Program-made: the position numbers and the translations under genes | Assembly: GCF_011769525.1 (NCBI RefSeq) | Contig: NZ_CP050440.1 | Span: forward strand, 931,501-995,500 | Origin: Tolypothrix sp. PCC 7910 | GTDB lineage: Bacteria; Cyanobacteriota; Cyanobacteriia; Cyanobacteriales; Nostocaceae | Length of the DNA: 64,000 nucleotides | Reading direction: 5' to 3' | The notes under the pieces: model-generated | What the model was told of the DNA's origin: nothing | Database searches by the model: none | The model's input: only the letters and a program-made list of their open reading frames with translations | Shown here: positions 1 to 64,000 of the stretch, one piece after another | Position numbering within the stretch: the first letter of the stretch is position 1 | Layout: the number at the start of each line of letters is the position of its first letter

Positions 1-147
1 CATATCTGCTAACAGAGGTTGATTGTAATACACATTTGCTATTGCTAATCCGCAGGCGATCGCTAAGGTAAAAACAGTCATTCGATTTGCTAGCAGATTA
101 CTAAATGCAGTTGTATCTTTGAGATGAGACTGCTCTTGAAAATCCAT
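1..147 (-). CDS. MFS transporter, N-terminal part (runs off window edge)
   Basis: A reverse-strand frame opens with ATG at 147 and stays open for all 49 codons to the window edge. After a polar stretch of about 22 residues comes a first hydrophobic helix (VFTLAIACGLAIANVYY) followed by YNQPLLADM. The NVYYNQPLL signature after helix 1 is typical of a major facilitator subfamily of small-solute or drug exporters, so this is probably the N-terminus of an inner-membrane transporter. No good Shine-Dalgarno precedes the ATG. The substrate cannot be guessed from this fragment. Confidence 0.7.
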   Translation of the reverse strand, partial: MDFQEQSHLKDTTAFSNLLANRMTVFTLAIACGLAIANVYYNQPLLADM

Positions 148-1000
148 AAGTATGTAGTTAATTTGTTAGGTTATCGCTTAAATTGCAGACTATAGCAGAG
201 ATTTTTCCCACTTCACATCATAGATAAGTCTTATATATTCTTGTTTCTGCCACTACAAATTTTTAGCCATAACTGGTACATAGAAACATTCTCATAAATT
301 GGTTAAATAGCTCTCATCATAGGCTGGACAATAGCTCACCCAAACTCTGGCATAGTGGGCTATGTCTATGGAAAACAGCAATGAAATATACATTTATATA
401 CACATATAAATTAAAATACAGTAAATTGATTAGTTTGCCGTATTTTTTAATAAATATATAGAATAGTTACATAAAATCTTCATAACAGCAAGTTTTTAAT
501 AGTAAATGTTCAATAGGATTAAAAACATTGTATTAGAGTTGATTATCAAAGCATTCTATCGCCCCAGGTAGAGAGCTATTTGACGAGCGAACTTATGTTA
601 GCCTTGAATTACATGCTTGATAAATTATATATTGGAGACAAAGAAGACAAGAAGGAAAAGCAAGCAGAGGGAGAAATGGAATTAGTGATTACCCATTACC
701 TATTCCCTGTTACAAATGACCAATAACCAATGACCAATAACAAATAACAAATGGTTCATGAAATCATCTCATTAATAATTTTACTAATTTCTTTTTTTCT
801 GGTTTGGTTGATTACAGAGCAAGAATAAAAACTTTGCTTATATATTTCTTTGGAGGTATACTTGGTTTAAAACTATGTCGATTGAATGACCTAGAAATAG
901 CTTACTAAAGAAAGACGTTTATTCATCAGCGCGATGACAACATAGGAGCAAGTACAGCAAAGTGTGCTTTGTCTTGTCCTAATCAGTCACATGGAATTAT
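148..1000. other. AT-rich intergenic region
   Basis: About 850 bases with no convincing gene. It must hold the promoter of the leftward MFS gene and that of the rightward gene at 1001. Positions about 715-756 carry short tandem repeats of the AATGACCAATAACC type, common in Nostocales intergenic DNA. A 25-codon hydrophobic frame (751-828) exists but has no ribosome binding site. Nothing else stands out. Confidence 0.6.
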
Positions 1001-1366
1001 ATGATTAACCGTTTAATTCTTAGTAGCTTATCTTTACTGCTAATTTCTACAGCTACTGCGCCTGTGTTCGCATCTCAAAAAACTGCAGGAAATTCTACAA
1101 CTGTAGCTGCAAACTTACCATCTACAACACAGATACAACCTTTTGATATTGCTGGGATGGCTTATCAAGGTTACTTTAAAAACCAAGGTATTCCTAGCTA
1201 TGGTGAACTTCTTCGAGCTTATCAAGCACAACAAATTACTGCTAAAGATATTGTTCAGGGTGCAGTCAATTCTCACAGGTTATCCTCACAAGCTTTGAAC
1301 GATCAGGGATATATCCATGCAGTGAAAAATTCACTCGATACATTTGGCAGAATTGTCGTTCCTTAG
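1001..1366 (+). CDS. Small secreted hypothetical protein
   Basis: A 121-residue protein of unknown function. Residues 1-25 form a classic Sec signal peptide (MINRLILSS, a hydrophobic core, then APVFASQ with an Ala-x-Ala-like cleavage site), so the mature ~96-residue product should be periplasmic or exported. The mature part is Ser/Thr/Gln-rich first, then has a helical-looking segment with the phrase YQGYFKNQGIPSYGEL, and contains no cysteine. I do not recognise a named domain; it resembles lineage-restricted cyanobacterial secreted proteins. It is monocistronic and followed at once by a hairpin. The start is the ATG at 1001; an ATG 10 bases upstream is out of frame and stops immediately. Confidence 0.7.
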   Translation: MINRLILSSLSLLLISTATAPVFASQKTAGNSTTVAANLPSTTQIQPFDIAGMAYQGYFKNQGIPSYGELLRAYQAQQITAKDIVQGAVNSHRLSSQALNDQGYIHAVKNSLDTFGRIVVP

Positions 1367-1375
1367 ACAGCTAAA

Positions 1376-1403
1376 CCACGGTAAACAATTTGATTTACCG
1401 TGG
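1376..1403 (+). terminator. Hairpin after the secreted-protein gene
   Basis: Inverted repeat CCACGGTAAA / TTTACCGTGG, a perfect 10-bp stem with an 8-base loop, beginning 9 bases after the stop codon at 1366. There is no strong T-run behind it, so it may be a processing or stability hairpin rather than a classical intrinsic terminator. Confidence 0.55.
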
Positions 1404-1573
1404 CTAGGTCGAGATTCTTTGATTCTATAGGAATTCGCTTTGATTCGGAGAAATCATTTGTGTAGTAAGGGAACAGGGAACGGGGAATAGGTAAGAAGAA
1501 ATAACAGTGTACTTAGCTTTGCAGAAATCAAATATTAGTTGTATAACAAAAATTTAGTGGGATCGCATAGCAT

Positions 1574-1981
1574 TTATTTGGTAGTTAAATATTTTTGCAA
1601 GCGCTGATTTAAAGTACCTGCGTGTAACTCAAATAAATGATTATCGTAGTCATAAAAATATAGAGAACGTCCTTCACCTTCAACACGGTTTCTATCTTCT
1701 TTGATATCAACTCCTAAACTCTTAACTCTTGCAGCATAGATTTCATAGTCTTCTGCAGCTATTTTAAAAGCTACATGATTATAAGTTTTTTCTGCTAAAG
1801 ATTCACCCTCCATAATCGCAATCCACAAGCCATTGATCAGGAAAAATTTTTCTTTGGCGATAGAGAAAGTTTTCTCTCCACTTGTATAGACTTCTTGAGC
1901 ATCAAATATACTTATAAGAAATTTGCTCATCTTGTCTAAACCTCTGACTATAAATGTAATGTGGCTGATACCTTGAATCAT
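1574..1981 (-). CDS. fosX: FosX-like fosfomycin hydrolase (VOC metalloenzyme)
   Basis: A 135-residue vicinal-oxygen-chelate protein that closely follows Listeria-type FosX as I remember it. FosX is an Mn-dependent epoxide hydrolase that adds water to fosfomycin in the cytoplasm. Predicted metal ligands are His7 (GISHITF), His69 (TYNHVAF) and Glu118 (NHLFELHAG). The general base that distinguishes FosX from thiol transferases FosA/FosB is Glu44 (in AKEKFF), and it is present. Start: an upstream in-frame ATG at 2038 would add 19 residues, but the ATG at 1981 has GGGAAGGG just upstream and matches the family N-terminus MIQGISHIT. Gene is isolated, on the opposite strand to both neighbours. A chromosomal FosX homologue may have another natural epoxide substrate. 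Confidence 0.82.
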   Translation of the reverse strand: MIQGISHITFIVRGLDKMSKFLISIFDAQEVYTSGEKTFSIAKEKFFLINGLWIAIMEGESLAEKTYNHVAFKIAAEDYEIYAARVKSLGVDIKEDRNRVEGEGRSLYFYDYDNHLFELHAGTLNQRLQKYLTTK

Positions 1982-2351
1982 TTTCCCTTCCCCAGAGATT
2001 GAGTTGGTATTTTTGTCAGCAAATTTTGACAATTGCATTGAAGAAAATTTACGTCAAAATCAGTTAATAGCTGCTTAGTTAAAAATCCTCCTATGTCCAT
2101 CGTCTTTGATGAGAAAGTATAGCCGAAAAACGGCTAATTACTGATTTAATGGAATTTTCAGAGTCAGTAATTTACCAATATAGAATATCTCAACTGAAAA
2201 ATTATAGTTTTATATAAAATGACACCTTTTTCCCCAGTATAAGTGGTGTTTATATTTCCTTAATATACTTACTCTAAAAAATAGATACACAAGGGAATTT
2301 AACTATCCTAAATTGATAAATATGTAGCAACAAGTCTATTTCATAGATATT

Positions 2352-4520
2352 ATGTACAACTATATTTTGAACCTAACTGCTTCTCCTAGCGCGATCGCAA
2401 TTATTGGGGGTGGGTTTAGTGGTTCTCTTGTTGCAGCGCATATTTTGCGAAATGCAACCATACCAATTTCCATTAAGTTAATTGAACGGAGAACAGAAAT
2501 CGGTAAAGGAGTTGCATATAGTACGCCAGTTGCAGGCCATTTGCTGAACGTACCAGCCGGAAAGATGAGCGCTTTTGCAGATAAACCTCAACACTTCTTA
2601 ACCTGGCTGCATAAAAATGGATATACCGACGCTACTGCATCGACATTTGCACCGCGTCAGGTGTATGGAGAGTATATACAGGCGATTTTAAACGAAGCTG
2701 AGGCCAATGCACCGACTCATGTAAGCTTAGAGAGAATTTGCGATGAAGCGATCGCTATTGAAACCACCAGCTATAACACCAGAATTGAACTAAGTAGCGG
2801 TAAGTCTTTGCACGTGCAAAAAGTTGTCCTCGCCTTGGGGAATTTTCCTGCTTCCCTACCACAACCTATTGCAGCGCTAGGAAATAATCATCCCTATGTT
2901 AAAGATGCTTGGTCAACTGATGCAATTAGCAATCTGCACCCAGATGATTCTATTCTCTTAGTCGGAACTGGGTTAACGATGGTTGATGCAGTTGTGGCTT
3001 TAAATCAGCAAGGATTCCGGGGAAAAATTCATGCTGTTTCTCGTCATGGATTAACCCCCCAACGCCACCAAGCGACAACTTACTATCCTGAATATCAGGA
3101 CTTAGCAACTGCACCAAAAACAGCGCGGGGGTTACTGCACTTAGTACGTCGAGAAATTAAAACAGCAGCTATTTACGGTTATGATTGGCGCGCGGTAATT
3201 GATGCTATCCGTCCACTTACTCAACAACTTTGGCAAACACTACCACTTGCAGAACAAAAACGCTTTCTCCGCCATGTCAAAGCTTACTGGGAAGTTTATC
3301 GCCACCGGATTGCAGAAGAAATTGCTGAACTATTAGATAGCACACTCCAATCTGGTCAACTAAATTATTATGGTGGGCGGATTCAGAGTTGTCAGCAAGT
3401 GGACAATGCAATTGAAGTAAAAATTTGTGAACGGCGAACCCAAGCAGAGATTGTTTTGCAGGTGAACCGAATTGTGAATTGCACTGGTTCAAATTGCAAC
3501 TATAAAAGGTTAGAAAATCCACTGATTACCAGCTTACAAGCACAAGGTTTGATTCGCCCTCATGCTTTGTCAATGGGGATTGATACAGCCGCCAACGGTG
3601 CGGTAATTAATGCTCAAGGAAAAGTTTCCGACAGACTTTATACTCTAGGAACACCACGCAAAGGCGACCTTTGGGAAACTACAGCAGTTCCAGAAATTCG
3701 CTCTCAAGCAGCAGCTTTGGCTCAAGAGTTACTGAAATCTCTCAATCCCAGATCCTACGCTATGGAAAGAGATTGGTTCGCGCTCAATCCATTGAGCGAT
3801 TTCCCCAAACCTGCCATGCTATTTCGTCAACTGTTTGATCGAGAATCGAGTACCTATACATACCTAATTGCTGATCCCCAAACCAAAGCTGCAATCTTGG
3901 TAGATCCGGTACTAGAACAGGTAGAACGCGACTTGCAAGTCTTGCAAAAACTGGATTTGACTTTACTTTACTGCTTAGAGACCCATATTCATGCTGACCA
4001 TATTACCGGAACAGCTCAGCTAAGACAATTTACAGGTTGTTGGAGTGTTTTACCAGATAAGACTGTGCCGAGCGATCGCTATATTGCTGATGGTGAGATT
4101 TTACAATTAGGTTCTGTACAAATTCAAGCGATCGCCACTCCCGGACATACCGACTCTCACATGGCTTACCTTGTTAACGGTACTCACTTGTTAACCGGAG
4201 ATGCTTTATTTATCGGGGGTTGTGGTCGTACCGACTTCCAAAACGGTAATCCTGGATTATTATATGATGTCGTCACCCAAAAGCTATTTACCCTCCCAGA
4301 TGACACATGGGTATTTCCCGGACACGACTATCAAGGGAGAACAGTATCGACCATTGGTGAAGAAAAACGCTGGAATCCCCGGTTTTTGGGACGCACCCGC
4401 AGCCAATTTATTGAACTGATGAACAATTTAAACCTTCCTTATCCGCAAAAGATGTCGGAAGCCGTACCCGCCAACAAACGCGGAGGCAAAGTTTTAGTGA
4501 GGTTAGATTATCAAATTTGA
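2352..4520 (+). CDS. Fusion: FAD/NAD(P) oxidoreductase (COG4529-like) + ETHE1-type persulfide dioxygenase
   Basis: A 722-residue two-domain protein. Residues ~14-480 are a COG4529-type FAD/NAD(P)-binding oxidoreductase: Rossmann motif AIIGGGFSGSLVAAHIL at ~16-32, LIERRTEIGKGVAYST, a second nucleotide loop LLVGTGLTMVDA and NCTGSN near the FAD end. Residues ~489-722 are a complete metallo-beta-lactamase-fold persulfide dioxygenase with THIHADH (His545, His547, Asp549, His550), PGHTDSH (His599), TGDALFIGGCGRTDFQ (Asp617) and PGHDY (His658). ETHE1-type enzymes oxidise glutathione persulfide to sulfite with one non-haem iron. The fusion suggests an FAD module that produces or relays a persulfide, or takes electrons from sulfur oxidation; this is inference. 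The DNA is continuous with no frameshift. Cytoplasmic, with no signal peptide. Confidence 0.85.
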   Translation: MYNYILNLTASPSAIAIIGGGFSGSLVAAHILRNATIPISIKLIERRTEIGKGVAYSTPVAGHLLNVPAGKMSAFADKPQHFLTWLHKNGYTDATASTFAPRQVYGEYIQAILNEAEANAPTHVSLERICDEAIAIETTSYNTRIELSSGKSLHVQKVVLALGNFPASLPQPIAALGNNHPYVKDAWSTDAISNLHPDDSILLVGTGLTMVDAVVALNQQGFRGKIHAVSRHGLTPQRHQATTYYPEYQDLATAPKTARGLLHLVRREIKTAAIYGYDWRAVIDAIRPLTQQLWQTLPLAEQKRFLRHVKAYWEVYRHRIAEEIAELLDSTLQSGQLNYYGGRIQSCQQVDNAIEVKICERRTQAEIVLQVNRIVNCTGSNCNYKRLENPLITSLQAQGLIRPHALSMGIDTAANGAVINAQGKVSDRLYTLGTPRKGDLWETTAVPEIRSQAAALAQELLKSLNPRSYAMERDWFALNPLSDFPKPAMLFRQLFDRESSTYTYLIADPQTKAAILVDPVLEQVERDLQVLQKLDLTLLYCLETHIHADHITGTAQLRQFTGCWSVLPDKTVPSDRYIADGEILQLGSVQIQAIATPGHTDSHMAYLVNGTHLLTGDALFIGGCGRTDFQNGNPGLLYDVVTQKLFTLPDDTWVFPGHDYQGRTVSTIGEEKRWNPRFLGRTRSQFIELMNNLNLPYPQKMSEAVPANKRGGKVLVRLDYQI

Positions 4521-4555
4521 GGCATCATGTAATACCAATTCAAATTTAATGCCAC

Positions 4556-4582
4556 GTAGGATGCGTTATTAACGCATCCCAC
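4556..4582. repeat. Palindromic dispersed repeat GGATGCGTTATTAACGCATCC
   Basis: A near-perfect palindrome centred on ATTAA and lying between two convergent genes (ends at 4520 and 4602), where it could terminate transcription from both sides. A second, longer copy lies at 6321-6349. The upstream phrase TACCAATTCAAAT recurs near other repeats in the window (59782, and inverted near 37303-37318), marking this as part of a dispersed element family. Confidence 0.7.
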
Positions 4583-4601
4583 ACGCTTATTTAATTACGA
4601 A

Positions 4602-5210
4602 TTAGTAATTATTGCTCATCATTCCTGGAGGTATAGCTGCACCTTCTAAATCAGCACCTAGCAAGTTTGCGCCTTGAATATTCGCAGTTAGAAGATTGGT
4701 TTTTTGTAAATCAGCCTTTTGTAAATTTGCGCCTTGTAGGTTTACTCCTTGGAGATTTGCACCCTCTAAATCAGCATCAAATAGATTTGCACCTTGTAAA
4801 TTCGCGCCTGTGATATTTGCTTTGCTTAAATCTACTCCTTGCAAATTAGCTGTTTGTAAATTAGTTCCTTGCAAATTTGCTTTTTCTAGTTCTGCATCTT
4901 GGAGATTTGCACCTTCCAAATTGGCTGCTTGTAAATTTGCTCTTTCTAGTTGTGCGCCAATTAAATTGCATCCCACACATTCATTAGTTGTTAATAAACG
5001 TCTGACATTGGCTGCTACAGAATCTACAGGCCAAATTGTGGGAGATGTTACAGGTGCGGGTATTGATTGGGTAGGAATAGCAGGTATAGCTTGTGTTTCT
5101 GTTTGCGCTAGAGCGTTAGGTTGATCGAATAATGAAAAGACAGCCACAAATGCTATGAATATAACTGATAAAATCCAGGAAGCCATATTTTGAGAATTTG
5201 GTTTCTTCAT
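4602..5210 (-). CDS. Secreted pentapeptide-repeat protein
   Basis: A 202-residue protein with an N-terminal signal peptide (hydrophobic core ~12-30, cleavage near NALAQ) and then a linker rich in Pro/Thr. From about residue 72 a cyanobacterial cap LLTTNECVGCNLIGAQL leads into roughly 20 tandem A(N/D)LXX pentapeptides, predicted to fold as a right-handed quadrilateral beta helix. The paired cysteines in ECVGC are a usual feature of this cyanobacterial class. Likely located in periplasm or thylakoid lumen; biochemical role unknown for nearly all members. Convergent with the upstream fusion gene. Because the DNA is repetitive, both strands show long open frames here; only this one has a signal peptide and family pattern. 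Confidence 0.85.
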   Translation of the reverse strand: MKKPNSQNMASWILSVIFIAFVAVFSLFDQPNALAQTETQAIPAIPTQSIPAPVTSPTIWPVDSVAANVRRLLTTNECVGCNLIGAQLERANLQAANLEGANLQDAELEKANLQGTNLQTANLQGVDLSKANITGANLQGANLFDADLEGANLQGVNLQGANLQKADLQKTNLLTANIQGANLLGADLEGAAIPPGMMSNNY

Positions 5211-5338
5211 ATTTTTCTCCTCATGATAATTTGAGTTATTTGTATCAAAATTAATACTTGAACTGTCTATAAACTCACCTTGTAATAATTTGCTAATTTA
5301 ATAATTGAAATTTTTTAGATTACTGAAAGTTGCAGGAA

Positions 5339-5357
5339 GACGCTCTAAATGAGCGTC
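5339..5357 (-). terminator. Hairpin after the CadD-like gene
   Basis: GACGCTC / GAGCGTC, a 7-bp perfect stem with a 5-base loop, beginning 6 bases beyond the stop codon of the leftward gene that ends at 5364. The T-run on the minus strand is poor, so termination strength is uncertain. Confidence 0.5.
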
Positions 5358-5363
5358 AAAATT

Positions 5364-6038
5364 TTAGTGAAAAAGCGTGGCGAGACTAGGGATTAATTGA
5401 AACGTCCCACTTTTTGACATAATAGAGATACCTAGCCAAATCAAGACAAAAGGAAAAATTTTCCGACCATAGCGGGTAAGAATAGGAGCCATCCAAGGAT
5501 TACGAGTCAAGTTATAAGACAGCAAACACCACAGCCCAACTGTTAAATAACACACACACAAAATTACTCCTAAACTGGGAAGATTAGTGCTAGCAAATAA
5601 AGGCACATAGATACCAATATTGTTTCCACCATTGGCAATCGTCACAGCAGACACGCGGTATGTTTGGGGGTCACGTAGAGTTGCTAGTAATGATTTTTTC
5701 TGCCTTCTAGATTTGACTACATGACCAAAGTCTAATGATACATCTTGTACAGTTTCTCCATTATCTTCACGGCTCATGAGATTACTAATACCAATAGTAA
5801 TCGGCAGAATACCGAGCAATCCTATCCAAGCTTCTGGCAGAACTAAACCACCAAAGAATCCCGGAAGACTGGCAATAACTAATACTGTAAAGCCTACAAA
5901 TTCACCCAGAATAATATGCTTAGGACGGAAGGTATGATTAACTTTGCCAAAAAAAGCTGTTAAATATATATTGTCATCAAATGTAGTGGCAATAGCCGCA
6001 GATATACCGATAAGTGATGTCCCAATCAGCCAATTCAT
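5364..6038 (-). CDS. Cadmium resistance transporter family (CadD-like) membrane protein
   Basis: A 224-residue integral membrane protein with five or six hydrophobic helices. The N-terminal ATTFDDNIYLTAFFG (near residue 18) and the later GLLGILPITIGISNL match the Cad family (PF03596), inner-membrane permeases linked in Gram-positives to cadmium export. The Asp-Asp pair in helix 1 is a family hallmark. A polar loop of ~35 residues (REDNGETVQDVSLDFGHV) separates the two halves. In cyanobacteria the true substrate is unproven. It stands alone, with a hairpin directly after the stop. The start ATG at 6038 fits the family N-terminus. Confidence 0.75.
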   Translation of the reverse strand: MNWLIGTSLIGISAAIATTFDDNIYLTAFFGKVNHTFRPKHIILGEFVGFTVLVIASLPGFFGGLVLPEAWIGLLGILPITIGISNLMSREDNGETVQDVSLDFGHVVKSRRQKKSLLATLRDPQTYRVSAVTIANGGNNIGIYVPLFASTNLPSLGVILCVCYLTVGLWCLLSYNLTRNPWMAPILTRYGRKIFPFVLIWLGISIMSKSGTFQLIPSLATLFH

Positions 6039-6420
6039 AAATATTTACCTGCAATAGTTTAATGATGTGCAACTATTTCTGCTCTGCTGAGAGAAGAAGT
6101 CAAAATAGTTCAACAGATTGTGAAATCAAATCTTGAATTTATTGACGGCGATGTCTACGACGGGCTACGCCTACGCAATCACATCTAGATGTTTTGTGAG
6201 TACAGCCAGCTAGCTCGGCTATCTATGGATTTAATCTTATGGTTTACTAGCTAAGGGAAGCAAATACTATTTTTTTTCTAAACGATAAATAGAATTTATT
6301 AACTTCTTAATTGTTCATAAAGTAGGATGCGTTATTAACGCATCCTACTAGTTATTTGGTAAAATATACTGTAAGTCTATCGGCTTAAATGACTTTACTC
6401 AATTATCTAGAGGAATAGAC
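6039..6420. other. Intergenic region with dispersed repeats
   Basis: Divergent promoter region between the CadD-like gene and the aminotransferase. It contains the cyanobacterial short repeat GTCTACGACGGGCTACGCC (6153-6176), the long palindrome AGTAGGATGCGTTATTAACG... at 6321-6349, and at 6367-6383 the sequence TACTGTAAGTCTATCGG. That last sequence belongs to a motif recurring upstream of several genes in this window. Confidence 0.6.
6321..6349. repeat. Palindromic dispersed repeat, second copy
   Basis: Fuller copy of the palindrome at 4556-4582: arms AGTAGGATGCGTTA and TAACGCATCCTACT. It lies 70 bases upstream of the aminotransferase start, so it could influence its expression; no gene is interrupted. 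Confidence 0.7.
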
Positions 6421-7611
6421 GTGACTCAGGTAGGAAAGCAAAGAATTTCAGATAAGGCAAACCAGTTCACAGAGTCAGTCATTCGCGAAATGACGAGAGT
6501 TGCATTACAATATGGTGCGGTGAATTTGGCGCAAGGATTTCCTGATTTTCCTTGTCCACCAGAGTTAAAACGAGCAGCAATTGAGGCTATTGAGGAAGAC
6601 ATTAACCAATATGCGATTACTTGGGGGGATAAAGCTTTTCGTCATGCGATCGCAGATAAAGTTAAATGGTATTTAGATTTAAATATCGATCCAGAACGAC
6701 AAATCACTGTTACTTGCGGTTCTACAGAAGCAATGGCTGCGGTAATGTTAGCAACCTTGAACCCTGGTGATGAAGTCATAGTTTTTGAACCTTATTATGA
6801 AAACTATGGCCCCGATGCGATTTTAGCTAGTGCAACTCCTCGTTACGTATCCTTGCATCCTCCTGAGTGGACATTTGACGCAGCAGAACTACGTCAGGCA
6901 TTTAATGAACGCACAAAAGCCATTATTATTAATACGCCCCATAACCCGACAGGAAAAGTATTTACTCGTGAAGAACTAACTTTAATTGCAGAACTTTGTC
7001 ATCAGTGGGATGTGTTGGTATTCACAGATGAAATTTACGAACATATTCTTTATGACGGCACACAGCATATTACAATGGCAACTCTGCCGGGAATGGCAGA
7101 AAGAACAGTTACAATTAATGGCCTTTCTAAAACCTATAGTGTCACCGGTTGGCGAGTTGGCTATATTTTAGCCAATCCAGAATTAACAGGTGCAATTCGT
7201 AAAGTGCATGATTTTCTGACAGTTGGCGCACCTGCACCTTTGCAAAGGGCTGGTGTAGCAGCGATGCAACTTCCTATTAGCTACTATCAGGAATTAGCCA
7301 AATTATATCAACAAAAACGCAATCAGATTCTGCAAATTTTAGATACCGTAGAAATTCCTTATTTTGTGCCGCAAGGAGCCTACTATGTATTTGCAGATAT
7401 TGCCAAATTTGGCTATCAAAATGATGTCGAATTTGCTACATATCTAATTAAAGAAATTGGTGTAGCAGTAGTTCCTGGTTCTAGCTTTTTTGCTCAATCA
7501 CAGACAGGTAATAATTTTATTAGATTTTGTTTTAGTAAGCAGCCAGAAACTTTAGCCAAAGCAGGAGAAAGATTAATCAAATTACAATCAACTTCATCTA
7601 TTGCAAAATGA
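6421..7611 (+). CDS. Class I/II pyridoxal-phosphate aminotransferase (kynurenine/methionine aminotransferase-like)
   Basis: A 396-residue fold-type I aminotransferase. Seen: NLAQGFPDFPCPPEL, GSTEAMAAVML, PHNPTGKV, TDEIYEHI, and the PLP lysine Lys237 in GLSKTYSVTGWRVGY. The NLAQGFPDF phrase is typical of the kynurenine aminotransferase/glutamine transaminase K/methionine aminotransferase (YbdL) group, which transaminates methionine, aromatic and sulfur amino acids to 2-oxo acids. In this sulfur-rich neighbourhood a methionine or S-substituted cysteine substrate is plausible, but that is inference. The start is a GTG at 6421 that gives the full family length. A repeated TACTGTAA motif lies at 6367. 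Convergent with the methyltransferase at 7637, only 25 bases apart. Confidence 0.85.
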   Translation: MTQVGKQRISDKANQFTESVIREMTRVALQYGAVNLAQGFPDFPCPPELKRAAIEAIEEDINQYAITWGDKAFRHAIADKVKWYLDLNIDPERQITVTCGSTEAMAAVMLATLNPGDEVIVFEPYYENYGPDAILASATPRYVSLHPPEWTFDAAELRQAFNERTKAIIINTPHNPTGKVFTREELTLIAELCHQWDVLVFTDEIYEHILYDGTQHITMATLPGMAERTVTINGLSKTYSVTGWRVGYILANPELTGAIRKVHDFLTVGAPAPLQRAGVAAMQLPISYYQELAKLYQQKRNQILQILDTVEIPYFVPQGAYYVFADIAKFGYQNDVEFATYLIKEIGVAVVPGSSFFAQSQTGNNFIRFCFSKQPETLAKAGERLIKLQSTSSIAK

Positions 7612-7636
7612 AAAATTTAATTTTACTTAATTTAAC

Positions 7637-8326
7637 CTAATATTTAGTGGCATGAGCATAGATAAAATAATGCTCAGTCATATTAACATCAGCAATAAAA
7701 CCAACTTTTTCTAGATGCTTTTGTAGCTCATCTGGCTGATAAAATATTTTTACTATGTCAAATTCCTGTCCATCATTTAACTTCCGCCTTTTGTATATAC
7801 TGCCGTCATTGTGAAGAATGTGATTATTAGCTGTAGATGTCGGTTCAAAACGGGAGTCAATAATAAATAATTTCCCACCTACACGTACAGATTTATAGAC
7901 TTTTGCTAAAAATGATTCCAATAATTCTGGTGGGACATGGGATAACCAAAAAGAGAAAAATACGAAATCATATTCTGCATCAGGTTTCCATGTAAATAAA
8001 TCCACTTTTTGATATGTTATATTCGGTGAATTTAACTTACAGCGATTAATTGAAATTACCTCTTCTGATGCATCAATTGCAGTAATTCTCTTGCCAATTT
8101 TTAAAAGTTCTTGTGTCCAAATTCCCGTTCCACAGGCTAACTCTAAAATTTTCTCGGTTTCTCCAACTTGTTGTAAAGCCTGTTTGACAATATCAACTTC
8201 TTGAAACCAATGCTGGTTAATTTCCTCGCCGCGATTATAACGACCAAGGCGGTAGAACCATTCATCATATTCATTGGCTCTAGCGCTATAGTAGGCAATT
8301 TGTTGTTCTAAAATTTGCTTGGTCAT
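7637..8326 (-). CDS. Class I SAM-dependent methyltransferase
   Basis: A 229-residue Rossmann-fold methyltransferase. SAM-binding motif I is ILELACGTGIWTQELL (~residues 59-74), the acidic end of beta2 is ITAIDASEEVI, and motif II/III are FVFFSFWLSHVPPELL and VGGKLFIIDSR. The N-terminal EQQIAYYSARANEYDEWFYR is common in small-molecule methyltransferases. The substrate is unknown. Expressed leftward and alone; the region before its start is shared with the rightward sulfonate-binding protein gene. Confidence 0.8.
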   Translation of the reverse strand: MTKQILEQQIAYYSARANEYDEWFYRLGRYNRGEEINQHWFQEVDIVKQALQQVGETEKILELACGTGIWTQELLKIGKRITAIDASEEVISINRCKLNSPNITYQKVDLFTWKPDAEYDFVFFSFWLSHVPPELLESFLAKVYKSVRVGGKLFIIDSRFEPTSTANNHILHNDGSIYKRRKLNDGQEFDIVKIFYQPDELQKHLEKVGFIADVNMTEHYFIYAHATKY

Positions 8327-8381
8327 TGCCAGCTTTACATCTCCTGATAAATTTTACTGCAAATTACTGTATTTTGGTAAA

Positions 8382-8392
8382 ACTACCGTAGT
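8382..8392. promoter_or_regulatory. Palindrome ACTACCGTAGT, possible operator
   Basis: An 11-base palindrome between the divergent methyltransferase and SsuA-like genes. Its reverse complement ATACTACGGTA is found again at 47486-47496 upstream of the nitroreductase gene. It may be an operator for a sulfur-responsive regulator; no experimental support is visible. Confidence 0.3.
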
Positions 8393-8498
8393 ATTATTCT
8401 TAAATAATTATATTGCTGACAAACGTAAGCAATATTTCCCCAGTTTCTCGGCTATGCCTGAGAGATAGTTTTTTGTTGAGTGATATTTTTATCACTGT

Positions 8499-8532
8499 AA
8501 TCTACGGTTATTAAATCTGTTTACTGTAGATT
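8499..8532 (+). promoter_or_regulatory. Inverted repeat AATCTACGGT-N14-ACTGTAGATT upstream of SsuA-like gene
   Basis: Two 10-base arms (8499-8508 and 8523-8532) pair with one mismatch; the second arm ends 43 bases before the chosen start codon. Just before it is a separate small hairpin AGTGATATTTTTATCACT (8479-8496). Position and symmetry suit an operator or a leader structure controlling the transporter gene. Confidence 0.4.
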
Positions 8533-8575
8533 TGCTGTTATGGCATAGGTGTTTACCATTAGAAGCAAAGTATTT

Positions 8576-9658
8576 ATGTTGTCTGAGCGCTTTCCATCTC
8601 GAATATTAAACATTTTTCTCCGTTTTTTCCAGAACTTTCAGCACAGAAGAATTCGGATTTTTTCCTTACTGTTTGCAGTTGGGCTTGGTTTAGTTTTATT
8701 TGTGTCTGCTTGTTCTTCTAGCACAACGCAGCAAGCAACAACAACACCCACAGAACAGGCAACATCAACACCTAATCAAAGTCCAGCAGTTAGCACTAAT
8801 ACAATTAGAATCGGATTTCAGAAAGCCGGGACTATTTTAAATGCATTGAAAACCAAAGGCCATTTAGAAAAAGCTTTGGCGGCTTCTGGTGCTTCTGTTA
8901 CCTGGAGTGAATTTCCATCAGGCCCGCCAATGTTAGAAGCTATCAACTCCGGTAGTATAGACTTCGGCTATACAGGGGAATCACCACCAATATTTGCCCA
9001 AGCCGCAGGGACACCTTTAGTTTATGTAGCTTACGATCCTTGGAGTACGAAAGCTGAAGCTATCCTTGTTCACAAAGATTCACCAATTAAAACAGTGGCG
9101 GATCTCAAAGGTAAAAAAGTCGCTTTCGCTAAAGGTTCAAACACGAACTACCTAATAGTGAAAGCCCTAGAAAAAGCAGGACTGCAATATACTGACATCC
9201 AAGCAGTTACCCTCCAACCTGCTGATGGACGTGCTGCGTTTGAAGGTAAAAACGTTGATGCTTGGGCAATTTGGGATCCTTATTTAGCTTTGGCAGAAAA
9301 AGCTACAGGCGCACGCACTTTAACCGATGCAACCGGATTAGCGCCGAATCGTGGTTATTATTTGGCTGCTAAATCTTTTGTAGATGCTCATACTGATACT
9401 TTGAAAATAGTTTTAGATGAAGTGAAAAAGACTAGCGACTGGGCCAAGAATAATCCTAGTGAAGTGGCTAAATTTCTCGCGCCAGCACTAGGTATTGATG
9501 CAGCTGTTTTAGAGGTAGCAGAAAAGCGGCGTGATTATGGCGTACTAACAATTACCGATGAAGTAATTGCAAAACAGCAAGAGATTGCTGATGCATTCTA
9601 CAAAATCAAACTTATACCGAAGCAAATTAATGTTAAGGACATAGTTTGGCGTAATTAG
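8576..9658 (+). CDS. SsuA/TauA-like ABC-transporter substrate-binding lipoprotein (#1)
   Basis: A 360-residue periplasmic binding protein of the NMT1/SsuA class, which captures aliphatic sulfonates, taurine or similar anions. A lipobox FVSAC places the lipidated Cys at 46 after a hydrophobic segment. Mature-protein hallmarks are IRIGFQKAGTILNAL, SGPPMLEAINSGSIDFGYTG, SPIKTVADLKGKKVAFAKGS and VDAWAIWDPYLALAE. Start: an upstream in-frame GTG at 8549 exists, but the ATG at 8576 gives a leader that aligns with the third SsuA-like protein of this window (62701-63795; Cys at 47). No SsuB or SsuC gene lies nearby, so it must use a remote permease. It heads the rightward AprA-like cluster, and an inverted repeat precedes it. 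Confidence 0.88.
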   Translation: MLSERFPSRILNIFLRFFQNFQHRRIRIFSLLFAVGLGLVLFVSACSSSTTQQATTTPTEQATSTPNQSPAVSTNTIRIGFQKAGTILNALKTKGHLEKALAASGASVTWSEFPSGPPMLEAINSGSIDFGYTGESPPIFAQAAGTPLVYVAYDPWSTKAEAILVHKDSPIKTVADLKGKKVAFAKGSNTNYLIVKALEKAGLQYTDIQAVTLQPADGRAAFEGKNVDAWAIWDPYLALAEKATGARTLTDATGLAPNRGYYLAAKSFVDAHTDTLKIVLDEVKKTSDWAKNNPSEVAKFLAPALGIDAAVLEVAEKRRDYGVLTITDEVIAKQQEIADAFYKIKLIPKQINVKDIVWRN

Positions 9659-9660
9659 GG

Positions 9661-9785
9661 AATGGGGGATGGGTAATTGGTAATTGGTAATTGGTAATTG
9701 GTAATAGAAATTTATCTCATTGTCCCTCAATCCCCGAGTCCCCAATCCCTAATCCCCAATCCCCAGTCCCCAGTCCCCATTCTCA
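9661..9785. repeat. Heptad tandem repeats (STRR)
   Basis: Two arrays: TAATTGG/GGTAATT units at about 9672-9705, and C-rich heptads of the CCCCAAT / CCCCAGT type at 9724-9780. Such short tandemly repeated repetitive sequences are typical of heterocystous cyanobacteria. An open frame runs through the C-rich array into the next gene and would encode Pro-Gln-Ser-Pro peptides; it is not a credible N-terminus. Confidence 0.85.
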
Positions 9786-9799
9786 ACTCAGGTGATTAT

Positions 9800-11512
9800 A
9801 TGGAAATAACTACACAATTGATAAAAACCGATGTACTAGTGATTGGCGGTGGTACAGCGGGGACGATGGCGGGGATTAAGGCGAAACAGGCGAATCCGGC
9901 GGCAGATGTGCTGATTTTGGAGAAAGCTAATATTCGTCGGAGTGGTGCGATCGCAATGGGAATGGATGGTGTAAATACAGCCGTTATCCCTGGATACTCT
10001 ACACCAGAACAGTATGTCCGCGAGGTCACCATTGCTAATGATGGGATTCTGCATCAAAAAGCTGTCTATCAAACCGCCTTGCTAGGCTATGAAACTATTC
10101 AAGAACTAGAAAGTTGGGGTGTGAAGTTCCAAAAAGACCCCCAAGGCAATTACGATGTTAAGCAAGTGCATCGGGTAGGCAAATATGTATTGCCAATGCC
10201 CGAAGGTAAAGATTTAAAAACGATTCTTACGCGACAGGTTAAGCGACATAAAGTCAATGTTACCAATCGCGTCATGGCGACGAGGGTTTTGGTAAGAGAA
10301 GGAAGAGCGATCGGTGCGGTTGGGTTTGATGTACGCGCTGGTGATTTTGTTGTCATCCAAGCTAAAGCCGTTATTCTTTGCACAGGTGCTTGCGGAAGGT
10401 TGGGATTACCTGCATCAGGCTACCTCTACGGAACTTATGAAAACCCCACTAATGCTGGTGATGGTTACTCAATGGCTTACCATGCAGGCGCAGAGTTGAG
10501 TAATATTGAATGCTTCCAAATTAATCCCTTAATTAAAGACTACAACGGCCCAGCTTGCGCTTATGTTGCCGGGCCTTTTGGCGCATATACCGCCAACGCT
10601 GAAGGACACCGCTTCATTAATTGTGATTATTGGAGTGGGCAAATGATGCTAGAAATTTGGAAGGAATTGAACTCTGGTAAAGGGCCAATTCAGTTGAAAA
10701 TGACGCATTTAGATGAAGACACAATTTCTGAAATTGAGTCTATCTTATGGTCAAATGAAAGACCAAGTCGCGGAAGGTTTCACGAAGGTAGAGGCGAGAA
10801 CTACCGCACTCATGGAATTGAGATGAATATCTCGGAAATTGGCTTATGTAGCGGACATAGTGCTTCTGGTGTGTGGGTGAATGAAAAAGCAGAAACCACA
10901 GTACCAGGATTGTATGCGGCTGGAGATATGGCCAGTGTTCCTCATAATTATATGATTGGGGCTTTTGTATATGGTCGTTTAGCTGGAACTCATGCAATTG
11001 ATTACATCAAAGATTTGGAACATTTAGAACCTGATACTGAATTTTTAGATGCAGAAAAAGCGAGAATGTATGCCCCATTAAATCAACCTAATGGTATTCC
11101 CCATACTCAGGTTGAATATAAGTTGCGGCGACTAGTAAACGATTATTTACAACCGCCAAAATCAAATTACAAAATGGAGATTGGGCTGAATAGTTTTGTT
11201 CGGTATCATGATGCTCTAGCTCAAATGGGAGCGCGCGATCCGCATGAACTAATGCGCTGTATGGAAGTGCATTTTATTAGAGATTGTGCAGAGATGGCTG
11301 CAAGAGCATCTTTATATCGTCGCGAAAGTCGCTGGGGACTTTATCACTATCATTTAGATTTTCCTGAGAAGAATAATCAAGAGTGGTTTTGTCATGTGAA
11401 TTTGAAGAAAAATAAAGCCGGGGAAATGGTGTTATTTAAGCGTGCTGTTGAACCTTATATTGTGGATGTGGATTTAGGAAGAGAGGTTTATGATGTGGCG
11501 GTGAAATCATGA
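9800..11512 (+). CDS. AprA-like FAD flavoprotein (fumarate reductase/APS reductase family)
   Basis: A 570-residue member of the SdhA/FrdA/AprA flavoprotein family. FAD-binding LVIGGGTAGTMAGIKAKQ is at ~13-30. The phrase ILEKANIRRSGAIAMGMDG and the late ESRWGLYHYHLDFP recall AprA, the catalytic subunit of dissimilatory adenylylsulfate reductase, more than SdhA. AAGDMASVPHNYMIGAFV is the conserved late FAD contact. The protein is shorter than AprA (~650). Start: ATG at 9800 with CAGGTG before it; earlier codons would translate a tandem repeat. The partner is probably the AprB-like ferredoxin at 13018, three genes on. The substrate is unknown; sulfite/APS chemistry or an organosulfur redox step is inferred from context. 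Confidence 0.8.
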   Translation: MEITTQLIKTDVLVIGGGTAGTMAGIKAKQANPAADVLILEKANIRRSGAIAMGMDGVNTAVIPGYSTPEQYVREVTIANDGILHQKAVYQTALLGYETIQELESWGVKFQKDPQGNYDVKQVHRVGKYVLPMPEGKDLKTILTRQVKRHKVNVTNRVMATRVLVREGRAIGAVGFDVRAGDFVVIQAKAVILCTGACGRLGLPASGYLYGTYENPTNAGDGYSMAYHAGAELSNIECFQINPLIKDYNGPACAYVAGPFGAYTANAEGHRFINCDYWSGQMMLEIWKELNSGKGPIQLKMTHLDEDTISEIESILWSNERPSRGRFHEGRGENYRTHGIEMNISEIGLCSGHSASGVWVNEKAETTVPGLYAAGDMASVPHNYMIGAFVYGRLAGTHAIDYIKDLEHLEPDTEFLDAEKARMYAPLNQPNGIPHTQVEYKLRRLVNDYLQPPKSNYKMEIGLNSFVRYHDALAQMGARDPHELMRCMEVHFIRDCAEMAARASLYRRESRWGLYHYHLDFPEKNNQEWFCHVNLKKNKAGEMVLFKRAVEPYIVDVDLGREVYDVAVKS

Positions 11513-11537
11513 ATAATTTACAGAAAATAAATTACTA

Positions 11538-11990
11538 ATGACTGAAGATAAAATCCAAATTAGATTGGCTAAAGATAAAGATGCAGAGCGAATTGCAATT
11601 CTTTGTGAGCAGTTAGAATATTCTACTACGCTGCAGCAAATCGAGCAACGCCTTGTGAAAATTCAAGATAATAAAAGTCATGTTATTTATGTTGCTACTT
11701 TAGCAAACGATTATGTTGTAGGTTGGGCACATGCTCATACTTGTGATTTGATAATTATTCCCACTCAAGCATTACTTTTTGGTTTGGTGGTAGATAAAGA
11801 TTATCGTCATGGAGGAATTGGAAGTAAATTAATGCATTATATTGAGGAGTGGGCTGGTCTAGTTGGATGCGAGGGGATTATTCTACGTTCTAATATTAAA
11901 CGCAAAGAGGCTCACATTTTTTATGAAAAAATTGGCTACACGAATACTAAACAGTCGATGACTTTTTATAAGAAAATTGTTTCAGAATAG
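11538..11990 (+). CDS. GNAT-family N-acetyltransferase
   Basis: A 150-residue GNAT protein. Motif A, which binds acetyl-CoA pyrophosphate, is seen as GLVVDKDYRHGGIGSKLMHYIEEWA, with motif B at LRSNIKRKEAHIFYEKIGYTNTKQSMTFYKK. The full length equals a single GNAT domain. Lies 25 bases after the AprA-like gene on the same strand, so probably co-transcribed. It may acetylate a small amine or amino acid. Acetylation of S-substituted cysteines before flavin-dependent C-S cleavage is known in Bacillus (YxeL/SndB with YxeK), which is a possible but unproven parallel. Confidence 0.82.
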   Translation: MTEDKIQIRLAKDKDAERIAILCEQLEYSTTLQQIEQRLVKIQDNKSHVIYVATLANDYVVGWAHAHTCDLIIIPTQALLFGLVVDKDYRHGGIGSKLMHYIEEWAGLVGCEGIILRSNIKRKEAHIFYEKIGYTNTKQSMTFYKKIVSE

Positions 11991-12067
11991 TTTAGGCTGA
12001 ATAGAAGAAATATATGCCGCAATTTTTATTTATATAGAATATAAGTTTTGAAAGCTAAATTATCATA

Positions 12068-12922
12068 ATGGCACAGCAATTTTGTTGCCAATTTGCCAGA
12101 TTACCTAAGTTAATTAATCTCAAAAAATCCGGTGTGCAAATGCCTCTTTATGATTCCATTGGCAAACAATATACAACAACTCGCATCCCTGACTATCGCA
12201 TTGTGCAGAAGATAATCGACTTACTCAATTTACCACCAGGTAGTCTGATTGCTGATATTGGCGCGGGAACTGGTGGTTATTCACAGGCGCTAGCTAATCG
12301 GGGATTTTCTGTTTATGCAGTTGAACCATCATCGGTAATGCGTCAACAAGCATCAGAACATCCACAAGTGCAATGGTTTAATAGCTATGCAGAAGCTTTA
12401 CCTTTAGCCGATAAATCTGTTGATGCAGCAATCAGTATTTTGACAATTCATCATTTTTCGGGTTTAGAGAAAGCCTTCCGAGAAATGCACCGGATTATTC
12501 AGGATGGGCCAATTATATTGCTAAGTTTTGATATTAGATTTGCTCAAAGAATATGGTTATATGATTATTTTCCTTGGATGTGGGAAGATGCATTAAAATT
12601 TCTCCCACTGCATGAAATTACCAGTTTAATTGAGCAGAATACTCAAAGAAAAATTGAAGTCATACCTTTGATGTTACCTGACGATTTATCTGATTTATTT
12701 GCCGCAGCTGCTTGGAGACGTCCCCAGTTATATCTTCAACCAGAAGTGCGTGCGGGAATATCTTCTTTTGCTTTAGGTAATCCTGATTTAATTACATCTG
12801 GTATTACATCTCTAGCAGCAGATTTAAGTAGTGGTAAATGGGATGCAAAGTATGGAGATATTCGCCAGGTAATAGAAATTGATGCTGGTTATCGTTTTTT
12901 GAAAGCAACGATTGTCAACTAA
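12068..12922 (+). CDS. Class I SAM-dependent methyltransferase
   Basis: A 284-residue methyltransferase of the Methyltransf_11 type. Motif I is LIADIGAGTGGYSQALANRGF, followed by VYAVEPSSVM and the post-motif SVDAAISILTIHHFSGLEKAF. The family-like sequence begins at Met25 (MPLYDSIGKQY; ATG at 12140), and neither start has a strong ribosome site, so the true protein may be 260 residues. The C-terminal third has no recognised domain. Sits inside the AprA/ferredoxin cluster on the same strand; substrate unknown. A thiol, sulfide or carboxyl acceptor are all possible. Confidence 0.78.
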   Translation: MAQQFCCQFARLPKLINLKKSGVQMPLYDSIGKQYTTTRIPDYRIVQKIIDLLNLPPGSLIADIGAGTGGYSQALANRGFSVYAVEPSSVMRQQASEHPQVQWFNSYAEALPLADKSVDAAISILTIHHFSGLEKAFREMHRIIQDGPIILLSFDIRFAQRIWLYDYFPWMWEDALKFLPLHEITSLIEQNTQRKIEVIPLMLPDDLSDLFAAAAWRRPQLYLQPEVRAGISSFALGNPDLITSGITSLAADLSSGKWDAKYGDIRQVIEIDAGYRFLKATIVN

Positions 12923-12954
12923 AAATATCACACATAAATTCTTTGTGAAATATT

Positions 12955-12977
12955 AATCATACTGTAGGGTGGGCATT
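12955..12977 (+). repeat. Left arm of a 23-nt inverted repeat flanking the ferredoxin gene
   Basis: AATCATACTGTAGGGTGGGC followed by ATT. It pairs with 13294-13316 on the other side of the ferredoxin gene in inverted orientation, with 22 of 23 bases matching. The core GTAGGGTGGGCAATGCCC type also occurs as a tight palindrome at 16831-16847, so it belongs to a dispersed repeat family. Confidence 0.8.
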
Positions 12978-13017
12978 GCTGATATGACTAAGATACTAAC
13001 AATTACAGAGGTACCAG

Positions 13018-13245
13018 ATGGCTTTAACTAATCAAAGAGTAGATGTTCCCGTGATTGTGGACGAGTCTAAATGTTTAGAAAAATGTCGGGTTTGTATTGA
13101 AGTTTGTCCGCTTGATGTACTAGCCAAAAATCCGGAGACTGGCAAAGCATATATGAAATATGACGAATGTTGGTTTTGTCTTCCTTGTGAAAGGGAATGT
13201 CCAACAAATGCCATTAAGGTGCAAATTCCTTTTTTATTAAGGTAA
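13018..13245 (+). CDS. AprB-like 2x[4Fe-4S] ferredoxin
   Basis: A 75-residue dicluster ferredoxin. Cluster-binding cysteines are 19, 23, 26, 30 (CLEKCRVCIEVCP) and 51, 54, 57, 61 (CWFCLPCERECP). The CWxCxxCxxxCP arrangement, with Trp right after Cys51, is characteristic of AprB, the electron-carrying subunit of adenylylsulfate reductase. The C-terminal tail of true AprB is missing. It is the likely electron partner of the AprA-like flavoprotein at 9800. The start ATG has AGAGG 7 bases upstream. Its stand-alone position between two inverted-repeat arms, and its separation from the flavoprotein by two genes, are unusual for such a pair. Confidence 0.88.
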   Translation: MALTNQRVDVPVIVDESKCLEKCRVCIEVCPLDVLAKNPETGKAYMKYDECWFCLPCERECPTNAIKVQIPFLLR

Positions 13246-13293
13246 GGAAATAGTTTTAACATAATTGGGACATCATGCCCAATTGTTAATAGT

Positions 13294-13316
13294 AATGCCC
13301 ACCCTTCAGTATGATT
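13294..13316 (-). repeat. Right arm of the 23-nt inverted repeat
   Basis: AATGCCCACCCTTCAGTATG followed by ATT, the inverted partner of 12955-12977 with a single mismatch. It ends 61 bases before the ArgJ-like start codon. Together the arms bracket a 316-base segment containing only the ferredoxin gene. Confidence 0.8.
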
Positions 13317-13377
13317 AGTGCTTCACTCAACTTCAACTATAATCAAATTACGCAATTATAGGAGTTTTATATTAAAA

Positions 13378-14541
13378 ATGTCCTTAACTCCATCTTTAAC
13401 TCCGCAAGGATTTCAGACTTTTATTACTAACTTAGGTATCAAAGACTCCACCGATGATTTTGTATTGATTAAATCTAATGTTCCCTGTATTGCTGATGGA
13501 GTATTTACACAAAGTCTTTTTGCTGGGCCAAGTGTAACTATTAGCCGCCGCAACTTGAAAGATTATCAAGCACAGGGAATTGTTGTGATCTCTAAAAATG
13601 CCAATGTAGCTAATGGTGCTATTGGTAAGGCTGATGCAGAAGAAGTTATTCAAATTGTCGCCACTGAAACTGGCATTTCTCCAGATAATCTTGTCATAGC
13701 TTCTACAGGCGTAATTGGTAGACGTTACCCTATAGAAAAAATTCGCTCTGGATTGTTAGAAATTGGCAAGAAATTAACTACGGCTAATTTTAATTTGGCA
13801 GCACGCGGTATTATGACAACCGATACTGTACCAAAGCTAGCGGCGCGACAAGTTGGAAATGCCAAACTTGTAGGAATTGCTAAAGGCGTAGGGATGATTG
13901 AGCCGAATATGGCAACAATGCTAGCTTTCTTTTTTACAGATGCAGCGCTTTCTGCTGATGTGTTACGTTCAGTTTTTCGTTCTATAGTAGATAAAACATT
14001 CAATTGTTTAAGTGTTGATACAGATACTTCTACTAGTGATACTGCCATCATTTTAGCTAATGGTTTAGCAGGTGCAGTTTCCGAGTCAGAATTTGCTATT
14101 GCACTACAAGAAATATCTCATGAATTAGTTTTGACAATAGCGCGAGATGGCGAAGGCGCTACTAAGGTGATTGAAGTAACTGTAGATTCAGCCTTGAATT
14201 ATGCACAAGCTAAAAAAGTTGCGAAAGCTATCGTCAATTCCCCTTTGGTGAAAACTGCTGTTTATGGTGCAGATCCAAATTGGGGAAGAATAGCAATGGC
14301 TATAGGTAAATGTGAGGATGAACTGACAATAAATCCAGAAAATATTGGAATTCGGTTTGATAATATTCAAGTCTATCCGAATGTTTTAAATGAGGATAAT
14401 TTGGAAGCATTAAGGCAAGTGATGTCCCAAGATAAAGTAAATATTCATGTGAGCTTGAATATTGGCGAAGCTATTGCAACTGTCTGGGGTTGTGATTTGT
14501 CAGAAGGTTATGTAGAAATTAATGGTAAATACTCCACTTAA
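13378..14541 (+). CDS. argJ-like: ArgJ-family glutamate N-acetyltransferase-like (Ntn autoprocessing) enzyme
   Basis: A 387-residue ArgJ-family protein. ArgJ transfers acetyl groups between N-acetylornithine and glutamate in arginine synthesis and cuts itself into two subunits. Seen: oxyanion-hole region STGVIG (Thr110-Gly111), MTTDTVPK, and the self-cleavage site PNMATMLAF with the nucleophile Thr180. The late GADPNWGRI is also conserved. Both catalytic elements are intact, so it should mature normally. Start: a GTG at 13318 is open, but the ATG at 13378 has GGAG upstream and fits the family. Sequence is somewhat diverged from the usual cyanobacterial ArgJ. Placement between an AprB-like ferredoxin and a HEAT protein suggests a paralogue with a specialised acyl-transfer job. 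Confidence 0.85.
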   Translation: MSLTPSLTPQGFQTFITNLGIKDSTDDFVLIKSNVPCIADGVFTQSLFAGPSVTISRRNLKDYQAQGIVVISKNANVANGAIGKADAEEVIQIVATETGISPDNLVIASTGVIGRRYPIEKIRSGLLEIGKKLTTANFNLAARGIMTTDTVPKLAARQVGNAKLVGIAKGVGMIEPNMATMLAFFFTDAALSADVLRSVFRSIVDKTFNCLSVDTDTSTSDTAIILANGLAGAVSESEFAIALQEISHELVLTIARDGEGATKVIEVTVDSALNYAQAKKVAKAIVNSPLVKTAVYGADPNWGRIAMAIGKCEDELTINPENIGIRFDNIQVYPNVLNEDNLEALRQVMSQDKVNIHVSLNIGEAIATVWGCDLSEGYVEINGKYST

Positions 14542-14555
14542 TTATTATTTTTTCC

Positions 14556-15518
14556 ATGTCAACAAACATAGATTCTGAATTAAATCAATGGTTGGAAATG
14601 TTGCGATCGCCTGAAGTAAGCGATCGCTTAGTTGCAGTCAAAACCCTGCAACATTTGGGGGATGAGGGGGCGATTGATGCGCTGATTGTAGCTTTGCAAG
14701 ATGAAAGCACCGCCGTGCAAAAAATTGCTGTCACTGCACTATGGGAAATTGCCAATCCCGCCACTGTTCCAGCTTTATTACCATGTTTAGCTTCACCAGA
14801 TCCAGAAATTCGCAGTGAGGCGCTATCAGCTTTGGGTGAGTTGATATCTTCAGAAGATTTGCTATTGTTGCTAGATGCGTTACAGCAACCGAATATCAAC
14901 CTGCAACTAAATGTGTTAATTCTGTTGCGAAAGATACATGATGCTCAGTCGCTCCCGGCGGTGCTATCCTTCTTTAATTCAGAACATCCCCAACTACGAG
15001 AAGCGGCTGTTACTACTCTTAGCTATCTCAATCAAGTGCAGATATGCCCACCTGCCTTATCTTTAATCCGCGATCGCGATGACAATGTGCGTCGTGCAAC
15101 TGCGCTAACGTTAGGGCATTTGGCAGATGCAGAGATAGTAGATTTACTTAGTAACGCACTGAATCATGATACAGATTGGCAAGTACGCCGCAATGCTGCC
15201 AAATCTTTAGCACTTCATGCTGATGCCAAAATTATTCCTACTGTATTAATTGCAATGAAAGATGCACATTGGCAAGTGAGAAAATTTGCTATCCAAGTAT
15301 TACAGAAAATACCTGATATCCAGTCTTTACCTGCACTCATTGAAGCTCTAACAGATGAATATTCAGATGTGAGAAAAGAAGCTGCGATCGCTCTTGGCAA
15401 TTTGGGTAAAACTGAAGCTTTAAATGCCTTGCAGCAAGCACTAGACGATCCCGATAGAGAGGTTAGTATATACGCAAAAAAGGCAATTCAGAAAATTGGA
15501 GAGGGAACGAGAACATAA
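14556..15518 (+). CDS. HEAT-repeat protein
   Basis: A 320-residue all-helical protein made of about nine to ten HEAT/PBS-lyase-type repeats; typical units are DRLVAVKTLQHLGDEGAIDA, PEIRSEALSALGEL and SDVRKEAAIALGNLGKTEAL. It has no signal peptide and no catalytic motif. HEAT proteins of this style act as scaffolds or, in phycobilisome biology, as chromophore lyases (CpcE-like). Starting 14 bases after the ArgJ-like gene, it is almost certainly co-transcribed with it, so a scaffold or maturation role for the flavoprotein/ferredoxin/acyltransferase set is more likely than a bilin lyase role. This is inference. Confidence 0.85.
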   Translation: MSTNIDSELNQWLEMLRSPEVSDRLVAVKTLQHLGDEGAIDALIVALQDESTAVQKIAVTALWEIANPATVPALLPCLASPDPEIRSEALSALGELISSEDLLLLLDALQQPNINLQLNVLILLRKIHDAQSLPAVLSFFNSEHPQLREAAVTTLSYLNQVQICPPALSLIRDRDDNVRRATALTLGHLADAEIVDLLSNALNHDTDWQVRRNAAKSLALHADAKIIPTVLIAMKDAHWQVRKFAIQVLQKIPDIQSLPALIEALTDEYSDVRKEAAIALGNLGKTEALNALQQALDDPDREVSIYAKKAIQKIGEGTRT

Positions 15519-15558
15519 TGCGGACTAACATCCAGAAATTCAATTGATGTAGTAGGCG

Positions 15559-15587
15559 GTGCGGCGCTTGGCGACAACACACCCTAC
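15559..15587. repeat. Partial copy of the ACAACACACCCTAC dispersed repeat
   Basis: GGTGCGGCGCTTGGCGACAA followed by CACACCCTAC, lying between convergent genes ending at 15518 and 15769. It resembles the right arm of the 125-bp palindromic element at 59747-59871. It probably serves as, or derives from, a mobile palindromic repeat; a terminator role is possible. The remaining intergenic bases up to 15768 show nothing else. Confidence 0.6.
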
Positions 15588-15768
15588 ATTTTTAACCCTG
15601 TTCTGTCACTCTGAGAAAAGAAAAATCTGAGGCAAATTTTCAACTTTATATATAACAAGCCTTTGAGCGTTTATTTTCTAATAGAATGTGCCAAATAAAG
15701 CTTTTTTGGTCAAAGCCTTATGCTGTAAGCCTTCTAGATTATTCTCTGGCAAAAGTGACAAATGAGGG

Positions 15769-16572
15769 TTAAGCTGAAGGCGTTAATAAATCAATTGTAC
15801 TAGCTGGCTGATTTGATGTTTGTGATTTTCGTAATGTAACAAATGCAAGGATAGCAACTACTGTCAAGTAAATACGTTGTAACCAGACATTGCTCAATTT
15901 GAGAGTTAAACGTCCGCCAATTATGCCACCTATAAACATAGTAGTGCCAAGAATTATTCCTAAGTCGTAATTGACTATTCCTTGCTGCAAAAAAATTATA
16001 GTGGCGATTAAAGAAGAAAATATATTGATAAATTTAGTAGTTGCGATCGCCTCTACAAATATCATGCGAAATAGCATCACATAAGCTGCTGTGAGGAGAG
16101 TGACATAACCACCGCTAAAAAAACCTCCATAAATACCAAGAATAAACGTCACTACATAGCCAGAAATTTCTGCAATATGCGGAGGGATAAGTTGAGATGG
16201 GCTAACTCCAGCATGACGATTAATTACTGATAAGATAGCTACTATTATCATTGAAATAGAAATTATCAATGGCATTGATTTAGAAGGCAAAATCAGTACC
16301 AATAATGCTCCTAAAAATGAACCGACTATAGTTAATAAAGTTAGTAATGGTAAGCGTATAGGGTTAATAATTTTCTTACCCATAAAAGGTAATGTTCCGC
16401 CTATACTCATTAAAGTTAATGCAAACATATTGGTAGCGATCGCAGTTCGGGGTTCTATGCCAAATTCCAGCATTATAGGCACAGTAATCAGCGATGTGCT
16501 ACCAGCAATCACGCTAACAATGCTGGCAAAGAAAAATATTCCAGCCAGCATAATTATTTGCAAAATATCCAC
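15769..16572 (-). CDS. TauE/SafE-family anion (sulfite/organosulfonate) permease (#1)
   Basis: A 267-residue membrane protein with about eight hydrophobic helices in two repeated halves. The family signature GSTSLITVPIMLEFGIEPRTAIATNMFAL is seen early (~25-53), and its second-half echo is GGFFSGGYVTLLTAAYVMLFRM. TauE/SafE proteins export sulfite, sulfoacetate or related anions during taurine and sulfonate breakdown. Last gene of the leftward run, though 500 bases separate it from its neighbour, so it may have its own promoter. A second family member is at 19734. Confidence 0.85.
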   Translation of the reverse strand: MDILQIIMLAGIFFFASIVSVIAGSTSLITVPIMLEFGIEPRTAIATNMFALTLMSIGGTLPFMGKKIINPIRLPLLTLLTIVGSFLGALLVLILPSKSMPLIISISMIIVAILSVINRHAGVSPSQLIPPHIAEISGYVVTFILGIYGGFFSGGYVTLLTAAYVMLFRMIFVEAIATTKFINIFSSLIATIIFLQQGIVNYDLGIILGTTMFIGGIIGGRLTLKLSNVWLQRIYLTVVAILAFVTLRKSQTSNQPASTIDLLTPSA

Positions 16573-16830
16573 AATTTAATTTTTAAAAGACTGGTATTTA
16601 GTATTTTATGGGTTAATTTATTAATTATTGTCTTACTTGTTAATTCTTAAAAATAGTAACATTCTGTACCAATTTTTTTAGTAAAACTTAGATGATGTTG
16701 GTAACAAATAAGAGGGAATAATACAATTCCTATTGAGATAGGAAGATTTGTTTCACTAGCACTCATGACTTATTTAAGCTTTACAATAGATAAAATATCA
16801 GAGCTAATATCTTAATTTTTAATCATTAGA

Positions 16831-16847
16831 GGTGGGCAATGCCCACC
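16831..16847. repeat. Palindrome GGTGGGCAATGCCCACC
   Basis: Perfect 8-bp arms around one base, 9 bases beyond the stop of the methyltransferase remnant on the minus strand. Same core as the arms around the ferredoxin gene (12955, 13294). Confidence 0.65.
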
Positions 16848-16856
16848 CTACAAAAA

Positions 16857-16982
16857 TTACCGATTTAATTTAAGCCCTAAATTGAGGATAAAATCTGTGA
16901 CTTGTTCAGAGATTCCGGGGGGAAATCCTCTGGTAGCATCGTAAATATTAGAAACTCGATCAAATGAAACAGTTGTAGTCAT
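16857..16982 (-). pseudogene. Methyltransferase N-terminal remnant
   Basis: A 41-codon minus-strand frame, starting with ATG at 16982 behind AAAGGACAAATAT. It reads SFDRVSNIYDATRGFPP and later EQVTDFILNLGLKLNR before a stop. This is the typical opening of a cyanobacterial SAM-dependent methyltransferase, but motif I and everything after it are gone; a dispersed palindrome follows immediately. It looks like the 5' stub of a gene lost by deletion. The rest of the interval 16573-17089 shows no other gene. Confidence 0.6.
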
Positions 16983-17089
16983 ATATTTGTCCTTTGTTAG
17001 AGACGCGATTAATCGCGTCTGTACAATTATTATTGGTTTTTACTAAATACAAATGACTGATGAGTGTTAGAGAGAAATAGGTAATGTCA

Positions 17090-17857
17090 TTATGGATTAA
17101 GTCCCCAAATTAAAATTCGCTTGTAGGGGAAAAAGAATGGACGCTCATCGGGTAAAATGTTGAATAATTTTTGTTGATACCTGGCTACAAATCGCTCATA
17201 AGTTTGGGTATCTAGCTGTGTTTCATAGGCGGTAAGTAACGTTCCCCGATACCATTCCACTACAGCTTCTCGCGATGGTAATAAATGCCCGTAAATTTGT
17301 AACTTTACTTGTTGTTGAACAAAACCTAACTTATAAAGTAGTTTAGCATAAGCTACTGGAGAAAGTACTTCTAATCGCCGCACATATCCATTTAATTCTT
17401 GACTAAATTCCTTTGCTGTCTCTACAGCTAACTGATGCACTGGCTCATCATCCATTGCGGGAATTTGTATTGCTAATTGTCCGCTGGGTTGCAATTTGTC
17501 TCGTAATTTAGCAAATAATGTTTCGTGTTCTGTTAACCACTGTAAAGCAGCGTTAGAAAAAACAACATCAAATTTACCGTCTCCTGGGTTATCTTCAATT
17601 CTTCCTTGCTCAAAGCGCAATCCATTACCTGTAAATTGACTTGCTACAGATAACATTTTTTCAGAAGCATCTATTCCCAGGGTTTCTTTCGCAGCTAATG
17701 TTTCATGGAGATACTTGGTTAACTTTCCGGTTCCACATCCTAAATCTAAAACTCTTAGATTCTCTTGGGGATTTACCGAATTTACTAAGTCGTAAAAAGG
17801 GCGACTTCTTTCGGCTTGAAATCGTTCATATTGCTCTGGGTTCCATTTATCTGGCAT
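17090..17857 (-). CDS. Trans-aconitate 2-methyltransferase-like SAM methyltransferase
   Basis: A 255-residue methyltransferase. The opening WNPEQYERFQAERSRPFYDL, motif I VLDLGCGTGKLTKYLHE (~36-52), GIDASEKML and FSNAALQWLTEH follow the Tam family, which methylates trans-aconitate and related tricarboxylates. The C-terminal YKRILIWGLNP-type end is also usual for this group. Tam proteins guard the TCA cycle from a spontaneous by-product; a different carboxylate could be the substrate here. It is the last tightly spaced gene of the leftward run, 51 bases after the NUDIX gene. Confidence 0.78.
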   Translation of the reverse strand: MPDKWNPEQYERFQAERSRPFYDLVNSVNPQENLRVLDLGCGTGKLTKYLHETLAAKETLGIDASEKMLSVASQFTGNGLRFEQGRIEDNPGDGKFDVVFSNAALQWLTEHETLFAKLRDKLQPSGQLAIQIPAMDDEPVHQLAVETAKEFSQELNGYVRRLEVLSPVAYAKLLYKLGFVQQQVKLQIYGHLLPSREAVVEWYRGTLLTAYETQLDTQTYERFVARYQQKLFNILPDERPFFFPYKRILIWGLNP

Positions 17858-17908
17858 TTTAATACCCTATTTTTGATGTATGTGTAATAAATTTGAGTTT
17901 TATATTGA

Positions 17909-18469
17909 TTAAATAAAGTGCAGTTTCCCTAGTTTCTTTAAAGCGAAAAATAATGAACTGAGATGAAATGATTGCAGCAATATACCGCTATCGATGTTTT
18001 GGATTAAATCATCTAATGGCAATAGTTTTACATTGATGATTTCAGTTGGATCTAACTTTAAGTCGGCTACAAGCTCTACATTTTTTGCTAAAAAGCAATG
18101 AATTGAGTTATTATGAGTTGCTGGATTCGGTGAGATTATTCCTGTCTCAAGAAAATTTTCGCTTGTATATCCTGATTCCTCTAATAATTCACGTTTTGCT
18201 GCTTCTAGTGGTGAAATATCTTCTGGTTCCATACAACCACCAGGTAATTCTAAAACTGTTTGTTGAATACCGTGGCGATATTGTTCAACTAACACCACTT
18301 CCTGATTTTTGGTTAACGCGACAACATTCACCCATGTTGAATATTCAAAAACATAAAAAGGCTCGACTATTTGTCCATCTGGCGTTTGATAAGTGTCAGC
18401 ACGGAGTGCAAGCCATTTATCTTTGACTAAATATTGAGACTTTAATATCTTCCAATTTAAGGAATCCAC
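17909..18469 (-). CDS. NUDIX hydrolase (ADP-ribose pyrophosphatase-like)
   Basis: A 186-residue NUDIX protein. The catalytic helix reads GGCMEPEDISPLEAAKRELL followed by EESGY; the REUxEExGU core is intact, with the first spacer one residue longer than canonical. N-terminal strands contain DTYQTPDGQIVEPFYVFEY and VVLVEQYRHG, the ADP-ribose pyrophosphatase pattern. It hydrolyses a nucleoside diphosphate linked to another group, probably ADP-ribose or a sugar nucleotide. The start codon is only 2 bases from the upstream MBL gene stop, implying translational coupling. Confidence 0.85.
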   Translation of the reverse strand: MDSLNWKILKSQYLVKDKWLALRADTYQTPDGQIVEPFYVFEYSTWVNVVALTKNQEVVLVEQYRHGIQQTVLELPGGCMEPEDISPLEAAKRELLEESGYTSENFLETGIISPNPATHNNSIHCFLAKNVELVADLKLDPTEIINVKLLPLDDLIQNIDSGILLQSFHLSSLFFALKKLGKLHFI

Positions 18470-18471
18470 AT

Positions 18472-19209
18472 TTAAACCTTCTTTTGCTTTGTGACTAACT
18501 CTTCATGGAGTACTGTGGCTAAATCCTGTAATGCACGTTCACCATCACCTACAAATGTGGAACCATGCATTGTTGCTAAAGTTCGAGGTTTGAGTGCTAC
18601 TAATTCTTGGAGAATCCTATCAGTATGGGTTGTATAGGGTATGTAATTAGGAAAAGGACTAACTTCATAATTGGCGATGGTTTGACGGAAACGCTCAATT
18701 ACATCAGACTCAGTTATTGCTTCTACATCTCCGAACTGATGAAATAAGTCTGAACATAATAGGGTTTTATTCGTAGTTTCAAAAAACAATCCTGCATCCC
18801 AACCGTGGGGGAGTTGTGGTGTATGTTGAAATTGAAAGCTGTATTTCCCGGTGTTCAAAACTTCAGTGTGTTGCAAAGTTTTAGATGGACGAATGGCAAA
18901 GTCATCTACACTAACAAAAGCTGCGACTGGCGTACAAACTGTTTGAGCATTTGGTGCAATAGAAAGCCATTCATTAAGCGATCCACATTCATCTGCTTCA
19001 AAATGGCTAAAGCTAATCCAGCGAATTTTTGATGAGTCAATAATCTGATTTACTGCATCGCGCACTTGGGGAAACAGTTTCTTCAAACCTGTATGAAATA
19101 ATAATGGTTCTTCGTCTTTGACTAAAAATTGAAGGAATTGCAAATCTATATTTGAGTCATAAGTTGAGATGCGATATATATCCGGCGCAATTTCGGTAAT
19201 GTTAGTCAT
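18472..19209 (-). CDS. Flavodiiron-type MBL-fold diiron protein without flavodoxin domain
   Basis: A 245-residue metallo-beta-lactamase-fold protein. Instead of the hydrolase HxHxDH motif it carries HFEADE (His69, Glu71, Asp73), plus His135 (LPHGWDAG), Asp154 (LLCSDLF) and His215 (ATMHGS). This H-x-E-x-D pattern is that of flavodiiron proteins and ODP-type oxygen-binding diiron proteins, which bind O2 or NO. No flavodoxin domain follows, so electrons must come from a partner, or the protein is an oxygen sensor. It is 11 bases from the upstream gene and 2 bases from the downstream NUDIX gene, within the organosulfur operon. Confidence 0.8.
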
Positions 19210-19220
19210 AGTGGTTCAAT

Positions 19221-19607
19221 TTATATCGGTAACAACGAAACATGAGCAGAAACTACCTTCCATCCATCTGGAAATCTGTACCAAGTTTGGCTTTGTCTCC
19301 CAAAACGTTCTACACCATTGATAATGCGGCGAAATTCTAGAGTTACAGTTGCTGTATCTTTACCAAAAGTCACAACTTTAAGATGAGAAATTTCGCGCTC
19401 AATTTTTGGGTTTGGTCGAGAGGCGCGAAAATTGCGAATCTCTTCACTACCGTAGAGATTTTCTGTTACACCAAAACGTACTACTTCAGGTGCATCCCAA
19501 AATAAACTATCCATCACCTCTAAATTGTTATTAGCCAAAGCTTCTTCGTATTTAAGGTATAAATCAGTTACTTCAGCTACAACAGCAGGGTCATTTACTG
19601 TAGTCAT
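19221..19607 (-). CDS. hpxZ-like: AtzH/HpxZ-like (DUF3225, NTF2-fold) protein
   Basis: A 128-residue NTF2-like protein with LYLKYEEALANNNLEVMDSL, FWDAPEVVRFGVTENLYG, FRASRP and RFGRQSQTWYRFPDGWKVVS. These are the conserved phrases of AtzH/HpxZ, small proteins next to amidase, oxalurate and triazine degradation genes. HpxZ is required for oxalurate use, but its biochemical role is unclear. Full family length. Here it sits between a TauE exporter and a diiron protein, and no amidase lies directly beside it, so the partner enzyme may be different. Confidence 0.82.
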   Translation of the reverse strand: MTTVNDPAVVAEVTDLYLKYEEALANNNLEVMDSLFWDAPEVVRFGVTENLYGSEEIRNFRASRPNPKIEREISHLKVVTFGKDTATVTLEFRRIINGVERFGRQSQTWYRFPDGWKVVSAHVSLLPI

Positions 19608-19733
19608 TGTTGTTAATAATTTACGAACTCTGAATTATTTTGTCACAAAATGATCTATGTAGAACTGGCGAAAATTTATAGCATAAAAAACACGAATCAT
19701 AGATTTTTTGATCTCTGTCGCCATACATCACTG

Positions 19734-20510
19734 CTAGCCGTGAACAAAAAAGTAGATAGTCATACTGAAGGCAACAAAGATGACAAATTTACGAATTAAT
19801 TGGGGTTTTAATTTACGAGCATAATGGGCGCTGAGATATCCGCCTAAAGAACCACCCACAGCCATTAAAATCGCTTGTTCCCAAGCAATTACACCTGCAA
19901 AAATAAAAGGAATAATGGCAATTCCATTAATACAACTGCCTAAAAATGCTTTAAAAGCGTTAATTGTATGAATATTTTTGATACCCAAAAATGATAGGGT
20001 TGCCAACATTAAAATTCCTAAACCTGCACCGAAAAAACCGCCATAGATAGCGATCGCTAATTGTGCCAAGGCAAGGTTAAATATAGGTACAGACTCCGGC
20101 GTTGACTTCTGACTCTGAAGCTGCAACCATCCTCTGAGACTGTCGCCAAAGGTAAATACTAGGGTTGCTGATAGTAGTAGATAGGGGATGAGCTTTCTAA
20201 ATACATCAGCAGAGGTATAGAGTAAAGCTAAAGAGCCAATAATTCCACCGAATAAACTTATGCCACATAACAGCAAAAAAACCTGCCGTTTAATCCCCAA
20301 ATCTTTACGGTAGGCTCCAGCACTAGCCAAAGCAGCCACCCAAATAGCGGTATTATTTGTAGCATTTGCAATAATTGGCGGTACTCCTGTAAAAATCAGC
20401 GCTGGAAACGTAATAAAACTTCCACCACCTGCAACAGCATTCAACCCACCTGCAATGAAAGCGGTGCTGAATAAAAGTAAGGTATGGAGAATAGTTAAAG
20501 ATGGTGGCAT
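19734..20510 (-). CDS. TauE/SafE-family anion permease (#2)
   Basis: A 258-residue membrane protein with seven or eight helices. The family repeat appears as GGLNAVAGGGSFITFPALIFTGVPP and again as GGFFGAGLGILMLATLSFLG. It belongs to the TauE/SafE/YfcA group. In sulfonate catabolism such proteins are proposed to export sulfite produced by TauD or flavin monooxygenases, which fits this operon well. Nine bases separate it from the HAD phosphatase gene, so the two are co-transcribed. The C-terminal LKPQLIRKFVIFVAFSMT is also family-like. Confidence 0.87.
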   Translation of the reverse strand: MPPSLTILHTLLLFSTAFIAGGLNAVAGGGSFITFPALIFTGVPPIIANATNNTAIWVAALASAGAYRKDLGIKRQVFLLLCGISLFGGIIGSLALLYTSADVFRKLIPYLLLSATLVFTFGDSLRGWLQLQSQKSTPESVPIFNLALAQLAIAIYGGFFGAGLGILMLATLSFLGIKNIHTINAFKAFLGSCINGIAIIPFIFAGVIAWEQAILMAVGGSLGGYLSAHYARKLKPQLIRKFVIFVAFSMTIYFFVHG

Positions 20511-20519
20511 GATTTTGAG

Positions 20520-21170
20520 TCACAAATGAGGAATTATCAATTTGGGAATATCTTCTGGAGAATAAGCAATCCAATCAGCACCGTGGGTTTTCAATTCTTC
20601 CTCAGTTCCGTAGCCATAAGTAACGCCGATGGTTGCAACTTGATTTTTCTTGGCTCCGATCATGTCGTGTTTGCGATCGCCTACCATAAAAACTGTAGAG
20701 GGTGAAAGCTTCTCTGTTAGTAAAATATGCCCAATTAAGTCGCCTTTAACACTGCGGGTTCCATCTAGTTCGCTACCGTAAATACCATCAAATAGCGGTG
20801 ATAAGCCAAAATGTTCAATAATGCGGATGGTATAAATATAGGGTTTAGAAGTAGCGATAAAGGTTTTGTAACCATGAGTGCGAAGGGTTTTTAGGGTTTC
20901 GGGAATTTGGGGATAAAGAATATTTTCAAATAATCCAATCGTAGAAAAGCGATCGCGGTACAGTGAAATAGCCTGTGTCAGTAACTTTTCATCTGTAGTT
21001 CTCAGTAACAGCGAAAACGTCTCTGTGATTGGCGGGCCGATATACCAACCCAATTCATCAACATCTGGCGGTGTGTAACCAAGTTCCGAAAGCGCATATT
21101 GAATACTACGAGTAATACCAGGCTTGGCATCGGTTAAAGTTCCATCTAAATCAAATAGGATGTTGGGCAT
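20520..21170 (-). CDS. HAD-superfamily phosphatase (phosphoglycolate phosphatase-like)
   Basis: A 216-residue HAD subfamily IA hydrolase. Motif I is LFDLDGTLTDAKPG, with a helical cap next (SLYRDRFSTIGLFENILYP), motif II ATSKPY, motif III Lys within RSVKGD and motif IV GDRKHDMIGA. The layout equals Gph/PGP-type phosphatases that remove phosphate from phosphoglycolate or other small phosphoesters. Nine bases before the TauE gene. Its place in an organosulfur operon suggests clean-up of a phosphorylated side product, but a housekeeping role is equally possible. Confidence 0.85.
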   Translation of the reverse strand: MPNILFDLDGTLTDAKPGITRSIQYALSELGYTPPDVDELGWYIGPPITETFSLLLRTTDEKLLTQAISLYRDRFSTIGLFENILYPQIPETLKTLRTHGYKTFIATSKPYIYTIRIIEHFGLSPLFDGIYGSELDGTRSVKGDLIGHILLTEKLSPSTVFMVGDRKHDMIGAKKNQVATIGVTYGYGTEEELKTHGADWIAYSPEDIPKLIIPHL

Positions 21171-21213
21171 AGGGCATGGGGCATTGGTAGTTGCTATTCT
21201 CGCATTATCTTCC

Positions 21214-22173
21214 TCATCCCCTAATTTGCTTACCTATAAACTTCTCTCGGCTCAATAAAGCGATTCCCAAGGTGACGATACCAATCCCCACGCATTGAAT
21301 CAGGTTTAAAGTTTCGCTAATTGTTGCCCATGCAACTAAGGCTGTCATGGCTGGGCTACTAGCACCAATAATAGAGGCGGTAGTTGCGCCAATTGTGCGA
21401 ATTCCTAAATTATTGAGAGTATGACCGAGAAAACTGACTAAACCGGAAAAAATACTGCCAATCCACATAGGTGTCCAGTCAAGCTGGGCGCTGGGAAGGG
21501 GAAATAAGAGTAAACTCAATCCAGAAAATACTAGAGTTGAGGCAAAACTAATCCAGGTAAAGGGAACTGGATGGAATTTCTGCAAACATTTTTGGGCAAG
21601 GACGTTATAGGAGGCGTTAAAAATCCCCGCAATCAGGCTGGCGCAAATGCCGATCGCAATGGTATTACTGCTGTTGGTAGCAGAAGATTGGGGAACTGTG
21701 AGAACGCTGCCTACGAGAATAATACCCATGACTAGCCAACTAAAAGATGTGGGAGCATCGCCAAAAAATTTCCAAGATAGCAGGGCTGTAAACACCGGAT
21801 AGGTAAAAAATATAGTGAGTGCAATTCCTGTGGGTATCAAGCCAATGCCAATGTACAGCGAGGTAATGTACAAAAACATGAGTACTCCACAGCCCAAGGC
21901 TTGCAGCATCACATCTCGGCGTTCCCGTCTGAATAAGCTGAGGAATTCTTGAGGAGCAGATGGATATAGCTTGAATGATACAGATGCCATTAGTGGAACC
22001 ACTAGCAGCATCCGCATAAACATTAGTAAGAATGAACTTTGTAAATCTGGTTTAACGTAACCACCAAGTAAAAATAAACTCAGTACGAGATGTTCTGAAA
22101 ATAAAACTCGGACGGTAACGTTGTGAAATGACAAAAAGAAGGAGGATAGAAGAACTGTCAGGATGCCCAACAA
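21214..22173 (-). CDS. DMT-superfamily (EamA) transporter
   Basis: A 319-residue membrane protein with ten hydrophobic helices in two EamA halves; the second half shows SAIIGASSPAMTALVAWATI-like sequence (TTASIIGASSPAMTALVAW). Drug/metabolite transporters move amino acids, thiol compounds or other small metabolites, usually outward. The start is a TTG at 22173 with GGAAAC upstream; the first internal ATG would delete the first helix, so the rare start is favoured. Lies between the flavin monooxygenases and the HAD phosphatase in the leftward operon; it could export a cleavage product. Substrate unknown. Confidence 0.8.
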   Translation of the reverse strand: MLGILTVLLSSFFLSFHNVTVRVLFSEHLVLSLFLLGGYVKPDLQSSFLLMFMRMLLVVPLMASVSFKLYPSAPQEFLSLFRRERRDVMLQALGCGVLMFLYITSLYIGIGLIPTGIALTIFFTYPVFTALLSWKFFGDAPTSFSWLVMGIILVGSVLTVPQSSATNSSNTIAIGICASLIAGIFNASYNVLAQKCLQKFHPVPFTWISFASTLVFSGLSLLLFPLPSAQLDWTPMWIGSIFSGLVSFLGHTLNNLGIRTIGATTASIIGASSPAMTALVAWATISETLNLIQCVGIGIVTLGIALLSREKFIGKQIRG

Positions 22174-22225
22174 GGTAAAAAGTTTCCTTAGCAGCTACTC
22201 TTGTGCTTTAACACAGCCAAAGATA

Positions 22226-23599
22226 TTAAGTCAAAACACTGACTAATTCTCGAGCAGCTGCATTTGCGGTGAACTGATTTACCGGACGAGGTAAACCAAG
22301 ATGCTCACGCAGAGTTTGCCCTTCATACTCAGTGCGGAATAAACCTCGGCGTTGCAATTCGGGGATGACAAAATCAACAAATTCATCTAAACCACCAGGT
22401 AACCAAGGCGGCATAATATTGAAGCCATCAGCCCCATCATTTAAAAACCATTCTTCTAATTGGTCAGCAATTTGCTCTGGAGTTCCTAAAATTGTCCGGT
22501 GTCCCCTTGCGCCCGCAATCCACAAATATAGTTGGCGGATGGTTAAATTCTCCCGTTGTGCCAGGTCTTTAATTAGCTGCAAGCGGCTTTTACCGCCGTT
22601 CGTATCTGCTAAATCTGGTAACGGCCCATCTATAGGATATGACGATAAATCATGTCCAGTTAGTCCGGAAAGCAGACCTACTCCCACAGAGGGATGAATT
22701 AAATCTTGTAGTTGTTGATATTTCTCCTTCGCTTCTTGCTCAGTGCTACCGATTATCGGAAAGACACCAGGCATAATCTTGAGATTTTCGGGAGAACGTC
22801 CGTATTTTGCCAATCTTCCCTTGACACTTGCATAGAAAGCTTGTGCTTCTTTGAGAGTTTGCTGGGCAGTAAATATTACTTCTGCGGTACGTGCAGCCAA
22901 TTCTTGCCCAGCTTCCGAAGAACCAGCTTGCACAATTACTGGATATCCTTGCACCGGACGGGCGACATTCAACGGGCCGCGCACCGAAAAATGTTTACCT
23001 TTATGGTTGGGAATATGCAGCTTATCAGGATGGAAATAAAGTCCTGATTCTTTGTCACGAATTAAAGCATCATCTTCCCAACTATCCCACAGCTTAGTGA
23101 CAACCTCTAAAAATTCTGTGGCTCTTTCATAGCGCAGTGCGTGTTGTAAATGTTCTTCTTGGCTAAAGTTCTTGGCTGCAGCTTCGGCGGAGGAGGTAAC
23201 GACATTCCACCCAGCACGCCCACCACTGAGATAATCTAGCGAGGCAAACTTACGGGCGAGGTGAAAAGGTTCTTCGTATGTAGTTGATGCTGTTGCGACC
23301 AAGCCAATTTTCTTTGTCACCACAGACAAAGCCGACAATAAAGTCAGCGGTTCAAAGTGGACGCTGAATTGTCCCGAACGACTAAAAGCTTCTTGACCTT
23401 GTCCTCGATCCCAGACAGCTAAACCATCTGCGAGGAATACCATATCAAATTTACCCCGTTCTGCTGTCTGTGCTAGCTGGGTGTAATGCTGAATATTCAG
23501 CCCTCCGTCTGCTTGGGCTTCGGGGTGTCGCCAAGCTGCAACGTGATGGCCTGCGTCTGGTAAGAATGCACCTAATCTCAGTTGTTTTTTCTGACTCAT
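22226..23599 (-). CDS. LLM flavin-dependent monooxygenase, NtaA/SnaA/DszA family (#1)
   Basis: A 457-residue member of the bacterial luciferase-like NtaA/SnaA/DszA/YxeK family. These FMNH2-dependent monooxygenases oxidise nitrilotriacetate, dibenzothiophene sulfone or N-acetyl-S-substituted cysteines. Diagnostic phrases: LRLGAFLPDAGHHVAAWRHP, FDMVFLADGLAVW, ATASTTYEEPFHLARKFASL, SGGRAGWNVVTSS, GYPVIVQAGSSEAGQELAA and DGFNIMPPWLPGG. It contains no reductase domain, so FMNH2 comes from a separate enzyme. Eight bases from the paralogue at 23608, to which it is very similar over its whole length: a tandem duplication. Confidence 0.9.
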   Translation of the reverse strand: MSQKKQLRLGAFLPDAGHHVAAWRHPEAQADGGLNIQHYTQLAQTAERGKFDMVFLADGLAVWDRGQGQEAFSRSGQFSVHFEPLTLLSALSVVTKKIGLVATASTTYEEPFHLARKFASLDYLSGGRAGWNVVTSSAEAAAKNFSQEEHLQHALRYERATEFLEVVTKLWDSWEDDALIRDKESGLYFHPDKLHIPNHKGKHFSVRGPLNVARPVQGYPVIVQAGSSEAGQELAARTAEVIFTAQQTLKEAQAFYASVKGRLAKYGRSPENLKIMPGVFPIIGSTEQEAKEKYQQLQDLIHPSVGVGLLSGLTGHDLSSYPIDGPLPDLADTNGGKSRLQLIKDLAQRENLTIRQLYLWIAGARGHRTILGTPEQIADQLEEWFLNDGADGFNIMPPWLPGGLDEFVDFVIPELQRRGLFRTEYEGQTLREHLGLPRPVNQFTANAAARELVSVLT

Positions 23600-23607
23600 A
23601 TTCTTCT

Positions 23608-24984
23608 CTATACAGATACACCTACTAATTCAGCAGAGTTCGTAATATTACTAAACTGGTTGGCTGGCCTTGGTAGTCCCAAATTCTCCCGTAGGGTTTG
23701 CCCTTTGTATTCTGTGCGGAACAAACCCCGGCGTTGTAATTCGGGAATCACCAAATCAACAAACTCTTCCAAACCACCAGGTAAATAAGGCGGCATAATA
23801 TTGAAACCATCAGCCCCATCATTGACAAACCACTCTTCCAACTGGTCAGCAATTTGCTGTGGTGTACCCCAAATAGTTCTATGACCTCTTGCACCTGCGA
23901 TCGCCAAGTATAATTCTCTGAGTGTTAAGTTCTCGCGATTTGCCAAATCAGATACCAGCTTCAAGCGGCTTTTACTACCGTTAGTATCATCAGGAAATTC
24001 TGGTGCTGGGCCATCTAAAGGATAGCCAGATAAATCTTTGCCACCATATACCCATCCTAGTAGTCCCAAACCTACTAACGGATGGACTAACTCCTGAAGT
24101 TGGTCGTATTTTTCTTTGGCTTCTTGCTCAGTACTACCAATTACCGGGAATATCCCTGGCATAATCTTGAGATGCTCAGGGGAACGTCCATATTTAGCCA
24201 ATCTCCCCTTGACGCTGGTATAAAATTCCTGTGCTTCTTTGAGAGTTTGTTGGGCGGTGAATATTACCTCTGCGGTTTGGGCGGCGAGTTCTTGACCAGC
24301 TTCCGAAGAACCAGCTTGCACAATCACCGGATATCCTTGCACCGGACGGGCGACATTTAGGGGGCCGCGTACAGAGAAATGTTTGCCTTTGTGGTGCGGA
24401 ATGTGCAGTTTATCAGCTTCAAAGTAAACCCCTGATTCTTGGTCACGGATAAAAGCATCATCTTCCCAACTGTCCCACAGTTTGGTGACAACCTCGACAA
24501 ACTCTTGGGCGCGTTCGTAGCGTGTAGCGTGTTCTAAATGCTTTTCTCTGTTAAAGTTCTTCGCTTCGGCTTCCGTTCCCGAAGTAACAACATTCCACCC
24601 AGCCCGACCACCACTAAGATAATCTAAGGAAGCAAACTTGCGGGCAATATGAAAAGGTTCATTATAAGTTGTGGAGGCTGTCGCCACTAAGCCAATATTG
24701 TCTGTCACCGCAGACAAAGCCGACAGCAGCGTCAGAGGTTCAAAATGTACAAGCTTCCCGTTACGGCTCCAACCCTCTACATCAGAACTATGATCCCGCA
24801 CCGCTACCCCATCCGCCAGGAAAATCATATCAAATTTTCCCCGTTCGGCTGTCTGTGCCAACCGCTTATAATGCTTAAAATTCAGAGGATTCGCTTGCGC
24901 TGCGGGATGCCGCCAAGCCGCAATATGATGTCCAGTCGGATGTAAAAATGCACCCAGCCTCAATTGTTTCTTTTTCGTAGTCAT
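23608..24984 (-). CDS. LLM flavin-dependent monooxygenase, NtaA/SnaA/DszA family (#2)
   Basis: A 458-residue paralogue of the neighbouring gene with the same hallmarks: LRLGAFLHPTGHHIAAWRHP, FDMIFLADGVAV, ATASTTYNEPFHIARKFASL, SGGRAGWNVVTSG and DGFNIMPPYLPGG. Start: the frame is open back to 25059, but the ATG at 24984 gives the family opening MTTKKKQLRLGAF; the extra codons lie in an intergenic repeat-like tract. Differences from #1 cluster in loops (for example a two-residue insertion in the region of GWVYGGKDLSGYP), as expected for different substrate specificities. Downstream of TauD in transcription order. Confidence 0.9.
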   Translation of the reverse strand: MTTKKKQLRLGAFLHPTGHHIAAWRHPAAQANPLNFKHYKRLAQTAERGKFDMIFLADGVAVRDHSSDVEGWSRNGKLVHFEPLTLLSALSAVTDNIGLVATASTTYNEPFHIARKFASLDYLSGGRAGWNVVTSGTEAEAKNFNREKHLEHATRYERAQEFVEVVTKLWDSWEDDAFIRDQESGVYFEADKLHIPHHKGKHFSVRGPLNVARPVQGYPVIVQAGSSEAGQELAAQTAEVIFTAQQTLKEAQEFYTSVKGRLAKYGRSPEHLKIMPGIFPVIGSTEQEAKEKYDQLQELVHPLVGLGLLGWVYGGKDLSGYPLDGPAPEFPDDTNGSKSRLKLVSDLANRENLTLRELYLAIAGARGHRTIWGTPQQIADQLEEWFVNDGADGFNIMPPYLPGGLEEFVDLVIPELQRRGLFRTEYKGQTLRENLGLPRPANQFSNITNSAELVGVSV

Positions 24985-25069
24985 ATTTTCTATATGAAAT
25001 TCGTTTATTAGGGGCAATGAGGACAGGAAAATCTCCATTACCAATGCCCAATGCCCCATGCCCTATGCC

Positions 25070-25984
25070 CTATACCAGCGCTGCTTCGCGGCGGTTATAT
25101 ACAGAAGAATCACCTTTGATGGCTTCGCTTTGTTTACCATCAATACCAACTGGGATATCGCCAACGATGGTGATTCGCTGAACATGGCGGGGTTGATCGC
25201 CGTAATCTGCGATCGCATAATGTTGAGTAGCGCGGTTGTCCCAGAAAGCTACGTCACCAACTCGCCAACGCCAACGCACTGTATTTTCTGGGCGAGTCAC
25301 GTAAGCTTGCAATAATTTGATAATTTCGTCGGATTCGTTTTGTGATAATCCCCGAATGCGGCGCACAAAACCACCAATAAATAATCCTCGTTCACCAGAT
25401 TCCGGATGAACACGTACAACTGGGTGCAAGGTTTCGTATACAGTTGAGGTGAAGACATCGCGGTAAGCTCTGACTGCTTCTGGAACATCTACTACAGCTG
25501 CTGCATAGTCGTAAGCGTTGCTATGTACTGCCCAAAGTTGATCTGCAAGGTCACGCAATGGAGTTGGTAAATCTTGGTAAGCTGTGACGGAGTTTGCCCA
25601 AATTGTGTCACCACCAGATGGGGGAATAACCAGCGCTCGCAACACAGAACCAAGAGGGGGACGGTCTACAAATGTGACATCTGTGTGCCAGTTATTGGCA
25701 CGTGCTACAGTTTTGCTGTAGTTCAGGTCAAGAATTTCTGGGTTATCTGGAAGTGCAGGTACAGTGGGGTGAGCTGTAGTCAATTCACCAAACCGACGAG
25801 CAAAAGCTATTTGTTGATTAGCATCAATATTCTGTTCGCGGAAAAAGATAACTTTGTGTTTAACTAAAGCTTTGCGAATATCGCTGATAATTTCATCGCT
25901 GAGGTTAGTATTCAGGTCAACACCGAGAATTTTTGCACCGATACGTCCAGCGATTGGTTTGATATCAAAGTATTGTGAAGTCAT
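25070..25984 (-). CDS. tauD-like: TauD/TfdA-family Fe(II)/2-oxoglutarate dioxygenase (#1)
   Basis: A 304-residue dioxygenase. Iron ligands are His100 and Asp102 (NNWHTDVTF) and His255 (DNRATQHYA); Arg266 or Arg270 should bind 2-oxoglutarate. TauD releases sulfite and aminoacetaldehyde from taurine; relatives act on other sulfonates, sulfate esters or carboxylates. The opening IKPIAGRIGAKILGVDL and GSVLRALVIPPSGGDTIW are family-typical. Start: ATG at 25984; frames further upstream run into a heptad repeat. In the leftward operon with two flavin monooxygenases and TauE, this supports a sulfonate or sulfate-ester substrate. Confidence 0.88.
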   Translation of the reverse strand: MTSQYFDIKPIAGRIGAKILGVDLNTNLSDEIISDIRKALVKHKVIFFREQNIDANQQIAFARRFGELTTAHPTVPALPDNPEILDLNYSKTVARANNWHTDVTFVDRPPLGSVLRALVIPPSGGDTIWANSVTAYQDLPTPLRDLADQLWAVHSNAYDYAAAVVDVPEAVRAYRDVFTSTVYETLHPVVRVHPESGERGLFIGGFVRRIRGLSQNESDEIIKLLQAYVTRPENTVRWRWRVGDVAFWDNRATQHYAIADYGDQPRHVQRITIVGDIPVGIDGKQSEAIKGDSSVYNRREAALV

Positions 25985-26000
25985 TGTTTTTATCTCTGTA

Positions 26001-26049
26001 TTAGGGATTGGGGACTGGGGACTGGGGATTAGGGATTGGGGGCTAGGGG
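26001..26049. repeat. G-rich heptad tandem repeat
   Basis: Units GGGGACT / GGGGATT / AGGGATT between the SDR and TauD genes of the leftward operon, only 17 bases upstream of the TauD start. Same repeat class as at 9724, 30794, 39052, 41384 and 54195. Confidence 0.8.
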
Positions 26050-26081
26050 AGAAATTCAATTACCAATTACCCATTACCCAT

Positions 26082-26882
26082 TTACACCCCTGGTGTACTT
26101 CCACCATCAACAATAATCTCTGCACCTGTAATTGAAGCAGCGAGGTCTGAGACTAAAAATAGTGTTAATGAGGCAATTTCTTCTGGTTGGGCGATTCTCT
26201 TGAGGGGAATAGTTTGTAGAGTTTCGGCTTTTGCTTGCTCAACTGTAATTCCTCGCGCTTGGGCGTTTTGTTCTGCCAAGCGTTCAGCGCGTTCGGTAGC
26301 AGTAGCACCAGGCGAAATGGCATTAATCCGAATGTTGTACTCGGCTAATTCTTTAGAAATTCCCTTTGTGAAGTTGAGTAAGGCGGCGTTGGTTGTTCCA
26401 CCAGGAAGGAAACTAGGGCGAGGTGTGCGTCCAGCACCGCCTATAATATTGACGATTCGTCCATCTCCTCGGCTCTTTTGATGGGGAACAACTGCTTTAA
26501 CTAAGCGAATGTAGCCCAACAATTTTAAATTCCAAGCATCTAGAAATACATCATCGCTGAGGTCGAGGAATGACCCAGCACGGGCTGACCCAGCATTATT
26601 GACTAAGATATCTATCTGACCAAACTGTGCCAGTGTGGTGGAGACAACTTGATCGACGCTTTCCGCCTGAGTCAAATCTGCACTGATAGAGATGACTTTC
26701 GCCCCTGGTGTAGGTAGAGACTGGATTGCACTCACAGCATTCTCTAATCGTTCGGGGTTACGAGCTGCAATGACCACATTCACACCTTCACTATAAAGGG
26801 CTTTGGCGATCGCTAATCCAATACCCGCACTACCACCTGTAACAATTGCTGTTTTACCTGCTAGCTTGAGTTCTAAGCTCAT
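26082..26882 (-). CDS. Short-chain dehydrogenase/reductase lacking the usual Tyr-Lys pair
   Basis: A 266-residue SDR with an intact cofactor loop TGGSAGIGLAIA (~15-26), DLTQAESV and NNAGSARAG. Where classical SDRs carry Y-x-x-x-K, this protein has GGTTNAAL (161-168), so both catalytic Tyr and Lys are replaced; the preceding Ser region is GGAGRTP. A subgroup of SDRs looks like this, and their chemistry is uncertain. The C-terminal GAEIIVDGGSTPGV is normal. First gene of the leftward organosulfur operon, with a repeated TACTGTAAATC motif about 110 bases upstream. Confidence 0.8.
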   Translation of the reverse strand: MSLELKLAGKTAIVTGGSAGIGLAIAKALYSEGVNVVIAARNPERLENAVSAIQSLPTPGAKVISISADLTQAESVDQVVSTTLAQFGQIDILVNNAGSARAGSFLDLSDDVFLDAWNLKLLGYIRLVKAVVPHQKSRGDGRIVNIIGGAGRTPRPSFLPGGTTNAALLNFTKGISKELAEYNIRINAISPGATATERAERLAEQNAQARGITVEQAKAETLQTIPLKRIAQPEEIASLTLFLVSDLAASITGAEIIVDGGSTPGV

Positions 26883-27362
26883 GAGATGAATTCCTAGATT
26901 TACTGGTCTGGCTATGTACTGTCTGCAACAGATAACCTAGTTATTCTCAACTCCACAGACCTGTGGCTAGGTTAGTGATTTACTTAAATACTGTAAATCA
27001 GTAGACTTAATGTATTTTATGACTGTAGAAGAAATTATCATAGACAATCTGAATAATCAAGCACCGTGTAAACATATTTAAAGTGGCATAATTTTACACA
27101 GTTAGTTTTTCTAAATATTTAATAAATATCTTGTAATATAAGAAATTTATGATGATATTATAAGTATAAGTTTTGATAAAAAAGCAATTATATGTGGTTG
27201 GTGAAATATTTTATAAAGCCTTTGTAGCTGTTGATTATTGACTGTTAATAGTTCTAATTAAAAATCAAGCGTGAGAATTTTATATAATCATTAATAGCAA
27301 TTTGGGTATACTTAAACTATTGATTTTTTAATTACTAATAAATTGGAAAAAATATATTTATT
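26883..27362. other. AT-rich intergenic region upstream of the SDR operon
   Basis: About 480 bases without a credible gene. It must hold the promoter of the leftward operon. At 26987-27006 lies AATACTGTAAATCAGTAGAC, which contains the partial dyad TACTG-TAAAT-CAGTA and resembles sequences upstream of five other genes here. Confidence 0.55.
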
Positions 27363-28201
27363 TCATTGCGTTATAGGTAAATTAATGTTAAATTCGGTTC
27401 CCCATAATGGATCGGATATCATATTAATTTGACCATTATGGCTCTCGATAATTTGGTAACTAATTGATAATCCTAAACCTGTTCCTTTACCAATTGGAGA
27501 AATTCCAGATCTAGAGTTGCAATTTCGTCCTGAATTTCTTGGCTAGGATGAGGATATTCTTGCTGATAAAGGTGAATTAGTTTCAATAAATCATCGCAGT
27601 ATTCACCAGCGTGGATCAGATTACCATGAATAAAGCTAATCGGATTATTAATTTCATGGGCAATGCCTGCAACTAACTGTCCTAATCCAGACATTTTTTC
27701 CCTTTGGACAGCTTCAAGGGCATTTTGCAGTTTAATTAAAGTGTGCCTTAAGGTTTCATTCGATTCTGCTAGTTCTACCTGAATGCGTTGGCGCTGTTGA
27801 ATTTCTTTACTCAGTGCGTGAATTTTTTGGTTAAGCACAACAAATTCATTACTGGTGCGCTTTTCTAACCGCAGTAAATTGATAGCTGGGTTTTCTGGCG
27901 ATCGCGGTTGAATGACAGCACCTTGACTACGACAAGCAATCCCTTCCCCCTCAGCTTGATGGATGGTGAAAGCCCCCAAAATCAATTGACGACTTTGAGC
28001 GCAAACTCGAAGATAGTTAATCACTTTCTCTGGAGAGTCAGTGAAAAACTCACTCAAAAACTGACCAACTAATGCTTTACTGGTCTTGCCAAACAGTTTG
28101 GCAGCAGCTTGATTTACTGCTAAAATTTCACCTGCAATAGTTACAAGCAGCATAGGTTCTGGCAAAACTTGGGCAAAGGTTAAAAATTGATCGGGTGTCA
28201 T
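27363..28201 (-). pseudogene. PAS/HisKA sensor histidine kinase broken by an internal deletion
   Basis: An intact N-terminal part of 242 codons has a PAS domain (FLTFAQVLPEPMLLVTIAG... to ~120), a coiled segment (~125-170) and a HisKA dimerisation box with phospho-acceptor His in GIAHEINNPISF. The frame then stops at 27473. In another frame, overlapping and continuing to 27363, the catalytic-domain end appears: GKGTGLGLSISYQII, then GTEFNINLPITQ and a stop. The N and G1 boxes (~100 residues) are missing. The junction therefore represents a deletion plus frameshift; the kinase cannot bind ATP. Its former regulator is not in the window. Confidence 0.8.
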
Positions 28202-28486
28202 GATCTTTGCCGTTGCGCGGAAAACTAACGGAGTAAAGTAAAAAACTAAGCCATGCGTTGGTGAATAAACTTCAGATGGGACATATTACAGGAATAGTGT
28301 GATAGCCTACAAATGTCCCACTTAAGAGTGGTACTATACTTTAAAGTATTCTTGCCCTGCAAATTCCTCTAATTCATCACTAGGTTTGAGGTGAATCACG
28401 ATTTTGCATTAGACACGTCCGGAATATGAATTGGGTACAAAAAAATGGTAGAAAGTAAAATTGACCCTCTACCAAAATTTAATTAA
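28202..28486. other. Intergenic flank of the transposase gene with gene debris
   Basis: Contains a 24-codon minus-strand tail (28334-28408) reading KIVIHLKPSDELEEFAGQEY and a few more residues to a stop. It looks like the C-terminus of a lost protein. No transposon end could be fixed with certainty; the weak match ATTGGGTACAA (28430-28440) against ATTCGGTAATA on the minus strand near 29374-29384 is only suggestive. Confidence 0.4.
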
Positions 28487-29398
28487 ATGATTAGTATATT
28501 TGATTATATACAAAAGTATCCACGAAGAGCAAAGCAACTTTTGGGGATTAGTTATGACCAATTTACTGACCTTGTAAACTATGCTAAAAACAGTCATGAA
28601 GAAGAACAACTCAAATTGGAACAGAAGAAAGTTAGAATACATCGTCGTGGAGGTGGACGCAAAGAATTATTATCCATCCCAGAACAAGTATGTTTGTGCT
28701 TGTTTTATCTGAGACAAATACCCACATTTGAAGTTTTAGGAATAATGTTTGGTATATCAAAAACTTTATCTAATGATACTTTTCATTACTGGAGAAAAAT
28801 ATTACGTAAGATTCTCCCTTCTAGTTTAATAGAGCAAGTAGAAAATAAAGAAGGAGATTTGCTCATTATACAAGAAATATTAACGAATTTTAAGTTGCTA
28901 GTTGATAGCGTAGAACAGCCTATAGATAGACCATCTGACAACGAAGAACAGAAAAAGTTCTTTTCGGGAAAGAAAAAACAGCATACTATAAAAAACCAGA
29001 TAGTTTCCTTGCCAGAGGGAAAAGATATTATTGATGTTACAGTAGGCTCTCCAGGGCCAACAGCAGACATAAAATTATTTAGAGAGCAACAAACAAAATT
29101 TGATGAAAAACAAGAATTTACGGGAGATAAAGCGTATCAAGGTGGGAATAATATTACTACCCCTCATAAGAAGAAAAGAAAACAACAATTAAATGAACAA
29201 CAAAAAGAAGAAAATAAAGCTCTATCAAGTAAGCGTATATTTGTTGAGCATTTAATACGTATTGTAAAAATTTTCCAAGTGGCATCACAAAGATTTAGAT
29301 TAAATGCTGATGTTTATAATGAAATAGTTTTGTTAGTTTGTGGTCTAGTAAGACTGCGAATTGGCACTTTCGTATTACCGAATAGCGCCATAAATTAG
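28487..29398 (+). CDS. IS5-family type DDE transposase (HARBI1-like)
   Basis: A 303-residue transposase. An N-terminal helix-turn-helix-like part (IPEQVCLCLFYLRQIPTFEVL, GISKTLSNDTFHYWR) leads to the DDE nuclease: first Asp in LLVDSVEQPI, second in PTADIKLF or GDKAYQG, and Glu in RIFVEHLIRIVK. This is the DDE_4/IS5-like organisation, mobilising an insertion sequence by cut and paste. The frame is intact and full length, so it may be active. The gene has lower GC and many Lys/Glu/Gln codons compared with the neighbours, consistent with recent arrival. Terminal repeats could not be delimited by eye. Confidence 0.85.
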   Translation: MISIFDYIQKYPRRAKQLLGISYDQFTDLVNYAKNSHEEEQLKLEQKKVRIHRRGGGRKELLSIPEQVCLCLFYLRQIPTFEVLGIMFGISKTLSNDTFHYWRKILRKILPSSLIEQVENKEGDLLIIQEILTNFKLLVDSVEQPIDRPSDNEEQKKFFSGKKKQHTIKNQIVSLPEGKDIIDVTVGSPGPTADIKLFREQQTKFDEKQEFTGDKAYQGGNNITTPHKKKRKQQLNEQQKEENKALSSKRIFVEHLIRIVKIFQVASQRFRLNADVYNEIVLLVCGLVRLRIGTFVLPNSAIN

Positions 29399-29844
29399 TA
29401 TCAATTAAAAATTGTGTTTGCGTTAGGCAAGATTATGTATTTTTCTGCTCTAAACTATCAGTAACTATATCAAACACTTATTGTTCCATTGCAACAGAAT
29501 CTGCAAGGACTGGTCTCAAAGCCTTGTAAATATAGGCTTGCGAGTTTTCGGACGGGTCTATTCCTGTGCGCCTCTAGCGATGGTGTCTTGTAACTCAACT
29601 CGAGCGTAACCGAGATTGTCAGCTGCGATCGCACCAAAGATATTAGGTAAAACACATATCAGTGGCACTTAATAAAAGTACCACTGACTACTAGTAACAA
29701 TAGTTTTCCCTACCAGATCAAAAAACTCACATCCAATGCGGCTTACTAGCAGCAAAGCTGATAATAAACGCTATTATTTGCCCTCAATGGCAGTATTTCA
29801 GACCAATTTCACTATAATTCGTTCAATCATTAACCTACTGACAT
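29399..29844. other. Transposon-adjacent region with gene debris
   Basis: No intact gene. On the minus strand 29558-29665 reads PNIFGAIAADNLGYARVELQ and DTIARGAQE to a stop, which looks like the C-terminal remnant of a protein I cannot name. At 29659-29687 there is a hairpin (see separate entry). Together with the opposite flank this suggests deletion around the insertion sequence. Confidence 0.4.
29659..29687. terminator. Hairpin TCAGTGGCACTT / AAGTACCACTGA
   Basis: 12-base arms with one mismatch around a 5-base loop (AATAA). It is located between the transposase debris and the leftward dehydrogenase gene. It could be a terminator or part of an old mobile-element end. Confidence 0.45.
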
Positions 29845-30792
29845 TCAATTGGAAATGTGCAATACAGCTTTACCTGGATACTGTCTGTCAAGTAGCTTTT
29901 GTGCCACATCAGCAATTTGTGTCCAATTAGCTTCAATATTAATGTGAGGACGCAATTGACCTGCTTCTACTAGACGCAAAAGTCTTTGCAATCCCACGGA
30001 TGCTGACTCCCGTTGTAATTCATGGAACAAGATTAAACCGTACAAACTTGCGCCACCTGTACCATAAAAACGCTGGGCATTAAATGTAACTTCTGTACCT
30101 CCAGAGGTACCAAATAGCACTACAGTACCATCTGCTGCTAACCAACCAAGAGATGTGCCTAAAATGTCGCTACCTACTGACTCAATAATCAAGTGATAAG
30201 AACCATATTCGCTTTCTTGTGAAAGCTTTTCACCAATAATTACAGCATGGGCACCAGCATCTTTGACAAAAGATTCGTATTCTGGACGGCGAATATGTGC
30301 TACAACTTGTGCGCCACTGAGCCGTGCTAGTTGAATAGCAAAGTAGCCAACGCCACCAGATGCACCAGTAATTAATACTGACTTTCCTAATAGTGAACTG
30401 CCTTTGAGCAGGGCATGATAGGCAGTTAAACCCGCTACAGGTAATGTCGCAGCTTGTTCAAAAGATACTGAAGCGGGTAATTCTGCTAGTGAGTGGGTGG
30501 GTACTGATACCAATTCCCCCCAAGCACCAGAACGGAGTAAACCAACAACTCTGGTTCCCGCGGCTGGGCCTGAACCGTCAGCCGCAGGCGTTTCTACAAC
30601 ACCAGCTAAATCCCAACCAGGCCGCCAACCCGCCGCAGCGGTGGTGGAACGTCTGACTTCTCCACGGTTGAGAGAAATTGCTGCTACTCGAATCACTGCT
30701 TCATTAGCAGCTGGAGTAGGTGCATCAACATCACGCAGTACTAAACGACCTGATACATTGGGATCAACAACAACGGCACGTATTTTACTCAT
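29845..30792 (-). CDS. Zinc-less medium-chain dehydrogenase (quinone oxidoreductase-like)
   Basis: A 315-residue MDR-family NADPH-dependent oxidoreductase. The catalytic half opens with VVVDPNVSGRLVLRDVDAP and ISLNRGEVRR. The NADPH-binding loop is VLITGASGGVGYFAIQLARL, preceded by PVAGLTAYHALLKG. The usual catalytic-zinc Cys/His set is absent, as in quinone oxidoreductases and enoyl reductases. It probably reduces quinones or alpha,beta-unsaturated carbonyls. Followed in the same direction by no close gene; preceded upstream by a NAD-dependent dehydrogenase 114 bases away, with heptad repeats between. Confidence 0.83.
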   Translation of the reverse strand: MSKIRAVVVDPNVSGRLVLRDVDAPTPAANEAVIRVAAISLNRGEVRRSTTAAAGWRPGWDLAGVVETPAADGSGPAAGTRVVGLLRSGAWGELVSVPTHSLAELPASVSFEQAATLPVAGLTAYHALLKGSSLLGKSVLITGASGGVGYFAIQLARLSGAQVVAHIRRPEYESFVKDAGAHAVIIGEKLSQESEYGSYHLIIESVGSDILGTSLGWLAADGTVVLFGTSGGTEVTFNAQRFYGTGGASLYGLILFHELQRESASVGLQRLLRLVEAGQLRPHINIEANWTQIADVAQKLLDRQYPGKAVLHISN

Positions 30793-30793
30793 A

Positions 30794-30825
30794 TGGGGAT
30801 TGGGGATTGGGGATTGGGGATTGGG
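30794..30825. repeat. GGGGATT heptad tandem repeat
   Basis: About four perfect GGGGATT units directly against the start codon of the MDR gene on the minus strand (ATG at 30792), leaving no room for a normal ribosome binding site. Confidence 0.8.
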
Positions 30826-30906
30826 AAAAAGCAGGGGAGCAGGGGGAGAAAGAAAATATTCTTGAAGTATATTTAGATAATTTATTTTCTGGAAGTCCCT
30901 TATTGA

Positions 30907-31824
30907 TTACCCTTGACTTTTGACCTTTGACTCTGGACTGTTGACTCCTAAAGCTTCTTGGGAAAGAGTGGTAATAATATCTGCGATCGCGCGATCGCGG
31001 TTATTTTCTTCTGGTGTTTCTTTCCCCAAAGAGGTATCTTTCACCAAACGGTAAACATCAGCTGCACCTTGGAAAATTAACTCTGTCAATTCTAACGCTT
31101 CAAAGGTTTCTGCTATCTCTTCCATTTCTCCAATCCACCGATGTGCTTTTGGTGTCATGGATGGTAAGGAACGGGTAAGTATTTTGGCTAGTTCTGCTTG
31201 GCTAGTTGCTACTTCATCCCAAAGTTCTTGATCTAAGCCAAGGCGATGGGCTGCAATGAGTAATTCTGTGCCTATTGCTGTCAATCCTTTTGTTAGGGCT
31301 GCATAGCACATCTTTAAGCCGGAAGCATTGCCAATTTCATCGCCAATCACTCTAATATCTAATCCATAATCCCGCAGTTGTTGCAGTTCAACAGCCTGTT
31401 TTCCTGATGCATAGATGCGGGTGCGATTGGGAACTCGTGGAGGCGGGCCAATGATTGATGCATCGATAAATTGTCCGCCCTTTGATTCAATGAGTTGGGC
31501 AATATTTTTTACTTTCTGCGGTGATATAGCGTTGGCATCAACATATAAAATATTTTTACCAACGTTGCCAATTATCTCAGCTATTTGTGCTGCGGCTTCC
31601 GTGGCGGCTGCGGGAACTAAAACTGATAGCACTATATCGGATTCAATTACCAGTTGTTTGAGCGAACCAACATCTTGAACATTAGCTGCGGCGGCTAATT
31701 GACGAGTGCGATCGCTTCTTTCTTCCAAAGCAGCAATTGTCTTCAATCCATTTTGATTGAGTACAGCTGCTATGGCCTGCCCCATGTCACCTGGACTTAA
31801 AATACCAACAGTTTGAATTTGCAT
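30907..31824 (-). CDS. NAD(P)-dependent beta-hydroxyacid dehydrogenase-like protein (DUF1932 C-terminus)
   Basis: A 305-residue protein with N-terminal Rossmann domain (TVGILSPGDMGQAIAAVLNQNG, ~5-26; VLSVLVPAAATEAAAQ) and a helical C-terminal domain of the DUF1932/6-phosphogluconate dehydrogenase-like type (NASGLKMCYAALTKGLTAIGTELL, with the family Lys in GLKMCYAALTKG). Members oxidise 2- or 3-hydroxy acids or reduce the corresponding semialdehydes. The window context suggests processing of a C2-C4 fragment from sulfonate breakdown; that is inference. Its promoter region is shared with the rightward membrane-protein gene. Confidence 0.8.
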   Translation of the reverse strand: MQIQTVGILSPGDMGQAIAAVLNQNGLKTIAALEERSDRTRQLAAAANVQDVGSLKQLVIESDIVLSVLVPAAATEAAAQIAEIIGNVGKNILYVDANAISPQKVKNIAQLIESKGGQFIDASIIGPPPRVPNRTRIYASGKQAVELQQLRDYGLDIRVIGDEIGNASGLKMCYAALTKGLTAIGTELLIAAHRLGLDQELWDEVATSQAELAKILTRSLPSMTPKAHRWIGEMEEIAETFEALELTELIFQGAADVYRLVKDTSLGKETPEENNRDRAIADIITTLSQEALGVNSPESKVKSQG

Positions 31825-31934
31825 AGAAAGCTTAATTCCAAAATGCTGCTCAAAGAGTACTGATGTGCCTAGTTGGACTCAGCTGCCAGTACTCATTGTT
31901 CAGCATAGGCTTGGAGATTGAGTTATGAAACAAA

Positions 31935-31960
31935 GTACTGTAATCTGATAGATATACCGG
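31935..31960. promoter_or_regulatory. Recurrent motif TACTGTAATCTGATAGAT in a divergent promoter
   Basis: Lies between divergent genes starting at 31824 and 32016. It resembles TACTGTAAGTCTATCGG (6367), TACTGTAAATCAGTAGAC (26989), TACGGTAAATACGTG (47489) and TACGGTAAATTTATCGAG (55461). It may bind a shared regulator. Confidence 0.35.
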
Positions 31961-32015
31961 ACTTTAGCTCAATAGGAACTTACCATACATCTATCTCAGG
32001 AAGCAAGTAATTAAA

Positions 32016-32462
32016 ATGGCTCAAAAAGCAGAAGTATCTCGATTTATCTTGGCTTTTGTGGCTGGCTTTCTGGCAGTGCTGATATTTCACCAAGGTTTAC
32101 TCGCATTGCTACACGCCGTTAATTTTGCTCAACGTCCAGCCTATCAAACCACACCCACACAGCCCTTTGGTATACCACAATTGCTATCAAGTGCTTTTTG
32201 GGGAGGAATTTGGGGTTTAGTTTGGGCAACAATCACAGTCCGCTGGCGAATAAACAAAAATTATTGGTTAGCAGCTTTAATTTTTGGTGCAGTTGCACCG
32301 ACATTGATTGCTTGGTTTATTGTTGCACCATTGAAAGGTTTGCCTATAGCTGGAGGTTGGAAACTACCAGCGATGATTACAGCTTTATTAGTCAACGGTG
32401 CTTGGGGGTTGGGAACAGCTTTATTATTTAATTTGTTTGCCAGAAGACAAATATTGCAGTGA
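32016..32462 (+). CDS. Four-helix integral membrane protein of unknown function
   Basis: A 148-residue protein with four predicted membrane helices (about 9-30, 57-75, 82-103 and 115-140). Polar signatures include HQGLLALLHAV and FWGGIWGLVWA. Homologues are usually annotated as hypothetical membrane proteins. Its stop codon overlaps the GTG start of the acetyltransferase by 4 bases, so the two are translationally coupled; a membrane-bound transport or protection step for the acetyltransferase substrate is a reasonable guess only. I do not recognise a named family. Confidence 0.75.
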   Translation: MAQKAEVSRFILAFVAGFLAVLIFHQGLLALLHAVNFAQRPAYQTTPTQPFGIPQLLSSAFWGGIWGLVWATITVRWRINKNYWLAALIFGAVAPTLIAWFIVAPLKGLPIAGGWKLPAMITALLVNGAWGLGTALLFNLFARRQILQ

Positions 32463-33082
32463 AAGCGACAATCAGACTAGCCAATGAAAACGATGCATCA
32501 CAAATGCTGGTAATTTATGCACCCATTGTCCGCGAAACGGCAATTTCCTTTGAGCTAGAACCGCCTAGCGAAACGGAGTTTCAACAACGGATAAAAAACT
32601 ACCAACAGCAGATGCCTTGGTTAGTTTGCGAAATTAATGGTGAGGTTGTTGGCTATGCTTATGCTAGTCCTTATCGTCCTCGTGCAGCGTATCAATGGTC
32701 TGTAGAATCTTCCGTATACGTCGGTGAGAAATATCGCCGCCAAGGAATTGCCAAAGCCTTGTATACTACTCTGTTGAAGTTATTGCAACTGCAAGGATTT
32801 TATAACGTTGTTGCTGCGATCGCTTTACCCAATCAACCCAGTGTAGCTTTACATGAAGCCTTTGGTTTTGTGCCTGTGGGTGTTTTTCCTCGAGTTGGGT
32901 ATAAATTTGGTAAGTGGCTTGATATAGGATATTGGCAATTATCTCTGCAGCCAGAACTATCTTTTTTGACTGATAGCAACAGCACACAACCTGTAAACCC
33001 GCCGCTTTCTGTGTCAGCAATCCAACAATCGCCTTTGTGGGATGAAGCATTAACAAATGGTGTTTTGCTGCTACGAGTTTGA
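32459..33082 (+). CDS. Pat/MddA-like GNAT N-acetyltransferase
   Basis: A 207-residue GNAT protein. The order of motifs (IRLANENDASQMLVIYAPIV, ETAISFELEPPSETEFQQRI, WLVCEINGEVVGYAYASPYR, VYVGEKYRRQGIAKALYTTL, ALHEAFGFVPVGVFPRVGYK) follows the phosphinothricin/methionine-sulfone acetyltransferase family (Pat, YncA/MddA), which acetylates the amino group of methionine sulfoximine, sulfone or phosphinothricin. A C-terminal tail of ~45 residues is extra. The start is GTG at 32459, overlapping the preceding stop. In a sulfur island an oxidised methionine or S-substituted amino acid is the favoured substrate, by inference. Confidence 0.83.
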   Translation: MKATIRLANENDASQMLVIYAPIVRETAISFELEPPSETEFQQRIKNYQQQMPWLVCEINGEVVGYAYASPYRPRAAYQWSVESSVYVGEKYRRQGIAKALYTTLLKLLQLQGFYNVVAAIALPNQPSVALHEAFGFVPVGVFPRVGYKFGKWLDIGYWQLSLQPELSFLTDSNSTQPVNPPLSVSAIQQSPLWDEALTNGVLLLRV

Positions 33083-33441
33083 CTGAGTAACGAATTTCGC
33101 CATTTATTAGCGATTAAACTGCTAAAAACTCTGCCTATCTCTGCATTTAAACTTCTTTGGGGGAATCCCCAAGTCATAGCTACGAGATGAACGCTCAAAT
33201 CTATGCTGAAAATACAAAATTTTGATAGATAAAGTTGATTTTTTGGTCATTTCATTACTTGTGTTCTGTGTATGAACATGAGATGCTAATTTATGTTAAA
33301 TACTAATAATTGACAGAATTACAGTACTTTATTTACTAAGAGGGATAAAGTTTGATTTGATGCGTCCTCCATAAAAGGCTGCACCACAGATTATTTTGCT
33401 GACTTACATAAGATTTTGGTTATATGGTAGGGAGTGTGAAC
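33083..33441. other. Intergenic region before the rhodanese gene
   Basis: About 360 AT-rich bases. No supported gene or strong hairpin; it presumably contains the rhodanese promoter. GGGAGTG just before 33442 serves as ribosome binding site. Confidence 0.5.
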
Positions 33442-34398
33442 ATGGATTTAAGATACTTCTTGGCAAGGTTGAAAAAACCTAAATTCTTTACTGCATTAGC
33501 AGTATTTTTTGCTGTTCTAGTGATTGTTCCTTTATTACCATTTTCAGCATTTTCAGCTAATCCTCGCGCTAATATTCAGTTTGTTTCATCCAACTGGGTA
33601 GCTAAAAATTCTCAAGACCCAAATTTGCGAATTTTAGATGTCAGAAATTTTCCTCTAGATTATATAGAAGGACACCTGGCTGGTGCTGTAAATATTGCTG
33701 ATACTGCTTTTCGCGGCCCAAGAGAAGGTTTACCAGTGCAGTATTGGAATAATCAAAAGTTAGGGCAAATATTTGCAAATTCAGGATTAACAAATAACAG
33801 CCGCGTGCTTGTATATTCAGATGGTAGAGATGTTCTAGGTGCAACAATGGTTGCTTATTTACTAGAACGTTCTGGATTAAAAGATATTGCTGTATTAGAT
33901 GGTGGCTACACAGGTTATAAAGCTGCTAATGATGTCACCAAGGAATTTCCTAAATATTCAGTTGGTAAATTCACCGTCAGAGATAACCCTTCAGTTCGCG
34001 TCAGTTTAGATGATGTGAAAAAACTGATTGGTAAACCAGGAGTTACATTTATTGATCCTCGACCAGAAAAATTGTTCCGAGGAGAAGAAAATATTTGGAT
34101 ACGTAACGGACATATTCCTGGAGCGAGGAATATTCCTTGGGTGACATTTATGGATGCTCAGAATCCTCACAAACTCAAGTCATTAGATGAGATTAAGAAA
34201 ATTCTCACAGATAAAAAGATTGACCCCAAAAATGACATTATTGTTTCTTGTAGTACAGGAAGAGAAGCAACATTACAATATGTGGTCTTAAAGCATCTTC
34301 TGGGTTATCCCAAAGTCAGAATTTATGAAGGTTCTTGGACAGAATATAGCGCTCAGAAGGATTTACCAGTAGCTACTGGAGATGAGAAATTAACCTAA
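33442..34398 (+). CDS. Exported tandem-rhodanese sulfurtransferase
   Basis: A 318-residue protein. Residues ~15-38 form a signal peptide or membrane anchor ending FSAFSANP. Two rhodanese domains follow: the first (~45-165) has SDGRDVLG in the active loop and lacks the cysteine; the second (~185-310) has the catalytic Cys270 in VSCSTGREAT. This is the thiosulfate/3-mercaptopyruvate sulfurtransferase arrangement, transferring sulfane sulfur from donors to cyanide or thiols. Location is likely periplasm or thylakoid lumen. The ATG at 33442 with GGGAG upstream is preferred over an ATG 18 bases earlier. It may handle sulfane sulfur released by the surrounding pathways. Confidence 0.87.
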   Translation: MDLRYFLARLKKPKFFTALAVFFAVLVIVPLLPFSAFSANPRANIQFVSSNWVAKNSQDPNLRILDVRNFPLDYIEGHLAGAVNIADTAFRGPREGLPVQYWNNQKLGQIFANSGLTNNSRVLVYSDGRDVLGATMVAYLLERSGLKDIAVLDGGYTGYKAANDVTKEFPKYSVGKFTVRDNPSVRVSLDDVKKLIGKPGVTFIDPRPEKLFRGEENIWIRNGHIPGARNIPWVTFMDAQNPHKLKSLDEIKKILTDKKIDPKNDIIVSCSTGREATLQYVVLKHLLGYPKVRIYEGSWTEYSAQKDLPVATGDEKLT

Positions 34399-34418
34399 TA
34401 CAAAATCAGGAAAAATTC

Positions 34419-34580
34419 ATGAAATGTGCAATTTTGTTAATTGCAGCATCTATCATCACATTGTTCCCAGTAGTAGATGTATTTGCAGCTAATAATCCCC
34501 AGCAAGATAACTTGGTTAGCTGTAGAAGAAGCAAAGACCAACCACCAGGAGATCCAACAAGTGATCGCTCCGGGGCTTAG
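34419..34580 (+). CDS. Tiny secreted protein (53 aa)
   Basis: A small gene beginning 20 bases after the rhodanese stop, with CAGGAAAAA before its ATG. Residues 1-24 make a clean signal peptide (KCAILLIAASIITLFPVV, then FAA). The mature ~29 residues include a Cys and the phrase QPPGDPTSDRSGA, like the Pro/Gly/Arg tails of many small cyanobacterial exported proteins. Function unknown. Probably co-transcribed with the rhodanese and exported to the same compartment. Confidence 0.6.
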   Translation: MKCAILLIAASIITLFPVVDVFAANNPQQDNLVSCRRSKDQPPGDPTSDRSGA

Positions 34581-34725
34581 TACAATATTTTACTGGTTCA
34601 TCATGCATCAAATTTAGCAATAATCCGTTAGAATTTACACTTATTCCTTGTCCTCAATTAATTTCTGAGTGATGTTTTCCATCGCTCAGAATTATTTATT
34701 ATTTGGCAAAGATTACGAAATCCTG

Positions 34726-35166
34726 TTACAGTTTCAAACCCTTTAATAGATATTTTTCTAGAAAATGATTCACCTCCTCAGCACATAATCCGATATGAAC
34801 TATTTTCCCTACTGCTTGGAGAATATCTAATCCCTTACCTTGATTGCGCGGATCTGGATCAACTAGCGAGACATATATTTCTTGAATGTGTGGATCTTTG
34901 GCGATCGCCAAAGCACAAGAGGGTGTGCGTCCTTGAAAAGAACAAGGTTCAAGAGTGATGTACATTTGCAAAAACGCTAAATCTTGACCTTGAATGTAAG
35001 TAAGCGCATCAGCCTCAGCATGATGCTTTCCTGGTGAATGGGTATATCCTACTGCTACTATCTCGCCAGCATGAACTATGACACAACCTACTGGTGGGTT
35101 TGGTAAGCATTCTGGTAAAGCTTTTTTGCTTTGAGCTAAAGCAGCCAGCATAAATTTATCGTTCAT
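34726..35166 (-). CDS. RibD-type deaminase domain protein
   Basis: A 146-residue cytidine-deaminase-fold protein. Zinc and catalytic residues are seen in HHAEADAL (His and Glu) and EPCSFQGRTPSC (two Cys). This is the pattern of the N-terminal deaminase of RibD, which deaminates a pyrimidine intermediate of riboflavin synthesis; the reductase domain is absent. It might help FMN supply for the many flavin enzymes here, or deaminate another nucleobase. Isolated gene, full domain length. Its ATG at 35166 matches the family opening. Confidence 0.8.
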   Translation of the reverse strand: MNDKFMLAALAQSKKALPECLPNPPVGCVIVHAGEIVAVGYTHSPGKHHAEADALTYIQGQDLAFLQMYITLEPCSFQGRTPSCALAIAKDPHIQEIYVSLVDPDPRNQGKGLDILQAVGKIVHIGLCAEEVNHFLEKYLLKGLKL

Positions 35167-35726
35167 CTTGTGAAATCTTTGTATGAAAAACTAGCAAGTA
35201 AATAACTTTTTTTAATATCCTCGTTGTCAGCGATGGTTTCTCTGCAATACTCTACGCGATCGCCTTGCGCATACCTTCCCTAGCTCCTAACCGGATGCTT
35301 TGCAATATTTAATGTTTGATAACCTAATAATTCGTATATCATATACTTGTGTTTGCCAGCACATATTTTTTTGGATGGATTGTGTAAGCTGTATCTTGAT
35401 TGTCCAGTTATAGGTGAATGCCTATACCAGACATGATTACCTCAAAGCCTTACAGTCAAAGGATTTTATAAATCTGCCATCTAGATACAATTATTTTTTG
35501 AGCGTATGTCAGTAGTAGAAAGCTTAAACTTTCGTCTTTTCATAAGTCACTTACTAGCTATTGATAAGGGTTTGACCAAGATGTGTCAGGTTATCAAGCC
35601 AAGCAATGAGTTTTGAGCAGTTAGGAATCAGCCAAAGTTTTTTAGCAGCAGTCAAATGATGACTGATGTTGTGAGAAAAGCGATCGCTATTAGCGAACCG
35701 CATTATTGAAGAAGAGAACAAAGTAG
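35167..35726. other. Intergenic region upstream of the third monooxygenase gene
   Basis: About 560 bases, AT-rich, with two HIP1-containing patches (about 35258 and 35680). On the minus strand 35554-35703 is open and reads MRFANSDRFSHNISHHL and LWLIPNCSKLIAWLDN, which could be the tail of a lost gene, but no ribosome site or family was recognised. Otherwise this is the promoter region of the rightward series starting at 35727. Confidence 0.45.
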
Positions 35727-37091
35727 ATGAGCAAAAAACGTCAGTTTCGGTTAGGTGCATTTATTCAAGCCACTGGACATCATATCTCTGCATGGCGACA
35801 CCCTGACGCGCAAATAGATGCAGGGTTGAATTTCGAGCATTACAAAGAAATTACCCAAACAGCCCAACGAGGGTTATTTGATGCTGTCTTTCTCGCAGAT
35901 AGCCCAGGAGTTTGGGGTAATGGTGGCGAAAATCAGTGTCGTAATGGTAAAATTGCCCATTTCGAGCCTGTGACTCTCTTCTCTGCTTTATCTTCAGTCA
36001 CTCAAAACATCGGTTTCATCGCTACCGCCTCAACTACATACGAAGAACCCTACACCCTCGCACGGAAGTTTGCTTCTCTAGATTACTTGAGTAAAGGACG
36101 CGCCGGTTGGAATGTAGTTACCACAGGTAATGATAACGCCGCCGCTAATTTTGGACTTGAACATCACCCAGATCACAGCCTGCGTTATGAACGGGCGGAA
36201 GAGTTTGTCGAAGTGGTCAAAGGACTGTGGGATAGTTGGGATGATGATGCCTTTATTCGCGACAGAGAATCAGGTATTTATTTCGATCCAGAGAAGCTAC
36301 ACATACTCAACCATAAAGGCAAACATTTCTCCGTCAAAGGCCCCTTAAACGTCGGGCGTCCACCTCAAGGTTACCCTGTAATTGTTCAAGCTGGAGCCTC
36401 GGAAGCTGGGCGAGATTTAGCTGCGCGTACTGCTGAGGTTATTTTCACTGCTAATCAAACCCTCGCCGATGCTCAGGAATTTTATGCCGATATCAAGGGT
36501 AGATTGGCAAAATATGGACGTTCCCCGGATGATTTAAAAATTATGCCTGGTGCTTTCCCAATTATTGGGCGTACAGAAGAAGAAGCACAAGAAAAATACG
36601 AGTTTCTACAATCATTAATTCATCCCGATGTCGCTTGGGGTATTTTAAAAACCTATTACAAGGGTGTGGATCTATCGAAATATTCTCTAGACGATCTAGC
36701 TCCCGAACTACCCAGCGACACCAATACTAATAAGAGCCGTCTGAAATTAGTTAAAGATTTAGCTACTCGCGGTAGTTTAACGCTGCGTCAATTGTACCGC
36801 TCTCTCGCTACTGCAAGAGGCCATCGTACTATACTGGGTACTCCCGAAACCATTGCCGATCAACTAGAAGAATGGTTTAACAACGGTGCAGCAGATGGTT
36901 TTAATATCATGCCTCCAATTCTACCTACAGGATTAGATGACTTTGTAAATTTAGTTGTCCCCATCCTGCAAAAACGCGGACTATTCCGCACTGAATACGA
37001 GGGTAGTACCTTGCGCGAGAACCTTGGCTTACGTCGTCCTGGTAATCGTTTGGCTGTGCAACAAGCAAATGAAAAATTAGTATCAGCATAA
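35727..37091 (+). CDS. LLM flavin-dependent monooxygenase, NtaA/SnaA/DszA family (#3)
   Basis: A 454-residue paralogue of the two monooxygenases at 22226 and 23608. Hallmarks: FRLGAFIQATGHHISAWRHP, FDAVFLADSPGVWG, ATASTTYEEPYTLARKFASL, SKGRAGWNVVTTG, GYPVIVQAGASEAGRDLAA and DGFNIMPPILPTG. It is more diverged than the other two are from each other. FMNH2-dependent oxidation of a C-S or C-N bond is expected; N-acetyl-S-alkylcysteines, aryl sulfones or aminopolycarboxylates are the known substrates of the family. It heads a rightward run with an amidohydrolase, a flavin monooxygenase-like protein, an esterase and an aldo/keto reductase. Confidence 0.9.
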   Translation: MSKKRQFRLGAFIQATGHHISAWRHPDAQIDAGLNFEHYKEITQTAQRGLFDAVFLADSPGVWGNGGENQCRNGKIAHFEPVTLFSALSSVTQNIGFIATASTTYEEPYTLARKFASLDYLSKGRAGWNVVTTGNDNAAANFGLEHHPDHSLRYERAEEFVEVVKGLWDSWDDDAFIRDRESGIYFDPEKLHILNHKGKHFSVKGPLNVGRPPQGYPVIVQAGASEAGRDLAARTAEVIFTANQTLADAQEFYADIKGRLAKYGRSPDDLKIMPGAFPIIGRTEEEAQEKYEFLQSLIHPDVAWGILKTYYKGVDLSKYSLDDLAPELPSDTNTNKSRLKLVKDLATRGSLTLRQLYRSLATARGHRTILGTPETIADQLEEWFNNGAADGFNIMPPILPTGLDDFVNLVVPILQKRGLFRTEYEGSTLRENLGLRRPGNRLAVQQANEKLVSA

Positions 37092-37166
37092 ATTTTGCTA
37101 GGTGCGTTATCCCAATTTATAAAGATTCGGATACAGATTCAAATCAAGAAATTATTGCTATAGCAA

Positions 37167-37213
37167 GAGGCAGAAGGCAGGAGGCAGAAGGCAGGAGGCA
37201 GAAGGCAGGAGGT
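37167..37213. repeat. 14-nt tandem repeat AGGCAGAAGGCAGG
   Basis: About three units in the interval after the monooxygenase gene. Simple direct repeats without spacers, of a type seen in many Nostocales intergenic regions. An inverted copy of the dispersed tag (TTTTGAATTGGTATA) follows at about 37303-37318. Confidence 0.7.
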
Positions 37214-37375
37214 ACAACTATTGCTAATCCTAGCATTCACGCTTTCAAAATGTCCCAACCTATGTGACTACAGCTATAAATCTGGATTTCTGAATTTTGA
37301 ATTGGTATAAGCCTCCAAATAATTCTCTTGGACTTTTCACTCATGCTTAAACTCTACTGTTTCAAGCGTGTTTTT

Positions 37376-37426
37376 TGTAGAGCGCCTCCGATTTCAGGTT
37401 TTCCTGATGCTCTACATAACCTGAAA
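37376..37426 (+). promoter_or_regulatory. Leader with two mutually exclusive hairpins
   Basis: Structure A: TGTAGAGC (37376-37383) pairs with GCTCTACA (37409-37416), enclosing TCAGG-TTTT-CCTGA. Structure B: TTTCAGGTT (37392-37400) pairs perfectly with AACCTGAAA (37418-37426). Both use the same CAGG segment, so only one can form. The element ends 28 bases before the amidohydrolase start codon, which suits an attenuation-like switch or a ligand-sensing leader. Confidence 0.4.
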
Positions 37427-37454
37427 ATCTTAGCTAAATATGAGGAAGAAAAAA

Positions 37455-38993
37455 ATGACTGAATATAGCAGATTAAAAACTTCACCCTCAGCCGCAATCA
37501 GAGCTACCCTAGATTATCCAGTAATCGATACCGACGTTCATACCAACGATTTCACACCAGCACTAGAAGATTACATTGCTAAATATGGCGGTGCAAAACT
37601 TGTAGACGAATTGCGGAAGGCGGAATCATCTCGCCTGAACTCTAAAGCAGATGGTAAAGACTGGTATCAACAAACTCCAGAAGAACGTCAATACAATCGC
37701 ACAATTCGTTCTCCTTGGTGGGCGAGAGTAACTAAAAATACTCTAGATTTAGCTACATACATCCTGCCAGAATTGCTGTATGAACGTCAGGCAGAACAAG
37801 GTTCAGATTATTCGGTACTATTTCCCAATAACGTCCTCGCACCTGCTGGAGCTAGCCCAGAGAACCGCCAAGCCCTGCAACGAGCGGTTAATCACTATCA
37901 TGCTGATTTATATCGCAAATATAGCGATCGCCTGACGGTGGTAGCTGGTATTCCTATGACTACTCCTCAAGAAGCCATTGAGGAATTAGAATTTGCAGTA
38001 AATACACTAGGTCTAAAAGTAGCAAATATTCCTGGTGGTGTAAAACGACCAATTAAAGCGATCGCAGATAAATATCCTGCTGATAAATTCCCAGAAGTTG
38101 CTAGATATGCTTCTTACATAGACTTCTTTGGTCTGGATAGTGAATATGACTACGATCCATTCTGGGCAAAAGCTGTAGAGTTGGGTGTACCTATTACTAC
38201 CCACTACGGTAGCCAAGGTTGGACTGGTCGCTCCTCCATCAGTAACTACATGAACAACCATATCGGTCACTTTGCCGATGGTTCCCAAGCTTTTGCGAAG
38301 GCGTTGTTCTTTGGTGGTGTCACCAAACGCTTCCCACAATTGCGCGTGGGAATGCTCGAAGGGGGTGCAGATTGGGGCGCTCATGTCTACATTCATTTAG
38401 TAGATCGTTACTCTAAGCGTAATCTTCAGGGGCTACAAAACTACAACCCAGATTTGGCAAACGCTGATGAGTTGTTCGAGTTGTTTGCACGCTTTGGTGG
38501 CGAAATTACACAAGGGTATTCCTTCACCAAAGAAGAATTAGCCAAGATTGTGTTGGGTTCTTCCTTTGCGCGTCATAGCCGTCAACCAGTAGGTAAGGAA
38601 TTAGAAGACTTTGCCGCAGCCGGAATTGAAAGCATTGAAGATATCCGCGATCGCTGGGTGAATAGCTTCTTCTTTGGTTCCGAATCTGACGATCGCACCA
38701 TCGGCGCAGCATTCAACGACAAAGCCAATCCCTTAAACGTGAAGATTAACGCCATCTATTCCTCAGATGTCGGTCACTGGGATGTACCCGATTTGACAGA
38801 TCCTCTCGCAGAAAGCTGGGAATTGGTGAAAGAAGGCGTAATTTCCGAAGCTGACTTCAAAGCTTATGTATTCGCTAATCCCTACAAGTTCTACACCGAA
38901 GCTAACGCCAACTTCTTCAAGGGTACAGCTATTGAATCCCAAGTAGCTCAAATCCAATCACCACAACTAGATAAAAGCTTTGTAAGGGCATAG
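37455..38993 (+). CDS. Amidohydrolase-family (PF04909-type) metal-dependent hydrolase
   Basis: A 512-residue protein of the amidohydrolase 2 class. The metal-site opening is YPVIDTDVHTND (Asp-x-His rather than His-x-His, as usual in this class), with PITTHYGSQGW as the central His strand, MLEGGADWGAHV and SDVGHWDVPD as the late His/Asp sites. Members decarboxylate or hydrolyse ring and amide compounds. Start: ATG at 37455 has GAGGAAG 6-12 bases upstream; an ATG 15 bases earlier would place the ribosome site inside the gene. Downstream of the LLM monooxygenase, it may hydrolyse its oxidised product. Confidence 0.83.
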   Translation: MTEYSRLKTSPSAAIRATLDYPVIDTDVHTNDFTPALEDYIAKYGGAKLVDELRKAESSRLNSKADGKDWYQQTPEERQYNRTIRSPWWARVTKNTLDLATYILPELLYERQAEQGSDYSVLFPNNVLAPAGASPENRQALQRAVNHYHADLYRKYSDRLTVVAGIPMTTPQEAIEELEFAVNTLGLKVANIPGGVKRPIKAIADKYPADKFPEVARYASYIDFFGLDSEYDYDPFWAKAVELGVPITTHYGSQGWTGRSSISNYMNNHIGHFADGSQAFAKALFFGGVTKRFPQLRVGMLEGGADWGAHVYIHLVDRYSKRNLQGLQNYNPDLANADELFELFARFGGEITQGYSFTKEELAKIVLGSSFARHSRQPVGKELEDFAAAGIESIEDIRDRWVNSFFFGSESDDRTIGAAFNDKANPLNVKINAIYSSDVGHWDVPDLTDPLAESWELVKEGVISEADFKAYVFANPYKFYTEANANFFKGTAIESQVAQIQSPQLDKSFVRA

Positions 38994-39051
38994 GGAATAG
39001 GGCATGGGGCATGGGGCATTGGGCATTGCTAATTGGTAATTGGAATTTCTT

Positions 39052-39115
39052 CCCCAGTCCCCTAATCCCCAGTCCCCTAATCCCCAGTCCCTAGTCCCCA
39101 ATCCCCAGCCCCCCA
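39052..39115. repeat. C-rich heptad tandem repeat
   Basis: Units CCCCAGT / CCCCTAAT / CCCCAAT, ending 10 bases before the ATG of the next gene, which consequently lacks a Shine-Dalgarno sequence. A G-rich GGGGCAT tract at 39002-39025 precedes it. Confidence 0.8.
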
Positions 39116-39125
39116 AACTATCGAC

Positions 39126-40568
39126 ATGACAACAACGACTGATCTCGATTTTCGCGCTCGTGAGGCACTACGTCTCATCGGCCCCGATCCGGAAAACTGG
39201 GTGAGCGATCGCCCAGGTATTGACCACAATGTCACAATTGTTGGTGGTAGCGGTAGCGGTAGTGTTTTTGCGTTTGCGCTACGGCGTGCAGGTATCGGTC
39301 GCGTGACAGTAATTGATGCCGCCGAAGATGAAAGCCTTGCTGGCGTGTGGTTGACACGAGCAAGAATGAAAAAGCTCCGCACGCCGAAGAACCTACCAGG
39401 CCCGGAATTAGGTATTCCGGAATTGTCCTTTCAAGCTTGGTATGAAGCGCGACATGGTGCTGAAGCTTACGCAGCAATAGACCGGATTCCCAGAGTACTC
39501 TGGGCTGAATATCTGAGTTGGTATCGGCAGTTTCTCGGTATTTCAGTACGTTACCGGACGAAGTTAGTAAGAGTTGAGCCTGCTGAAGGCTTTTTGCGCT
39601 TGCACCTTGAGGTAAACGGTGTATCGCAAATAGAAACTACCCGCAAAATTATCTTCGCTAACGGTGTGGCTGGTACTGGTGGCGCGTATATACCGCCTGT
39701 ATTAGCTGATCTACCACGCAATTTGTATGCACATACCTCCGAGTTGATTAACTTTGAAGCATTGCGCGGTAAAACTGTAGCGGTGTTAGGTGCGGCGGCT
39801 TCAGCTTTCGACGCAGCAGGGGTAGCGTTGGAATCGGGAGCCAAGGAAGTACATTTGTTTGCCCGTAGAGAAGCGATCGCATCTTTACCAATCAATCGTG
39901 TGCGTGGCTATCCTGGTGCTTACTTCAACTATCCAGAACTATCCGATTCGGCTCGCTGGTTTCAAGCTTGGCGATTTCGACAAGTAGGTTCCACACCACC
40001 ACCTGATGCAATTGAAAGGGTAATCGCCTTTCCTAATTTTTACCTGCATCTATCTGCACCTTGGAAATCAGCCCAGGAAAAAGGCGATCGCATTGTTGCT
40101 CAGGTAAACGATGATACTTTCGAGTTTGATTTTGCGATCGCTGGTACTGGTTACTTTGTCGATCCCACAAAGCGCTCCGAACTAGCCGATTTTTCTCAGC
40201 ATATTGCTTTGTGGCGCGATCGCTATCAGCCACCAGCAGAACAGCACGACGAAGATTTAGGAACGCACCCTTACCTCGGCAAAGCTCACGAGTATTTAGA
40301 AAAAGTACCTGGTACTGCACCATACCTCAAAGATATTCATGTCTTCAACCCGGCTGGTTTTGTCAGCTTTGGCTTGCCAATTGGTGATGTACCTAGCATT
40401 CGCCGTGACATCCCTGCAATAGTATCCCGCATCAGCGAGGATTTATTCTTCGCTGATTGGGAACAGCATGAAGCACGCATTACTGGTAATAACATCGCCC
40501 CCGACTTTGAAGACTCATTGTACGCCGCCGCAGTTTGGAAACAACCAGCTAAGGTTGCGATTAGTTAA
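39126..40568 (+). CDS. FAD/NAD(P)-binding monooxygenase-like protein
   Basis: A 480-residue two-dinucleotide-domain flavoprotein. The first FAD site is HNVTIVGGSGSGSVFAFALR (~34-53, with GxGxxS in place of strict GxGxxG), LAGVWLTRARM is the family contact, and the NADP-type site is KTVAVLGAAASAFDAAGVAL (~220-239). AIAGTGYFVDP is the late ATG-like motif. The whole resembles flavin-containing or Baeyer-Villiger monooxygenases that oxygenate sulfides, amines or ketones. Third gene of the rightward catabolic run, directly preceded by a heptad repeat. Confidence 0.8.
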   Translation: MTTTTDLDFRAREALRLIGPDPENWVSDRPGIDHNVTIVGGSGSGSVFAFALRRAGIGRVTVIDAAEDESLAGVWLTRARMKKLRTPKNLPGPELGIPELSFQAWYEARHGAEAYAAIDRIPRVLWAEYLSWYRQFLGISVRYRTKLVRVEPAEGFLRLHLEVNGVSQIETTRKIIFANGVAGTGGAYIPPVLADLPRNLYAHTSELINFEALRGKTVAVLGAAASAFDAAGVALESGAKEVHLFARREAIASLPINRVRGYPGAYFNYPELSDSARWFQAWRFRQVGSTPPPDAIERVIAFPNFYLHLSAPWKSAQEKGDRIVAQVNDDTFEFDFAIAGTGYFVDPTKRSELADFSQHIALWRDRYQPPAEQHDEDLGTHPYLGKAHEYLEKVPGTAPYLKDIHVFNPAGFVSFGLPIGDVPSIRRDIPAIVSRISEDLFFADWEQHEARITGNNIAPDFEDSLYAAAVWKQPAKVAIS

Positions 40569-40570
40569 AG

Positions 40571-40650
40571 CAAGGGGGCAGGGAGCAGGGAGCAGGGGAG
40601 AAATAATCAATGCCCAATGCCCAATGCCCAATGCCCCATTCCCAATGCCC
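40571..40650. repeat. Tandem repeats GGGAGCA and CCCAATG
   Basis: A short GGGAGCAGG array (40577-40599) and a CCCAATG heptad array (about 40611-40650) between the flavoprotein and esterase genes. An open frame passes from the array into the esterase and would add a Pro/Asn-rich tail; it is rejected as N-terminus. Confidence 0.75.
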
Positions 40651-40670
40651 AAAATTTAAAATTCATAACT

Positions 40671-41324
40671 ATGTCAATACAACAAATCAGCAATAATTCC
40701 TTACCTTATCTTTTCTCACCCGTGGCTGAGGATGCGAATAAACCCGCACCCTTGGTATTGTTTTTGCATGGAGCGCGCGATCGCGGCAACGATTTAAATA
40801 TACTATTGAAATGGGGTTTACCACGTTTTGTGGATGAGTCAAGCCCTTTACCTTACGTCTTTGCAGCTCCCCAGCTTCCCGAAGGACAAACTTGGGTAGA
40901 GAGAGAATCAGATGTCATTGCTTTACTAGATAATCTCATTGCCTCCCAACCCATCGATCCATCCCGCGTAATTATATCTGGATTCAGCTTAGGTACAGCT
41001 GGCGCTTGGCATATCGCCGCCTCTAATCCTGGGCGCTTCGCTGGTTTGGTAGCAGTTTCCGGGCGCGCACCTAAGACATTAGAACCAACACAACTAGCTG
41101 CACTCCAAGAAATTCCCATCCAAATATTCCAAGGTGGAAAAGACGAAAAACTCTCAATTGAAGATACAGAGCAGATTGTCACCACCTTGCGTCAAGTCAA
41201 AGGTCAAGTAGATTTTACTCTACTGCCTGATGGCGATCATTTTATTGCCGATGAAGTTTACAGCAACCCACAATTGCAACAATGGCTAATTTCACAAAGC
41301 CGTCGCTCATCTGTAGCTGTCTAA
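40671..41324 (+). CDS. Alpha/beta-hydrolase (carboxylesterase / phospholipase-like)
   Basis: A 217-residue serine hydrolase. The oxyanion strand LVLFLHGARDRG, the nucleophile elbow ISGFSLGTAGAW (Gly-Phe-Ser-Leu-Gly), an acid in FQGGKDEKLS and the histidine in LLPDGDHFI form a complete catalytic triad. Size and order match the carboxylesterase/dienelactone hydrolase group. It should cleave an ester or lactone, perhaps the product of the preceding Baeyer-Villiger-like flavoprotein; this link is inferred. Start: ATG at 40671, after the repeat. Confidence 0.83.
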   Translation: MSIQQISNNSLPYLFSPVAEDANKPAPLVLFLHGARDRGNDLNILLKWGLPRFVDESSPLPYVFAAPQLPEGQTWVERESDVIALLDNLIASQPIDPSRVIISGFSLGTAGAWHIAASNPGRFAGLVAVSGRAPKTLEPTQLAALQEIPIQIFQGGKDEKLSIEDTEQIVTTLRQVKGQVDFTLLPDGDHFIADEVYSNPQLQQWLISQSRRSSVAV

Positions 41325-41326
41325 GC

Positions 41327-41442
41327 TGGGGACTAGGGACTGGGTACTGGGTACTGGGGAAGGAATTTTATTTTAATCTCTACGCCCAATCCCTAATCCC
41401 TAATCCCCAATCCCTAATCCCTAATCCCCAATCCCCAATCCC
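41327..41442. repeat. Heptad tandem repeats abutting the aldo/keto reductase start
   Basis: G-rich heptads at 41327-41361 and C-rich CCCTAAT / CCCCAAT heptads from 41384 straight up to the base before the ATG at 41443. No ribosome binding site can exist except within the repeat. Confidence 0.85.
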
Positions 41443-42441
41443 ATGACATTACCTACCACAAATCTCGGTAAAACTGGCTTGACAGTTTCGCGCCTTGTTT
41501 TAGGCACAATGACCTTTGGATTGCAGACTGATGAAGAAACTTCCAGGGTGATTCTCGATACAGCCGCCGATGCTGGTATCAACTTTTTAGATACAGCCGA
41601 TGTTTATCCATTGGGCGGTGGAGTTACTACAGCCGGACGCACTGAAGAAATTATTGGGCGCTGGCTGAAAGGTAAACGCGAACATTTTATACTTGCTACC
41701 AAAGCTGTAGGCAAGGTAGGCCCTGCACCTTGGGATCAGGGTGCTTCACGCAAACATCTTTTAGATGCGATTGATGCTTCCCTCAAACGCTTAGGAACCG
41801 ATTACGTTGATTTGTATCAATTGCACTCTGATGATACGTCAACTCCCTTAGATGAAACTCTCGAAGCCTTAGATATCATAGTTCGTTCTGGTAAAGCACG
41901 TTATATCGGGGTTTCTAATTTCTTAGCTTACCGACTCAGCCGCGCTTTAGGTCGGGCTGATGTGCGAAATTTAACTCGCTTTGTCTCAATTCAGCCTCGC
42001 TATAATTTGTTGTTCCGCGAAATTGAGCGCGAACTTTTACCCTTAGCGCAAGAAGAAGGATTGGGTGTAATTCCTTACAATCCATTAGCAGGGGGTTTAC
42101 TGACTGGTAAACATAATCTTGCTCAAGGCCCTACTGAAGGAACTCGTTTTACCTTGGGTTTAGCCGCAGAACGTTATCAAGATCGTTATTGGCGCGATCG
42201 CGAGTTTAACACTGTAGAAGAATTACGCACAGTAGCAGATTTAGCTGGATTATCCCTCACTACTTTATCATTGGCTTGGGTGTTGGCTAATCCGATTATT
42301 ACTGCTCCCATTATTGGCGCTAGCCGTCCAGAACAACTTACTGACACTCTCAAGGCGCTGGAAGTCAAACTCGATGACAGTTTAAAACAAAAGCTAGACG
42401 ACATCACCGCCGAATACCGTCGGGGAGATTCTCTGCGTTAG
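41443..42441 (+). CDS. Aldo/keto reductase
   Basis: A 332-residue NADPH-dependent aldo/keto reductase. The catalytic tetrad is visible as Asp and Tyr in INFLDTADVYPLG, Lys in ILATKAVGKVG and His in DLYQLHSDD. PIIGASRPEQL is the C-terminal NADP-binding motif. It reduces aldehydes or ketones to alcohols. In this run (monooxygenases, hydrolase, esterase) it could dispose of a reactive carbonyl left after C-S or C-C cleavage. The following hairpin with a T-run marks the end of this transcription unit. Confidence 0.88.
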   Translation: MTLPTTNLGKTGLTVSRLVLGTMTFGLQTDEETSRVILDTAADAGINFLDTADVYPLGGGVTTAGRTEEIIGRWLKGKREHFILATKAVGKVGPAPWDQGASRKHLLDAIDASLKRLGTDYVDLYQLHSDDTSTPLDETLEALDIIVRSGKARYIGVSNFLAYRLSRALGRADVRNLTRFVSIQPRYNLLFREIERELLPLAQEEGLGVIPYNPLAGGLLTGKHNLAQGPTEGTRFTLGLAAERYQDRYWRDREFNTVEELRTVADLAGLSLTTLSLAWVLANPIITAPIIGASRPEQLTDTLKALEVKLDDSLKQKLDDITAEYRRGDSLR

Positions 42442-42464
42442 AAAAGACTTTACTAAATACTATC

Positions 42465-42497
42465 GGACGGCTGGAGCAAGCCGTCCATTTTTATTTT
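42465..42497 (+). terminator. Intrinsic terminator after the aldo/keto reductase
   Basis: GGACGGCT / AGCCGTCC, an 8-bp perfect stem with a 6-base loop (42465-42486), followed by ATTTTTATTTT. It is a canonical Rho-independent terminator 23 bases after the stop. Confidence 0.85.
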
Positions 42498-42526
42498 GCA
42501 GAAGAGCAGAAGGCTACGAAATTGTA

Positions 42527-44377
42527 ATGACTACAAAGCTTAGAAAATTGAAATCCTTTCAACGTGCTGCTGATGCACCCAATTTACCATCAACTCCATT
42601 CAGTTTCATCCGCTATTTTGTAAACCAATTTCGTTGGTGGTATATAGCAATTGTCATTTTGGAAGTAATGCACGCGACTTGTGGCATTATGTTACCTTAT
42701 GCCATCGGCGAAATTATCCGCAGCGTCACAAAATCGACAGTTAACAGCCAGCAGATTTTTGAGACTATCAGTCAACCTCTCATGCTGTTCACCGCTTTAA
42801 GTATAGGTGAAGTGATATTTGGGCGTTCATCGGGACTGTTACTAACTATTCTCCATCCCATCCACCGCCAGCATATTATTCGCTCACTATATGCTTACTT
42901 GCAGCACCATTCCCATCGCTACTTGAGTAGTAGTTTTGCTGGTGCTTTGTCACAGCGGATTAGCGAAACTGCTTTAGGTGTTACCCAGACGATGCAAATG
43001 CTGATTTCTGAATTTATGTCAGTCATCGTTGTCTATATCGTCGCTATCATTTTACTGTATCGCGCCTATCCGCCTCTGGCTGGATTAGTGGGAGTGTGGG
43101 CAGTTTTCTTTATCAGCATTTCCTTTTGGCTGGCTACTCGTTGTCGAATTTACTCCCGCAAAGCCGCAGCCGCTAGAAGTGAAACCGCTGGTATTATTGT
43201 CGATGCGGTAAGCAATCTCACTGCTAGCCGACTGTTTGCGCGTTTGGGTTTTGAACGACGCTATTTGAATGAGCGATTAAAGCGCGAAATCAAAGAGGTG
43301 AGAATAGCGAACTGGTATTCAGAACGAATTCGCTGGTTTCAATTTATCTCAGCCGCAATTTTGAAAATTGGTACTTTGTATTACTCGCTGTCGCTGTGGA
43401 GTCAAGGAAAAATCGCAACTGCTGATTTTGTAGTTGCAACTAGCTTATCACTGTTAATCATTAGTGAAGCCCGCAATTTAAGTAGAAGATTTTTGGATTT
43501 ATTTGAACATATTGGTAATATTGCCAATGGTGTCTTGATAATTGTGCAACCCCATGAATTGATTGATCGAGAAAATGCGATCGCACATTCCATCACTACC
43601 GGAAAAATTGAATTTCGGCGCGTTAATTTCAGCTACTCTACTGAAAAACAAGTATTTCACGACCTTTCTGTTACTATCCAACCAGGACAGCGTGTGGGAT
43701 TAGTAGGCTTTTCTGGTTCGGGAAAATCTACTTTTGTTAATTTAATTTTGCGTCTATTCGATCCCCAAGCAGGACAAATTCTCATCGATGGGGTGGATAT
43801 TCGCGATATGACGCAGGATGCACTTCACGCCCAAATTAGCTTAATTCCCCAAGATCCGTCTCTATTTCATCGCACCTTACTAGAAAATATTCGTTACGGA
43901 CGACTTGAAGCTACTGATGAGGAAGTAATTCAAGCAGCGCGCAAAGCTTATGCTCATGATTTTATTGTTCAGATGAGTGAGGGTTATGATTCTCTCGTGG
44001 GTGAACGTGGGGTGAAACTTTCCGGTGGACAGAGACAACGAATTGCGATCGCGCGCGTTATCCTCAAAGATGCACCCATCCTAATTTTAGATGAAGCTAC
44101 ATCTAGCCTCGATTCCATCACCGAAAAAGCAATTCAAGATACCCTAGATTTAGCAATGAATGGCAAAACTGTGATTGTCGTAGCTCATCGCTTGTCTACT
44201 ATCGCCCATTTAGACCGCATTTTAGTATTCGACCAAGGGCGTATTGTTGAAGATGGTACTCACAATAAACTATTAGCAAAAGGCGGTGCTTATTATAGAT
44301 TATGGCAAATGCAAGCAGGTGGATTTTTACCTGAAAAAGCCAGCGATAATCCATTATCTGAACTACAAACAGGATAG
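42527..44377 (+). CDS. ABC exporter, fused permease-ATPase
   Basis: A 616-residue half-transporter. Residues ~30-340 contain five or six membrane helices of the ABC type-1 exporter fold; ~365-600 is the ATPase with Walker A VGFSGSGKSTFVN, Q-loop LIPQDPSLFH, signature VKLSGGQRQRIAIAR, Walker B ILILDEATSSLD and H-loop VVAHRLST. It works as a homo- or heterodimer exporting lipids, peptides or drugs. It has its own unit, following a terminator, and may protect against toxic intermediates of the preceding pathway. Confidence 0.9.
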   Translation: MTTKLRKLKSFQRAADAPNLPSTPFSFIRYFVNQFRWWYIAIVILEVMHATCGIMLPYAIGEIIRSVTKSTVNSQQIFETISQPLMLFTALSIGEVIFGRSSGLLLTILHPIHRQHIIRSLYAYLQHHSHRYLSSSFAGALSQRISETALGVTQTMQMLISEFMSVIVVYIVAIILLYRAYPPLAGLVGVWAVFFISISFWLATRCRIYSRKAAAARSETAGIIVDAVSNLTASRLFARLGFERRYLNERLKREIKEVRIANWYSERIRWFQFISAAILKIGTLYYSLSLWSQGKIATADFVVATSLSLLIISEARNLSRRFLDLFEHIGNIANGVLIIVQPHELIDRENAIAHSITTGKIEFRRVNFSYSTEKQVFHDLSVTIQPGQRVGLVGFSGSGKSTFVNLILRLFDPQAGQILIDGVDIRDMTQDALHAQISLIPQDPSLFHRTLLENIRYGRLEATDEEVIQAARKAYAHDFIVQMSEGYDSLVGERGVKLSGGQRQRIAIARVILKDAPILILDEATSSLDSITEKAIQDTLDLAMNGKTVIVVAHRLSTIAHLDRILVFDQGRIVEDGTHNKLLAKGGAYYRLWQMQAGGFLPEKASDNPLSELQTG

Positions 44378-44472
44378 TTAGCCACCAAATCTCAACTTTT
44401 TCCATCCCCTTGAGGGGTAATTGAAATCTGCGATCGCCTTTGGCGGGCGCTTCGCGCCATTGCATCTACAAT

Positions 44473-45144
44473 TCAAATATCACCAGTGACAACAGCGATC
44501 GCAAAACCGTCATACCCTTTACTACCTACAGTCTGAATTTCGGTAGCACTGATACGGGCTTCTGCTGCAAGTAATTCGTTGAAGCGGCGTATACCCTGTA
44601 CGTTAGGATCGTCACTAGCAGCATCAATTACTGCCCCATTGCGGACAACATTATCGGCAATAATTAAAGTACCACGATGGGAAAGCTTGAGTGCCCAAGC
44701 AAAATAATCAGGATTGCTTGGTTTATCTGCATCAATAAATATCAAGTCAAATGTACGCCCTTCAGCAGCGATTTGTGGAAGTGTATCTAGCGCCCATCCG
44801 AGGCGAATTTCTACGATATCAGATAAACCAGCGCGAGCAATGTTACTACGGGCGACTTCGGCGTGCTTTGGGTTAGCCTCCAAGGAAATTAGGTAACCAT
44901 CAGCCGGAAGCGATCGCCCTAACCAAATTGTACTGTAACCACCTAATGTCCCAATCTCTAAAATACTACGTACCTTCTGAATCTGTGCTAACAGTAACAG
45001 TAATTTGCCTTGATTAGGTGAAACATTGTGTGGCGGTAAACCAGCATCTGCGGCTGTTTGTAGTGCTACATTTAGGGCGATATCTGGCTGTACAAACAAG
45101 TCAGTGATATAGCTATCGACCGCAGTCCAAAGTTCTTGGGTCAT
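44473..45144 (-). CDS. O-methyltransferase (caffeoyl-CoA/catechol OMT-like)
   Basis: A 223-residue cation-dependent O-methyltransferase. SAM motif ILEIGTLGGYSTIWLGRSLP (~62-81), LISLEANPKHAEVAR, and the metal-binding LIFIDADKPSNPDYF and IIADNVVRNG are all in place. These enzymes methylate catechol-like hydroxyls with Mg. It is the last gene before a HIP1-rich patch (44430-44460) that carries TGGCGGGCGCTTCGCGCCA. Isolated transcription, substrate unknown. Confidence 0.88.
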   Translation of the reverse strand: MTQELWTAVDSYITDLFVQPDIALNVALQTAADAGLPPHNVSPNQGKLLLLLAQIQKVRSILEIGTLGGYSTIWLGRSLPADGYLISLEANPKHAEVARSNIARAGLSDIVEIRLGWALDTLPQIAAEGRTFDLIFIDADKPSNPDYFAWALKLSHRGTLIIADNVVRNGAVIDAASDDPNVQGIRRFNELLAAEARISATEIQTVGSKGYDGFAIAVVTGDI

Positions 45145-45446
45145 ATTAGCTGATAAACCTCGATAGAGTTTTTTATAGTAGATATTACAGGAAGATTTTC
45201 CCGAATTATTACATATCTATATTAAGTAAAATAGGCTAGCTAATATTCTCCTGAATTTAAACAAAGACGCTATATATAGCGTCTCTTCATTTAAGATTAT
45301 TCAGTAGCTTGAGTAATGTTTGCGCTGTTAATAAATTGCTATTCTGGTATTTTGTACAACAGCATAATTTTATACACCAATTAATAGAAAACTACTAAAT
45401 AGTGCGAATTTACTTTGTACTCTACCTTTTTACTGCATTACCCAAC
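45145..45446. other. Intergenic region with a palindromic hairpin
   Basis: AT-rich. It carries the palindrome at 45265-45284 and the promoter of the O-methyltransferase gene. No other feature was found. Confidence 0.5.
45265..45284 (-). terminator. Palindrome AGACGCTATATATAGCGTCT
   Basis: A perfect 20-base palindrome. On the minus strand it is followed by TTGTTTAAAT and lies about 160 bases beyond the Rieske gene stop. It may terminate that transcript, or be a small dispersed repeat. Confidence 0.5.
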
Positions 45447-45881
45447 TTAAAGAGGTTTGACTAAGAAACGGTTGTTCTCAATTTTAGTTTCAAAAGGTTT
45501 TAGCCCTCGTTCTGCTGGGCCTTTAACCACTTTCCCATCAGTAGCAAATTCAGAACCATGACATGGACAGACAAAACGCTGCTTCTCTTGTTTCCAATCA
45601 ACTACACAATTTCTATGAGCACATAGGGGACTGACAGCGACTAATTTGTTATTAGCGCTATTTTTGACAATGAGAACCTTATCAGTCAAAACTTTCCCAT
45701 GTTCATCTAAAATACTGGTAGGGCCTACAACAGGCTCAAAACCATCAGTTCTCGGTTTAGCTTGCTTAATAGAGTTATTAGATTGTTGTCCAAAAGCGGC
45801 GATCGCAGTACCGAAAGTAGAAGCAAAACTGGCTGCAAAAAATAGCAATCTTCGGCGCGTAGCAGAAAACGGAAAAGTCAA
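45447..45881 (-). CDS. Tat-exported Rieske [2Fe-2S] protein
   Basis: A 144-residue Rieske protein. The N-terminus SATRRRLLFFAASFASTFG is a twin-arginine signal. Cluster ligands are Cys87, His89 (CAHRNC) and Cys105, His108 (CPCHGSEF); Cys92 and Cys107 would form the stabilising disulfide of high-potential Rieske centres. It is thus a small periplasmic or lumenal electron carrier, unlike the longer PetC of the cytochrome b6f complex. It could accept electrons from an extracytoplasmic oxidase, for example a sulfite or arsenite oxidase, but none is in the window. Confidence 0.87.
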   Translation of the reverse strand: MTFPFSATRRRLLFFAASFASTFGTAIAAFGQQSNNSIKQAKPRTDGFEPVVGPTSILDEHGKVLTDKVLIVKNSANNKLVAVSPLCAHRNCVVDWKQEKQRFVCPCHGSEFATDGKVVKGPAERGLKPFETKIENNRFLVKPL

Positions 45882-45978
45882 GATATTACCTCTTTAGTTA
45901 AGGAATTAAGGGGAAAATAATTCGTAATTGATATTTCATCATAAAAATTACGCATTACCAATTACGAATTATTAATTA

Positions 45979-46650
45979 CTAAGCAGCAACAGGAGTAGGT
46001 TTCGCAAACCTTGCATATCGCTCAATATAGAACTCTTTAGAATGAGCGATCGCTTTCACAGATGGACGTTCTTTCAGCGCGTGTTTCCACTGTTTTACAC
46101 GAGCAAATTCCGCAGGGATACCAAAACCACGATACTCTTTCAGCGCAGGCCAGCGCTCAAACCAAGGGAAAAATGTGAAATCAACCAAACTAATAGATTC
46201 ACCAAACCAATAGGGGCCATCTTGAGAGAGTTTCCCTAAAGCTTCATTTTCAATAAATTCTAGATGTTTGTAGAGTTCTTGTTTAGCTTCTTCTTGTTTT
46301 TGAGTATCTGTACTGCGTAAGAGTGTAGAAAAAGCAGGTACTAATCTTGTATTAGCAAAATCTATCCAAATCCGAGCTTGAGCTTTAGCGATTGGGGTAT
46401 TAGGTAAAAGTGGCGGATTAGGAAATACTTCATCTAAATACTCATTAATTACCGCAGATTCCCAAACGCGACTCTCACCATGTGTAATTGCAGGTACTTT
46501 GCCATAGGGAGAAACATTTGTAAAACCTTCTGGCTTATTTTGCAAGTCAATTTCAATCAAATCAAAATCAATACCTTTTTCTTGCAAAACTAGGCGCGTG
46601 CGGTGAGCATAAGGACAAACAACTGCACTATAAATCTTAATGTCAGCCAT
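45979..46650 (-). CDS. Glutathione S-transferase
   Basis: A 223-residue GST. The thioredoxin-like N-terminal domain begins IKIYSAVVCPYAHRTRLVLQ with Cys12 in the CPYAHR site, typical of omega/lambda-like or dehydroascorbate-reductase-like GSTs. It continues with YGKVPAITHGESRVWESAVI (glutathione gamma-Glu contact) and an all-helical C-domain containing SLVDFTFFPWFERW. It conjugates or reduces glutathione adducts in the cytoplasm. It belongs to a group of redox genes (Rieske, nitroreductase) on the same strand; spacing of about 100 bases leaves operon status open. Confidence 0.88.
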   Translation of the reverse strand: MADIKIYSAVVCPYAHRTRLVLQEKGIDFDLIEIDLQNKPEGFTNVSPYGKVPAITHGESRVWESAVINEYLDEVFPNPPLLPNTPIAKAQARIWIDFANTRLVPAFSTLLRSTDTQKQEEAKQELYKHLEFIENEALGKLSQDGPYWFGESISLVDFTFFPWFERWPALKEYRGFGIPAEFARVKQWKHALKERPSVKAIAHSKEFYIERYARFAKPTPVAA

Positions 46651-46762
46651 GTTTAAATTCCTCTATGAATATGTTTGATTGCTGGGCATTGTGATAGAGA
46701 TTTTCTATTTAAAAAATCTCAATTTTTTTGGATTAATTATTAATTCAAAATCCAAAATTTTC

Positions 46763-47368
46763 TTAGCCTTTCAACAAAGGTGAAGTATGTCCCCACTTTC
46801 CCGTAAACACAAATTCGGTTAAAGGCTTACGGGTACGGGGTGCTAGTTCGCGATCGCGTAATCCATCGGGAAGGTTTTGTGGATCGCCAGGATAACCAAC
46901 TGTCACCACGGTTGCAGGCTCATAGTCTTCTGGAATTTGGTATTTTTCTCTGGCAATATCTGGATTAAATCCCCCGATTTGATGGGCAAATAAACCCAGA
47001 GAAGTCGCTTGAAGAATTAGGTTTTCTAACGCCAGTCCTACGTCATGAAATGCGTGTCTGTTTGTCTTCCCATCGTCAGTGCGAATTTTTGCCACTGCAA
47101 GGATCAATATGGGAGCATTTTTCGCCCATCCTTGATTAAACTCCACCAAGGTACTAAGTAGGCGATTGTATTCCGTTGCATCCTCTTTAGTTGCAACAAT
47201 AAAACTCCAAGGCTGATGATTATAGGAAGAAGGTGCCCAACGCGCCGCTTCTAACAAAGATAGTAGTTTCTCTGGTTCAACAGCGCGATCGCTAAAAGCT
47301 CTAGGACTCCAACGACTGCGAATGAAGTCATGAACAGGGTATTCCGTAGGAGCAAGTTTCTGCGTCAT
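46763..47368 (-). CDS. Nitroreductase-family FMN oxidoreductase
   Basis: A 201-residue FMN-dependent nitroreductase. Seen: IRSRWSPRAFSDRAVEPEKL (FMN phosphate-binding SxRxF), ARWAPSSYNHQPWSFIVA, HDVGLALENLILQATSLG and VVTVGYPGD. Nitroreductases reduce nitro compounds or quinones, and some supply reduced flavin to monooxygenases. The latter role would fit the several LLM enzymes of this window, none of which has an obvious reductase partner here. Upstream at 47484-47503 is a repeat of the TACGGTAAATAC motif. Confidence 0.87.
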   Translation of the reverse strand: MTQKLAPTEYPVHDFIRSRWSPRAFSDRAVEPEKLLSLLEAARWAPSSYNHQPWSFIVATKEDATEYNRLLSTLVEFNQGWAKNAPILILAVAKIRTDDGKTNRHAFHDVGLALENLILQATSLGLFAHQIGGFNPDIAREKYQIPEDYEPATVVTVGYPGDPQNLPDGLRDRELAPRTRKPLTEFVFTGKWGHTSPLLKG

Positions 47369-47742
47369 CTGAGTGAATTTCCTGGGTAATGAACTGAATA
47401 GATCTACATCACCGATTTATATTTGATTCCTGCTTAACAAAGGCTTGTAGCAGTTAAAAAACTTGTTTAGAGAAGAAATACTCTATACTACGGTAAATAC
47501 GTGTAAGAACCGAATTTTAATTATCCTACTGCATCCATCAGCAGTTAATCAAGTCTCAGGGAATCAAAAACTGAGAAGTCACGGAATATTGCAATTAATT
47601 GCAACTATGAAACATTTATTCAGGAATTTTGATTTGGAGGGCGATCGCTTTTTTGCAGGAGATTGTCAAAATGCTCTCAGATACATCAAAGTAAGAAACT
47701 CAACACGAGAATTTCTTACTTGATGTGTAAAAATCCAAAAGA
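47369..47742. other. Intergenic region upstream of the nitroreductase
   Basis: Contains TATACTACGGTAAATACGTG at 47484-47503 (recurrent motif) and a HIP1 site near 47641. An 86-codon rightward frame is present (47463-47723) but has no ribosome site and no protein-like features, so it is not called. Confidence 0.5.
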
Positions 47743-48054
47743 TTACTGCTCCCCAAAAGCTGTTGCTTTATTTGGATACTTGAGTTCGTAGACGTAAGAT
47801 TTGGTTCCTTTTCTGCTAACCCAAATTCCTGGGGGTGGATGATCCCCTTGGTGCTGTGGCAAGACATCCCAAGGGCGACCCTGGACTTCATGAGTGGCTT
47901 CGTTGTAAGCAATCCAGCCGTAATCCGGCTTGAAAATAATCCAAAGATCCTGATCACGACGCTGATATGCGAAAGTGGCATCTTCACGCTGCCTGCGATC
48001 AAACTCATAAACAAGGTCATCGCTCAAGCGGTGAAGCTCGAAGTACTCATACAT
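47743..48054 (-). CDS. Hypothetical cytoplasmic protein (103 aa)
   Basis: A small protein with no recognised domain: MYEYFELHRLSDDLVYEF, a Trp/Tyr-rich middle (LWIIFKPDYGWIAYNEATHE) and a basic end. It is charged, with no signal peptide or membrane helix. Start: the ATG at 48054 has GAGGAG 9 bases upstream; an in-frame codon at 48078 would skip this site. Frames on the other strand and in another phase across the same DNA are shadows. The good ribosome site and balanced composition make it likely real. Confidence 0.65.
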   Translation of the reverse strand: MYEYFELHRLSDDLVYEFDRRQREDATFAYQRRDQDLWIIFKPDYGWIAYNEATHEVQGRPWDVLPQHQGDHPPPGIWVSRKGTKSYVYELKYPNKATAFGEQ

Positions 48055-48584
48055 CGATAGTACTCCTCTATTTTCCAAACTACATCTTTCGGTCTAACTA
48101 TTTATTATGCAGAAACTTTTTGAATATCAGTGCAAATAAAATACTTCTAAAGTCCTTTAATTTTATAATTGGCTTATCGTTTTGGCTCATGATTCATGCA
48201 GCGCTACACAATTGGGCTAAAAAGTGTAATCGGCGTGTCAAAGTCTTCTCACTTCATTCATGCCCCCCACGCGATCGCCTCCCCTGGGAGAAAAAGCCGC
48301 GACCGAGCAAGGAAGTTTCGCGGTAATGGCTAACTCAATACAAGACTAAAATTGATTCACAGCTTTTAAATAAAAGCTATTTCTTAACAGATTTTCTGAC
48401 TGAGTCTCCATAAATAAGCTTACAGAACAGTATTCGCAGCAGACTTGATTTTGCAGCTATATCTGTGATACTGTGCCTTCATTGCAAAATACTGTTAATC
48501 GATGGATTTGCCGTAGTTAATTATTGTGCAGCGTGCTTATCACACTGCAAAGCCACAGTTTGCAAGGAATGGGAATCACCCCTT
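48055..48584. other. Intergenic region between divergent genes
   Basis: About 530 bases. No RNA gene or clear repeat seen; contains a single HIP1 site near 48281. The frame of the next gene is open back to 48465, but the upstream 40 codons are Cys-rich and not family-like. Confidence 0.5.
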
Positions 48585-49241
48585 ATGCCAAAAGATTGGT
48601 TTGAATGGCACGATCTCTATAATACAGAACCAAAATTACAACAACGCCTAGAAATCGTGCGGGAATACATCACCTACAGCTTAGATGCATCACCAGCAGG
48701 AAGAATCCGTGTAGTTAGTGTTTGCGCTGGTGATGGTAGAGATTTACTCGGAACCTTAGCAAATCACCCCCGCGCCCAAGATGTCTATGCAAGACTGGTG
48801 GAGTTAAACCCCAATTTAGTTGAACGTGGAAAAGCAACCATAGAATCATTGGGTTTAGCAAAGCAAATAGAATTTATCAATGGTGATGCAACTATCTCCG
48901 CTAATTATGTAGGCGCAGTACCCGCAGATATTGTGATTGTTTGTGGTGTGTTTGGTAATTTGGCTGATGAAGCCGAACTCAAACGCTTGCTAGATAACTT
49001 GAGTTTTCTCAGTAAAAAAGGTGCTTTTGTTCTCTGGACTCGCGGACATTCTAACGGTACTGCTTACTCTGACACTGTGCGGAAAGTTTTACAAGCATCT
49101 CAATTTGAAGAAGTTAAGTTTAAACTCACCGCCACAGGAGATATGGGAGTAGGTATTAATCGTTACGTTGGTGAAAATTTACCCGCACCGAAAGAGCAAC
49201 AATTATTTGTATTTTCTGGCGTTCCCTATAAAGCTAGGTAA
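48585..49241 (+). CDS. SAM-dependent methyltransferase-like protein
   Basis: A 218-residue Rossmann protein. A degenerate SAM motif appears as IRVVSVCAGDGRDLLGTLAN (~43-62), followed by LVELNPNLVERGKAT, QIEFINGDATIS and ADIVIVCGVFGNL. It resembles class I methyltransferases often listed as putative methyltransferase. The start is the ATG at 48585 behind GGAATGGG; an earlier ATG at 48465 would add a Cys-rich stretch unlike the family. Substrate unknown. Confidence 0.75.
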   Translation: MPKDWFEWHDLYNTEPKLQQRLEIVREYITYSLDASPAGRIRVVSVCAGDGRDLLGTLANHPRAQDVYARLVELNPNLVERGKATIESLGLAKQIEFINGDATISANYVGAVPADIVIVCGVFGNLADEAELKRLLDNLSFLSKKGAFVLWTRGHSNGTAYSDTVRKVLQASQFEEVKFKLTATGDMGVGINRYVGENLPAPKEQQLFVFSGVPYKAR

Positions 49242-49455
49242 TTCAAGATAACTACTAATTCGTAATACCCTGCGGGAAGCGCAAAGCGCTACGTAATTAA
49301 ATTGAGGGTTAGAGTCCTCAGTTGAAATCACCATTCATAACGTAATTATGAATTATTAATTCCTTTCCCCCTTTTACCTTTCCCCTTTCCCCAATCCCAT
49401 AGGATTGCTCTAAGTTTCGAGGTCGTCCGACATATTTTTAAATAGGTGTCAAATA

Positions 49456-50682
49456 ATGGCTATTCAAGACGCTGTATCTAATTGGGAACAACTCTTAGAA
49501 ACTGCTCGAAAAAATACCCCAGCGCGCAGGGTAAAAAGACCAGGACAAGCACCATCTACTGCACCTATCCCCAGCAGTCTACATAAACTTCCCCCAGACA
49601 CGAAGCCACCAGTTTTATTATATAGAGATACTAACTCTTGGTGTCCTTTTTGTGAGAGAGTTTGGTTTGCTTTAGAAGAAAAAGAAATTCCCTTTGAGAC
49701 AGAGTTTATTGATTTAAGTAATAAGCCAAAATGGTACACTGATTTAGTACCTACTACCCTTGTTCCTGGTGCAAAAATTGAAGGCAAGTTAGTGTATGAA
49801 TCTAAAGATATTCTCTTAGCTTTAGAAGAAAAATTTCCTACACCAGCTTTACTTCCAGAAGATCCAGAAGAAAACGCTGTTGCTAGACAATGGGTAGAAG
49901 AATCAGAAACGAACGGTTTTAGAGATATTGCTTACAAATTCCTCAGAGAAAAAGTTACTGATGCTGATGAATTAGCTAAGTTACAAGCAGAATTTGAAGC
50001 TAAATTAGATGAACTTGAACAAACTTTAGGTAAATATCCCGGCCCCTATTTTCTCAGTAGTTTTAGCTTGGTAGATATCCTCTACAGTCCCCATCTCGAT
50101 CGCTTGGCGGCTAATTTACCAGTTTATCGACAGTATCATATCAAAGGTAATCCCCGTTACCCCCGAATCAATGCTTGGTTTGACGCACTCAATCAACGCC
50201 CAGCTTATCATCGGGTGAAATCGGATAATATCACCAACAATTTACTTTTACGCCGTAGATGGGGTGTAGAACCGATTGGGAATCCTTTACCCTTAGATCC
50301 AGCAGAAAGCGAAGCTAGAGAATTTCGTGCAGAAGCGGCAGAGAGATTGAGCGATAATCGAGAAAATGCGATCGCAGATATTTTGAAAAATTCTGGCGTT
50401 CAAGCTTTAGCTACAGATGGTGATGTTTCCGCAGTTCAAGAGGTGGTTGATTTCCACCTGAGATTGCTTGCTGATTACCTCCTCAATGGTAACGGCGCAC
50501 CCCTACCAGGTGGACGCACAGGCGGTAAAGATGGTAGTACTATCGATCCCAAGATAGCGGCAATTGGCGCAATTACCCTCGCCTATGTGCGAAATCGCAT
50601 CTGTGCGCCCAGAGATATGAGTGCTGGTGCTGCGACTGCATTCCGCGCTGCTGCTGATAAGGTTTTGGCTTCTCTTTATTAA
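49456..50682 (+). CDS. Large glutathione S-transferase-family protein
   Basis: A 408-residue protein. After an N-terminal extension of ~50 residues comes a thioredoxin-like domain with TNSWCPFCERVWFALEEKEI (active-site Cys-Pro-Phe-Cys near 62-65), TTLVPGAKIEGKLVYESKDI and a helical GST C-domain with SLVDILYSPHLDR. A further C-terminal helical region of ~130 residues (from ~275) includes GGRTGGKDGSTIDPKIAAIG and is unusual for GSTs; similar long plant and cyanobacterial GST-like proteins exist. It probably reduces glutathione mixed disulfides. A hairpin terminator follows its stop. Confidence 0.82.
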   Translation: MAIQDAVSNWEQLLETARKNTPARRVKRPGQAPSTAPIPSSLHKLPPDTKPPVLLYRDTNSWCPFCERVWFALEEKEIPFETEFIDLSNKPKWYTDLVPTTLVPGAKIEGKLVYESKDILLALEEKFPTPALLPEDPEENAVARQWVEESETNGFRDIAYKFLREKVTDADELAKLQAEFEAKLDELEQTLGKYPGPYFLSSFSLVDILYSPHLDRLAANLPVYRQYHIKGNPRYPRINAWFDALNQRPAYHRVKSDNITNNLLLRRRWGVEPIGNPLPLDPAESEAREFRAEAAERLSDNRENAIADILKNSGVQALATDGDVSAVQEVVDFHLRLLADYLLNGNGAPLPGGRTGGKDGSTIDPKIAAIGAITLAYVRNRICAPRDMSAGAATAFRAAADKVLASLY

Positions 50683-50700
50683 TTTTCCTCAATTTTCATT

Positions 50701-50728
50701 GGTGACGGGTATTAGCCTGTCACCTTTT
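50701..50728 (+). terminator. Intrinsic terminator between GST and SsuA-like gene
   Basis: GGTGACGGG / CCTGTCACC, a 9-bp stem with one G-U pair and a 6-base loop, followed by TTTT. It is 18 bases after the GST stop and only 11 before the next start codon, so it may also shape the leader of the SsuA-like mRNA. Confidence 0.7.
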
Positions 50729-50739
50729 CAACTGCAAAT

Positions 50740-51750
50740 ATGAAAACCCGTCGCTATATTTTAACTGCGATCGCCACTTGTGTATTAACCTGGCTTTTAG
50801 CCTTGGCTGGCTGTAGTTCGCAAAATACCTTACAAAGTAACGTTTCTCCCGTTGCACAACCCTCTCCTAGTTCTTCATCACAGGTAAAGGTGATTAATAT
50901 CGGTCACCAAAGCGGTACACCTGGACTCAATCTCCTAAAAGCACGAGGATTGTTAGAGAAACGACTAACGCCAGAAGGTATTCAAGTTAAATGGATATCC
51001 TTTCAAGGTGGCCCCCCGATGATGGAAGCAATGGCAGCTGATAGTGTTGATATTGGTAACGTAGGAAATCTACCACCTGTATTTGCACAAGCTGGTGGTA
51101 ATCCCATCCTCTATGTGGCGGCGACGGGTTCAAATGCAGGCGCTCAAGCTATTATCGTACCTAAAGATTCTCCTATTAAAACCCTTGCTGATTTAAAAGG
51201 AAAAAAATTAGCAATTCAAAAAGGAACAGCCCTACAATACTTTGTCCTCAAAGCTTTAGAAAGTGCAAAACTGAAGCTAACTGATATTCAACCTGTTTAC
51301 TTAAAAATTCCCGATAGTACCACAGCTTTTGAAGGTGGTAATGTCGATGCTTTACCTATTGGTGATCCTTATCTCGCTTCTAAAGAATTAAATGGTAGCG
51401 TGCATGTATTAGTTAGAGGTTCTGATGTCGCACCTCAACGAGCTTTTTACATCGCTACAGAAAATTTTACTAAAAATCACCCCGATTTAGTCAAAATAGT
51501 TTTGGAAGAACAAACAAAAGTAGAAGATTGGGCGAAAGCTAATCCTACTGAAGTTGCCAAACTGCTAGCAGTAGAAACTAAATATAAGCCAGAGGTTTTG
51601 GAATATTCTTTAAAAAATCGTCCTTATTTTGGTGTCTTTGAAATGAAGGATGAATATATCGCTGAACAACAACAAGTAGTTGATTTGTTCTACAATCAAA
51701 AGCTGATTCCTAAAACTTTTCAAGTTAAGGATGCTATCTGGAAACCTTAA
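50740..51750 (+). CDS. SsuA-like ABC-transporter substrate-binding lipoprotein (#2)
   Basis: A 336-residue SsuA/TauA-class binding protein. The signal peptide ends in the lipobox LLALAGC (Cys25). Mature hallmarks: INIGHQSGTPGLNLLKARG, GGPPMMEAMAADSVDIGNVG, SPIKTLADLKGKKLAIQKGT and VDALPIGDPYLASKE. The latter differs from #1 and #3, which have AWAIWDPY or AWVIWDPY, so ligand specificity probably differs. No ATPase or permease gene lies beside it. Expressed alone. Confidence 0.88.
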   Translation: MKTRRYILTAIATCVLTWLLALAGCSSQNTLQSNVSPVAQPSPSSSSQVKVINIGHQSGTPGLNLLKARGLLEKRLTPEGIQVKWISFQGGPPMMEAMAADSVDIGNVGNLPPVFAQAGGNPILYVAATGSNAGAQAIIVPKDSPIKTLADLKGKKLAIQKGTALQYFVLKALESAKLKLTDIQPVYLKIPDSTTAFEGGNVDALPIGDPYLASKELNGSVHVLVRGSDVAPQRAFYIATENFTKNHPDLVKIVLEEQTKVEDWAKANPTEVAKLLAVETKYKPEVLEYSLKNRPYFGVFEMKDEYIAEQQQVVDLFYNQKLIPKTFQVKDAIWKP

Positions 51751-51890
51751 GTAGGTTTTGTCATTGGTCATTGGTCATTGGTAAGGATTCCAAGCCTATT
51801 TATATTTCTTAATTCAGTTGTGTTTATTTCCACGGCTTACTGAGTAAGATGATATATTTAGCTATTCATACAACAAAATTTTGTTACTAC

Positions 51891-52325
51891 TTATAAACGT
51901 TTTCCCATACTAATAACATCATCTATTTTGAATTTTAGATGCTCATAAAATTGAATAACATCTGTATTGGAATTACGTATCTGGATGTTAATTTTTGGGC
52001 AGTTCAATAACTTGAGTTTAATAGTTGCTTGCTCAACCATATACTTACCAATACCTTGTCGTTGATATTCTGGTGCTACAGCTAAATAGTTGAGCCAACC
52101 ACGATGTCCTTCATACCCTGCCATGATAGTGGCAATAACTTCATCTTCAATTAAACCAACAAGAAACAATTCTGGTTGGACTTGCAATTTCAGATCAATA
52201 TCTTTTTTAGGGTCATTCCAAGGTACTACTAAATTACATCGATACCATAAATTAATTACTTGTGCTTCATCTTGCTCTTGATAGGGTCGCAGCAATAAAT
52301 TTATTTTTTGCATTTTATAGTACAA
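51891..52325 (-). CDS. GNAT-family acetyltransferase (YpeA-like)
   Basis: A 144-residue GNAT protein of the YpeA/RimI-like kind. It has LRPYQEQDEAQVINLWYRCN, LVPWNDPKKDIDLKLQVQPE, YLAVAPEYQRQGIGKYMVEQ (acetyl-CoA site) and IRNSNTDVIQFYEHLKF. The N-terminal reading may begin at 52325 or four codons later at the ATG at 52313. Divergent from cutA with very little spacer. Target unknown. Confidence 0.85.
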   Translation of the reverse strand: MYYKMQKINLLLRPYQEQDEAQVINLWYRCNLVVPWNDPKKDIDLKLQVQPELFLVGLIEDEVIATIMAGYEGHRGWLNYLAVAPEYQRQGIGKYMVEQATIKLKLLNCPKINIQIRNSNTDVIQFYEHLKFKIDDVISMGKRL

Positions 52326-52334
52326 TATTTTTCT

Positions 52335-52652
52335 ATGAAACTATATTACATCACCCTAAATAATACAGATGAAGCTCGCCAGATTGGTCGTGCTTTGTTA
52401 GAACAAAAACTAGCTGTTTGCGTCAATTGGTTCCCAATTACCTGTGCTTATATATGGCAAGGGGAAATTACAGAAGAGCCAGAAGTAGTGCTAATTGTCA
52501 AAACTCAAGCAGGTTATCGCCATGATATTGAAAAATTAATTAGCCAATATATTAATTACACTAATTTCATTGCGGAGATATCACCGACTAATATTAATGA
52601 CAAATTTTTAGCATGGTTGAATGCTGAGGTTCCCATACGTTATTCAGAGTAA
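52335..52652 (+). CDS. cutA: CutA divalent-cation tolerance-like protein
   Basis: A 105-residue CutA protein. The family pattern is present: MKLYYITLNNTDEARQIGRA, LLEQKLAVCVNWFP, AYIWQGEITEEPEVVLIVKT and a final AEISPTNINDKFLAWL. CutA forms very stable trimers of ferredoxin-like fold and has been linked to copper tolerance, though its biochemical role is unsettled. Start: ATG at 52335 fits the family; an ATG 27 bases upstream overlaps the divergent GNAT gene. Confidence 0.87.
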   Translation: MKLYYITLNNTDEARQIGRALLEQKLAVCVNWFPITCAYIWQGEITEEPEVVLIVKTQAGYRHDIEKLISQYINYTNFIAEISPTNINDKFLAWLNAEVPIRYSE

Positions 52653-52743
52653 ACATTGGCAATGAGCAGAAATTAAAAAAGTATTTATTTAAAATTTGAG
52701 AGCAATAATTTAGAAGCTCCATCTGCTCATGCGCTGGGGTAGT

Positions 52744-54171
52744 TCACTGACTTTGATTACGTAACCTCAACACTGAAACAGCCGCAGCAATACACAGAAT
52801 TAGCGCTGCAAACCGAAAGGTAGCTTGGAAGCCTGTAACGATCGCTTCCGGAGGAGCGACAGATACATCTGCACCTGCTGCTACACTAGCAATTAAGCCG
52901 CCAAATACTGCACCTATCAAGGAAACGCCGACAGTATTACCAGATGTGCGTGATAAAGAGAGTAATCCTGAAGCAATCCCCAGCCTTTCCCGAGATACTG
53001 AACCCATAACAGTAGTATTATTGGGCGATTGAAATAAACCTAGCCCAATACCGTAAATAAAATAACGCGATATATAACCTAACTCAGTAATTTGAGCATC
53101 AAAGGTGCTGATACCCAAACAACCACCAATCATCAATCCCAGCCCAAGGGAACTAATTAATTTCGCACCAAAGCGGTCTGCAAGTATACCAGCAATTGGA
53201 GCAACTAATCCGCTAAGTACAGGCGAAAAAGCTAAGAGTAACCCAACTTTTACTGTTGGGTAGTTCTTCACTCGCTCTAAAAAGAACGGGGTAATGAGTA
53301 GTGAACCACCAATTACCGTGAACGCTAACCAGCCACTCAGCAAACTCATACTCAGCTGAAGATTGCGGAATAGGTGCAATTCTAGTAATGGTTGGTCGAG
53401 AATAGCTTCTACTACTAGGAAAGTGATAAAGCTGAGAGATGCGATCGCAAGTAATACGATGGTGTTAATACTGCTAAAGCCTTCACTTTGCCCAAAGGTC
53501 ATACCTAAGCCAAAACTACCCAGAGTCCATAAAGCTAACAAGGCTCCTAAAGGGTCGAATGTTTGTTTACTTTCACTAGGGGTAGATGGTGGTACTAACC
53601 GCGCCACAAGGAAACTAGCTATGATGCCCAAAGGCACATTGATCAGGAATATACTATGCCAACCTGACAAGTTCAACAGCAATCCGCCAGCAGAAGGGCC
53701 AAAAGCAATTCCCAGAGACACGACACTTCCAATAATGCCAACCGCCCGACCTCGTTCAGAAGCTGGGAAGACTTCTGTGATAATTGCCAAACCAAGGCCA
53801 GAGATGAACACTGCACCAAGCCCCTGAAGTGCCCGAAAGCCAATCAACCACTCAATGCTAGGTGCAAAACTACATAACAGTGAACTCAAGGTAAATATAA
53901 TCAGCCCTGCTTGATATAGGGGTTTTTTACCCCACATATCCCCTAGACGAGTTGCGCCTAAAACTAAACCAGAACTGACTAACTGATAACTCAACACAGC
54001 CCACTGGGCCATAGGGAAACTAGTGTGAAAGCTTTGCACCAAAGTGGGTAATGCCACATTGATAATGCCCACATCTAGGGTAGACATGAATACACCTAAT
54101 CCGACACCTAACAAAACCCAAGATTTTTGAGAGGTGGATAAAGTCAGAGATTGTATTGGCAGTTGGGACAA
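52744..54171 (-). CDS. MFS transporter, DHA2 (14-TMS) drug/metabolite exporter
   Basis: A 475-residue major facilitator with about fourteen helices. Signature D-x-(x)-NVALP-like sequence STLDVGIINVALPTLVQSF is in helix 1, with LGDMWGKKPLYQAGL in loop 2-3 and GAVFISGLGLAIITEVFPAS later. This DHA2 group (EmrB/QacA type) exports drugs and metabolites by proton antiport. The start is a TTG at 54171 with AGGAG 8 bases upstream; no ATG is available in the right place. It is next to the monooxygenase at 54338 on the same strand, separated by heptad repeats. Confidence 0.87.
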   Translation of the reverse strand: MSQLPIQSLTLSTSQKSWVLLGVGLGVFMSTLDVGIINVALPTLVQSFHTSFPMAQWAVLSYQLVSSGLVLGATRLGDMWGKKPLYQAGLIIFTLSSLLCSFAPSIEWLIGFRALQGLGAVFISGLGLAIITEVFPASERGRAVGIIGSVVSLGIAFGPSAGGLLLNLSGWHSIFLINVPLGIIASFLVARLVPPSTPSESKQTFDPLGALLALWTLGSFGLGMTFGQSEGFSSINTIVLLAIASLSFITFLVVEAILDQPLLELHLFRNLQLSMSLLSGWLAFTVIGGSLLITPFFLERVKNYPTVKVGLLLAFSPVLSGLVAPIAGILADRFGAKLISSLGLGLMIGGCLGISTFDAQITELGYISRYFIYGIGLGLFQSPNNTTVMGSVSRERLGIASGLLSLSRTSGNTVGVSLIGAVFGGLIASVAAGADVSVAPPEAIVTGFQATFRFAALILCIAAAVSVLRLRNQSQ

Positions 54172-54194
54172 TATTTAGTCTCCTTGTGTAGATA

Positions 54195-54320
54195 ATTGGG
54201 GGTTGGGGATTGGGGACTGGGAACTGGGGATTGGGGACTGGGGATTGGGGATTGGGGACTAGGAACTGGGGATGAGGAAGAAAGAACTAATGACTAATGA
54301 CTAATGACTAATAACTAATG
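54195..54320. repeat. Heptad tandem repeats GGGGATT/GGGGACT and CTAATGA
   Basis: A G-rich array of about eleven units (54195-54274) and a CTAATGA array (54286-54320) between two same-strand genes. Same family as at 9661, 26001, 30794, 39052 and 41327. Confidence 0.85.
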
Positions 54321-54337
54321 ACCAATTACCCATTTTC

Positions 54338-55390
54338 TTATACAGGCTGTAAATGCCTTACACGTGGCATTATTTCTTCGGCAAAACGGGTCATTTCCCG
54401 TACAAAAGGATTGAATTGCAGCATAAATGTATCGATACCTGCGTCAGAAAAAGCGGCAATTCTTGTAGCAACTGTATCGTAGCTGCCAACTAAACCTGCG
54501 GCTGTTCCACCATTACCACCAACAGCGGGATTTTTAGCGAAGAGTCGGAACATAACTGCATCTGGATCGACACCTTTCGCCACGCTTAATTTCAAATGTT
54601 CTTCCTTTTTTTGAAGTTCTGTAAGTCGCTGTAGTTCTTCTTGCGCTTCTGCATCGGTAGGTCTTGCAATGACGAAGGCTGATAACCCAAAACGCACTGG
54701 TTGAGGTAGCGATCGCGGACGGCTCAATACTTGTTTAATTACCTGACGCACATCTTCGATTGGCTGACCGTTGATAAAGTAGATATCTGCTTGTTCAGCC
54801 GCTAAAATCTGGGCGGGATCGGATGCACCTCCCAAGTAAATTGGGGGATGGGGTTTGGCGATGGAGGTAGGACGTAAGCTTAAATCTGTGATTTTGAAAT
54901 ATTCTCCCTCAAAGTTAACCCTCTCTCCACTCCACAAAGCTCTGACAACTTTTAACCATTCACCAGAATAGCGATAACGTTCATCATGGGGAGGAAAGGG
55001 AATATTAGTGCGTTCCATTTCTGGACGAAACCAAGCGCTAATCAAGTTGATGGCGAAACGTCCGCGACTAATTGCGTCAATCCCTAAGGCCATCTTTGCT
55101 AGAACAGCCGGATGGAATAATAAAGGTTTAATAGCGGCGATAATCTCAATTTTTTCTGTAGCTTCAGCAAACGCCGCAGAAGCAGTCCAAGTTTCTAACT
55201 GCTCTAATTCTAAACTGCGTGGGTTGGCAATGTGCTGTGCTACCAGAGTTGTCGCGTATCCCAAGCGTTCAGCTGCTAAAATTAGCGATCGCGATCGCTC
55301 ATAACTCGCATCGATGGGCTCTTCTTGAGTATCTAAAGGGCCAAAGTTACCACCAACAGGTGCCCAAATACCATAACGTGGTTTTGACAT
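54338..55390 (-). CDS. SsuD/SfnG-like FMNH2-dependent monooxygenase
   Basis: A 350-residue luciferase-like monooxygenase of a different branch from the NtaA-type enzymes. Seen: RYGIWAPVGGNFGPLDTQEE, AAERLGYATTLVAQHIANP, IKPLLFHPAVLAKMALGIDA, GRFAINLISAWFRPE and RYRYSGEWLKVVRALWSGER. The order and length fit alkanesulfonate or dimethylsulfone monooxygenases (SsuD, SfnG), which split C-S bonds and release sulfite or methanesulfinate. Start: ATG at 55390 with GGAG 8 bases before it, rather than the TTG four codons earlier. Divergent from the second TauD gene. Confidence 0.88.
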   Translation of the reverse strand: MSKPRYGIWAPVGGNFGPLDTQEEPIDASYERSRSLILAAERLGYATTLVAQHIANPRSLELEQLETWTASAAFAEATEKIEIIAAIKPLLFHPAVLAKMALGIDAISRGRFAINLISAWFRPEMERTNIPFPPHDERYRYSGEWLKVVRALWSGERVNFEGEYFKITDLSLRPTSIAKPHPPIYLGGASDPAQILAAEQADIYFINGQPIEDVRQVIKQVLSRPRSLPQPVRFGLSAFVIARPTDAEAQEELQRLTELQKKEEHLKLSVAKGVDPDAVMFRLFAKNPAVGGNGGTAAGLVGSYDTVATRIAAFSDAGIDTFMLQFNPFVREMTRFAEEIMPRVRHLQPV

Positions 55391-55456
55391 GGTGAACTCC
55401 AAGTTAATTGGGGAATGAGGAGATGAGGTAGGGGAAATACTGTGTTGGATTATTTT

Positions 55457-55478
55457 ATAATACGGTAAATTTATCGAG
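55457..55478. promoter_or_regulatory. Motif TACGGTAAATTTATCGAG between SsuD-like and TauD-like genes
   Basis: Located between two divergent sulfur genes (starts 55390 and 55589). It resembles motifs upstream of the aminotransferase, the SDR operon, the membrane/GNAT pair and the nitroreductase. It is a candidate operator for coordinated control. Confidence 0.4.
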
Positions 55479-55588
55479 TTAGTGTATTATATTTAGAGTT
55501 GCGATCGCTTCCTGATGATCTCTTGCACTTGATAGCAACAGAAATAGACGAGTGCAAACAAACCCAGGTAAACCTCTGGAGAATTTTT

Positions 55589-56551
55589 ATGAGCAACAAG
55601 CATATTGAAGTCAAACCAGTAGCTGGTCACATCGGTGCAGAAATCGGTGGTGTAGACCTTTCCCGGCCTCTTTCGGATGAAGCAGTAGCCGAAATTCGCC
55701 AAGCACTGTTGAAGTGGAAAGTCATATTCTTTCGCAATCAGAACATCGATCATGCCGCACAGATTGCTTTCACATCTCGTTTTGGCGAAGTAACTTATGC
55801 ACATCCCCACGAGGATGAACCAATCGAAGGTTTTGCAGAAATTCTGCCAATCGACCGCAGCCGCTACGAACGGAAAAATGGCCTCCGTCGTTCCAGCTAC
55901 GAGAGCCGTTGGCACACCGATGTGACAGCAGTTGTTAACCCACCAGCAGGATCTATTTTGCGCGCAGTTAACGTTCCCAGCTTTGGTGGTGATACACAGT
56001 GGACTAATCTAGTTGCAGCTTACGAGGGACTATCAGCACCCGTGAAGGCGCTAGCAGACACATTAAAAGCACAACATCACTTCAATGCACGCTTGCGTTT
56101 ATCCAGCAATAGCAAACTTGCACAACGCATCGCCGCCAATCCCCAGGTTTCCATTCACCCAGTCGTGCGGGTGCATCCCGAAACAGGCGAACGTGCATTA
56201 TTCGTGAACCCTGGTTTTACCTCCCACATTCTAGACGTATCACCACAAGAAAGCGATTTACTACTAGAGTTGTTCTTTAATCAAATCACCAAACCTGCTT
56301 ATACCACCCGCTTCCGTTGGAACAACGGTGACATTGCCTTCTGGGATAACCGCGCCACTGCACATTTAGCACCCCAGGATCTAGATCATATAGAAGTCGA
56401 GCGCGTACTTTATCGCACCACCATTACTGGTGATATCCCCGTCGGCCCCGATGGCTTCCGATCGCAAATAGTTGAAGGTGAGCCTTTAACTAGCGAATTA
56501 CCAACCGTATTGAAAAATAAAGCCGAACAGCGACAACCCGTTCTTTCATAA
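55589..56551 (+). CDS. tauD-like: TauD/TfdA-family Fe(II)/2-oxoglutarate dioxygenase (#2)
   Basis: A 320-residue dioxygenase. Iron ligands are His109 and Asp111 (SRWHTDVTAVV) and the His in DNRATAHLAP. VHPETGERALFVNPG and RFRWNNGDIAFWDN are family-conserved. It is somewhat longer than #1, with an extra charged segment (RSRYERKNGLRRSSYE) before the iron motif. The likely reaction is oxidative release of sulfite from a sulfonate, or cleavage of a sulfate ester. The ATG at 55589 has TGGAGA 5-8 bases before it; the earlier in-frame codons lie in the promoter area. Divergent from the SsuD/SfnG-like gene. Confidence 0.88.
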   Translation: MSNKHIEVKPVAGHIGAEIGGVDLSRPLSDEAVAEIRQALLKWKVIFFRNQNIDHAAQIAFTSRFGEVTYAHPHEDEPIEGFAEILPIDRSRYERKNGLRRSSYESRWHTDVTAVVNPPAGSILRAVNVPSFGGDTQWTNLVAAYEGLSAPVKALADTLKAQHHFNARLRLSSNSKLAQRIAANPQVSIHPVVRVHPETGERALFVNPGFTSHILDVSPQESDLLLELFFNQITKPAYTTRFRWNNGDIAFWDNRATAHLAPQDLDHIEVERVLYRTTITGDIPVGPDGFRSQIVEGEPLTSELPTVLKNKAEQRQPVLS

Positions 56552-56564
56552 GCCATATAGTTTT

Positions 56565-56599
56565 CAACTAGGCTGTTGATATACTTCACAGCCTAGTTG
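56565..56599 (+). terminator. 12-bp stem hairpin after the second TauD gene
   Basis: CAACTAGGCTGT / ACAGCCTAGTTG with an 11-base loop, 14 bases after the stop. It lacks a long T-run, so it may be a partial terminator or mRNA 3'-end stabiliser between TauD and the hydroxyacid dehydrogenase. Confidence 0.6.
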
Positions 56600-56624
56600 A
56601 TCTGATAGCAACAGCAAATGACAA

Positions 56625-57578
56625 ATGACAAAACTAATTTTACCTGTAGAGCTTGCTACTGAAATTGAGCCAAATCTCCCATCAGATACAAAATTTGTCC
56701 GGGTAGATAGTGATGGTAATTTTGATGGCGATCCCAGTGATGCTGAAGTTTATCTCAATGGGTTTAAATTGAAGCCCACGACTCTACATAAAGTGCTAGA
56801 AACTGCGCCGAGAATACGTTGGCAACAAACTCCTAGTGCGGGTGTAAATCATATTCTCACGCCCACTTTTCTAGAACACGATATTATCCTGACTAATGGC
56901 GCAGGGGTTCATGCAATTCCCATTTCCGAATTTGTCTTGAGTCTGATTCTCTATCACGCCAAGCAGTTACGACAATTGCAAGCTGCTCACGATCAACACC
57001 ATTGGCGCAAAAGCTGGTTGGTACTGCCAGAGTTAGCAAATTCCACTGTGTTAATTCTTGGTACTGGGAATATAGGACAGGCGATCGCATATCGTCTCAA
57101 AGCATTCGGAACAAGAGTTTGGGGTGGTCGTCGTCGTCCTGAAGCTCTGCCAAATTTTGATAAAATTGTTGGTCAAAATGAATGGCACGCCTTGTTACCA
57201 GAAGTTGACTATCTAGTTGTCGCCACACCTCTGACACCAGAAACCAAAGCTTTAATTGATGAAGAAGTACTGCGATCGCTCCCCAGTCATGGTTATTTAA
57301 TTAATGTTGGTCGCGGTGCGGTTGTGGATGAATCAGCATTAACTAAAGCCCTGACTGAAGGCTGGATTGGCGGTGCAGCATTAGACACTGTTTCTATTGA
57401 ACCCCTACCACCAGAAAGCCCTCTGTGGTCGTTACCTAATCTTTTAATTACACCTCATACTTCCGCAATTTCCCCAGCATTAAAAGAGCGCATCGCCGCC
57501 TTATTTCTCGATAATTTAGAGCGTTTCCGAAATGGTCAACCTTTACGGAATGTAGTCAATAAACAAGCAGGATACTAA
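56625..57578 (+). CDS. D-isomer-specific 2-hydroxyacid dehydrogenase
   Basis: A 317-residue NAD-dependent dehydrogenase. The cofactor loop is VLILGTGNIGQAIAYRLKAFG (about 141-161); the catalytic Arg is in INVGRGAVVDE, the Glu near LDTVSIEPLPPESPLW and the His in LLITPHTSAIS. It reduces glyoxylate- or pyruvate-like 2-oxo acids. It lies downstream of TauD on the same strand and might handle a 2-oxo acid or aldehyde-derived product, although a general glyoxylate/hydroxypyruvate reductase role is equally likely. Confidence 0.87.
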   Translation: MTKLILPVELATEIEPNLPSDTKFVRVDSDGNFDGDPSDAEVYLNGFKLKPTTLHKVLETAPRIRWQQTPSAGVNHILTPTFLEHDIILTNGAGVHAIPISEFVLSLILYHAKQLRQLQAAHDQHHWRKSWLVLPELANSTVLILGTGNIGQAIAYRLKAFGTRVWGGRRRPEALPNFDKIVGQNEWHALLPEVDYLVVATPLTPETKALIDEEVLRSLPSHGYLINVGRGAVVDESALTKALTEGWIGGAALDTVSIEPLPPESPLWSLPNLLITPHTSAISPALKERIAALFLDNLERFRNGQPLRNVVNKQAGY

Positions 57579-57968
57579 GCAAATTTATTAGCGATCCCAT
57601 GACCTCGCCAAAATAAGAGGATGCATCAGAAGATGGGAAACTGGGAAAAAAGAAGAATAACTAATGTCAGATAGCTAATATATTGTTTTTCTAACAGCTA
57701 TTGCTTTTTATCGCTATCTATGGGATTTTTATCTCAAATAAATACGATTAGACGACCAAATTTTAGTAGTTTAAATCTGAAAAATCAAATTCATTACCAA
57801 TCAACAGTTCATAGTCCATAGTTATGATTTGTCTTCTCTTCTTTTTTCCCCATCCCCAATCTCTACTGAATTTGGAAATAAAAATTTCAGAACTACAACA
57901 ATACAGTATTTGGTCGCTGGTTAGCAGTAACTTTAATCCTTTAGCTTAAACCCCTAGAAACAATCAAA
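57579..57968. other. AT-rich intergenic region
   Basis: About 390 bases. No gene, tRNA or strong hairpin was seen. It presumably holds the promoter of the Dpp-type binding protein gene. Confidence 0.5.
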
Positions 57969-59723
57969 ATGTACATATTCAATAAATTCACTAGGGGTCA
58001 GATTTTTGCTCACTCGTTGCTGAGCATTTTGTTGTTAACTGCTTGTTCTTCTCCAAATTCTCAGTCTCCAAACGCCTCTACTCCCAGCACTTCTACGCCA
58101 ACAGCAGCGAGTGATACTTTAAAGCTTCTGTATTGGCAAGCACCAACTATTTTAAATCCCCATCTAGCTCAAGGTAGCAAAGACTTTGAAGCTAGTCGCA
58201 TTACTTATGAACCTCTAGCCAGCTTCGATAAAGAGGGTAAATTAGTTCCTTTTCTCGCCGCAGAAATCCCTTCTTTAGAAAATGGTGGAGTAGCTAAAGA
58301 TGGTAAATCAGTGACTTGGAAACTCAAACAGGGGGTTAAATGGTCTGATGGTCAACCTTTTACGGCTGCGGATGTAGTTTTTACTTATCAATTTGTGAGT
58401 AATTCAGCTGTAGGTGCAACCACTAGTGCTAATTATCAAGGTATTAAAAGCGTCGAAGCTGTAGACGACTATACTGTGAAAATTAATTTCCAAGAACCTA
58501 ACCCAGCTTGGTCATTACCATTTGTTGGTTCTAACGGGCCAATTCTCCCTCGTCATATCTTCGAGAAATATAACGGTAGCAACGCCAGAGAAGCACCAGC
58601 TAATTTACTTCCTGTCGCTACTGGCCCCTATAAAGTGGTGGAATTTAAGCCTGGTGACATTGTTATTTATGAAGCAAATTCCTTTTTCCGCGAAGCTAAT
58701 AAACCTTTCTTTAAACGAGTAGAACTTAAAGGTGGTGGGGATGCAGTTTCAGCTGCTAGAGCAGTATTGCAAACTGGAGATGTAGATTTTGCTTGGAACC
58801 TCCAAGTAGAAGCCCCAATTCTTAAGCAATTGGAAGCAGCCGGAAAAGGTAGATTAGATATCAGCTTTGGCTCGTTTTTAGAAAGAATTGCGATTAATCA
58901 AACTGACCCTAACAAAGAAACTAAAGAGGGCGAACGCTCCAGTATAGAGTTTCCCCATCCTTTTTTTCAAGACTTAAAAGTGCGTCAGGCTTTTAACTAT
59001 GCTATCGACCGTAACACTATTAATCAACAGTTATATGGTCAAACTGGTCGTGCTGTCACAAATATTTTGGTAGCACCAGATATTTATAATTCACCCAATA
59101 CTAAATATGAATTTGATTTGAAAAAAGCTGCGGCTTTGTTAGATGAAGCCGGATGGAAAGATAGCAACGGTAATGGTACTCGTGATAAAAATGGTGTAGA
59201 ACTCAAGGTTTTATTTCAAACTTCTGTGAATCCTGTGCGGCAGAAAACTCAGGAAATTGTGAAACAATCACTCACTTCTATTGGTATTGGGGTAGAACTT
59301 AAGAGTATTGATTCCAGTATTTTCTTTTCTGGCGATCCTGCTAATCCAGATACATTAGCCCGCTTTCAAGCTGATTTACAAATGTTTAGCGGTGGTAATA
59401 GTAATCCCGATCCGGGTACTTATCTCAAGGGTTGGACTTGTGATGAGATTCCGCAAAAGAAAAATAATTGGTCAAAATCAAATAGTTCGCGTTACTGTAA
59501 TCCTGAATATGACAAGCTGTGGAAGCAGTCTAATACTGAATTGAATCCTGAAAAACGGCGACAATTAATTATTCAAATGAACGATTTGTTAATTAAAAAC
59601 CAAGCTGTAATTCCTCTGATCTCTCGCGCCAATGTTAATGGAGTTAGTAATAGAATTACTGGAGTGGATGTAACACCTTGGGACGATCGCACTTGGAATA
59701 TTAAAGATTGGCGTGTGAAGTAA
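57969..59723 (+). CDS. Dpp/Opp-type ABC substrate-binding lipoprotein
   Basis: A 584-residue family 5 extracellular solute-binding protein. Signal peptide with lipobox LLLTAC (Cys near 26). Mature protein: LKLLYWQAPTILNPHLAQGS, SVTWKLKQGVKWSDGQPFTA, VDDYTVKINFQEPNPAW, TGPYKVVEF and VRQAFNYAIDRNTINQQLYG are all typical. Family members bind peptides, nickel, glutathione or opines. The two permeases at 59898 and 60869 are the natural partners, but they run convergently; a cognate ATPase is not in the window. Ligand unknown. Confidence 0.88.
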   Translation: MYIFNKFTRGQIFAHSLLSILLLTACSSPNSQSPNASTPSTSTPTAASDTLKLLYWQAPTILNPHLAQGSKDFEASRITYEPLASFDKEGKLVPFLAAEIPSLENGGVAKDGKSVTWKLKQGVKWSDGQPFTAADVVFTYQFVSNSAVGATTSANYQGIKSVEAVDDYTVKINFQEPNPAWSLPFVGSNGPILPRHIFEKYNGSNAREAPANLLPVATGPYKVVEFKPGDIVIYEANSFFREANKPFFKRVELKGGGDAVSAARAVLQTGDVDFAWNLQVEAPILKQLEAAGKGRLDISFGSFLERIAINQTDPNKETKEGERSSIEFPHPFFQDLKVRQAFNYAIDRNTINQQLYGQTGRAVTNILVAPDIYNSPNTKYEFDLKKAAALLDEAGWKDSNGNGTRDKNGVELKVLFQTSVNPVRQKTQEIVKQSLTSIGIGVELKSIDSSIFFSGDPANPDTLARFQADLQMFSGGNSNPDPGTYLKGWTCDEIPQKKNNWSKSNSSRYCNPEYDKLWKQSNTELNPEKRRQLIIQMNDLLIKNQAVIPLISRANVNGVSNRITGVDVTPWDDRTWNIKDWRVK

Positions 59724-59746
59724 TGCCAATTGCAAATAATTTTTTT

Positions 59747-59871
59747 GTAGGGTGTGTTACGCCGTAGGCTAACGCACCTTATACCAATTCAAAATTAACA
59801 AATAAAGTTACAAATTATTCTGCTATTTTAATTATTGATGGTGCGTTGCGCTGCGCGACAACACACCCTAC
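59747..59871. repeat. 125-bp palindromic element between convergent genes
   Basis: Outer arms GTAGGGTGTGTT (59747-59758) and AACACACCCTAC (59860-59871) and inner arms AACGCACC (59771-59778) and GGTGCGTT (59840-59847) pair symmetrically around an AT-rich centre. It has the appearance of a non-autonomous mobile palindrome (MITE-like) and could terminate both neighbouring genes. A partial relative is at 15559. Confidence 0.75.
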
Positions 59872-59897
59872 CTTACATCCAATAAATTCCGATGAGT

Positions 59898-60851
59898 TTA
59901 AGATAATCTTGGATCTAATGCATCTCGTAAAGCATCACCGATGTAGTTAATGCTTAACACTGTGAGAAATATCGCTGTACCGGGGAAAATAACTATGTGA
60001 GGCGCATATTCGAGAAAATTTTGTCCTTCGTTGAGCATTCTTCCCCAAGTTGGGACATCAGGTGGAAAACCTAAACCAAAAAAGCTTAAGGTTGATTCGG
60101 TAAGAATCGCAGTACTAACTGAAAGAGTAGCTGCAACTAATACGGGACTAATAACGTTAGGTAAAATATGAACCCAAATTAACCTTGCTGGGGAAGCACC
60201 GAGAGCGCGTGCTGCGGTGACAAATTCTAACTCTCGTACTTTTAAAAAACCTGCTCGCACTAATCTCGCTACAGACATCCAGTTGAGTCCGCCAATTACC
60301 AGTACTATCAAGACAAATATACCTAGTTCTGGCCCCGCGATCGCTTTCAACGCATCCCGAAACAAAAATATTACTAGTAATAATAAGGGTAACCTCGGTA
60401 AAGCTAAACACAAATCTGTGAACCGCATCAAAATAATATCAAGCCAGCCTCCGTAAAATCCAGACAGTGCGCCAATGACTGTACCGAGACTTATAGCTAC
60501 TAACATTGAAAAAATGCCCACGGCGATTGATATTCTCCCACCATGCAAAACTCTGGCTAAGATATCTTGACCTAAATCATTTGTCCCAAATGGATGTTCC
60601 CAACTGGGGCCAAGAGTAGATTTAGCAAAGTCAATTTTGTTGAGGGGAATCTGATAAATAAAAGGCCCAAAAACCACACTTAACACAATGATGAGCAAGA
60701 CTACCATCCCCAACATGGCTTGACGATTACGGCGAAACTTACGCCATGCTTCTTGTGTGAGTGTTTCTGGCTGCGAAACAAAATTGATGGATGCGGGAGA
60801 AAATGAAACCTTGGATGCTGGGGAAGTTTGATTAGGCGATCGCTTTAACAT
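59898..60851 (-). CDS. DppC/OppC-type ABC permease
   Basis: A 317-residue inner-membrane permease with six helices. After a cytoplasmic N-terminus (TQEAWRKFRRNRQAMLGM) come the first helix, HPFGTNDLGQDILARVLHGG and the EAA-loop AARALGASPARLIWVHILPN that contacts the ATPase. The C-terminal INYIGDALRDALDPRL is family-typical. It imports peptide-like solutes together with the B-type permease encoded 17 bases upstream in the same transcript. Confidence 0.9.
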   Translation of the reverse strand: MLKRSPNQTSPASKVSFSPASINFVSQPETLTQEAWRKFRRNRQAMLGMVVLLIIVLSVVFGPFIYQIPLNKIDFAKSTLGPSWEHPFGTNDLGQDILARVLHGGRISIAVGIFSMLVAISLGTVIGALSGFYGGWLDIILMRFTDLCLALPRLPLLLLVIFLFRDALKAIAGPELGIFVLIVLVIGGLNWMSVARLVRAGFLKVRELEFVTAARALGASPARLIWVHILPNVISPVLVAATLSVSTAILTESTLSFFGLGFPPDVPTWGRMLNEGQNFLEYAPHIVIFPGTAIFLTVLSINYIGDALRDALDPRLS

Positions 60852-60868
60852 AAATATCTATTTTCTTG

Positions 60869-61831
60869 CTATTTTGTATACTTGACGCGAGGATCTAGTA
60901 AACCATAGAGAATATCGGCAATAAGGTTAAAAATAACAATCAAAATTGCATATATAAAAGTAATTGCCATTACCACTGGGGTGTCATTTTTATAAATAGA
61001 TTCAATTAATAAAGCACCTATACCCGGAACCCGAAAAACTTTTTCTGTAACTAAAGCACCTGTAAAGACGCTGGGAATATCTAAAGCAACTAATGTCACT
61101 ACAGGAATTAATGCATTCCGCAAAACATGACGATTGATGACTAAGAATTTGGGTAATCCCTTAGCATACGCAGTCCGTACATAATCTTGATGAATATTTT
61201 CTAAAATCTCGGAACGCACAAAGCGCATTAGCATTGCTGTTTGCCAAATTCCTAATACAGTAATAGGCATAATTGATTGTTTAATTTGAGCAATTAAACT
61301 CTGCCAATCTGTTACCTGTAAAGTACTACTGTAGATAAAAGGAAACCATTTTAACTGGATACTGAAGATAATAATAAATAGTAAACCTGTAAAAAATGTT
61401 GGTAAAGAAAATCCTACAAAAACTAAAGTTGTCAAAATCGTATCAAAAATAGTATTGCGTTTGAGAGCCGAAATTACGCCCAGAGGTATAGCCAGCAATA
61501 CACCGACAAGATAAGCAGAACCTACTATCCACAAAGTTGTCGGGATGCGTTGAAGAATTAAACCAATTACGGGACTACGGCTAGTAAATGAATACCCCAT
61601 ATCTCCAGTTATAAAAGCAGTAAACCACTTGACATAACGGATATGAATTGGTTGATCTAAACCTAAAGATTTGCGGATATTTTCTCGTACTTCTGCTGTA
61701 ATGGAAGGATTAGTGGCAAATTCTCCCATTGGATCGCCTGGTGCTAATGCCAGAATCGTAAAAATTACAATACTGATAGCAATTAAAGTCGGGATAGCAA
61801 TTAGCAATCGTTTGACTAAATATTTACTCAT
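60869..61831 (-). CDS. DppB/OppB-type ABC permease
   Basis: A 320-residue permease with six helices, beginning [20 protein letters not shown] and containing [18 protein letters not shown] and the EAA-loop [40 protein letters not shown] and the C-terminal [13 protein letters not shown] are classical. Its start codon overlaps the stop of the upstream carbonic-anhydrase-like gene by 8 bases, indicating translational coupling. Confidence 0.9.
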
Positions 61832-62423
61832 TAGTAATTACATAATCAGCTTGACCAACTTTTGTGGCTTCAGGCACTTCAATTAATTGCCCAGTTTTCA
61901 CATCGTAAATATAACCATAAATAGGAATTTCTGAGGGAACTAACGGATGCAAACGAATCCTTTGTACATCTGCATAAACACTTTGAGCCAGGTCGTCAAT
62001 AGTTAACCAATTGATAAACTTACCTTCGTTTGATCCCGACCCAGATCCAATATCAGACCAACCAGTTTCATCTAGTTTGGCTGTTTTGAGACTACTAGCA
62101 AGTAAGTTACTGATGATTTGATTCGTGAAGGTTTCCATCCCACAATTAGTATGATGAATGACAAACCATTCACGAGTCCCAAGTAGTTTGTAAGAAATCA
62201 CCAAAGAGCGAATTGCATCATCGCTAGCACGTCCACCTGCATTGCGAATTACATGAGCATCCCCTTCAGCTAATCCAGCAAATTTAGCTGGATCGAGTCT
62301 CGCATCCATGCAAGTGAGAATTGCAAACCGACGAGCTGGGGGTATGGTGAGATTACCCTTATCACTGAAGTTTTGCGTGTAAGTAAGATTAGCTGCCAGA
62401 ACTTCTTCTACAATTTGGCTCAT
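61824..62423 (-). CDS. Beta-carbonic-anhydrase-family protein (clade D-like)
   Basis: A 199-residue beta-CA fold protein. Zinc ligands are Cys38 ([11 protein letters not shown]), His91 and Cys94 (VIHHTNCGM), with the Asp40-Arg42 dyad. [20 protein letters not shown] is conserved. It looks like the short clade D group typified by mycobacterial Rv1284; that clade also contains carbonyl-sulfide hydrolase of Thiobacillus and CS2 hydrolase of Acidianus. Carbonic anhydrase or COS/CS2 hydrolysis are both possible. The gene overlaps the Dpp-type permease by 8 bases, so the two are co-expressed. Confidence 0.87.
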
Positions 62424-62624
62424 TTTGAATCTTTATAGGTAAGCACTTAATTCGCAAAGAAAAAGCAAGATTTCTATTTTGTTTACCCTAGTTTGAGAAA
62501 ATTACTTATATAAACTACAGTAACTTGATAGGAATTTGCTATTTTATAAAGAGTAATTTGCCATAAATTAATATAAAAAGCAAGTCAGGAGACGCAACAA
62601 AATCAATTAAGCTGCTGAAAATTG

Positions 62625-62663
62625 TTGACGGTTGACTGTTCAATGTGAAAGGTCAACCGTCAA
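62625..62663 (-). terminator. 12-bp perfect-stem hairpin after SsuA-like gene #3
   Basis: TTGACGGTTGAC (62625-62636) pairs with GTCAACCGTCAA (62652-62663) around a 15-base loop. It lies 38 bases after the leftward SsuA-like stop at 62701. A probable terminator or stabiliser. The remaining bases of 62424-62700 show no other feature. Confidence 0.65.
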
Positions 62664-62700
62664 AAATAGCGCTGGAATATTTTTTTACTTCAGAAATGCT

Positions 62701-63795
62701 TTACCATTTCTGGTTAGGAACCCAGTTGTAGTTTTTATCTTTGACATCGATTTTCTTGGGAATAACTTTGAGTTCGTAGAAGCTATCTGCCATATTTTGT
62801 AAGCCTGAGAGAACTTCATCAGTTATAGGTAATACTTTGCGATCGCCTCCGCGTTCCTCTACTATTTCCATTGTGGCTAAATCAACTTTGTAGAGTTTGG
62901 AAAGTAGCTTGGCTGAATCTTTGTAGTTACTTTTCGCCCAACTACCTGCTTTTTCCAATTCTTGCAAAATTATTTTCACAATATCTGGATGATCGCGGAC
63001 AAAATCTGGCGCAGCGTAATAAAATCCTGGGCTTTCTACAGCAGCTTTTTCGCCAAATACTGTAGTATTGTCTGCTAACAAACGAGTCCGCAGCTTACGT
63101 TCAGCTTCTGCAGTATAAGGATCCCAAATTACCCATGCATCGAAATCACCGCGCTCAAAGGCTGGTAAAGCTTCAGCTGGTGTGAGATAGACTGGTTGAA
63201 TATCTGAATATTTCAAACCGACTTTTTCTAAAGCACGCACGATCATATATTGCGAACTTGCACCTTTAGCAAAAGCGACTTTCTTACCTTTTAAATCAGC
63301 AAGAGTTTTAAGGGGTGAATTTTCTTTCACCAGGATGGCAGAACTTCTAGTACTACTGGTACTTGCAGCCACTCTTACAAAAGGTTTGTCAGCAGCTTGA
63401 GCAAACACGCTTCCTGTACCACCACCACCGCCAAAAACGATCGCTCCTACACCCATACCTTCAAGTAAAGGTGCTGTTGAGGAAAATTCATTCCAGGTGA
63501 CAGAAATACCTTGAGGTTGTAACCGCTTCTCTAGACTACCTTGGGCTTTGAGGATATTCAGCAGCGCCATCCCTTTTTGATGTCCCATTTTCAACACTGT
63601 TAACTTGCTGGCTTGGGGTTTTTCTGCTGGTGCGTTCGCTGAATTACTAGGGGCGCAAGATGCGATCGCAAAACTCAAGCCTAAACCGATGACAAATAAT
63701 AATGCAAATGACGTAATTCTCGTTTGCTGAAAAGATTTCAATAACCTCCTCTGATTTATCCAACTTGAAAACTGATTTATCAGCCGCTTGAACAT
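62701..63795 (-). CDS. SsuA-like ABC-transporter substrate-binding lipoprotein (#3)
   Basis: A 364-residue SsuA-class binding protein. The signal peptide ends in lipobox FAIASC (Cys47). Mature hallmarks: LKMGHQKGMALLNILKAQGS, SSTAPLLEGMGVGAIVFGGG, SPLKTLADLKGKKVAFAKGA and FDAWVIWDPYTAEAERKLRT. It is closest to #1 in leader and in AFAKG. A GGGGG run (FGGGGGTG) sits where #1 has FGYTGES, which may alter ligand contacts. Start: ATG at 63795 with AAAGGAATAAAT upstream; a further ATG at 63819 is less likely. No SsuB/SsuC beside it. Confidence 0.88.
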   Translation of the reverse strand: MFKRLINQFSSWINQRRLLKSFQQTRITSFALLFVIGLGLSFAIASCAPSNSANAPAEKPQASKLTVLKMGHQKGMALLNILKAQGSLEKRLQPQGISVTWNEFSSTAPLLEGMGVGAIVFGGGGGTGSVFAQAADKPFVRVAASTSSTRSSAILVKENSPLKTLADLKGKKVAFAKGASSQYMIVRALEKVGLKYSDIQPVYLTPAEALPAFERGDFDAWVIWDPYTAEAERKLRTRLLADNTTVFGEKAAVESPGFYYAAPDFVRDHPDIVKIILQELEKAGSWAKSNYKDSAKLLSKLYKVDLATMEIVEERGGDRKVLPITDEVLSGLQNMADSFYELKVIPKKIDVKDKNYNWVPNQKW

Positions 63796-64000
63796 ATTTA
63801 TTCCTTTGCCTTTTGGCAATAAATTTTTCTTAAATTTTGTTTTTTGATGGAATATTTAAAATTTATTATATTAATCAATTGGAAAATATTTTAAGCATTA
63901 ATTGTAGTGGCGAGGCAAGGCTAAAATAGTGCGTTAATAAACCGCAGAGGCGCAGAGAACACAGAGAGAAGAGAAGAAATTTATTGCAACATTTTAGCTG
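63796..64000. other. AT-rich promoter region at the window end
   Basis: Promoter region of the leftward SsuA-like gene. It ends with the dispersed phrase CCGCAGAGGCGCAGAGAACA (about 63942-63961), a common intergenic repeat of Nostocales. No gene is visible. Confidence 0.5.

Follow-up and report, generated by a model that had tools for sequence, protein, structure and literature searches.

The described systems closest to the gene cluster analysed here, which lies in a 64,000-nucleotide stretch of Tolypothrix sp. PCC 7910 (the window), include APS and PAPS reductases. The cluster resembles dissimilatory AprAB in fold, in pairing an alpha subunit with a beta subunit of two [4Fe-4S] clusters, in the tryptophan of the beta-subunit CWxC motif, and in the histidine and asparagine columns of the alpha subunit. 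Unlike AprAB, its nucleotide-site residues are replaced, its beta subunit lacks the AprB C-terminal tail, and a HEAT protein and an importer are added. The assimilatory PAPS reductase of M. thermolithotrophicus (MtPAPSR; 8A8O; excerpt of PMC10322725) comes close as the nearest structure and in its assimilatory role and short beta subunit (104 amino acids), whereas its Arg121, Ser122, Trp206 and Tyr207 are all replaced in the module flavoprotein and its clade is separate. SsuABCDE and TauABCD are comparable in SsuA-type uptake, and SsuD is present in most module-positive cyanobacterial genomes. However, these pathways use an FMN monooxygenase (SsuD) or a dioxygenase (TauD; excerpt of PMC6906117), and the module enzyme is an Fe-S flavoprotein from a different superfamily. 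The eukaryotic CIA targeting complex (MMS19 HEAT protein, CIA2, Nbp35; excerpt of PMC6211773) is mirrored by a HEAT gene near an Mrp/NBP35-type ATPase gene and by a DUF59 domain, although this analogy is one of gene neighbourhood and the HEAT model matched generic alpha-solenoids.

The flavoprotein family is not new. The window flavoprotein belongs to PRK08275 (NF006131; 1011.8 bits against a curated cut-off of 587), and PRK13800 represents the same kind of flavoprotein with fused HEAT repeats. Both are already in NCBIfam as named but uncharacterised entries, and the ferredoxin partner, the importer and the sulfur context lie outside the models. The name that both bear is fumarate reductase/succinate dehydrogenase flavoprotein subunit. 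No description of a flavoprotein-ferredoxin-HEAT module was found among the titles and abstract openings covered by a literature search, and a term look-up in the main texts of PMC8557817, PMC7661421, PMC11852219 and PMC2996968 found no mention of fumarate reductase.

The gene cluster and its conserved core

Analysis of the window's open reading frames found all seven predicted genes on one strand and in the predicted order, separated by gaps of 14 to 138 bases (with the flavoprotein taken from 9797). The features are as follows.

8549..9658, plus strand: SsuA-family substrate-binding lipoprotein (TIGR01728; 2x26; lipobox-like VSAC by our reading)
9800..11512, plus strand: FAD flavoprotein of the PRK08275 family (NF006131, tree, active-site columns, AF2 model)
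11538..11990, plus strand: GNAT acetyltransferase, lineage-limited accessory (Pfam PF00583)
12068..12922, plus strand: class I SAM methyltransferase, lineage-limited accessory (PF08241; possible ATG at 12140)
13018..13245, plus strand: 75-aa two-[4Fe-4S] ferredoxin, AprB-like, proposed beta subunit (eight Cys and Trp; 3gyx_B, 8a8o_C)
13378..14541, plus strand: ArgJ-family paralogue, genus-level accessory (TIGR00120; frame opens at GTG 13318)
14556..15518, plus strand: HEAT-repeat protein, conserved module member (74 of 80 loci; weak C-terminal match to NF010374)
15769..16572, minus strand: TauE/SafE-family permease, convergent neighbour, possible sulfite exporter (PF01925, 1.5e-33)

The flavoprotein start was corrected: the frame opens at 9698 (TTG), homology begins only near the ATG at 9800, and the codon just before this ATG (9797-9799) encodes tyrosine. 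The ArgJ-like gene probably starts at ATG 13378 rather than GTG 13318.

A total of 80 best related loci, 43 cyanobacterial and 37 other (nearly all proteobacterial), were used for the survey. The original prediction had suggested searching the neighbourhoods for a conserved partner set, and such a set exists: the core of the cluster is the flavoprotein, the two-[4Fe-4S] ferredoxin and the HEAT protein, found in the same order in 74 of the 80 loci, with the ferredoxin kept together with the flavoprotein in 75. The laboratory strain Leptolyngbya sp. BL0902 also carries the module. This order was also present in all seven same-genus genomes fetched, two of which overlap the survey set (L035, L036). 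Among the matches listed, the ferredoxin is present in all 40 plasmid records that carry the flavoprotein. The linkage of these three genes is more than chance. Mirror-tree correlations (0.95 overall and 0.69 and 0.71 within groups for flavoprotein and ferredoxin; 0.97, 0.92 and 0.80 for flavoprotein and HEAT) are weak evidence since they have no housekeeping control.

The GNAT, methyltransferase and ArgJ-like genes are accessories found in some cyanobacteria only. By tblastn within 7 kb of each locus at 40% coverage, the ArgJ-like gene occurs in 1 of the 80 loci, with short remnants left in two more (L035 and L049), GNAT in 10 of the 43 cyanobacterial loci and none of the 37 others (the L035 match, at 31%, lying on the opposite strand), and the methyltransferase likewise in 10 of 43 and 0 of 37. 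Within the genus, the methyltransferase was found in six of seven loci and GNAT in four (one partial); the ArgJ-like gene is full length in five, a remnant in one and absent from one. This sparse occurrence rules out all three genes as core parts, and the predicted use of two acyltransferases and a methyltransferase as integral substrate-modifying steps is not supported. Methyltransferase-like genes were also seen, by our sequence reading, in SsuA clusters elsewhere in the Tolypothrix genome (L138, L139); together with the recurrence of the accessories in one lineage, this suggests that they may be clade-level accessories. The ArgJ-like protein is the predicted paralogue: it scores 358.1 bits against TIGR00120 (cut-off 298) and is the second copy in the genome, which carries a stronger ArgJ (553 bits) elsewhere.

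Relationship of the flavoprotein and ferredoxin to APS reductase

Among solved structures the flavoprotein matched 8a8o chain A best (the alpha subunit of PAPS reductase; E 7e-67), followed by AprA 2fja, with identities of about 30% to MtPAPSR and about 28% to AprA. Its score against the AprA profile TIGR02061 was 184.5 bits, below the cut-off of 641.75. The closest fold match of the AF2 model was also 8a8o, and FrdA/SdhA folds were close as well; the model has a mean pLDDT of 73.7, falling below 50 in several loops around the expected active site, and its pocket is too uncertain for substrate guesses. In the tree the flavoprotein clade adjoins AprA and the archaeal PAPS reductase and is split from SdhA/NadB (support 97/96), in a tree that had long branches, three own-genome paralogues as its sole outgroup and a tool warning of long branches meeting; L125 and L005 were included, and own_L003, whose extraction was partial or odd, was left out. 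Family cut-offs and this long-branched tree rule out an SdhA, FrdA or NadB identity. Firm placement within SdhA/NadB/LhgO-type enzymes and absence of linkage to the ferredoxin or ArgJ-like gene in homologous genomes had been named beforehand as refuting the prediction; neither was found, since the tree sets the flavoprotein apart from these enzymes and the ferredoxin accompanies it in nearly all loci.

The predicted AprB-like character of the ferredoxin is borne out by its motif. The window protein carries CWxCxxCxxxCP, and eight cysteines together with the AprB-type tryptophan (CWxC, motif II) are kept in 76 of 76 ferredoxins, as in the two-[4Fe-4S] AprB. Its structure matches include 3gyx_B and 8a8o_C, the best being FwdF subunits, and it scores 32.4 bits against the AprB profile TIGR02060 (cut-off 135.65).

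Active-site columns were compared in 80 flavoproteins (79 related loci and the window), the AprA L125 column being ignored. In AprA we take Trp234, Arg265 and Glu141 to be APS-contact residues, Arg265 presumably binding the oxyanion, and we assume catalytic roles for His398 and Asn74. The His398 column is histidine in 80 of 80, and Asn60, in the Asn74 column common to AprA and MtPAPSR, is at least 98.5% conserved in the family. The nucleotide-side residues of APS and PAPS reductases are absent in all 80: the Trp234 and Arg265 columns hold Tyr and Leu, and in pairwise alignment the Glu141 position is Val in the window flavoprotein. The MtPAPSR Ser122, Trp206, Tyr207 and Arg237 columns are Val, Tyr, Glu and Leu throughout, the Arg237 column being that of A. 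fulgidus AprA Arg265. Arg121-Ser122 is invariably Tyr-Val and 42 of 80 retain Lys120 (the others have T, S, A or R), so that the Lys120-Arg121-Ser122 loop for the 3'-phosphate is not found in the family. Gln145 of AprA, an APS-contact residue according to the excerpt of PMC10322725, corresponds to Val in 80 of 80.

These columns bear directly on whether the pair is an assimilatory reductase of APS or PAPS like that of M. thermolithotrophicus. MtPAPSR is the nearest solved structure in both sequence and fold, and a cyanobacterial ferredoxin relative (P0131) is labelled adenylylsulfate reductase beta by its source. However, the substrate-side pairs are replaced without exception (Trp206-Tyr207 by Tyr-Glu), the AprA-profile score is low, the clade is separate, and what use an importer would be for APS is not evident. 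On the active-site columns we reject this identity as highly improbable. Judged by residues and family scores, the pair is AprAB-like yet not an APS reductase, related to that enzyme but distinct from it.

Importer and sulfur genes around the module

The predicted SsuA-like lipoprotein scores 255.1 bits against SsuA_fam TIGR01728 (cut-off 163.5), its nearest solved structure is E. coli SsuA (2x26, E 3e-71), and by our alignment reading it keeps the sulfonate-contact positions given in the excerpt of PMC6906117. The gene is present in 7 of 7 same-genus loci. Within 7 kb, an SsuA-type binding protein occurs in 36 of 43 cyanobacterial and 33 of 37 other loci, TauE/YeiH exporter genes in 22 of the 43 cyanobacterial and 4 of the 37 other loci, and a family-2A encapsulin in 8 of 37 non-cyanobacterial loci. 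In these counts the SBP498, SsuA and LysR-SBP queries may cross-match one another, and there may be matches of the FAD2 query to the flavoprotein itself, of the FdxA query to the ferredoxin and of the SsuD query to related enzymes in its superfamily. A TauE/SafE permease was found in four of seven same-genus stretches (one partial), which end soon after the HEAT gene. Encapsulin-cysteine desulfurase operons occur near module loci, MetX and MetY lie inside the Dolichospermum module locus, and all 15 members of one protein cluster are LysR regulators fused to an SsuA-type domain. SsuD occurs in 10 of 12 module-positive against 16 of 280 module-negative cyanobacteria (p 3e-10); the phosphonate-type control gave 6 of 12 against 53 of 280 (p 0.018). 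Overall, the signs of a link between the module and sulfur metabolism are strong.

A module unrelated to sulfur, whose SsuA/NrtA/Thi5-like importer supplies the flavoprotein with a different anion or small molecule to oxidise or reduce, would fit two observations. Of the larger binding proteins (450-510 aa) from other loci, all three that were tested fall below the SsuA_fam cut-off (136, 150 and 103 against 163.5 bits), and the module is present in marine Prochlorococcus (L073, L074), which counts against sulfur scavenging since sulfate is abundant there. The associations with encapsulin-cysteine desulfurase, MetX/MetY, TauE/YeiH and SsuD, and the sulfonate-contact positions kept in the window protein, argue against it, and we consider it quite unlikely. 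The module, which accompanies sulfonate importers in several phyla of bacteria, probably serves to release the sulfur of organic compounds that the cell scavenges. The predicted recruitment of an AprAB-like pair for organosulfur use is partly supported. Residues and family scores set the pair apart from APS reductase, and its gene neighbours include importers of the sulfonate type and other genes of sulfur metabolism. An integral part for ArgJ, GNAT and the methyltransferase is not supported.

Proposed reaction and the HEAT protein

Our preferred reading, to which we give an even chance, is that the cluster is a cyanobacterial version of a sulfur-scavenging module, widespread and uncharacterised, whose AprAB-like pair reductively frees sulfite from an imported sulfonate-type anion; reductive release is the most likely mechanism. 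The SsuA-type importer would take up the organosulfur anion. A cytoplasmic two-subunit enzyme, built like APS reductase from the flavoprotein (alpha) and the ferredoxin (beta), would pass low-potential electrons through the conserved beta-subunit tryptophan to FAD, whose N5 would attack the sulfonyl sulfur; the sulfite released would be assimilated or exported. Some loci contain genes for electron supply, which suggests the reductive direction: by clustering, FdxA occurs in 7 loci and a glutamate-synthase-beta-like protein of 1194 aa in 8, A. caldus also has both, and a Methylobacterium plasmid carries fdxA with ferredoxin-NADP reductase. Leucine in the AprA Arg265 column counts against reductive sulfite release, as does the poor leaving-group character of an unactivated alkanesulfonate when N5 attacks at sulfur.

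The same sulfur-scavenging module could instead work oxidatively, the flavoprotein acting like SdhA/NadB by taking a hydride next to the sulfonate (or oxidising another group), after which the product would lose sulfite and electrons would exit through the ferredoxin. The wider FAD_binding_2 superfamily carries out hydride chemistry at FAD N5, the close FrdA/SdhA folds agree with it, and Arg322, Arg325, His329, Arg332 and Arg337, conserved only in the flavoprotein family (numbering of our alignment), could bind the anion. The electron-supply genes and the position beside AprA/PAPSR rather than SdhA/NadB, on long branches, speak against it; we regard this reading as somewhat unlikely.

Should reductive release be correct, bacteria would own an oxygen-free route to sulfonate sulfur beside SsuD and TauD, with the APS reductase scaffold re-aimed at organic sulfur, and many genes annotated as fumarate reductase/succinate dehydrogenase would include sulfur-scavenging enzymes. 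Among 8000 candidates scored, 6730 proteins reached E 1e-30, not all of them in the flavoprotein's clade. The module would also provide a bacterial system for studying the role of a HEAT protein with an Fe-S enzyme.

The HEAT protein was predicted to be a scaffold. It is part of the module, and scaffolding is one option for its role; as a tightly linked partner it may alternatively be a docking factor for cluster insertion, acting with a neighbouring Mrp/NBP35 protein in cyanobacteria or a DUF971 protein in other phyla. An Mrp/NBP35-type ATPase gene lies within reach of the HEAT gene in 36 of 43 cyanobacterial loci, and the one tested neighbour of this type carries a DUF59-type domain (PF01883). 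No adjacent Mrp gene is present in the window, the nearest in the Tolypothrix genome (47% identical) lying elsewhere, which counts against the preferred reading. A bolder version is unlikely as a whole: an oxygen-independent, reductive desulfonation enzyme driven by ferredoxin and derived from the APS reductase fold by replacement of its nucleotide site, operating in aerobes and oxygenic phototrophs, with its Fe-S subunit matured by a dedicated HEAT and Mrp(DUF59)/DUF971 set akin to MMS19-CIA2-NBP35.

The HEAT AF2 model (pLDDT 94.5) matched alpha-solenoids of many kinds, and the window protein gave a weak match (90.9 bits) to the C-terminus of NF010374. Flavoprotein and HEAT protein are fused in two actinobacterial plasmid loci, as one open frame in both and with a ferredoxin nearby; one fusion (L140, 893 aa) scores 1568 bits against NF010374 (PRK13800; cut-off 1196).

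Gene cluster and protein identities

Analysis of the window sequence bore out the seven genes on one strand that were originally predicted (SsuA-like binding protein, flavoprotein, GNAT, methyltransferase, ferredoxin, ArgJ-like and HEAT), with neighbouring genes 14 to 138 bases apart if the flavoprotein is taken from 9797. The listed TTG start of the flavoprotein frame (9698) is upstream of the homology region and the ATG is at 9800; residue numbering starts at 9797, one residue ahead of this ATG. Comparison of seven same-genus genomes, two of which double as L035 and L036 in the 80-locus set, revealed SsuA, flavoprotein, ferredoxin and HEAT in all seven, the methyltransferase in six, ArgJ at full length in five with a remnant in one, and GNAT in four, one of them partial. 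The ArgJ-like gene is the second ArgJ of the Tolypothrix sp. PCC 7910 genome. Repeats were found at the following positions:

12954-12979 and 13292-13318: inverted copies of the GGGTGGGCATT-type repeat, either side of the ferredoxin gene
16838: third core copy of the GGGTGGGCATT-type repeat

A second permease (19734-20510, minus strand) matches PRK10621 weakly, just as the TauE-like gene at 15769-16572 does.

The flavoprotein scored 1011.8 bits against PRK08275 (cut-off 587), 923 bits against PRK13800 (cut-off 1196; flavoprotein half of the model only) and 184.5 bits against the AprA model (cut-off 641.75), with the SdhA, FrdA and NadB models scoring below this last value. The nearest solved structure is 8a8o, the PAPS reductase alpha subunit of M. 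thermolithotrophicus (MtPAPSR; E 7e-67), followed by AprA; fold matches of the AF2 model (pLDDT 73.7, pTM 0.82) were, in order, 8a8o, AprA and FrdA/SdhA. The ferredoxin carries the motifs CxxxCxxCxxxCP and CWxCxxCxxxCP and is without the AprB tail; its top-scoring solved matches are FwdF-type polyferredoxins, with AprB and PAPS reductase beta ranking lower. For the substrate-binding protein the nearest match is E. coli SsuA, and reading of the alignment by eye found that it keeps Gln, Gly, Gly and Ser/Thr at the sulfonate-contacting positions of TauA/SsuA (excerpt of PMC6906117). PRK08275 is already catalogued in NCBIfam under a name without tested function. Among the papers listed in searches of open full-text literature, none describes the module in its title or the start of its abstract.

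The flavoprotein, ferredoxin and HEAT core

A scan of genome contigs gave at least 593 flavoprotein relatives, of which the best 80 (43 cyanobacterial and 37 other, the latter nearly all proteobacterial with one Verrucomicrobiota) were used, so that counts lean to close relatives. Survey of these neighbourhoods, suggested with the original prediction, identified the ferredoxin (75 of the best 80) and HEAT (74) as partners within 7 kb downstream, in the order flavoprotein, ferredoxin, HEAT in all 74 HEAT-bearing loci. Among the missing cases, contigs end within 0.8 kb in L075, L079, L107 (the Verrucomicrobiota contig, lacking HEAT only) and L113, and within 1.6 kb in L058; L041 showed neither gene in 5.3 kb of available downstream sequence. 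Plasmid records numbered 51 for the flavoprotein query (40 listed) and 48 for the ferredoxin query alone (all listed); all 40 recur among the 48, and the three examined of the eight others hold the flavoprotein. All three genes occur in 12 of 12 fetched plasmid loci, which were chosen, not random. In Tsukamurella, flavoprotein and HEAT form a single 893-aa protein (1568 bits against the PRK13800 cut-off of 1196) whose gene follows those for GntR, ferredoxin, binding protein, permease and ATPase. Nonomuraea, too, has both matches in one open frame. Overall, our analysis shows that HEAT nearly always accompanies the alpha/beta pair on contigs of sufficient length.

The HEAT protein may be a scaffold. 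Alternatively, it might act in cluster insertion, by analogy with MMS19 in the CIA targeting complex (excerpt of PMC6211773), a role suggested by frequent Mrp(DUF59) or DUF971 company. Counting tblastn matches within 7 kb covering at least 40% of the query, raw as to contig ends and kinship, an Mrp/NBP35-type gene was found near 36/43 cyanobacterial and 0/37 other loci and a DUF971 gene near 0/43 and 25/37 (domains from one representative each); no adjacent Mrp gene was found in the window or its sister loci.

Flavoprotein phylogeny and active site

Maximum-likelihood phylogeny was built from 37 rows: the window and 29 of the 80 loci, together with MtPAPSR, three AprA sequences drawn from two proteobacterial genomes and three own-genome paralogues. 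PRK08275 came out as a single clade (95/87) beside one group of AprA and MtPAPSR (100/100). Consistent with the predicted AprA likeness, the SdhA/NadB-like paralogues split off (97/96), in a midpoint-rooted tree with long outgroup branches and a tool warning of long branches meeting.

Asn74, Trp234, Arg265 and His398 are functional residues of AprA. Alignment of 80 members (the window plus 79 loci, L113 being too short for inclusion) put the Asn74 column with the conserved residues common to family and reference enzymes. The MtPAPSR Arg237 column (A. fulgidus AprA Arg265) is Leu in all 80 members, and the His346 column (A. fulgidus His398) retains His in all 80. In the nucleotide-recognising loop of MtPAPSR (Lys120, Arg121, Ser122; excerpt of PMC10322725), the first column is Lys in 42 members and T/S/A/R in 38, the second is Tyr and the third Val in 80/80; the Trp206-Tyr207 pair at FAD is Tyr-Glu in 80/80. 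The comparison proposed with the original prediction found the second and third loop residues and the FAD-side pair replaced and His kept. These columns, together with at least 98.5% identity at 233 of 571 positions, indicate strong constraint on an active site that differs from those of APS and PAPS reductases.

Sulfonate setting and proposed mechanism

SsuD was found in 15/17 flavoprotein-positive versus 5/41 negative genomes among 58 relatives (own genome included; E 1e-100), or 8/10 versus 5/41 by genus (p 7e-5), and in 10/12 versus 16/280 among 292 cyanobacteria (own genome included; p 3e-10), compared with 6/12 versus 53/280 (p 0.018) for a control phosphonate-type binding protein; these p values ignore kinship. 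The own-genome SsuD, above cut-off and adjoining SsuA, permease and ATPase genes, precedes the window by ~179 kb; a further SsuD-like gene, scoring below cut-off, precedes it by ~40 kb. The own-genome loci L138/L139, about 32-185 kb before the window, form an organosulfur-scavenging region with SsuA-type, permease, SsuD-type and monooxygenase-cluster relatives, and TauD-like, FMN-reductase-like and methyltransferase-like genes (assigned by inspection).

Near the module itself, in the same raw 7-kb tblastn count, SsuA-type binding proteins occur in 36/43 cyanobacterial and 33/37 other loci, TauE or YeiH in 22/43 and 4/37, and SsuD-type genes in 7/43 and 6/37. GntR occurs in 31/37 non-cyanobacterial loci by tblastn (22 by clustering), and family-2A encapsulin with its cysteine desulfurase in 8/37 (names from one representative each), accompanied in six by a putative serine acetyltransferase gene; the S. 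elongatus encapsulin of this family, with desulfurase cargo, is upregulated under sulfur starvation (excerpt of PMC8346489). The Dolichospermum locus L042 has O-acetylhomoserine sulfhydrylase and MetX between flavoprotein and HEAT. A LysR regulator divergent from the flavoprotein gene bears a C-terminal SsuA-type domain of the importer binding-protein family in 15/15 loci of one cluster (L071:196-2211 and 14 further cyanobacterial loci); from its domains, it looks like a cytoplasmic sensor for apparently the same kind of ligand as the importer's. Results from this study show an alpha/beta pair of AprAB type whose substrate pocket differs, placed in a setting of sulfonates and sulfur limitation.

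Electrons would flow inward into the alpha-beta complex. Clustering found FdxA in seven loci and a large glutamate-synthase-beta-like FAD protein, below that model's cut-off, in eight; A. caldus also carries both, and a Methylobacterium plasmid carries fdxA and ferredoxin-NADP reductase, which point to a reductive direction. The cyanobacterial donor could be photosynthetic ferredoxin. A good leaving group on sulfur makes a chemically easier substrate than a plain alkanesulfonate, and candidates would be an activated sulfonate, an N- or S-sulfonate or a sulfate ester. Sulfite would be the product if the reaction resembled the N5-sulfite chemistry put forward for APS/PAPS reductases (excerpt of PMC10322725), and this fits the TauE/YeiH neighbours.

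Two copies of a second, distinct pair of flavoprotein and 4Fe-4S ferredoxin stand near SsuA-like genes elsewhere in the genome (L136:7093-9308 and L137:4456-6650); the one flavoprotein tested was above cut-off for no NCBIfam model. Relatives occur alongside the module at six loci (L039, L042, L054, L056, L062 and L104). Plentiful seawater sulfate notwithstanding, the module is also present in Prochlorococcus single-cell genomes (L073 and L074, the latter contig stopping inside HEAT), with the importer and a LysR-like gene with a binding-protein domain.
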